28,180 nt of DNA from a virus: positions 1 to 28,180 of IMG/VR virus record IMGVR_UViG_3300029266_002030; one strand, given 5' to 3'. The notes under the pieces were generated by a model that saw nothing but the letters and a program-made list of their open reading frames with translations, was not told the origin of the DNA and ran no database searches. The position numbers and the translations under genes are program-made. Positions 1 to 28,180 of the stretch are shown piece after piece (position 1 is the stretch's first letter; the number at the start of each line of letters is the position of its first letter).

Positions 1-1542
1 CGTATTTTTGTTTGCTGAATTTATTGGGAATTTAACAGCTTGACCACCACAATCATCTTCTTCTCTAGGGGATATTTCTTTTATACCAAGAAAAGAATCT
101 TTAGGTCTAGCTTTCCATTTGTTATGGAATTGGGAAACGGCATAAGCCCTACCATAACTAAATTCGTAAAACACATCTTGACAAGCAATAATTTCACCCA
201 TATTTATAGAAGGTTCTGGATACTTGAAGTAATTAACTCCAAAATAATAAGTTTCAGGTACTACAGTGTTTATATTAATTGACCCAGCTGGGATTCCTGG
301 TAATGTAAAAGGCATGTTTTCCATGGTGTAATACTCTTTTATTTGTGGCACTAAAAAAGCAGCTCTCCTTCTTTGTCTTGCACTACCGGTAGTTTCTAAA
401 GGTTTTACCCTAAACCTATATTTACCCTTTGTGGGTATTCCTACTGTTGGGTCTGGTGACAACTCTCTTTCCCCATATTCGTTTGTTATAACATAGTCTA
501 AATTCATAGGTACATTAACCAACCAAGCACCATTATCATCTATTGTAAAACCACCATTAATATCAAATCTTTCTAAAACAGGTATTTCTTCTATAACATC
601 TGGGTTCGTAGTAAACCCACTTGGTCTGGCTTCTTTTTTCCAGAAAGGTGTAAACCTTACAGACTCTAGAGTACCAGGTTGTGGGACTAAACTACACAAT
701 TCACCCATTTTTCTTTTAGGTTTACATTGTTTATTTACAGAATTCTTTTCAGTATCTGAAGCTACAGAACCCATAAATACGGCTGTCGGTTTTATTTCTA
801 TAGCCCCCATGTCTCTTAAATCAAAATCAGCTCTAGTAATAGAAGCTCCACAACCAGAATCGTCGTCACCCCACAATGGTCTAACATCTATAGATTTTGA
901 CATCATTATTATTTGTGGTAAAGAATCTAAATTAGAACCAGTTTTAAATGCAGCCCCATTAAAATCACTTTCTGGAAATCCTTGTAATTTAAAATCTTCT
1001 GGAACCATAGAAAAACAACCTATATCAGATAAATCTACATTCATAATTAATGATTGTTCACCCAAAGGTGCACCATAAATCATAAAATCACCAGCATCAT
1101 TTGTTTTAGCGTTATATTTGTAATATTTTTGGTAAACATGCTTAACTGATGGGGTTAGAAGTACGTCATCAACATCTGGAAAACTTCCTGTTGGTAGGTG
1201 CCCTGTATAACTAGCCGATGTTGGTAGTAAGTTATACCTGTATCCATCTTCGTTTCTAGAGTTTTGTGATTTATAAGGGTATAATTCTTTTATCTGTGGA
1301 TTTTCAGCATCTACATCATCTAGTGGGATAAAAATAGAAATTTTCGCATTTGGTAACCCAAACCCCCCATTTATTAAAACTCTTCCACAAACAACCCCAA
1401 ACTCTGAACAGTCTTTTGGGTATACGTCTGTCTGATGTAGGTTTAAACTTAGAATCTCTAATAAGTCAAAATCTTGGTTTAAATCAAAGGTAACTTCCTT
1501 ATCTACACCAATTTCAGTTCTTACTCTTAATTTTTTTAGCAT
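1..1542 (-). CDS. Large virion structural protein, N-terminal 514 residues (probable baseplate or tail-fibre component; cut by window edge)
   Basis: The minus strand is open from an ATG at 1542 to the left edge without a stop, giving at least 514 residues (start MLKKLRVRTEIGVDKEVTFD). Residues about 48-76 (GVVCGRVLINGGFGLPNAKI and following) look like the first strands of a carboxypeptidase-regulatory or transthyretin-like beta-sandwich. A second matching half near residues 155-185 (NDAGDFMIYGAPLGEQSLIM) suggests the fold is interrupted by an insertion. The gene follows gp25 and gp6 with a 73-base gap, so by T4 order it could be a gp7-type wedge protein or a fibre connector. That assignment is from position and not from a recognised family. 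No signal peptide or membrane segment is visible. The start is supported by a TATTTAT element 16 bases upstream. Confidence 0.75.
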   Translation of the reverse strand, partial: MLKKLRVRTEIGVDKEVTFDLNQDFDLLEILSLNLHQTDVYPKDCSEFGVVCGRVLINGGFGLPNAKISIFIPLDDVDAENPQIKELYPYKSQNSRNEDGYRYNLLPTSASYTGHLPTGSFPDVDDVLLTPSVKHVYQKYYKYNAKTNDAGDFMIYGAPLGEQSLIMNVDLSDIGCFSMVPEDFKLQGFPESDFNGAAFKTGSNLDSLPQIIMMSKSIDVRPLWGDDDSGCGASITRADFDLRDMGAIEIKPTAVFMGSVASDTEKNSVNKQCKPKRKMGELCSLVPQPGTLESVRFTPFWKKEARPSGFTTNPDVIEEIPVLERFDINGGFTIDDNGAWLVNVPMNLDYVITNEYGERELSPDPTVGIPTKGKYRFRVKPLETTGSARQRRRAAFLVPQIKEYYTMENMPFTLPGIPAGSININTVVPETYYFGVNYFKYPEPSINMGEIIACQDVFYEFSYGRAYAVSQFHNKWKARPKDSFLGIKEISPREEDDCGGQAVKFPINSANKNT

Positions 1543-1591
1543 TAGATGTGTTTATATGATAAATACTTCTTATTGTAAAATCAAAAATACA

Positions 1592-1622
1592 CTCCTAACC
1601 AAATTATGTAAATAATTAGGAG
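1592..1622 (-). terminator. Weak hairpin at the end of the gp6-like gene
   Basis: On the minus strand CTCCTAA pairs with TTAGGAG, and an inner TTAT-TTAC-ATAA can extend the stem with a 5-base bulge. The stop codon of the gp6-like gene lies inside the stem. The following bases (TGTATTTTTGATTTT) are T-rich but not a clean run, so this may be a leaky terminator, an RNA-processing element, or chance. Confidence 0.3.
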
Positions 1623-3472
1623 AAGTTTGGCCTATCTATTTGTTTTACTCTAACACGTATATCAACATCCGGGTACTTAATTTGTGGTATTTCATCCGGT
1701 AAGAAGAATAATGTTTGGTCCATAACATTTATTCTATTATTAGATGGGTTGGTAGATGATTGAGCCATGTATGGTTGGGATGTTTGTGAATCTGAATATG
1801 TCCCACCAAATTCATTAAAGACTCTGATATCTATAACATTTAAAACCCCTGGTTGTTCAGAAATTTTACCATATAATTGACTTAGACTAATAGTTTGACC
1901 CAACTCGTTCGAATCTATATTAAAAAAGTCTTTAGTTGTACTTATAACATTACCCACAACTTGACTTTGATTCACATCATTAGTTATTACAACATCAACA
2001 TCTAAACTAATATCAATAACATTAGCTGAAGTAACTTCTATATAATCATTTATCATCCTATAATTAGAAAGATATTCAGCTACATTATTTTTAAGTGTTG
2101 AACTTACGTTTGATGTAAGTGAACCTTCCGGTGAGTAGGACAATAAACTAATTTTTATTTTATTTTCTATTTCGGTAACACCAACCTTTGCGGCGGCACC
2201 GTACTGAGCTGGCATAGTTCTAGTTCTAGCTACATAATCATTTATGGTGACAGCTCTATTTTGTGCTGCAAAATTAAAAGTTACGTAATTCCTAACCTCT
2301 TCGGTTGACATTTGGTCGTCCCCACCAATTGCTGATGTAATATTAGTAACTTGTAAACTATTAGAAACACTACTATTAATTAGAGATACAGGACCAGAAA
2401 CTACAAAATCTACAACACCTAAAGAATTTATAGCTCCAGCTCCTAAATTAGAAGCCTTACCACCACCTACCCTATATTGTATAAAAAGTGTAGTATTTCC
2501 TCTAACGGCTGAACCTAAAGAAATGTTATTCATAAATTTATTTAGGTTAACATTAACACCATATTTAGAAAATTCGTCTAGTAATTTTTGTGACCTATTA
2601 TTACCATTACCAAAAGTTAAGAAAAAGAAACCTTCTGGTGTAAATTCACTAACAAATCTATTATCTGTGTTAATATATTTTCCCACTTTCATTCCTGGTT
2701 CGTCAGATGGTGTACTTGGGTCTATTTCAAAAATTTCTGATTCCGCTAAAGCGTCTACTTCGTACCACTTATTTTCTTTAGCTGTTATAAACTCTAAAGA
2801 TGATGGTAGTGTTGTGTAACCCAAACCCTCTTTTTGTATTATCGAGGTAACCCCCAATACGTTTCTTTCAGGTAAAAATAATTTAAAGAATGGTTTACTG
2901 TCAATATCTGTAATTTCTTTTTTAAATATTTTTGTAACACCGTTTACCACAACTTCTCTTTTTGTTATGGTATAATTTTGTATAATACCATTAGCGTTTA
3001 AATTAGGTATTTTAGTTCTATTAACAACACCCTCAACATTATATGGTGATGAAAAATCACAGTCGTTTGATAATTCGAAAACTTGACCACCACCCCTTAC
3101 TTGAGCTCCCCTCCTTAAAAAACCTAAATAACGTGCATCTTCTTTATCACCTCTAGCTGGTACTACAATAGAAAAATCACAAAGTGTAAGTGATGGTCTA
3201 TTTCCCGGTATTTTAAGACCGTAGGTTCTAGCTATATTAAATATTGAACTTCTTTCTTGGGCAAACCCTAAAACGGTTTCTTGGAAAGTTCTATCAATAT
3301 TAAAATGGAGGTTGTCAGCTACAGCAGCGTTTAAATCTAAAAAAACCGAGTAGATTGAGGAGTCATTAGCGTTTTTAATTAAATCTGGGTAGTATATGTT
3401 AGTTAACCTTAGTAGTTCATTTCTTAAACCTAAAAAATCTCTTTCTGTATAAGCTATTTTTTTCTCTGCCAT
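1616..3472 (-). CDS. Baseplate wedge protein, gp6 / baseplate J-like
   Basis: A 618-residue protein with the general build of T4 gp6 and baseplate J proteins, which form the ring linking baseplate wedges around the hub. The N-terminal part (YTERDFLGLRNELLRLTNIY, then a helical stretch with DLNAAVADNLHFNIDRTFQE) matches the helical start of this family. The C-terminal region (LGQTISLSQLYGKISEQPGV followed by LNVIDIRVFNEF) matches its usual end, in which a repeated alpha/beta unit closes with a 'pGV..v.' strand. The gene lies one base after the gp25-like gene, as expected for co-translated wedge partners. T4 gp6 is about 660 residues, so length agrees. No catalytic motif is expected or seen. 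Confidence 0.82.
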   Translation of the reverse strand: MAEKKIAYTERDFLGLRNELLRLTNIYYPDLIKNANDSSIYSVFLDLNAAVADNLHFNIDRTFQETVLGFAQERSSIFNIARTYGLKIPGNRPSLTLCDFSIVVPARGDKEDARYLGFLRRGAQVRGGGQVFELSNDCDFSSPYNVEGVVNRTKIPNLNANGIIQNYTITKREVVVNGVTKIFKKEITDIDSKPFFKLFLPERNVLGVTSIIQKEGLGYTTLPSSLEFITAKENKWYEVDALAESEIFEIDPSTPSDEPGMKVGKYINTDNRFVSEFTPEGFFFLTFGNGNNRSQKLLDEFSKYGVNVNLNKFMNNISLGSAVRGNTTLFIQYRVGGGKASNLGAGAINSLGVVDFVVSGPVSLINSSVSNSLQVTNITSAIGGDDQMSTEEVRNYVTFNFAAQNRAVTINDYVARTRTMPAQYGAAAKVGVTEIENKIKISLLSYSPEGSLTSNVSSTLKNNVAEYLSNYRMINDYIEVTSANVIDISLDVDVVITNDVNQSQVVGNVISTTKDFFNIDSNELGQTISLSQLYGKISEQPGVLNVIDIRVFNEFGGTYSDSQTSQPYMAQSSTNPSNNRINVMDQTLFFLPDEIPQIKYPDVDIRVRVKQIDRPNFS

Positions 3473-3473
3473 A

Positions 3474-3980
3474 TTATAAATTTATAATAATAAAGTCTCT
3501 AGTACCAAAGACATCATCTTTTATGCTATAATCAATAAAAATTTTAGCTGTATATTCTTCAGTACCATCCCCAGCGACCCTATAAATCCTATCATCTAAA
3601 TCTGTGTCTAGGGGACTTTCTTTAGCCATTATAGATGGGTGATTAGATTCATTAATTTTTTTATCATTTTCCCTAACATCTTCCAGACTCTCAATTTTTA
3701 TTTCATTTACTATTACATTAGATACGTATTTTTTTATCACGTCTCTAAGTTCTGAATCTATAGCTTGGAATGTAGTACTGTCTAATGGTTCGAATATGTA
3801 TTCGTAAAGTCTTGTACCAAAATCAGGTAAAAAATACCTTGACCCCTTTCTTGTTAATATAAGGTGTATTAAATCAGCTTTAGTTTCTTCAGCAACAGAA
3901 GTGGTTGTTTTTAAAAATAATCCACTATCACTGTCTTGGAAGGGAAAAGCTATACCGTATCTTTCTCTAGCTATTGTCAT
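3474..3980 (-). CDS. Baseplate wedge protein, gp25-like (GPW/gp25 family)
   Basis: A 168-residue protein of the gp25/GpW baseplate family, which makes the sheath-like attachment point between wedge and sheath. The hallmark is visible at residues about 41-67: LILTRKGSRYFLPDFGTRLY, then EYIFEP, matching the family pattern of an 'I...L.T..G.R...P.FG..L....FEP' core. It is longer than T4 gp25 (132 residues) because of a charged insertion near residues 100-130 (REND through DLDD) before the final strands. The ATG at 3980 has a TATTTAT element 5 bases upstream, and the gene ends one base before the gp6-like start. Confidence 0.9.
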   Translation of the reverse strand: MTIARERYGIAFPFQDSDSGLFLKTTTSVAEETKADLIHLILTRKGSRYFLPDFGTRLYEYIFEPLDSTTFQAIDSELRDVIKKYVSNVIVNEIKIESLEDVRENDKKINESNHPSIMAKESPLDTDLDDRIYRVAGDGTEEYTAKIFIDYSIKDDVFGTRDFIIINL

Positions 3981-4004
3981 ATTAAATAAATACTGTAGTT
4001 TAGA

Positions 4005-4217
4005 TTATCTTCCGACTCTTTGGAACATACCGTTTATAATTTCCTCTATAGCTGATATTACAGCGTATTGGTCTCCACCCCAGTTAGATTTATGACGTTC
4101 AATAAGTCTTTCAACAACATATTTTACATCTTTATCTAATAACTCCCATTTTCTATCATCTTCTGGTTGCCAATAAGACTCTTCTCTTAATATTTTTTTA
4201 ATTAGGTCCTCCATCAT
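4005..4217 (-). CDS. Small helical protein of unknown function
   Basis: An open frame of 70 residues from the ATG at 4217 (or 69 from the adjacent ATG at 4214). A GTG at 4232 would add five hydrophobic residues but is less likely. The product begins MMEDLIKKILREESYWQPED and appears wholly helical, with a second helix around residues 30-45 (VKYVVERLIERHKSNWGG). Its start overlaps the 3' end of the preceding DUF5522-like gene by 20 bases, and the gp25-like gene follows after 24 bases. I do not recognise the family. The short amphipathic N-terminus ending LREE resembles leader helices on other proteins of this phage type, which could mean packaging into the capsid, but that is only an idea. Confidence 0.6.
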   Translation of the reverse strand: MMEDLIKKILREESYWQPEDDRKWELLDKDVKYVVERLIERHKSNWGGDQYAVISAIEEIINGMFQRVGR

Positions 4218-4437
4218 TATTATAAATATCACTTCTAAGTTCTTTATTTAACTTAAGGTGCTGTGGCCAAAAAGGACAGTGTTTACACCCATTACCACAA
4301 CAACTACCCCTTTTTTTATGATATTGTTCAGTCATAACCATAGTACCGTTCTTCCAATAAAAATCTTCTGGTTGTAGTTTTGGTTTAACAAATTCTTTAT
4401 AATGTAATTCACTAATCCAATCATCATTTCTTTTCAT
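4198..4437 (-). CDS. DUF5522-like cysteine-rich small protein
   Basis: A 79-residue protein with a striking motif at residues 41-56, KKRGSCCGNGCKHCPF, preceded by TMVMTEQYH. This is the layout of the DUF5522 family as I remember it (small proteins with 'YHL.RGyCCG.GCRHCPy'), common in Bacteroidota and of unknown function. The four cysteines C46, C47, C51 and C54 could bind zinc or an iron-sulfur cluster. The ATG at 4437 is preceded by a purine stretch AGAGGTTAGAG, one of the few Shine-Dalgarno-like leaders here. The gene sits directly after the ribonucleotide reductase, so a redox or cofactor link is possible but unproven. Its 3' end overlaps the next small gene. Confidence 0.75.
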   Translation of the reverse strand: MKRNDDWISELHYKEFVKPKLQPEDFYWKNGTMVMTEQYHKKRGSCCGNGCKHCPFWPQHLKLNKELRSDIYNNDGGPN

Positions 4438-4469
4438 CTCTAACCTCTTTTACTTATTTTTTAGTAAAC

Positions 4470-6374
4470 CTATATATCGTTTAATTCTTTTTCTTTTTCT
4501 AAAGATTTTAAATCCACATCTATCTCACATTGTCCACCAGAACAAGCTAACTCACCACTTAAATCAGTATTATCATCTAGTTCTATAACCCTAGTTAAAT
4601 CAATATCTGTTAAAGATTTCATCATTTCCTCATATTTTTCTTCTGTTATATCCTCAAATGGAGCTTGTGTGTATGTCCCACCATTGTAGGGTAATACGGA
4701 AAGTCCATTATAGTGTTTTCTATTTTCCCACATCCACTCCCCAGCTGGGTCCCATTCGTGGTCTCTTAATGAAATTGTAGCTGAAACATTGTGTGAGTTA
4801 GAACCCTTTCTATGTCCACTTCTAACCCATTCTGTTGCGATTTTTTTAACTCTTTCCAATAAATCAAATGGGGACTCTGTTCTCATAATAGCCCCTTTAG
4901 GTGCTTTTTGTGGTACAGAAATAACCGCTGTATCATGTGGTCTAAAGTACTCATCTTCGACTAGTTCTGGGTGGTGTAGGTTTAAGTAAGTGTAAATAGC
5001 TTCGTTTTTACCAACTCTAACCCTCCTAACATAATAATCGTTATGCCATGCATGAATACCAGACGAAGTCCCTAAAGTTAATGATGTTGTTCCAGCTGGT
5101 TTTACCGTAGTTGTTCTAGCTGCTGGATTAATATCTAACAATTTAGAAACTCTAGTATTTTCTCTTTTAACTAAACTAGCAGCTTTTTTTGTATCGTAAT
5201 TTAAAACTTTACCACTACCTATACCAGTCATTGAGACACCAATTAAAGCGTCCTTTTCCGTTGTTTCTTGCCAAACTTCCCTTAAGTAATGAAAAGACGT
5301 GTACCCCGCTTGAAGTGTTCCGATGAAAGCTGCGACCTTTACTCTTTCATTTAAGTCTTCTTGTGATTCTATGTTCGACACATTTACTTCACATAAATTA
5401 CAAAACTGGTAAGGTCTTAACGCTATTTCACAACATGGGTTAGTTCCCCAATCTTTATCGTTGTTTAAATATATACCTGGTTCACCTGCTCCTGATAATT
5501 CAACACGTTTCCAAAGGTTCATAAAAAACTCTTTAGTTATTTTATGTCTCATCAAACAAGCTGAATTATTTGCCCTACCTCTTTGGGGGTTTAATTCCCA
5601 CCAATTACCTGTTTTACAACCAATCATAGAGTCGTCATCCGCTGAAAATAGTGATATAAGGGCTGCTCTTCTAATACCACCAGCTAATACAGCATCTGCT
5701 ATATGACACACAATATCGTGGACTTCTAATGTGGTTAATTGGTCCCCATTTTCTTTTTCTAATAATATACCCTCAATCTTAACTAAACATTCTTTTAATG
5801 GTTGAGGTCCTGGGGCTTTCCCTCCTGAGGTAATTAATCTCGCACCTTTGGCTCTAATATCCGTATAATCAAACTCCACTCTAGACCCACCACCATTCAT
5901 GTATGATTTCATTAAAACCTTAATTGAGTCGGCCCAACCTTCAATAGAATCTCCAATTAAAAATCTCCTCTTTCTTTTTGGATATGGTTTGGATATAACT
6001 GGTAGTTTAGCTACATGGTGTTTTTGAACTGAATAACCTACACCAGTTCCACCTAATAATAGAAACATACATTCTGAAAAAGAATCTATATGGTCAAGTG
6101 GCATGTACGCACAGTTATAAATTCTATTTGGGGATATTTCAATCGGTTTACCCCCGAACTGCATACTCCTCATTGATGGTAGTACTTTTTTGTCGTAGAC
6201 AAATTTATACTTTTCTTCTATTTCCTCTTTTAACTTTGGGTAAGTTTTTATGTGCATGTTTTTATTCCTAGTTACCAACTCTTCCCAAGTCTCCCTTCTT
6301 TCTAGTTCTGGTAGATATTTTGCGTACTTCATGTAGACAGTAATATCCGATAAAATTTTATTCGAAATTTCCAT
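4470..6374 (-). CDS. Class II (adenosylcobalamin-dependent) ribonucleotide reductase
   Basis: A 634-residue monomeric class II reductase of the Lactobacillus leichmannii RTPR type, making deoxyribonucleotides for phage replication using a B12-derived radical. Catalytic residues are visible: C88 (RIYNCAYMPL) as one active-site thiol, then NPCCEIALRPYQFC at 312-325, giving N312, the thiyl-radical cysteine C314, E316 and the second thiol C325. The C-terminal shuttle pair is C611 and C616 (ACSGGQC, a C-x4-C as in RTPR). The loop VEFDYTDIRAKGARLITSGG and KAPGPQPL at 166-193 matches the substrate-specificity and finger-loop region. It is about 100 residues shorter than the 739-residue RTPR, with a shorter distance between C88 and C314. 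No partner small subunit is needed. It begins 15 bases after the helicase gene. Confidence 0.92.
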   Translation of the reverse strand: MEISNKILSDITVYMKYAKYLPELERRETWEELVTRNKNMHIKTYPKLKEEIEEKYKFVYDKKVLPSMRSMQFGGKPIEISPNRIYNCAYMPLDHIDSFSECMFLLLGGTGVGYSVQKHHVAKLPVISKPYPKRKRRFLIGDSIEGWADSIKVLMKSYMNGGGSRVEFDYTDIRAKGARLITSGGKAPGPQPLKECLVKIEGILLEKENGDQLTTLEVHDIVCHIADAVLAGGIRRAALISLFSADDDSMIGCKTGNWWELNPQRGRANNSACLMRHKITKEFFMNLWKRVELSGAGEPGIYLNNDKDWGTNPCCEIALRPYQFCNLCEVNVSNIESQEDLNERVKVAAFIGTLQAGYTSFHYLREVWQETTEKDALIGVSMTGIGSGKVLNYDTKKAASLVKRENTRVSKLLDINPAARTTTVKPAGTTSLTLGTSSGIHAWHNDYYVRRVRVGKNEAIYTYLNLHHPELVEDEYFRPHDTAVISVPQKAPKGAIMRTESPFDLLERVKKIATEWVRSGHRKGSNSHNVSATISLRDHEWDPAGEWMWENRKHYNGLSVLPYNGGTYTQAPFEDITEEKYEEMMKSLTDIDLTRVIELDDNTDLSGELACSGGQCEIDVDLKSLEKEKELNDI

Positions 6375-6389
6375 ATTTTTATTTTTATT

Positions 6390-7763
6390 TTATTTATTTA
6401 ATACTTTTTCTCTTCTTTCAAGAGCATCCATTACTCTTTTTCGATTTCTTTGTGTTTTGTCTTCTTCGAAACCTAAGAAGGTTTGTGTTGATTGGGTGTC
6501 TATTTCTAAAGTGGCGTTGTTAAATGTACAATTTTCAAATATAATACCATCCTGACCCAATCTAGATTTAGTAATAGCGATAGTTGCTAACCCCAATTCT
6601 TTTTGTTGTAATGTTTTTGCCACTGAAATTATGACATGACCTACTTGAGCTTTTTTAATGGAGCCCCCCATTTGGTCTGTTGTTACCACCTCAGACGATA
6701 TAGATGACCTATTACCTTGTGCTGCGGTCCACCCAACTAAATTTAACTCATGACACATACCTTCAAATTTTCTCATAACAGAACCTTCACCTTTCCACTC
6801 ATCGTTATAACTTCTATCTGGTATAACACAGTCTATATAATCTAAAACTACAATATCCAAGGTGGTACCTTCTGCTGTTATTTTTCTAATTTGGTTTTTA
6901 ATTTGAGCGATGGTAAATTCGTCAGATGCTAACTTCTTTAATATTAACTTACCACCATTTTTTTTCATCTCATCAGCCTTAGAAAGTACTATTTCTTTAT
7001 TGTCACTTAGTTTTTGGGGTTCTATCCCGGTCCAACATGTAAAATGTTTTCTTTGTATAATTTTAGGATTATCTTCAAAAAATATTTGTAAAACATTATA
7101 CCCCATATTAAAAGCTGTATTTGCAAACCTAGTTAGTATCGTTGTTTTACCAACACCTGTCGGTGCTAAGATAACACCTAACTCACCTTTTGCTAACCCT
7201 CCGTTTAATAAATTGTCGATTCCATCTATCCCAGTGGGTATTGGGTGTCTATAGTCTTCCTTTAAAACGTCTTCTAGATTTTGGAATACTTCTAGTGTTC
7301 CTTCATCCCCCTCACCAATACTAATAGCTTCTCGTATATATTCTTCACATAAATCATAACTCTCAAAGTCACCCTTTTCTAATATAGTCTCCACCTTTCT
7401 AATAGCTTTTTTTAATTCTTGTTGTTTACAAAATTTTATTGTTTTTTCTTTTATAAACAAATGGTCCTCAAAAGAAGAATCCTTTATTTCTTTTAGCATA
7501 TCAATAACACATTTTTTAGCCATTTCAGAAGAAATTTCTAATTGTGTTAATTGTTCTATACCTTCAAAAGATGGTAGTGATTGGTACTTATCATAATATT
7601 CTTTCATCATTTGCATAATTAATTTGAAGTATTGGTTATCAAAATATTTTGATTGTATACTATCAATTATGGATTGTGCAAATAATTTATCTGTTATAAT
7701 TAGATTTAGTATTTTTAGTTGGAAGTTGTGTCCTAGGTATCCAAAATTTTCGGTGTTTGTCAT
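6390..7763 (-). CDS. Replicative DNA helicase, DnaB / T4 gp41-like
   Basis: A 457-residue RecA-fold helicase that would unwind duplex DNA ahead of the phage polymerase as a hexamer. The N-terminal 150 residues are helical, like the DnaB N-domain. The motor domain has Walker A APTGVGKTT at 200-208, Walker B LDIVVLDYID around D308, and the motif 3-like VGWTAAQGNRSS near 344-355. The stretch PTGIDGIDNLLNGGLAKGEL before Walker A is the usual entry strand of DnaB/gp41 proteins. The C-terminus is short and basic (RNRKRVMDALERREKVLNK). No primase domain is fused and no primase is in the window. A TATTTAT element lies 16 bases before the ATG at 7763. It sits between an unknown protein and the reductase. 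Confidence 0.92.
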   Translation of the reverse strand: MTNTENFGYLGHNFQLKILNLIITDKLFAQSIIDSIQSKYFDNQYFKLIMQMMKEYYDKYQSLPSFEGIEQLTQLEISSEMAKKCVIDMLKEIKDSSFEDHLFIKEKTIKFCKQQELKKAIRKVETILEKGDFESYDLCEEYIREAISIGEGDEGTLEVFQNLEDVLKEDYRHPIPTGIDGIDNLLNGGLAKGELGVILAPTGVGKTTILTRFANTAFNMGYNVLQIFFEDNPKIIQRKHFTCWTGIEPQKLSDNKEIVLSKADEMKKNGGKLILKKLASDEFTIAQIKNQIRKITAEGTTLDIVVLDYIDCVIPDRSYNDEWKGEGSVMRKFEGMCHELNLVGWTAAQGNRSSISSEVVTTDQMGGSIKKAQVGHVIISVAKTLQQKELGLATIAITKSRLGQDGIIFENCTFNNATLEIDTQSTQTFLGFEEDKTQRNRKRVMDALERREKVLNK

Positions 7764-7799
7764 ATGCTGTTCTTTAGAAATAAATATTAAAATTACTAA

Positions 7800-8228
7800 T
7801 TAAAGTTGTTTATCTAGGTAGTAGGTGTCCACATCTCTAAGTGACAAAACGTCAGTTAATTCTCTAAGTATGTAAGAAATTTTTGGTCTTATGTCTACAG
7901 AAAACTTTACTTTAGGTGGGTAAATGTCGGCAGGGAAAATTCTTTTCATAATTACCTGATTACCTTTTTTAATACTTATCGTAAAATAATCTTTTTCTTC
8001 ATGTAATTTTGACATATCTTCCTTATAAAATTCATCAATAATATCTATTGTTTTTAATAATAACTCATGACATATAGTATCTTTTATGTATTTAACAGTC
8101 TCATATAGGTCTACAGACTTTACGGTTTTTGGATTATGATTTCTTACTGTAAAAAATCTTTGGCATATAATATTATCTTTTATCGATAATACGAATTCAA
8201 ACTTTTCTTTTTCTTCAAATTGTTTCAT
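7800..8228 (-). CDS. Conserved-looking hypothetical protein in the replication block
   Basis: A 142-residue acidic/basic mixed protein that I do not recognise. It alternates short strands and charged helices (KFEFVLSIKDNIICQRFFTV near the start, then VKYIKDTICHELLLKTIDII) and carries a proline-rich turn IYPPKVKFSVDIRPK near 110. No cofactor motif, signal peptide or membrane segment is visible. It starts one base after the RNase H-like gene and is followed by the helicase gene, so it is co-expressed with replication proteins. An accessory replication factor is possible. The ATG at 8228 is the only sensible start. Confidence 0.7.
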   Translation of the reverse strand: MKQFEEKEKFEFVLSIKDNIICQRFFTVRNHNPKTVKSVDLYETVKYIKDTICHELLLKTIDIIDEFYKEDMSKLHEEKDYFTISIKKGNQVIMKRIFPADIYPPKVKFSVDIRPKISYILRELTDVLSLRDVDTYYLDKQL

Positions 8229-8229
8229 T

Positions 8230-9240
8230 TTATAAAATTTTTTTAAATTTATTTTTTTCTATTCTTGTTAACATTAAAAACGGTTCAGTAAAATTTAAGA
8301 AAGATTTATCAGAGTTTCCAATAAAATTGAATAAACCGTCTTTCATCATCATCCTTAATAGGTTTTTATATGAACGCCCTTCAGGGTCCATATTTTCATT
8401 TATTAATTGCTTAATTTCTTTTTTTTCTTTTTCAGGTAATAAGCTAACACCTAAATCAACTAAAAATTTATTTCTTTCAAAAAAAGCATCACCTAGTTCA
8501 CCTTCTTTTGTAATACCTTTTATTATGTTTTTTAGTCTAAAGTTTTTATCACCCCCTTCATATTTATCTTTACAAATAGATAAAAAATCATCAAGTTCAA
8601 TTTTTTTATTATTTATTTCTGGTACTAAATTAATTAAGGTTTTTATTCCCACATTTTTAATACCACTTATATCATCAGAAGAATCACCACACACAATTTT
8701 AATTAGTTTTATATTTTCTACTGGTACTATTTGTTTTTCAAATTTAATTTTATCCCCCTTTTCAACTATTTGTAAACTATTTAATAGTTTTAGATTTGTG
8801 TTGGTTGATATGAGTTGTGTTAAGTCTCTATCGTTAGACAGTATTGTAATTTTTTCTTTGTTGCTATTTAAACTATAGAAAGCTATACAATCATCGGCTT
8901 CGTGACCTTTAAATTCACATTGTCTAATAAATATTTCTTCTAGATATTGTTGTACTCTTACTTTTTGTGAGTATAGAGATTCACGTTTTTCTTCAGTTAA
9001 TCTATTATTTGTGCGTTTTATTTTATAATTTGGGTAAACTTTTCTTCTACTTTCGTAATTTTTTTCCCCATCCCAAGCCACAACAACTTTATTAAAATTA
9101 TAATCAGATATTAATCTTTTTATCGTATTAAGAAAATAAAATACAGCTCCTAGATTGGTGTCTTTGTTTTGGAAGTTTTTTAGTCCATGAAATCCCAGTT
9201 GTAGTAGTGAGTTTCCATCAACAAGAAGAGTCTTGGTCAA
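8230..9240 (-). CDS. 5'-3' nuclease, T4 RNase H / FEN-1-like
   Basis: A 336-residue flap-type 5' nuclease that would remove RNA primers and flaps during lagging-strand synthesis. Metal-binding acids of the PIN-like core are visible: D8 (LLVDGNSL), D57 (VVVAWDGEKNYESRRKVYP), E114/D116/D117 (GHEADD), and D137/D139 (SNDRDL). The helix-hairpin-helix region follows with D186 and D189/D190 (VCGDSSDDISGIKNVGIKTL). The start is the TTG at 9240: LLVDGN is needed for the active site, an in-frame TAA lies seven codons upstream, and no ATG lies between. It is slightly longer than T4 RNase H (305). The next gene follows with one base between them. Confidence 0.88.
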   Translation of the reverse strand: MTKTLLVDGNSLLQLGFHGLKNFQNKDTNLGAVFYFLNTIKRLISDYNFNKVVVAWDGEKNYESRRKVYPNYKIKRTNNRLTEEKRESLYSQKVRVQQYLEEIFIRQCEFKGHEADDCIAFYSLNSNKEKITILSNDRDLTQLISTNTNLKLLNSLQIVEKGDKIKFEKQIVPVENIKLIKIVCGDSSDDISGIKNVGIKTLINLVPEINNKKIELDDFLSICKDKYEGGDKNFRLKNIIKGITKEGELGDAFFERNKFLVDLGVSLLPEKEKKEIKQLINENMDPEGRSYKNLLRMMMKDGLFNFIGNSDKSFLNFTEPFLMLTRIEKNKFKKIL

Positions 9241-9265
9241 TTTTTTATAATTAAAAGGTTAAATA

Positions 9266-9700
9266 CTAGTTTTCTACTTCTAAAAGTTCAATTTCAAAAT
9301 TTAAATTTTTACCAGCTAAAGGGTGGTTCATATCTAAAGTAACTTCTTTTTTAGTTACTTCAATAATTGTAGCTGTTGCTGATTTACCACCTTTCGTATT
9401 CCCCTCTATCCTTTCGTCAATTAAAAACCTAAATTCTTTTGGAAAATCTTCTCTTGGTACTTTTATTTCAGCTTTCGCTTCATATTCACCATAAGCTTGG
9501 TCTAGTGGTATGTGTATGGATTTTTTTTCACCTATTTTCATAACTCTAATGGTATTTTCAAAATCTCTTAATACCTTACCATCACCTATGTTAAATTCTA
9601 ATGGTTCTTCTCTTTTAACTGAATTGTCAAATTCTTCACCATCTTCAAAGGTACCTATGTAGTGTACCTTAACTTTTTTACCTACTTTTATACTATTCAT
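9266..9700 (-). CDS. SlyD-type FKBP peptidyl-prolyl cis-trans isomerase
   Basis: A 144-residue FKBP-fold prolyl isomerase with the SlyD layout. Residues 1-70 hold the first FKBP half (KVKVHYIGTFEDGEEFDNSV, then LRDFENTIRVMKIGEKKSIH and IPLDQAYGEY). Residues about 72-121 form the inserted chaperone flap. Residues 121-143 close the fold (TLDMNHPLAGKNLNFEIELL), a signature of SlyD proteins. The histidine-rich metal tail of E. coli SlyD is absent. I chose the ATG at 9700, not the GTG at 9730, because the FKBP fold begins there and the ATG overlaps the uvsX stop by 8 bases. Its place between recombinase and nuclease genes suggests folding help for phage proteins, either replication proteins or the many large tail proteins. 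Confidence 0.88.
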   Translation of the reverse strand: MNSIKVGKKVKVHYIGTFEDGEEFDNSVKREEPLEFNIGDGKVLRDFENTIRVMKIGEKKSIHIPLDQAYGEYEAKAEIKVPREDFPKEFRFLIDERIEGNTKGGKSATATIIEVTKKEVTLDMNHPLAGKNLNFEIELLEVEN

Positions 9701-10697
9701 TTTCTTTATCTTCTTTTGTGTCGAATTCACCCCCAGTACCTAATTGTTCTGACCAAAAGGATGCATATTCTTGTTTGTATTTTTCTATTGATTTTTTCTC
9801 TTCTGAGGTTTCTTTACCAGCTAAAAAACCGTGTGGTGCTATTAAAATTTTACCATCTTCGTACCCCAAACCATTAACATGGTTTTTCATTATGGTTATT
9901 TTAGTTCTTGTAGCGAATTTTACTTTTCTTTTATCTTTAACAGCGGAAATGTTAGTGGTTCCAGCGTTTTTTTGGTTACCGAATCTAAAAACTAGTGTCG
10001 AGTTTAACCATAGTGCTTCACCACCTTTAGCTTTTATTTTGGGTTGTCCAAAAGGGTTGTCTGGTAATTCAACCCATGGTTGATTAACCACAACTAAGGT
10101 ATTTGTAAATTTAGAATCTTCTCTTCTAGATTTCCCTATTCTTTGATTTATACCCATACCTATTTTATCAGCTAGAGTTGCTGCGTTATGCATTTTACCA
10201 CCCTTACCTTCAAAAGTCATCTTACACGGTATTGAACCAACTGAATCCCACAAAAACAATAAATCGTAATCTAGCTCACCTTTTTCTTGAGCATCTAATA
10301 ATTCATTAATGTAATCCGTAATTTGTTCTATGTATTGGAAGTCATTATTAAATAGGAAAAAGCCATCCCAATCTAACTCACCAGTTTCTTTGTCTACAGT
10401 TTCCTGACAATCAAAACCCATAAGTTTAGCGTGACTAAACCCCCATTTTTGTTCTGTGATAATAATTACTGGTAAAATATTTTTCTTCTGAGCATCTACA
10501 GCTGCTTTAATTAAAGCAGTTGTTTTACCAGTATCTGAATGTCCTAAAAACATTTGTAAATGACCCATAGCTGGACCAGGTACTCCCGTCGCGTCAAGGA
10601 ATTCTGGTCCTAGGTCAAAAAATTTATCAGCTTTGAACTTAGCTTTTTTAGAGAACTTACTCTTTATGTCGGAAAAACTTCTTTTCTTTAATGCCAT
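9693..10697 (-). CDS. uvsX: UvsX / RecA-like recombinase
   Basis: A 334-residue RecA-fold ATPase that would form filaments on single-stranded DNA and drive strand exchange and recombination-dependent replication. Walker A is GHSDTGKTT at 52-60; Walker B is LLFLWDSVG at 146-154 with D151. The stretch IIITEQKWGF near 78-88 carries the probable catalytic glutamate. Later, VVVNQPW and the motif around KAKGGEALWLNST correspond to the L2/oligomer region. It is shorter than T4 UvsX (391 residues), mainly at the N-terminus. The tail is very acidic (EFDTKEDKENE), as in other UvsX/RecA proteins. It lies directly after the gp32-like gene, so the recombinase and its single-strand partner are made together. 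Confidence 0.9.
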   Translation of the reverse strand: MALKKRSFSDIKSKFSKKAKFKADKFFDLGPEFLDATGVPGPAMGHLQMFLGHSDTGKTTALIKAAVDAQKKNILPVIIITEQKWGFSHAKLMGFDCQETVDKETGELDWDGFFLFNNDFQYIEQITDYINELLDAQEKGELDYDLLFLWDSVGSIPCKMTFEGKGGKMHNAATLADKIGMGINQRIGKSRREDSKFTNTLVVVNQPWVELPDNPFGQPKIKAKGGEALWLNSTLVFRFGNQKNAGTTNISAVKDKRKVKFATRTKITIMKNHVNGLGYEDGKILIAPHGFLAGKETSEEKKSIEKYKQEYASFWSEQLGTGGEFDTKEDKENE

Positions 10698-10710
10698 TTA
10701 TTTAATTTTT

Positions 10711-11580
10711 TTAAAATGGTAAATCTTCATCTACTTTTTGGTTTGCTTGTGGGTCAACGTTTGTACTTGTTGAACTCATATCTACAGTACTATTTGTTTT
10801 AGCGTTTGGGTCATCGTAAGTGTATTTTTTTAATTCATTATCCCAAACTGGGTCCAAACCTTTAGATATAGCTTCTAAATACTCAACTGGTTTTTGAGAA
10901 TAAACGTCTTTCCAAGTTTTCGCGTCAGAAGTCCATTCTTTTGATTGAGCTGGGTCAGCTGATAGGGTTCCAGGGTCTTCATACATAACAGAAGATACTG
11001 TTGTATATTCTCCTCTACCACCTGGTAATGGAACTGCTTGTAAAATAAGGATTAAATCTCTACCTTCGTTGATGTCTGTAACATCCCCCTTATTTCTCCA
11101 AATAGGAATAATTTTATCAATTGGTCCATCACCTTTCCAATTATGTTTAAATCTCCAAAACTTAACACCATCTTCTTCTTTATCTCTATCAACAACTTTT
11201 ACTATGTAAAATTTTTGTGAGCGATAACTTCTAGCTAATTCTTTGGATTGTTCATCACCAGCTAATCTTAAAGCTTCTTCCACTTCATTTAGTGGACTTC
11301 TATCTCCCGTTGGTTTACCGGTAGAGTCTTTACCTGGGTCATAAATTTTCATCCACCTACCTTGTACTTGTGTGTTATGGAAAAACACTTCTTTGAATGG
11401 GGAACTACCGTCTGTTGTTGGTAGTATTCTAATTCTTTTTTCACCTTGTTTAACACCTTTAGGTAGTGCGATAGTGAAATATTGTTTTAATCTATCTTCA
11501 TCCGACATTCTTGGTTTTGAAGATGTTGCTTGTTTGTTTTTTTCGTATTGGGCTAATACGGCGTCTAGACTTGAACTCAT
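10711..11580 (-). CDS. Single-stranded DNA-binding protein, T4 gp32-like
   Basis: A 289-residue protein of gp32 size (T4: 301). An N-terminal helical arm is followed by an OB-fold core: RIRILPTTDGSSPFKEVFFH around 50-69 and KFYIVKVVDRDKEEDGVKFW around 122-141 match the gp32 core pattern. The protein has no cysteine at all, so the zinc site of T4 gp32 is absent. The C-terminus is disordered and ends VDEDLPF, close to the acidic tip of bacterial SSB (D-D-D-I-P-F), a known docking site for partner proteins. The gene opens the replication block, just after a terminator and a promoter-like sequence, and is followed by uvsX after 13 bases. Confidence 0.85.
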   Translation of the reverse strand: MSSSLDAVLAQYEKNKQATSSKPRMSDEDRLKQYFTIALPKGVKQGEKRIRILPTTDGSSPFKEVFFHNTQVQGRWMKIYDPGKDSTGKPTGDRSPLNEVEEALRLAGDEQSKELARSYRSQKFYIVKVVDRDKEEDGVKFWRFKHNWKGDGPIDKIIPIWRNKGDVTDINEGRDLILILQAVPLPGGRGEYTTVSSVMYEDPGTLSADPAQSKEWTSDAKTWKDVYSQKPVEYLEAISKGLDPVWDNELKKYTYDDPNAKTNSTVDMSSTSTNVDPQANQKVDEDLPF

Positions 11581-11619
11581 TTGATTTATTTTTTTATTTA
11601 ATAATTAATTTCTTAGATA

Positions 11620-11648
11620 ATAATAACTAACTTATTTGTGGTTGTCAA
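11620..11648 (-). promoter_or_regulatory. Sigma70-like promoter before the gp32-like gene
   Basis: On the minus strand TTGACA (11648-11643) is separated by exactly 17 bases from TATTAT (11625-11620), a six-of-six and five-of-six match to the standard -35 and -10 boxes. Transcription would start near 11613, leaving a leader of about 33 bases before the ATG at 11580. It lies just downstream of a strong terminator, where a new transcription unit would be expected. Confidence 0.6.
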
Positions 11649-11652
11649 TTAT

Positions 11653-11672
11653 ATGGTAATAAATAATACCAT
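11653..11672 (-). promoter_or_regulatory. Inverted repeat between terminator and promoter
   Basis: ATGGTA and TACCAT flank an 8-base AT centre (ATAAATAA on the plus strand). The element is 4 bases upstream of the -35 box and just past the T-run of the terminator. It could be an operator or activator site for the replication block. The centre also holds one copy of the TATTTAT element. Confidence 0.35.
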
Positions 11673-11700
11673 AAAAAAAGCCCTAAACAAATTAGAGCTT
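11673..11700 (-). terminator. Rho-independent terminator after the 250-residue protein gene
   Basis: On the minus strand AAGCTCTAA (11700-11692) pairs with TTAGGGCTT (11686-11678) with one G-T wobble and a 5-base loop, followed by a run of seven T (11679-11673). It lies 28 bases past the stop at 11728 and separates the tail genes from the replication block. Confidence 0.85.
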
Positions 11701-11727
11701 TAATTATAAATTATTTTTTATTACTTA

Positions 11728-12480
11728 TCAATTATTAAAAGTTTGTTGTATTTCTGAGTCTGAGAAATTATTTACTTCATCACTTGTTAAAACATATTCT
11801 TTTTTACCTTGAGCCTCATATTTGTCTTGACCGTCTTCCCAAAAATTTGCAAGTGTTTGGTTGTATGGTCCGGAATCTAATTTTCTCATTTCAATTTTTT
11901 CTTTTTCTGATTTTGGTCTATACTGTTCAATTTTTTCTTCTAAACCACTAATTTGAACCATTAGTTGGTCCATACCGGATAGTTTTTCTTCCATACCATC
12001 TAACATATCCATTAAAGACTCTAATTTATCGTTAGTTTCTTCTGTATTCTTTTCTAAGTTTTCTTGTTTATCAACTAAATCAGTAACCTCAACTTCGGTA
12101 GCGTCCTCTTCAGCAGTTGGGGTATCTGTAGCTACTGGAGCTGCTGGAGCTACTGGAGGTACTGGGGGTGGTGGTGGTGGTGTATCTAGTTCGGCAGTTT
12201 CATCACCTAAAGCGTCAATATCTAACTCTCCCCCATCTTCATCACCAACGCCCATTTCGTCAAAAGTAGCTGTTTCAGTTTCATCCTCTGAATCTTCTTG
12301 TTCAGACATTTCTTGTTGTCGTATTTCAAACTTTTCTAACTTGTCAGATTTACCTTGATTTTGCACAAAACCAGAACCATTACCAGTACCCAACATTTGT
12401 TCTTGTAAATTTCTCGAGTTGTAACCTATCTGGTTAAATCTTTTAATTTCTTCGTTTAAACTTTTTTCTAAATTATCCAT
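11728..12480 (-). CDS. Acidic, proline-rich coiled-coil protein of unknown function
   Basis: A 250-residue protein with three visible parts. Residues 1-100 are polar and strongly acidic (for example EQEDSEDETETA at 60-71). Residues 101-115 are a proline run PPPPPPVPPVAPAAP. Residues about 134-200 are a heptad-rich coiled coil (KLESLMDMLDGMEEKLSGMD and on). The tail (residues 205-249) holds aromatic and polar residues, as in a binding peptide. I do not recognise a family. Its place after the hub gene and its coiled-coil/linker build fit a structural or scaffolding role. The ATG at 12480 overlaps the previous stop by 8 bases, and a strong terminator follows. Confidence 0.75.
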   Translation of the reverse strand: MDNLEKSLNEEIKRFNQIGYNSRNLQEQMLGTGNGSGFVQNQGKSDKLEKFEIRQQEMSEQEDSEDETETATFDEMGVGDEDGGELDIDALGDETAELDTPPPPPPVPPVAPAAPVATDTPTAEEDATEVEVTDLVDKQENLEKNTEETNDKLESLMDMLDGMEEKLSGMDQLMVQISGLEEKIEQYRPKSEKEKIEMRKLDSGPYNQTLANFWEDGQDKYEAQGKKEYVLTSDEVNNFSDSEIQQTFNN

Positions 12481-12712
12481 TTAATAATTGTTTTACCTTT
12501 CCGTTAGGTGATTCTACCTGTACTTTTCTGTTAACTCTAGTTTCATTTTCTACTCTTTCAATCAAACCGTCTCTACTTCTTATAGTATAACAAATCCCAG
12601 TGTCTAAATCACAAACTTCTTTACCCTCAGTTGTCTGTCCATTATCGACAACATTGTTTGTGTTTTTACCCAAAAAGTTACCTAATTTTTGTTTTAAATT
12701 TTCTGTTACCAT
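12473..12712 (-). CDS. Small hypothetical protein
   Basis: A 79-residue protein, not recognised. Residues 1-15 form a basic helix (MVTENLKQKLGNFLGK); residues 28-79 look like a small beta fold, with a pair of cysteines (EVCDLDTGICYTIRSRDGLI) and a repeated strand pattern ending GKVKQLLNG. The ATG at 12712 has a TATTTAT element 15 bases upstream and a second copy further up, so this gene may begin a short transcript with the 250-residue protein that overlaps its end. Confidence 0.65.
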   Translation of the reverse strand: MVTENLKQKLGNFLGKNTNNVVDNGQTTEGKEVCDLDTGICYTIRSRDGLIERVENETRVNRKVQVESPNGKVKQLLNG

Positions 12713-12768
12713 AGTATTCTTTATTATATAAATATTGTTTAATATAAATAAAATCTTTAAAGACTTAT

Positions 12769-15700
12769 TTATGTTGTTTTTTCTTCAGTTAAATACGAAC
12801 TATTAAAGTTATTTGGGTTTAAGAATATCTCATCTTCTCCTAAATTTTTATTAATAATGTATTTTCTTATCTCGTAGTGTAGGTGTATGCCCGTTGAATT
12901 ACCGGTAGTACCCATAGTGCCGAGTACTAGACCTTTATTTATTCCCTGTCCTTCTGACACCCCAGTTATTGTATTCTCTTTTAGGTGAGCTAGTCTAAAT
13001 TGGTATCTAGATATAGCCCCTTCTACCCACCCAGTAGTGTCTGTTTGTTTAATTAGTGTTTTATCTACATACAGTGAATTTCCGTAACCACCACCACATT
13101 TTTTAGCTTTTTCAGTACTACCAGCTACACAACCAGTAAACTTCTTAGTAACAATACCTGAAACTGGTGATAAAATACTAATATCTACACCCTCAAACTC
13201 TAATTTTGGTTGGTAGTCAATACCTTTATGCATTTTTACCCCACCATTATTTGTTGTCCTTCTAGCCCAAAAAGCTTGATTTGGTTGTGGTGTAGAAATC
13301 TTATTTAAGTCTACCGGGTCTTGTATTGGGAAATCTAGACTACTAATGTCGGCTTCAGTATCCATAATCTTATTATCAACCTCTACACTAGTTAAGTTAA
13401 ACTCATCTAAATCACTATCTACTTTACTTACAGATATTGTTTCCTCAATTTCATCAAATTGTTTTAATAATTTTTCTTGAATCGTAGCCAACATATCCGT
13501 AACTTTGGGTAAGCTTGTTATACCCACCCTAACACCAGTAAATGTTGTTGTCATATCATTTGGGGTTATGGTGTGACTAACATCCATAATAAGGTATGGC
13601 CCACTAAACATAGGAACATATCTTAGTTGGAAATAGGTGGTTGGTTGAATTAGTGCGTTACCCATCGAGGTTACAGTACACTTATAAGACCTAGATTTAT
13701 ATAGATTAAATAAATTTAGTGAGTTAGTAGACACTTTTGAACCAGTCGCCATTTTACCCATGTCTTCCATAATTCTAAACGCCTCACTAGTATTTGGAAA
13801 TTCTGATTGGTCCAATGTTAGGTTCTCAAAAATTTGTTGGTTTGGTATCCCAAAATCAACAGCAAAAGCCATTACCTTATTACTTAATTGTCTTTCTTTT
13901 TCAGTATTAGGTATAGGACCACATAGTGGGTTTGGGTTTGTTCTATTTAAAATAAACGAATCGTTATTATACCCATAGTTAAAACTTTTTATATCTAAAC
14001 TGGTTGATGGTGGCCCAACATACTGACATAGGTATTTAGGTGAGGACTTTGTTGTGTCAACCTCTTTGAAGGCACCAAACATAGTATCTCCTTGTGCTTG
14101 TGTGTTGTTACCTTGCATGTTATAAAAATTAACATAAGCTGGTAACGGTATAAAATTAAATTTATTTAGACTACACATATTACTCATAAACCCACCTATC
14201 GTTTGTTTTACAGAAGTACTTGGTTCGTCAGTAAATGGTGTGTCTAAACCTAAAAACATATAGATATCTACAATAGCTTCATTACCAATATCCCTATTAG
14301 CGTTATCTAAAAACATAAATCTCTCCATAACTGTATTGTGAAAAGTTACACTAGAACCCGCAGTCCTACTAGTGTTTACATCATCACCCTGTACTTTAGT
14401 CCCTGATATCCATTTATCGTTAAACGTTTTAAACACTTGGTATAGTTCTAGTTTTAGGTTGTCAGCTACTATTTTAGGTCTTTGGTCTTCAGAATCATCA
14501 CTAAAATTACCTGATTGGTTATTTAGAGATTTAAATGGGTCTATTTTAGAAATAGCTTTTAAAAATGTAGTTGTGTATAATTCTGTGGTTTGTTTAATAG
14601 CCTTTAATATGTTATTTAAAGCTATATTAAATTCAGATTTACCCATGCCATTATTACTACCCGGAGAGTTTTGTTCTGTGGAAGTTATGTAGGTTTTAAG
14701 TATAGGTGCGAATTGGTAAACTAGCGTGTGTGATATATCGTATTCTTTAAAGAAGTCAAAACATATTTTTGTTATTCTATTAAATTCAGTATTTGAAAAA
14801 CTAATATATTCTCTTGGATATACGTGTTGTGAAATATTGTTAGCAAAAAATGCTGTTGGTGTAATTACTGAGTTATCAAATTTAGGTAATCCTAAAACCT
14901 GATTAGTCCCTACTATATAATCAACTAGTGATAGTGTCGAAGTTGTTTCCGCTGTCAATGACCCTGGTGATACTGTTATGTCCCACCCATTAACTGAACC
15001 GTGTTTGTAAATAACTGATTGGTTTAAAAATATCCTACATACACTTAAGAATTTTTTGTATTGACTTTTTGCTAATTCTTCAGTTGTAACTATGGGGGTT
15101 TCCGATTCTACTTCAGATTTTTTAAGAACCATAAAATCTTTAAAAATGGATTTAAAATTATTGTACTTACCCTCAACAATACTAGCGTCTGGGTTTTGTG
15201 ATTGGGAAAAATTTAAAAATTGTTTTTCAAATTCATCTAAAACCTGTGACGGGAATACCGATAACAACTCACTAAAGTCATCATAAAATGAACCAGCATT
15301 TATATTCCAAGCTTCTTGTTCTGACAAAGATTTATTAATTTTTTTCATATAAGCACTAGGTGGTGCCCAACCATATATAGCACCGTAAGAACCGGGGGTC
15401 CCAACATTATTAACATCAAAAGCACCATAACCAGCACCAGCCCATAAAAATCTAGCACTACCATCAAAACCAGCTGTATTTATATTGTCACCCATAAAAC
15501 TTAAATCTGTATTTACTAAACCACCTGTGGATGGGTATAATATATAATATGGGTCTGTTGTCACATCTACATCTTTAATCCCAGCATTACCAATTGTAAC
15601 AGAATCAGCGAAAGTTGTGTAAAAATTATAAGAAATACCACCTTTACTAAATGAAAGATTTTCTTCTTTTTGTATTTCTAGTTGGAACGAATTTATAAAG

Positions 15701-18700
15701 TTGTTTTGTAGTATTGGTGTTGGTACCCAGGACCCAACAGGACTTAACACGTTAGTACCAGTTACAATATTATTTGTCACATCAATAAGTCTTGGCCAAA
15801 GACCTAACGTTACCTCTGTTGTGTTTAACCCCGGTATTATATTACCATCGTGTGTAAAATCGTAAAACCCAAAAGGATTTGCATAACCTGAGTCTACATA
15901 AAACCTATCACAAGACACATTACCATCTTCACCCATATTAGTAGTTGGGTCCCCACCTAACCCAACAAATATACTTTCTTGGATTGGTTGTGCATTGTTA
16001 TTTTTGTAGTTCCACCAAATAGAACCAAGTTTTAAAACAAAAGAGTATGGTAACTCGTGATAACTCGCTAATTGTTTAATTAATTGTGCAACGTAACCAC
16101 CATACTGATTTTTATTATTAAATTCTTTTATAACTTTTTCTAAAGTACTAGAAAGGGGTAATGAGTTTAAAAATAAATAAGCCGCTTCAACATATGGGTC
16201 AGTAACTGATGTGGTTTCTTTTGTGTTTGCTCTATAGATTGCGTTCGCGAACCAAGGTGTGTTTAACATAGACACACACTGTAGTAAGGGTGAAGTGTTA
16301 TTTATGCCTTCTGTTAAGGGTTGTAGGAGTATATCTTTTTCTGTGGTGTCATAATATTCAACCCAATCTGTTTCTAACTTAAATGTTTTTATAACATCTA
16401 GTTGGTCTGGTTTAGTTATTATACCAAAATTACCGTAGTTACCTGACTCCCAATTTAGATTTGAGAAGAAGAGTTTATGGTTTTCCGTACCGTAAACATT
16501 TGTTTGTGATTGTATATCTAATTCGTCTATTATAAAAAAGTCTGAACCTGAAGCTATACTATCACTATCAGCTAATCTGTTTACTAGACTTTTATTAGTG
16601 TAATTAAATGGGTAATAGTCAAAAAATGCATCATTTGTTTTTTTACTCTGTAAATAAAGATTTTTATACATACCATATTCTCCATTATTGGTGTATTTTT
16701 CTTTTACGCTGGATGTTGGGTATAACCCAAAGTTTGTGCCTATTATATTATTACTATTTACTCTATCATTTATGTATGGTGTATTTATAAAACCAGTTGC
16801 ATCCCACAAGAAATGTGGTCCCGGTGTTGAGTCTTTTAGTTGTAATAATAATTTAGCATAGTCTAGACCATTATCCTTAAAAAACTCAGATAGTTCTAAA
16901 TTTTCTTTAATAGCGAATTCTAAATTTTTACTATCGTTAGTTGCCGCTTGTATTATTGTGTCGGATAGTTGTTGTGGCTTTCCTAGTTGGTATCCGGTCA
17001 CACCAACATAATGGGTAAAATCCTGAGCTCTATCTATTATTTCCCACATTAAATCATATTTAGTTTTTGTCTTATACATTACATTACTAAATGGAAATTC
17101 CCTAACAGATATAGGGATTATTTCAATGACAGTTTCTTCATTTTTTGTCGGTAGTGGTGCTTCGTTTTTCCTAGTTAAAACAGATTTTGTATACTCCTCA
17201 ATAAATTCAACTTCTGGCCATATTTTTTTACTGTAGGCTTTTGTGGTGGATAAACTACCTGCGGCTCCAGGATATTTTAAAACAAGTTTATTTTCCTGGT
17301 CATCAAACTCATAGTATTGAGGCCAAGGAAAAACAGTTGTTTCACCTTTCACAGCATCTTTATAACTTTGCTTATCAGTGATAATCGATTTTACTCTATC
17401 TGGATTATTTCTTTGTTCAAAAGCTTGGGTGTGTACCTTGTCTAGTATTCTTAGGTATGTATCAACCCCAGCTATAACTATAGCTGTCATATTTCTAATA
17501 GTTGGGTTTATCGTTAGACTTTCTTTAAATACTTTATTTAACTTTTCTGTTACCTCAGACTGTATTTCGTTATAATTTTTTTCAAATTCTTCTAGGACTC
17601 TAGCAAAAACCCCACCAAAACTTTTAGGTGTGTCATCTAAAACATACCAACCTTGTTCCGGTACTTCATTTATATTGTTAGCGTTATTACTTCTAGCTCT
17701 TTGGTTTTCTACTTTAAAATCTTTTACTAGGTTAACGGACCCAGGGCCTTTACCCATACCAAAAGTATTATTCTCACCTAATATTTTTTTGTAACCTTCT
17801 ATAATATATTTTAATTTACCTTCAGCATCTTGTATGTATTCAGTTGTTGTTTCTTTAAGACTAACAGCTTGTGTTGTAATTTTTTTACCACCACCCACAG
17901 AAGAACCAACACTAACATCTAATAATATAATTTTACTAGTGTCTACATAATTTTCTAACCAACCGTTAGTACCAAAAATAGCATTATAAAATGTTTTAAG
18001 TTTATCCTGGTATATTTTTTGGTCATTTGTAAATTCTAAATCAACTTTTTTAAAATTTTTCTTTAGGTTGTCTGTGAATGTTTCTACTTTACCTATTAAT
18101 TCAAAAATTGTTAAATGTGGAAAATCTTGTGGTATTAATTGTAATTCTTTATAGATAGTATAAACTTCGTCCATAACTTTTCTACCATAACCTTTTTCTA
18201 TAGTTTCCACACTAGTAGATGTTTGCGTGGTGGTTGGGTATAAATAAGGTGCCAACATCGCTTGTTGTAAATTAATATCATTTAATAATGCTATGTGATT
18301 ACCCACAAAATTAGCGGTAACATTATAGTCACCAGAGTTACTATCAAAACTAGCTTTAAAATTGGTTAGTGCTAGTTGGTATTTTACAGCTTGACCGTAG
18401 TAACCCTTAACTGTTAAATCAAATTGTGGGTAAGGTAAATGAAAAAATGCTGTGTAGGGTGTATTACCTTCTGCTTGTTCAAATAAAGTTTTACCCCTAA
18501 TATCAACAAAAGTTATAGTTACTTCTGGAACAAAAGAAGAACTTATTTTAATATCAATATTTTTTATACCAAATCCTTGGAAGTCATTTTTATTTTCTAT
18601 GGTTTTAGAAATAAAAGTTTGTCCATTTTCGTTAGTATCTTCTTGTCTTTGGATTTTATTCACTGATGGGTCAGTAAACCCTTCAGTCCAATCACTATCT

Positions 18701-18981
18701 AATGATTTTTTATCTACCGGTTTTAAGAAGTTAATTTCACCATCAAATAACTCTACCTTTACACCAGTATCTGAAGCTCCTTTACCAACTATTAATTTAG
18801 ACCTAGGAATAACTCTAGCCACTAAATTAACATAAATCACCAAATCTTCATGCCTAACCAACCGGTCTTCAATACTTTGTCCGTTAGCACTTGTTATTTT
18901 ATTTGGGTCTATGAGTACTAAGTTGTCACAAATTTGTTCAACGTATACTTTCTCACTTGCGTTAATAATCTCATCTGCCAT
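12769..18981 (-). CDS. Giant baseplate hub / tail lysin protein with C-terminal M23 peptidase
   Basis: A 2070-residue protein. Residues about 140-235 (FQGFGIKNIDIKISSSFVPE, then a region with LTVKGYYGQA) and 1760-1825 (CTVTSMGNALIQPTTYFQLR, then YLIMDVSHTITPNDMTTTFT) resemble gp27/gpD-type hub domains. Residues 1902-2060 are an M23 (LytM) zinc endopeptidase: H1918 and D1922 in HKGID, H1999 in LAHLK, and H2033-x-H2035 in HLHYE. All expected zinc ligands and the catalytic histidine are present. In T4 the hub (gp27) and cell-wall enzyme (gp5, a lysozyme) are separate proteins; here they appear fused, with a peptide-cutting enzyme instead of a glycosidase. The long middle section is unassigned. 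The start overlaps the LysM/gp53-like gene by 11 bases. Confidence 0.85.
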   Translation of the reverse strand: MADEIINASEKVYVEQICDNLVLIDPNKITSANGQSIEDRLVRHEDLVIYVNLVARVIPRSKLIVGKGASDTGVKVELFDGEINFLKPVDKKSLDSDWTEGFTDPSVNKIQRQEDTNENGQTFISKTIENKNDFQGFGIKNIDIKISSSFVPEVTITFVDIRGKTLFEQAEGNTPYTAFFHLPYPQFDLTVKGYYGQAVKYQLALTNFKASFDSNSGDYNVTANFVGNHIALLNDINLQQAMLAPYLYPTTTQTSTSVETIEKGYGRKVMDEVYTIYKELQLIPQDFPHLTIFELIGKVETFTDNLKKNFKKVDLEFTNDQKIYQDKLKTFYNAIFGTNGWLENYVDTSKIILLDVSVGSSVGGGKKITTQAVSLKETTTEYIQDAEGKLKYIIEGYKKILGENNTFGMGKGPGSVNLVKDFKVENQRARSNNANNINEVPEQGWYVLDDTPKSFGGVFARVLEEFEKNYNEIQSEVTEKLNKVFKESLTINPTIRNMTAIVIAGVDTYLRILDKVHTQAFEQRNNPDRVKSIITDKQSYKDAVKGETTVFPWPQYYEFDDQENKLVLKYPGAAGSLSTTKAYSKKIWPEVEFIEEYTKSVLTRKNEAPLPTKNEETVIEIIPISVREFPFSNVMYKTKTKYDLMWEIIDRAQDFTHYVGVTGYQLGKPQQLSDTIIQAATNDSKNLEFAIKENLELSEFFKDNGLDYAKLLLQLKDSTPGPHFLWDATGFINTPYINDRVNSNNIIGTNFGLYPTSSVKEKYTNNGEYGMYKNLYLQSKKTNDAFFDYYPFNYTNKSLVNRLADSDSIASGSDFFIIDELDIQSQTNVYGTENHKLFFSNLNWESGNYGNFGIITKPDQLDVIKTFKLETDWVEYYDTTEKDILLQPLTEGINNTSPLLQCVSMLNTPWFANAIYRANTKETTSVTDPYVEAAYLFLNSLPLSSTLEKVIKEFNNKNQYGGYVAQLIKQLASYHELPYSFVLKLGSIWWNYKNNNAQPIQESIFVGLGGDPTTNMGEDGNVSCDRFYVDSGYANPFGFYDFTHDGNIIPGLNTTEVTLGLWPRLIDVTNNIVTGTNVLSPVGSWVPTPILQNNFINSFQLEIQKEENLSFSKGGISYNFYTTFADSVTIGNAGIKDVDVTTDPYYILYPSTGGLVNTDLSFMGDNINTAGFDGSARFLWAGAGYGAFDVNNVGTPGSYGAIYGWAPPSAYMKKINKSLSEQEAWNINAGSFYDDFSELLSVFPSQVLDEFEKQFLNFSQSQNPDASIVEGKYNNFKSIFKDFMVLKKSEVESETPIVTTEELAKSQYKKFLSVCRIFLNQSVIYKHGSVNGWDITVSPGSLTAETTSTLSLVDYIVGTNQVLGLPKFDNSVITPTAFFANNISQHVYPREYISFSNTEFNRITKICFDFFKEYDISHTLVYQFAPILKTYITSTEQNSPGSNNGMGKSEFNIALNNILKAIKQTTELYTTTFLKAISKIDPFKSLNNQSGNFSDDSEDQRPKIVADNLKLELYQVFKTFNDKWISGTKVQGDDVNTSRTAGSSVTFHNTVMERFMFLDNANRDIGNEAIVDIYMFLGLDTPFTDEPSTSVKQTIGGFMSNMCSLNKFNFIPLPAYVNFYNMQGNNTQAQGDTMFGAFKEVDTTKSSPKYLCQYVGPPSTSLDIKSFNYGYNNDSFILNRTNPNPLCGPIPNTEKERQLSNKVMAFAVDFGIPNQQIFENLTLDQSEFPNTSEAFRIMEDMGKMATGSKVSTNSLNLFNLYKSRSYKCTVTSMGNALIQPTTYFQLRYVPMFSGPYLIMDVSHTITPNDMTTTFTGVRVGITSLPKVTDMLATIQEKLLKQFDEIEETISVSKVDSDLDEFNLTSVEVDNKIMDTEADISSLDFPIQDPVDLNKISTPQPNQAFWARRTTNNGGVKMHKGIDYQPKLEFEGVDISILSPVSGIVTKKFTGCVAGSTEKAKKCGGGYGNSLYVDKTLIKQTDTTGWVEGAISRYQFRLAHLKENTITGVSEGQGINKGLVLGTMGTTGNSTGIHLHYEIRKYIINKNLGEDEIFLNPNNFNSSYLTEEKTT

Positions 18982-19288
18982 AATATAAAAAATATTTATC
19001 TAGTTCACTTTTGTAGTCTTGTAGACTCACAGTTAGTGGAAACGGTACTCTTATTATTCTACCATCTTTAATATTCCACTCTTGTCCACCGTACTCTGGG
19101 TTGGACTGTAATATTAACCAACCAAAATAGGGGGTATTATATATTTGTTGTGAGATTTTATCTAGTCTACTTTTCCCAACTTTATAAACTAAGTATTTAT
19201 CCGAACTCTTTTTAGGTACAGTTATTAGGGGTACTGTTTTAGTTATACCGTTAATTTTAAAATCTTTATATCTGTTATAGTATGACAT
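18971..19288 (-). CDS. Baseplate wedge protein, gp53-like with LysM-type fold
   Basis: A 105-residue protein. Residues 30-84 follow the LysM/tail-X pattern found in T4 gp53: YLVYKVGKSRLDKISQQIYN, then TPYFGWLILQSNP and WNIKDGRIIRVPFP. In contractile tails this small protein links wedge parts near the hub. T4 gp53 is about 196 residues, so this is a short form, closer in length to tail protein X. It starts one base after the 364-residue protein gene ends and overlaps the hub gene, as expected for baseplate partners. Confidence 0.72.
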   Translation of the reverse strand: MSYYNRYKDFKINGITKTVPLITVPKKSSDKYLVYKVGKSRLDKISQQIYNTPYFGWLILQSNPEYGGQEWNIKDGRIIRVPFPLTVSLQDYKSELDKYFLYYGR

Positions 19289-19289
19289 T

Positions 19290-20384
19290 TTAAGTTATGC
19301 TTATATTTTTTGTTATTTTTAAATTATAACTACTATTGTTAGTTCCCATTACAGTAGAATCGTAAAAACCTCTCACTAATGATAACTCACTATTACTTTG
19401 TGTAAAGTTAACTTCGAAACTATCTACCGCTTTTGGTGTACCTTTCATTAATTTTAGTTTACTTGGTAGTTCTGTTTTTTCAAAATAATTTTTATATTTT
19501 TTTGTATCATAATTTAGTAACGTTATTGCAAATTTTAATAAATTTGTCGTGTAGGGTTCTACAATTTCTTTTTTAATACCAGCACTATATTTTGTCCTGG
19601 TCTTGGTTAAATCTTTAATTAATTCATTTGACCTAAAAGATATTAATTTTTCAGCGTACCCGTAACGAGTATACGAATCCATATACCTAATAATTTCATT
19701 ACTCATTAATTTATCAATAAAAAATAGATATTCGTTAGGGTGAGGTAATGTGTAAGTGTATTCTGGTGTAAGTGAACCGTAAGCGTTAGAACAGAAGACC
19801 TCTAGGGTTTTTGATGTTGCGGAAACTTGTGAGATTAAATTTGTGGTACTTGTTCCTGTCGTTAAATTAAAACTAACTAAACCGTTGTTAGAACTACCAG
19901 TTAAATAACCACCGACACTTGACGATACCATATTTAATTTATCGATAGAGTTTGTTAGTTGTAATTGTCTCTCCCTTAATTCAATTAAGAATTCTAAAAA
20001 TAGACCCCTTAAATCAACCCAAGAACTTTTAACGTGTTTTAGTAAAACAGTTTTAACATATTCCATATCATCACTATTACTACCAAAAGGCAATTCTTGT
20101 TGTATACCAGTTGTTTGAGCGGTTATAGAATCCCTTAATTGTAGGTACTTAACATCCAACCTTTCCAACGAGTCTTGTGGGAACCCAACTAGGTTAGGGT
20201 TTGTATCCATAATGTTACCCCATTCATAAGCAACATACCTAAAAGACTCCTCTAAAACACCATGACCTTTTTGTGTGTATAAATCTATAAAACCAGTACT
20301 AATGAATTCACTATAATTTTTAGCATTAGTTAAAAATGTATTATATAGTACTTTATATTTTGTTTCTCCAGTTAATAATGCCAT
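19290..20384 (-). CDS. Tail/baseplate structural protein of unknown family
   Basis: A 364-residue protein without a recognised domain. The N-terminal 150 residues are mostly helical (FRYVAYEWGNIMDTNPNLVG; LLKHVKSSWVDLRGLFLEFL), the middle is serine/threonine-rich (STTNLISQVSATSKTLEVFC), and the C-terminal half is helical and basic. Its ATG shares a base with the upstream stop (TAATG), a sign of coupled translation. Position between the 1005-residue tail protein and the gp53-like wedge points to a baseplate or tube-junction role. Confidence 0.7.
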   Translation of the reverse strand: MALLTGETKYKVLYNTFLTNAKNYSEFISTGFIDLYTQKGHGVLEESFRYVAYEWGNIMDTNPNLVGFPQDSLERLDVKYLQLRDSITAQTTGIQQELPFGSNSDDMEYVKTVLLKHVKSSWVDLRGLFLEFLIELRERQLQLTNSIDKLNMVSSSVGGYLTGSSNNGLVSFNLTTGTSTTNLISQVSATSKTLEVFCSNAYGSLTPEYTYTLPHPNEYLFFIDKLMSNEIIRYMDSYTRYGYAEKLISFRSNELIKDLTKTRTKYSAGIKKEIVEPYTTNLLKFAITLLNYDTKKYKNYFEKTELPSKLKLMKGTPKAVDSFEVNFTQSNSELSLVRGFYDSTVMGTNNSSYNLKITKNISIT

Positions 20385-23300
20385 TACTCAGTTTCTTCTA
20401 GATGTCCTTTTTTATTTGTTTCACCAGTTTCACCCTCAGAAGTGTCTGTACCACCTTCTGGTTTTTTAAAGAAGTTCTGGAAGTTTTCTGCTACTTCGGA
20501 TGGTGATTTTAGAGATTCGAATTCGGAAACTTGTACATTTTGTGCTCGTTCATCGTATAGTTCTGTGTTTGCAAAATAACTAAATGATAATGCGTTTTGT
20601 AATTTACTAACAGGACCCTCCAATCCTTGACCACCAATAAACTTAAAGTTAGTTTGTACACTTACTATCATAGGTTGTACCCCTATACCTTCAGGGTTTA
20701 AATCTAATAAGTTTTCATCGTAAGAATAACTTATGGAGTCAAATACAACTTTGGAGTGGTAGAAGTCACCAATTCTAAGTACACATATTGGTGGTGGTCC
20801 AAAAGCTGTATTGTCAGCATCAACCATTGTAGTTCCTTGTTCAGTAACTACTGGTATCGTTTTACCAGGTCTTACACATTGTAGTAAGAATGTTAATCTA
20901 GAATTAAGCCCTTCTGGTGTCATAGAGTGAAAAGCTGGATGAAAAAACTTTAGGTTATCCCTCATCGATTGATAAATAAATGGATATTGTTCTCTCAGGA
21001 ATGTAAAGTAATTTGACTCCCCTAATAATTTTCTAATTATACTAGTTATTGTAGCTTTTTTATCTGTATAACCAATTCTAAACCCACCATTAGTTGTTCC
21101 TTGGTTAACGTTATTAACATTTAGGTGTCCGTTTTCAGCATCCCTATTTTGATTATTTTCAATATCTTGTGCTTCTTTTTCAGTTAAATGACCACCCATA
21201 TCGTCCTCAGATGATAAATTATCTAGTGCGGTGTTATTTTGGTCGGCATTATAATCATCCGTAACATCTTTTGACCCACCAACTAACGCTACTTGCATTT
21301 GATTTAAAAATTCAAAACTTAAATTAGGGTATTGTTGAGCTAATTCGTATATGTCATAATTCCTACATCCAGCAAAAAAAGATTCTAAAATTGCGTCCGC
21401 TTCCGAGTCAGGCATACCCTTTAGTTGGGTGTCTATTATTGAGTTTAGTATAGCTGGGTGGTCAACAACTATTTTCCAAGAAAGTGTACCCAACCTTTCC
21501 GTGTAGTTATACGTATAAATTGGTTCTGGTCTACCTAGAAAATTAGTACTACTCCAACTAGCCGAATTTGTATCACCCACTTGTATGTCATAAGGTGGGA
21601 ACCACATAATTCTTCCACCATTAGGTCCTTTTTCTGAAGCGGGTAAGTTAGTGTGTTCACTTGTTCCCCTCCATGATAAATTTTCAACAGAAAACATATA
21701 TTTTTTAACTTTTGTACCATCTGGCATTGTAGTAGATTTACCACCAGTTAAATTTGTGGGTGCTATATTTAGATTAAAGGTTGAGTCTAGTATCGAATCT
21801 GTATTTTTCCACATGTTACCACCACTCTTAACCAAATCTTTGTATTTGGTGTACGGTCTATCTTTTGTCCAAGCTCTACAATATTCCACACAATTCCAAA
21901 CAACCTCACCAGGTATAAAGTCCACAACCCTAGACCCTTTAGATATATTTTTATACCCATCATTAAAAACTTTAGATACTTGGTCTATCGCATTACCAGC
22001 GTGTTTCCATTTTGCTCCACCGTAAGATGGTGCCGAATCCATTAATTTTTGTGTATAATCTAATAAACCACCTTTCTTTTTTGGTTTTAGGTCTGACCTA
22101 GTTGAAAAGAACATGAAGGATGAATCTATGGACTGTACTGAATTTTTACCAAACCAAGTAAACCCACCTTCTATTGTACCACCATCAGTAGTAGCTTTCC
22201 CTAAAGACCCCATTTGGTAGTATCTCCACAAAGCTCTACCGTCTACGTTGTCAAATTCTTTATATACTTCGGAAGGTCCATAAACTAAAGCCCTTATCTG
22301 CCTACCAAAAACATCTTGTGGTGTTGCCTCTATAGGTGATTGTATTAACCCTGGTTCTGTATTTTTACTACCCACATAATAGTGTGAAAGTGGTGCGGTC
22401 ACTGAAGGGTCTACCTGTGCCCTGCCATAATCTGGTCTATATATGTTATAATTAAGATTACTAAACAATATAGATTGTTGGTTTTTCCCCATGTGTTCAA
22501 TAAACTTATCTGATGGGGCTGGAAGACTTAAAGGTGTATTGGGTAGTGGGTTAGAGTTAGTTATACCATTCCATATAGAATTTAATATAAGTGAAGCTTG
22601 TCCAGCCATGGTTGTCTGGGATATATTATTAGCTCCTTGACCAACTATCCCATTAATATCTAATGGTGTGACTGGGAAAAAATAATTACCGGGTATTGTT
22701 GATTCTATTGTAAATGCCCCTTCTAATCTAGATAAGTAATCTGATTTTGGTGGTAATAGTGCACCAGGTGATGTTGTTATATTTGAACTAGCGTCACCCT
22801 TATCACTAATATTAAAATCAAATTGTGCCATATTATACCCTAAATTATCTTTTAAGTATGGGAAGGATGATTTTATTAATGTTGAGTCGTCTAAGACCAT
22901 AGAGTTTATAGTGACTAAATTTCCATTATTACTAGTTACTGATTGTAATATTTCTATAGCTGTGTAGTTGGAGTAGGAGAAGTTGTCGAATGAAATTCCT
23001 GGTTTAAACCCTTGGGGTTGTAATGTGTTTTGACTTACGTACTCTAGTTGGGCCTCGGTTACCAAATTTACCACATCAACGGAAAGTGGATTACCATAAC
23101 CAGTTTCTGGTCCGTATTTATTTACTAAAAATTGTGTTTTTTTTAAAGGTATACCATTCATATTTGTAACCTCTTCAGGAAGGGGTGAATCTGTTACAGA
23201 TTTCCAAGTTTGTTTGTCCACAACCACACTTCCGGGTTTTTGGTCTCCGTTCGGTGGTATTGGGTTTCCTCTATTTAAATAAGACCCGTCTAAGTTTCTA

Positions 23301-23401
23301 GCGAGTAACGCCTCTCTAATCCTTCGCGTACCCGCAATAGAGATATTAAAGTCTCCTTGGGTGAATGGATAATTTTTTCCTGTATTTTTGCCTATGGACA
23401 T
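20384..23401 (-). CDS. Large tail/baseplate protein, possible tube initiator
   Basis: A 1005-residue structural protein directly after the tape measure. The C-terminal region (about 820-940) has FGPPPICVLRIGDFYHSKVV, then FDSISYSYDENLLDLNPEGI and a following strand 'GVQPMIVSVQTNFKF'. This resembles the tube-like domain of contractile injection system proteins and T4 gp48/gp54 tube initiators, but similarity is only by pattern. Around 735-780 is an Asp/Asn/Glu-rich linker, and the last 30 residues are acidic and Gly/Thr-rich. Size and order (after tape measure, before hub) fit a protein of the tube-hub junction. The ATG at 23401 has a TATTTAT element 18 bases upstream. Confidence 0.72.
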   Translation of the reverse strand: MSIGKNTGKNYPFTQGDFNISIAGTRRIREALLARNLDGSYLNRGNPIPPNGDQKPGSVVVDKQTWKSVTDSPLPEEVTNMNGIPLKKTQFLVNKYGPETGYGNPLSVDVVNLVTEAQLEYVSQNTLQPQGFKPGISFDNFSYSNYTAIEILQSVTSNNGNLVTINSMVLDDSTLIKSSFPYLKDNLGYNMAQFDFNISDKGDASSNITTSPGALLPPKSDYLSRLEGAFTIESTIPGNYFFPVTPLDINGIVGQGANNISQTTMAGQASLILNSIWNGITNSNPLPNTPLSLPAPSDKFIEHMGKNQQSILFSNLNYNIYRPDYGRAQVDPSVTAPLSHYYVGSKNTEPGLIQSPIEATPQDVFGRQIRALVYGPSEVYKEFDNVDGRALWRYYQMGSLGKATTDGGTIEGGFTWFGKNSVQSIDSSFMFFSTRSDLKPKKKGGLLDYTQKLMDSAPSYGGAKWKHAGNAIDQVSKVFNDGYKNISKGSRVVDFIPGEVVWNCVEYCRAWTKDRPYTKYKDLVKSGGNMWKNTDSILDSTFNLNIAPTNLTGGKSTTMPDGTKVKKYMFSVENLSWRGTSEHTNLPASEKGPNGGRIMWFPPYDIQVGDTNSASWSSTNFLGRPEPIYTYNYTERLGTLSWKIVVDHPAILNSIIDTQLKGMPDSEADAILESFFAGCRNYDIYELAQQYPNLSFEFLNQMQVALVGGSKDVTDDYNADQNNTALDNLSSEDDMGGHLTEKEAQDIENNQNRDAENGHLNVNNVNQGTTNGGFRIGYTDKKATITSIIRKLLGESNYFTFLREQYPFIYQSMRDNLKFFHPAFHSMTPEGLNSRLTFLLQCVRPGKTIPVVTEQGTTMVDADNTAFGPPPICVLRIGDFYHSKVVFDSISYSYDENLLDLNPEGIGVQPMIVSVQTNFKFIGGQGLEGPVSKLQNALSFSYFANTELYDERAQNVQVSEFESLKSPSEVAENFQNFFKKPEGGTDTSEGETGETNKKGHLEETE

Positions 23402-23447
23402 AGTTTAAAATCTTTTATTATAAATAGGTTATCTAACTGTTTTCTAA

Positions 23448-25634
23448 TTATGGTGTCGTGGATTTCTTACCACTTTTACTAACACCTAAAGCAATTTCAT
23501 CAAATAGTGGTGGTAGTACCTCCCTAACTTGGTTTGGTGTTAGTTTTATTGTGTTACCGTCGTATTTTATTTCTAGTGGTGAAAACACTATATTTACCGT
23601 ATCACCATTTGACATATTTTGATTGTTTGTATTTATTGTATTATCTACGTAGTTGTTTATTAGTTCTTGCCCTTGTGGTGTATTTTTTAAATAATTTTCT
23701 ATTTCTTTTGGATTTGACATATCCATCTCGGCAGCGTCTAAACCACCACCCTCATAAAGACCACCAGATGCCGGACTTTGATTTCTTTTTTCAAATTCTG
23801 CTTGGGAACCCCTAAACGCACCACTAACACCACCACTAAGACCCGCGTCCGCAGCTCCCAAAATACCAGTACCAGCACCGGTTAGTAAACTACCTAAATC
23901 TTTACCACCTATTATGGTACCACTTAATAACTCATCACCTAGTCCTGATTTTGCTATCTGAGTTGCTAATTCTTGAGCTGAAGTACCTAAAACACCGGTA
24001 GCTGCAGCTTCTGTTAAAAGATTTTGTATAAGTGCTGTATTTGCAGCCATACCTTCTTGTACGGTAAGTTGTGCTTTATTAACAGCATCTAAGTCCATCG
24101 CATCTTTTTCAGATTGTGTTCTTAGTTTATCCATGATACCACCTTGCATACCACCCTCCGCAACTATTGCTTTTTGTAACTCACTAAAAGACAAGTCTTC
24201 ACCCATATCCCCCAACTTTACTTTAAAGGTACCATCAGCTTGGATATCCGCCATAGAGGCAATTAACTCTTTGTCTTGTTGACTAAGTTCGGGTATTCCC
24301 CCAAGTTTTCCTATAGCTTGAGTTCTTTTTGCGGCCTTAATAGCCGTCTCAGCAAGGTTAGTGTAGTCTTGACCTGTAGCTTCAGCTACAGCTTTTAACC
24401 TCATTCTTTCACCCGGTGATATACCAAACTCACCGGTTTCCTTATTAAACATTACCGCACTTTCTGCTGTTTTTACAATTGCTTTTTGTAGACCCTCAAC
24501 ATCATTTTGAGCCATATACATTAATTGGAATGGGTCTAATAGTTCACTAGCCGCACCACCAACCATCTGTAGTTTTGCCGCCATTTCAATTGCACCTTCA
24601 GGTGTGAAGGCTTTGTCAGCCATTTGCATCGCGTTTTCAAAATTATACCCAAGTACTTGAGCTTCTGCAACCATTTTAGTTAAACCATCAACACCATTTT
24701 TGAACCCATAGGTGTTAATTTTAGCTATATTCTGTTGTACTTTTGGGAGGAGTTTTGATACTGTAGCTCCATACCTACCAGCTGTTGCTATCGCTCGGTT
24801 TGTGGTTTCCGTAGCTTCTACAGACCCAACACCAATTTTATCAAATTCACCAATAACATTGGCCATGTCAATATTATATAATTCTTCAAGTTTAGCCGCA
24901 TTGACTAGTGCTTCTTTTGGTATTAGGAATGCTCTACCAGTTTCCTCACTAACATCCATTAAAATTTTATGAACATCATTAGCTGTTAAAGCAAATCCGG
25001 CTAAATCTTTACTGGCTTTTGTTATACTTAATATGATATCGTCCATGAAGATTTCATCCATCCCCATTTCCTTAACTATACCTTTACGCATACTATCCGT
25101 AAGTGATAAAATATCTAAGTAGGCCTCCATTGACCCTTTTGCTTTATCACCAACACCACCCTCACTTAGACCAACAAGAGATTGTATCATACCCATAGTA
25201 TCTCTAAGTGTTAAATCTGCCTGACTTCTTTGTTTACTTAATTCTAATAATACATTTTGACTTTCACCTAAAAGGTCATAATCTCTATACGGTGTATCAC
25301 TACCACTAGACCCTTTACTATAACCTTCCTTTCTTAGTACTTTTTCAAATTCAGATTTACTAATTTTAATCTCATCACCTTTACCATCTTTAAAAACAAC
25401 ATCAGCAAATGAAGGTATTGGGTTTTTAACTCCTAATTTTTTAGCTAATGATAGTGATATGGGGTTACCTTTTTTCCCTAATTTCTTAATGGAGTTAACC
25501 CTAGATGGATAATCGGGTTCGTCATAAGTGTTAAACACACCTAAAGGTACACCTAATTCTGGGTGGGAGGCTAGATAAGGTTTTCCGTTAGATAGGAAAC
25601 CCTCTATTTTAAGTTGTAAAGATAATTTATACAT
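23448..25634 (-). CDS. Tape measure-like tail protein
   Basis: A 728-residue, mostly helical protein rich in Ala, Lys, Glu and Gly. Helical repeats run from about residue 120 to 560 (for example TTNRAIATAGRYGATVSKLL and FENAMQMADKAFTPEGAIEM). A Gly/Ala-rich segment follows near 570-620 (GSLLTGAGTGILGAADAGLS), then an Asn-rich linker and a short beta end (VNIVFSPLEIKYDGNTIKLT). This build, with the chaperone pair just upstream and the tail tube before that, is the classic setting of a tape measure protein. By the usual 1.5 angstrom per residue rule it would set a tube of roughly 100-110 nm. The ATG at 25634 has a TATTTAT element 14 bases upstream. Confidence 0.82.
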   Translation of the reverse strand: MYKLSLQLKIEGFLSNGKPYLASHPELGVPLGVFNTYDEPDYPSRVNSIKKLGKKGNPISLSLAKKLGVKNPIPSFADVVFKDGKGDEIKISKSEFEKVLRKEGYSKGSSGSDTPYRDYDLLGESQNVLLELSKQRSQADLTLRDTMGMIQSLVGLSEGGVGDKAKGSMEAYLDILSLTDSMRKGIVKEMGMDEIFMDDIILSITKASKDLAGFALTANDVHKILMDVSEETGRAFLIPKEALVNAAKLEELYNIDMANVIGEFDKIGVGSVEATETTNRAIATAGRYGATVSKLLPKVQQNIAKINTYGFKNGVDGLTKMVAEAQVLGYNFENAMQMADKAFTPEGAIEMAAKLQMVGGAASELLDPFQLMYMAQNDVEGLQKAIVKTAESAVMFNKETGEFGISPGERMRLKAVAEATGQDYTNLAETAIKAAKRTQAIGKLGGIPELSQQDKELIASMADIQADGTFKVKLGDMGEDLSFSELQKAIVAEGGMQGGIMDKLRTQSEKDAMDLDAVNKAQLTVQEGMAANTALIQNLLTEAAATGVLGTSAQELATQIAKSGLGDELLSGTIIGGKDLGSLLTGAGTGILGAADAGLSGGVSGAFRGSQAEFEKRNQSPASGGLYEGGGLDAAEMDMSNPKEIENYLKNTPQGQELINNYVDNTINTNNQNMSNGDTVNIVFSPLEIKYDGNTIKLTPNQVREVLPPLFDEIALGVSKSGKKSTTP

Positions 25635-25657
25635 ACATTTGTTTGTATATAAATATT

Positions 25658-25849
25658 TTACCTTTGGTTTTTATTCCTAGCAGTCTCGATTGCTTGATTT
25701 CTTTGTTGGATTTCTTCGGAAAATTTGTTAAGATAGAACCTTCTTTCAAAGATTGGCATCTTTAAAATGTCTTCTCTAGTAAAATTAAAGTTTTTAGTTA
25801 GGTAGTAAATCTCTTCCAATAGGGCATACCTATAGCCCGAAGAAAGGAC
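25658..25849 (-). CDS. Frameshifted extension of the tail assembly chaperone (T-like part)
   Basis: This frame is open from an in-frame TAA at 25861-25859 down to the TAA at 25660-25658, and has no ATG before codon 31. It lies +1 (equivalently -2) relative to the upstream chaperone gene and overlaps its last codons. Reading from GTC at 25849 gives 63 residues, including YYLTKNFNFTREDILKMPIF and ERRFYLNKFSEE. The 'EDIL.MP..ERR' helix is like that of small chaperone partners (gp51/DUF6760-like) coded between tube and tape measure in many phages. A TTG at codon 11 could allow separate initiation, but a frameshift fusion fits better. The predicted fusion with the upstream gene is 309 residues. 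Confidence 0.7.
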   Translation of the reverse strand, partial: VLSSGYRYALLEEIYYLTKNFNFTREDILKMPIFERRFYLNKFSEEIQQRNQAIETARNKNQR

Positions 25850-26588
25850 GAAAAAAGTTTAAACCAAAATTAACGGTAAAATTAACATCTTTACCGGATG
25901 GTGATTTTGCCACTCTTTCTAACTCTAAACCAGGTTCAACAGTACTTAAGAATTTTCTAATTTGTTGAGCATCGAACAAGGGTAATTTATGTATTTCTAA
26001 AGATATTGTCATTGGGTCTCTTTCACCGTCTATGTCTACAACACATTTTTCTAGTTTCTTTGTAGCCATAGGTTTTACTTTCATATTTTTGTAACTTTCT
26101 TCTAATACTTGGAAATGTTTTGCGTCTTCGGGTGTTAACAGTCTTAATTTACACTTTTTACCCGATTTAGGTAGTGTGTAATCAAAAGTTCCGTCTGAGT
26201 TAGGTTTAGTATCCACTTCTTTAGTTCTTAGTACTGAAAGGTCTAAAACGTGTTCAAACTCTTTCCCGGTTTCTGGGTCTTTTAATGTAAATTTATATTC
26301 TGGACCAAAAGCCGTATTTCTTAAAAACACATATATAGCTTGTTTATCACATTCAGCTAAATTTACAACATCGACATCTTTATCTAAAACTTTAGCTTTT
26401 AGTAATGTATCCATTAATTCACCAGATTCTGATAGGTTAGGTGAGGTTAGGATATTCTCGTCAGCTGCTGTTAGGTATGAAACCTTTAAAGCTTTTTTCT
26501 TATTTTTGTAAAACACCCCGTTAGATGGTAATTCCACTAAATCGTATGGGATTGTAGGGTCTATTTCGTTTTGTTGTAAATTTTCCAT
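25830..26588 (-). CDS. Tail assembly chaperone / gp26-like protein (G-like part)
   Basis: A 252-residue protein. Near the N-terminus IPYDLVELPSNGVFYKNKKK is followed by LKVSYLTAADENILTSPNL. This is the opening of the T4 gp26-type family (Pfam T4_baseplate as I recall), in which 'LPS.G..Y' precedes a strand and an 'EE.IL' helix. Such proteins sit between tail tube and tape measure genes and act as tape measure chaperones in related phages. I chose the ATG at 26588; a TTG 27 bases upstream is less likely. The zero-frame end is RPFFGL, just past a slippery run, and a second frame continues to 25658. A terminator and operator-like repeats precede the gene. Confidence 0.82.
   Translation of the reverse strand: MENLQQNEIDPTIPYDLVELPSNGVFYKNKKKALKVSYLTAADENILTSPNLSESGELMDTLLKAKVLDKDVDVVNLAECDKQAIYVFLRNTAFGPEYKFTLKDPETGKEFEHVLDLSVLRTKEVDTKPNSDGTFDYTLPKSGKKCKLRLLTPEDAKHFQVLEESYKNMKVKPMATKKLEKCVVDIDGERDPMTISLEIHKLPLFDAQQIRKFLSTVEPGLELERVAKSPSGKDVNFTVNFGLNFFRPFFGL
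25846..25865 (-). other. Candidate programmed ribosomal frameshift site
   Basis: In the zero frame the minus strand reads GGT TTA AAC TTT TTT CGT CC. A +1 slip of tRNA-Phe from TTT (25853-25851) to TTC (25852-25850) places GTC next and opens the downstream frame. The core TTT CGT C equals the +1 site of influenza PA-X (UCC UUU CGU C). A -2 slip over the same six T would give the same frame. The overlapping T TTA AAC is also a standard -1 heptamer. Confidence 0.65.
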
Positions 26589-26601
26589 TTTATATACTAT
26601 A

Positions 26602-26638
26602 TTATTTATTAACAATTATAGAAAAAGTTATTTATTAA
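26602..26638 (-). repeat. Two 11-base direct repeats before the chaperone gene
   Basis: TTATTTATTAA occurs on the plus strand at 26602-26612 and again at 26628-26638, a 26-base period, about 2.5 helical turns. On the minus strand each reads TTAATAAATAA, containing AATAAATA, one base from the T4 late promoter box TATAAATA. They may be promoter or regulator sites for the chaperone and tape measure genes. Confidence 0.4.
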
Positions 26639-26661
26639 GTGAATAAAAATTCGTAAATATC

Positions 26662-26677
26662 TACAATAAGTATTGTA
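26662..26677. promoter_or_regulatory. Operator-like palindrome
   Basis: TACAATA-AG-TATTGTA is a perfect inverted repeat with 7-base arms and a 2-base centre. It lies between the tail tube terminator and the chaperone gene. The short spacer is too tight for an RNA hairpin loop, which favours a site for a dimeric DNA-binding protein. Confidence 0.45.
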
Positions 26678-26681
26678 AACT

Positions 26682-26704
26682 AAAAAACCCACATAACTGT
26701 GGGT
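26682..26704 (-). terminator. Rho-independent terminator after the tail tube gene
   Basis: On the minus strand ACCCACA (26704-26698) pairs perfectly with TGTGGGT (26693-26687) around the loop GTTA, followed by a run of six T, counting the last stem base (26687-26682). It is 27 bases past the tail tube stop and would separate high-level tube expression from the low-copy chaperone and tape measure. Confidence 0.88.
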
Positions 26705-26730
26705 CTTATAATATTATGATTAAAATTATA

Positions 26731-27219
26731 TTAGTAAACTAATATACACCTATCAGGTCTCAATGTTGCTGCTATATTAGCTAAACCTTCATCACTATAA
26801 GCTAAATCATTAAAGTTAACATCTGTTAAGAAACAACCTTGTAATACCCATTTTTCTACAACTACCCCAGTTGGGTCTAGCATCTCTAAATCTATATTCT
26901 TTTTATATCCTGCCGCATAACCCATTCTACCTGTAACAGATTCAGCATGTAACCTTACCCATTCCATCAATGCTTGTGAAGCTGATGGTCCGATTGGGTC
27001 TCTAAACGTTACGTTAATTGTACCCCAAACAAATCTACCAGCTACATATGTTGAAGTATTTAGGAATGGTATCTCTACAGACCCTATCGTAACTTGTGGT
27101 CTTGAAGTACTTTCTACGTACCATTCGTTAATACCTAAAGAAGAATCAAATCTCATTATAAACCTATTCTTTTTCTTTGGTTCATAGGGTACGGGCATTT
27201 TCATTAATAAATCGGCCAT
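26731..27219 (-). CDS. Tail tube protein, T4 gp19-like
   Basis: A 162-residue protein of the same size as T4 gp19 (163), which stacks as hexamers to form the inner tail tube. The pattern is typical: an N-terminal FIMRFDSSLGINEWYVES strand pair, then PQVTIGSVEIPFLNTSTYVA, WGTINVTFRDPIGPSASQAL and a C-terminal segment with LQGCFLTDVNFNDLAYSDEG. These match the 'w....i.f.Dp.gpsa...l..Wv..' pattern of the gp19 family. The gene is followed by a strong terminator. Two TATTTAT elements lie in the 97-base leader. A sheath protein gene would be expected beyond the right edge. Confidence 0.92.
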   Translation of the reverse strand: MADLLMKMPVPYEPKKKNRFIMRFDSSLGINEWYVESTSRPQVTIGSVEIPFLNTSTYVAGRFVWGTINVTFRDPIGPSASQALMEWVRLHAESVTGRMGYAAGYKKNIDLEMLDPTGVVVEKWVLQGCFLTDVNFNDLAYSDEGLANIAATLRPDRCILVY

Positions 27220-27250
27220 GTTTTTTTAATTTTTAATTTTTTATTTGTTA

Positions 27251-27295
27251 ATAAATATTACCTAAGGTTAGTATTTACTAGTTTATATATAAATA
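27251..27295 (-). promoter_or_regulatory. Two TATTTAT elements in the tail tube leader
   Basis: Copies lie at 27251-27257 and 27289-27295 (TATTTAT on the minus strand), inside the 97-base gap between the HAD-like gene and the tail tube gene. The same element sits before several other gene starts in the window, so this may be a promoter or leader element. The gap has no other clear structure. Confidence 0.35.
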
Positions 27296-27316
27296 TACGT
27301 TTGCAGCAAAATAATA

Positions 27317-28177
27317 CTAGCTATCAATCTTAGATATTATAATCTTATTTTTTTCTCCTTGTGATGTGTCGTAGATAAAAAATTCTACACCAGGATACTC
27401 TACAGATAATTCTTTTTTAATGTAATCCATAACAGCTTCTATATTCCTTCTATCGTCATCACTAAACCCAATACTAAGTCTATCGTACTCACCATTTGTT
27501 AATTTTTGAGCTCCATTAACCACTCTCTCAACATAATCTCTTAAAGCTATTTTTTTACCTTCTTCTGGTTTATCAGCGTCAGCATCTAAACCAAACTTTT
27601 CTTTAAATTCTGGAGAAGATACTGGTGAATAATCATTTTGTGCTAGATAAAAATCTAATTTTTCATCCATACTCATATCACTTGTAGATGGGTAAGACTT
27701 TTCTATATTTTCTAACATAAAATTAATATCCTTAGATTCAAAAGTCATACCAATTAATAACCTAACACCTTCCTTGATTGCGTGTGGTGGTGTACCTCTA
27801 GCTGTGATAATTGAGAATGGGTTTGCGTACATTAGGGATTCCTTAAATTTTTCGAAACTAGGAGCAAACTTTTTATCATCTATAGCTTTTTTAACATCGG
27901 TAATAAAAGTTTGTGGTTCTGCAAAATCCATAAAAGAATGGTCTGTCAATCTATAGTCACTATCGTTTCTTAAATCCGCAAAATCTTCAGTACTAACATT
28001 TACTGGTACCCAATCTAGACCATCTTTTTTTTCCATTTTAATTTCTGTAGGCATAAAAAGTATATTATCGTCCCAGTCAAAAGAATAACCACGTATTTTG
28101 TTAGTAGTCATTACTTCGCCAATTTCTTTAACTAATTTTGTTAATTGTCTTTCTGTAAGAATTAAACTTCTTTTCAT
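27317..28177 (-). CDS. HAD-superfamily phosphatase-like protein with amphipathic leader
   Basis: A 286-residue protein with HAD motifs in order: motif I YSFDWDDN (D34, D36) at 31-38, motif II SIITARG with T125, a candidate motif III lysine near K208/K209, and motif IV IGFSDDDRRNIEAV with D240-D242. It would hydrolyse phosphate esters, but the substrate is unknown; a nucleic-acid or nucleotide end is possible in a phage. Residues 1-22 (MKRSLILTERQLTKLVKEIG) form an amphipathic helix that is not part of the HAD fold. Its 'IGE' end resembles the capsid-targeting leaders cut by T4 gp21-type protease. The start lies 3 bases from the window edge, so an upstream start cannot be fully excluded. Confidence 0.75.
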   Translation of the reverse strand: MKRSLILTERQLTKLVKEIGEVMTTNKIRGYSFDWDDNILFMPTEIKMEKKDGLDWVPVNVSTEDFADLRNDSDYRLTDHSFMDFAEPQTFITDVKKAIDDKKFAPSFEKFKESLMYANPFSIITARGTPPHAIKEGVRLLIGMTFESKDINFMLENIEKSYPSTSDMSMDEKLDFYLAQNDYSPVSSPEFKEKFGLDADADKPEEGKKIALRDYVERVVNGAQKLTNGEYDRLSIGFSDDDRRNIEAVMDYIKKELSVEYPGVEFFIYDTSQGEKNKIIISKIDS

Positions 28178-28180
28178 ATA

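Follow-up and report, generated by a model that had tools for sequence, protein, structure and literature searches.

A probable programmed +1 ribosomal frameshift in a tail-hub assembly chaperone gene of the T4 gp26/gp51 family

The gene for a tail-hub assembly chaperone of the T4 gp26/gp51 family, located on a virus record of 28,180 bases that was analysed over its whole length (the window), is very probably subject to programmed +1 ribosomal frameshifting. In the mechanism proposed, most ribosomes would stop at the zero-frame TAG and release a gp26-like short form of 252 aa, while a fraction would be held up at a rare CGU arginine codon, where the phenylalanine tRNA in the P site could slip forward from UUU to UUC and reading would go on in the +1 frame. 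The product of the shift would be a gp51-like long form of 309 aa carrying a small three-helix domain. By analogy with gpG and gpGT of phage lambda, the two forms, made in a set ratio, may escort the tape measure or the hub and recruit tube subunits.

On the minus strand the genes follow each other in the order tail tube, gp26-like gene, short overlapping +1 frame and a 728-aa gene (Table 1). Around the proposed shift site this strand reads AAC TTT TTT CGT CCT TTC TTC GGG CTA TAG, with TTT in both the E site (25856-25854) and the P site (25853-25851), CGT in the A site (25850-25848) and then a C. Past the CGT the zero frame passes through CCT TTC TTC GGG CTA to the TAG (25832-25830), which gives the short product the C-terminus NFF-RPFFGL*. 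An earlier note on this DNA had described a zero frame AAC TTT TTT CGT C that stops 18 bases past the CGT, and a +1 frame that is open for 63 more codons with no ATG at its start, and both descriptions are borne out. In the +1 frame a TAA stands just before the site and no further stop follows up to 25661, so that the change of frame must fall within about 29 bases. The string TTTTTTCGTC has a single occurrence in the window, both strands counted. An in-frame TTT-CGN pair is seen once in 20 reading frames of the window where about 0.7 would be expected by chance, so that the bare motif is unremarkable by itself and the case must rest on relatives. Only 9 of the 8965 codons of the window are CGT, and this rarity is consistent with a slow A site.

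Table 1. Features of the window around the overlapping frames
Feature	Position	Strand	Basis
Tail tube gene (gp19-like), upstream neighbour	26731..27219	minus	phrog_4542, E=8.2e-30; PF06841, E=0.00039, below cut-off
Short 252-aa product of the zero frame (gp26-like hub/tail chaperone)	25830..26588	minus	PF12322, 31.5 bits vs cut-off of 24.5; phrog_150, E=7.5e-10
+1-frame TAA just upstream of the site	25859..25861	minus	Bars entry into the +1 frame from further upstream
Proposed +1 shift site, TTT TTT CGT C	25847..25856	minus	TTT/CGN conservation in protein-selected homologues
+1-frame extension: re-paired TTC, 63 codons (25852-25661), stop	25658..25852	minus	Probable gp51-like C-terminal domain
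Presumed tape measure gene, 728 aa	23448..25634	minus	ORF; position and size

Of the gene order tube, chaperone, extension and tape measure that the earlier note had read from the DNA, the tube (phrog_4542) and the place of the chaperone stand, while the 728-aa gene is presumed to be the tape measure from its position and size, not from homology. It has no significant match in Pfam or PHROG, and in Flavobacterium phage immuto the gene at the corresponding place is annotated as tape measure. A tRNA and Rfam search of the window gave no match. Elsewhere in the window, a gene at 12769-18981, within the tail gene region, encodes a protein of 2070 aa that carries a peptidase M23 domain close to the C-terminus, positions 4470-6374 encode a ribonucleotide reductase that matches the B12-dependent type, and an ORF at 9266-9730 resembles, by eye, an FKBP/SlyD-type prolyl isomerase.

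Codon statistics were compiled from 137 non-redundant homologues, the loci of which were found via protein patterns plus a few named phages; loci chosen by a DNA pattern were left out, as their use would have been circular. The P-site codon is TTT in 136 of the 137, compared to 80% TTT at other phenylalanine codons, and the lone exception is an artefact of the scoring rule (the gene reads TTC TTT CGC), making the count effectively 137/137. Arginine in the A site is encoded by CGN in 124/124 genes versus 15% elsewhere in the same genes (p=5.5e-91, although Fisher p-values count related genes as independent and so overstate the certainty, the exceptionless pattern being the stronger point), and AGA or AGG make up 1000 of the 1171 other arginine codons in these genes (85%). 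The E site is TTT in 130 of the homologues. Among the 71 genes found by patterns from the N-terminal half only, the P site is TTT in all 71 and the A-site arginine is CGN in 61/61. TTT and CGN are both required if a phenylalanine tRNA on UUU is to re-pair on UUC.

The site and the +1 frame are both kept in 22 close homologues, and a DNA scan for TTTTTCGNCCNTTCTTC found 119 viral loci, in about 110 of which a gp26-like frame ends at the match and the same +1 domain comes after it. A comparison of homologues for the TTT CGT C core and the overlap, as the earlier note had suggested, thus finds both kept across the clade with +1 extensions, with sister groups varying in the A site; loss of the overlap was sought within this clade and not found. 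As judged from the codon counts, the shift site is under strong selection, and part of its nucleotide conservation could stem from dual coding in the overlap.

The stretch that the shift would append behaves as coding sequence. A profile built from the +1 frames of the homologues matches at 291 loci, and in 289 of these the extension is in the +1 frame. The two others are L033, where the gp26 frame is apparently broken near the contig end, and LR756511 (L031), a large phage in which the gp51-type domain is in the -1 frame with an ATG beside the gp26 stop, and where the domain may be a separate gene or be reached by a -1 shift. Past the zero-frame stop, dN/dS in the window subclade is 0.10 in the +1 frame and above 1 in the other frames, indicating that in this subclade the extension is under purifying selection in the +1 frame only. 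Folded separately from the short form, the extension is modelled by AF2 as three helices (pLDDT 92).

The same stretch could be translated as a small gene of its own, from a weak start, with re-initiation or coupling following termination at the gp26 stop. The extension frame of the window contains no ATG, and the earliest codon in it that could serve as a start is a TTG near 25819, within the conserved domain. That such a TTG is present, that several relatives are annotated with separate ORFs and that an ATG, GTG or TTG occurs somewhere in the interval in many homologues would suit a separate gene. Yet in 16 of the 137 lineages, including the close relatives L005, L012 and L014, there is no ATG, GTG or TTG between the upstream +1 stop and the conserved core, and where a start exists its position varies and is often within the conserved domain. 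A separate gene would also leave the fixed TTT and CGN codons immediately upstream unexplained, and we consider it very unlikely.

Two further routes would lead to the fusion itself. At TTTTTT the P-site tRNA could re-pair two bases back, so that a -2 shift as in phage Mu reaches the same frame, and the run of TTTTTT or TTTTTTT found at the site in most members could let RNA polymerase slip and drop one U, part of the mRNA then encoding the fusion directly. The T run is, however, broken in the variants TTC TTT CGY (L029, L192, L203), TTT CTT TGG (immuto) and AAC TTT CTA (LR756508). All of these still have UUU or CUU with a pyrimidine next to it, which fits P-site +1 slippage and disfavours both alternatives: +1 re-pairing is retained and -2 re-pairing lost, and the overlap is kept where the run is just TTT. 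The choice of CGN instead of AGR matters for forward re-pairing only, and slippage of the polymerase would not demand it. We therefore regard a -2 shift as even less probable than a separate gene, and transcriptional slippage as the least probable of all. Given the startless lineages, the variants lacking the T run and the CGN codons, an independent start, a -2 shift and transcriptional slippage are all rejected as general explanations.

For the +1 shift, which is the reading retained here, a possible additional stimulator is present in most of the clade. The glycine four codons before the P site is GGG in 105/128 genes, compared to 163/1500 elsewhere, and pairing with the 3' end of the 16S rRNA averages -7.1 versus -1.3 kcal/mol elsewhere; against synonymous recoding this Shine-Dalgarno (SD)-like pairing reaches p<=0.05 in 31% of the genes, so that part of the pairing energy is owed to the amino acid sequence. 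The window subclade shows no clear SD-like upstream element (-2.7 kcal/mol), and a search for a 3' stimulatory structure gave no signal (mean z of -0.3 over 59 sequences, plain shuffles). The elements identified for the window itself are the slippery codon and the rare codon only. With neither an SD-like element nor a 3' structure, the efficiency of the shift in this subclade could be low.

The short form of the window falls in PF12322, the T4 gp26/gp51 family, above the curated cut-off (Table 1). The fold of its AF2 model (pLDDT 88.5) matches T4-like baseplate hub assembly proteins, while comparison to solved structures gave no significant match, the HK97 chaperone 2ob9 being returned at E=6.3. 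T4 gp26 and gp51 both match PF12322 (E=8.8e-64 and 3.9e-52, respectively) as well as each other (hhalign probability 98.8, E=1.4e-16). Along the 282 positions of phrog_150, T4 gp26 covers 14-235 and the short form of the window 11-233, whereas T4 gp51 covers 13-280 and the frameshift fusion 11-274; the fusion raises the score by 7.5 bits, from 39.7 to 47.2. The extension alone matches phrog_634 (gp51) weakly (E=0.028), its fold search gave weak matches only, including one at E=3.1 to a protein named ‘baseplate hub assembly catalyst’, and neither hhalign of the +1 clade against small T4-like profiles nor its profile comparison with five T4-like gp51 sequences was significant. The link of the +1 clade to the T4 family rests on PF12322, phrog_150 and the fold matches.

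The +1 site in a T4-like chaperone proposed in the earlier note is supported by conservation, with the correction that the gene belongs to the gp26 family and that its extension is most likely the counterpart of the C-terminal domain of T4 gp51, an essential protein whose function is given as unknown in PMC3004832. On sequence grounds, T4 gp26 and gp51 are paralogues, apparently representing the short and the long form as separate genes; most simply read, T4 encodes in two genes what the phage of the window would make as two products of one gene. The two T4 genes (L308:6803-8229) are on opposite strands with no overlap or shift, and gp51 has an additional C-terminal part. phrog_634 also matches in Bacillus subtilis and Deinobacterium chartae, which served as control genomes, and the extension weakly resembles DUF6760; the gp51-type domain may occur in bacterial tail-like elements.

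A gp51-type domain in the -1 frame is found in Syn9, S-PM2, S-CAM7, Syn33, Melnitz, Cr30, phi-pp2, EniLVp02 and LPCS28, and also in one Rhizobium phage and one Stenotrophomonas phage. These phages have a U_UUU_UUN heptamer at a Phe-Phe pair just before the gp26 stop, and their public records either give the domain as a separate protein some 40-60 aa long or lack it. Environmental relatives of this type (L329-L408, 76 non-redundant) have the heptamer T_TTT_TTC in 75/76 and the domain in the -1 frame in 74/74 with a match. In a tree of 39 proteins all +1 genes form one branch (support 100/99), and the -1 genes lie with T4 gp26 and gp51 on its other side; the two T4 proteins pair together with moderate support (88/79), their placement being unsure due to long branches. 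Within the +1 clade, UUU_CGN is found in the window group and in Streptococcus phage GXN1, and UUU_UGG in Mel-JY01, RM378 and most of ten MAG contigs. The sister group (L026, L027, L230 and L231-L240) shares the +1 overlap and has a Trp codon in the A site, with variants CUU_UGG in immuto and UUU_UUC in L238; SP-15 has UUU_CAC and LR756508 UUU_CUA.

On balance we lean towards a scenario in which the T4-type phages have in common one ancient hub/tail chaperone that is encoded with a frameshift, shifting at the Phe-Phe pair at the end of gene 26 by -1 (U_UUU_UUC) in cyanophages and others and by +1 (UUU_CGN or UUU_UGG) in one large clade; T4 gp51 would then have arisen by duplication into separate short (26) and long (51) genes, and the cyanophage ‘gp51’ would be the frameshift extension rather than an independent gene. 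This wider pattern, with a direction that differs between clades, seems to be unreported, and no earlier report of frameshifting in the gp26/gp51 family was found in the open-licence papers searched. If true, frameshifted tail chaperones reach the T4-type contractile phages, where none is annotated in the records examined, an origin and a testable role are offered for T4 gp51, and one recoding site has a direction that differs between clades. Phages would also offer a large natural collection of +1 sites of the UUU_Ynn type, and the gp51 annotation would probably be corrected in hundreds of cyanophage-type records.

Tail chaperones expressed by frameshifting are known from lambda (-1) and Mu (-2) (PMC5009743). 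Like lambda gpG/gpGT, the window gene would yield a short and a frameshift-extended chaperone from a locus between tube and presumed tape measure, with the shift just before the first stop, and it likewise combines two overlapping frames and a conserved shift site with no conserved second start. It differs from lambda in its protein family (PF12322), its contractile T4-type tail and its proposed +1 shift at UUU_CGN, the role being suggested by analogy. In T4, gp26 equals the short form of the window and gp51 adds the C-terminal part, as separate genes without overlap. In Syn9, S-PM2, Cr30 and phi-pp2 the extension overlaps the gp26 end at the same Phe-Phe codons as in the window gene, but it is in the -1 frame, at the canonical U_UUU_UUN, and annotated as separate genes.

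With a P-site UUU, a slow codon starting with a pyrimidine and re-pairing in +1, the proposed site is of the UUU_Ynn type. In a 1997 study, Schwartz and Curran reportedly quantified +1 frameshifting in E. coli at UUU CGG and UUU CGU, including in the context of prfB. In bacteria, UUU_Ynn is documented as prone to +1 shifting, for instance in YopN-TyeA (PMC5009743), and UUU_CGN is known from influenza PA-X and other eukaryotic viruses (PMC5009743, PMC3498833). PA-X shares with the window UUU_CGN, the +1 direction and a rare arginine codon in the A site (PMC3498833), but is decoded by eukaryotic ribosomes, has an important E-site UCC where the window has UUU, and concerns an unrelated protein and function; in the family studied here the E site is TTT in 130 of 137 genes, and sister groups have UGG in place of CGN. 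Of the PA-X-like site claimed in the earlier note, the UUU_CGU core and the +1 direction are supported, while PA-X is only an analogy, as UUU_Ynn sites prone to +1 shifting are documented in bacteria and the sisters use UUU_UGG, CUU_UGG, UUU_CAC and UUU_CUA. As in YopN-TyeA and prfB (CUU_UGA; PMC5009743), a P-site UUU or CUU in the +1 clade would slip onto a pyrimidine, with an SD-like element in most of the clade; the window differs from prfB, which pairs an A-site stop with such an element, in having a sense codon in the A site and no clear SD-like element in its subclade. A +1 shift is also considered very likely in the tail chaperone gene of HSTV-2, a haloarchaeal, contractile-tailed virus, which resembles the window gene in this respect as described in PMC5009743. 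A PA-X-type site in a T4-like chaperone had seemed new to the earlier note; a +1 shift in a tail chaperone gene had already been suspected in HSTV-2.
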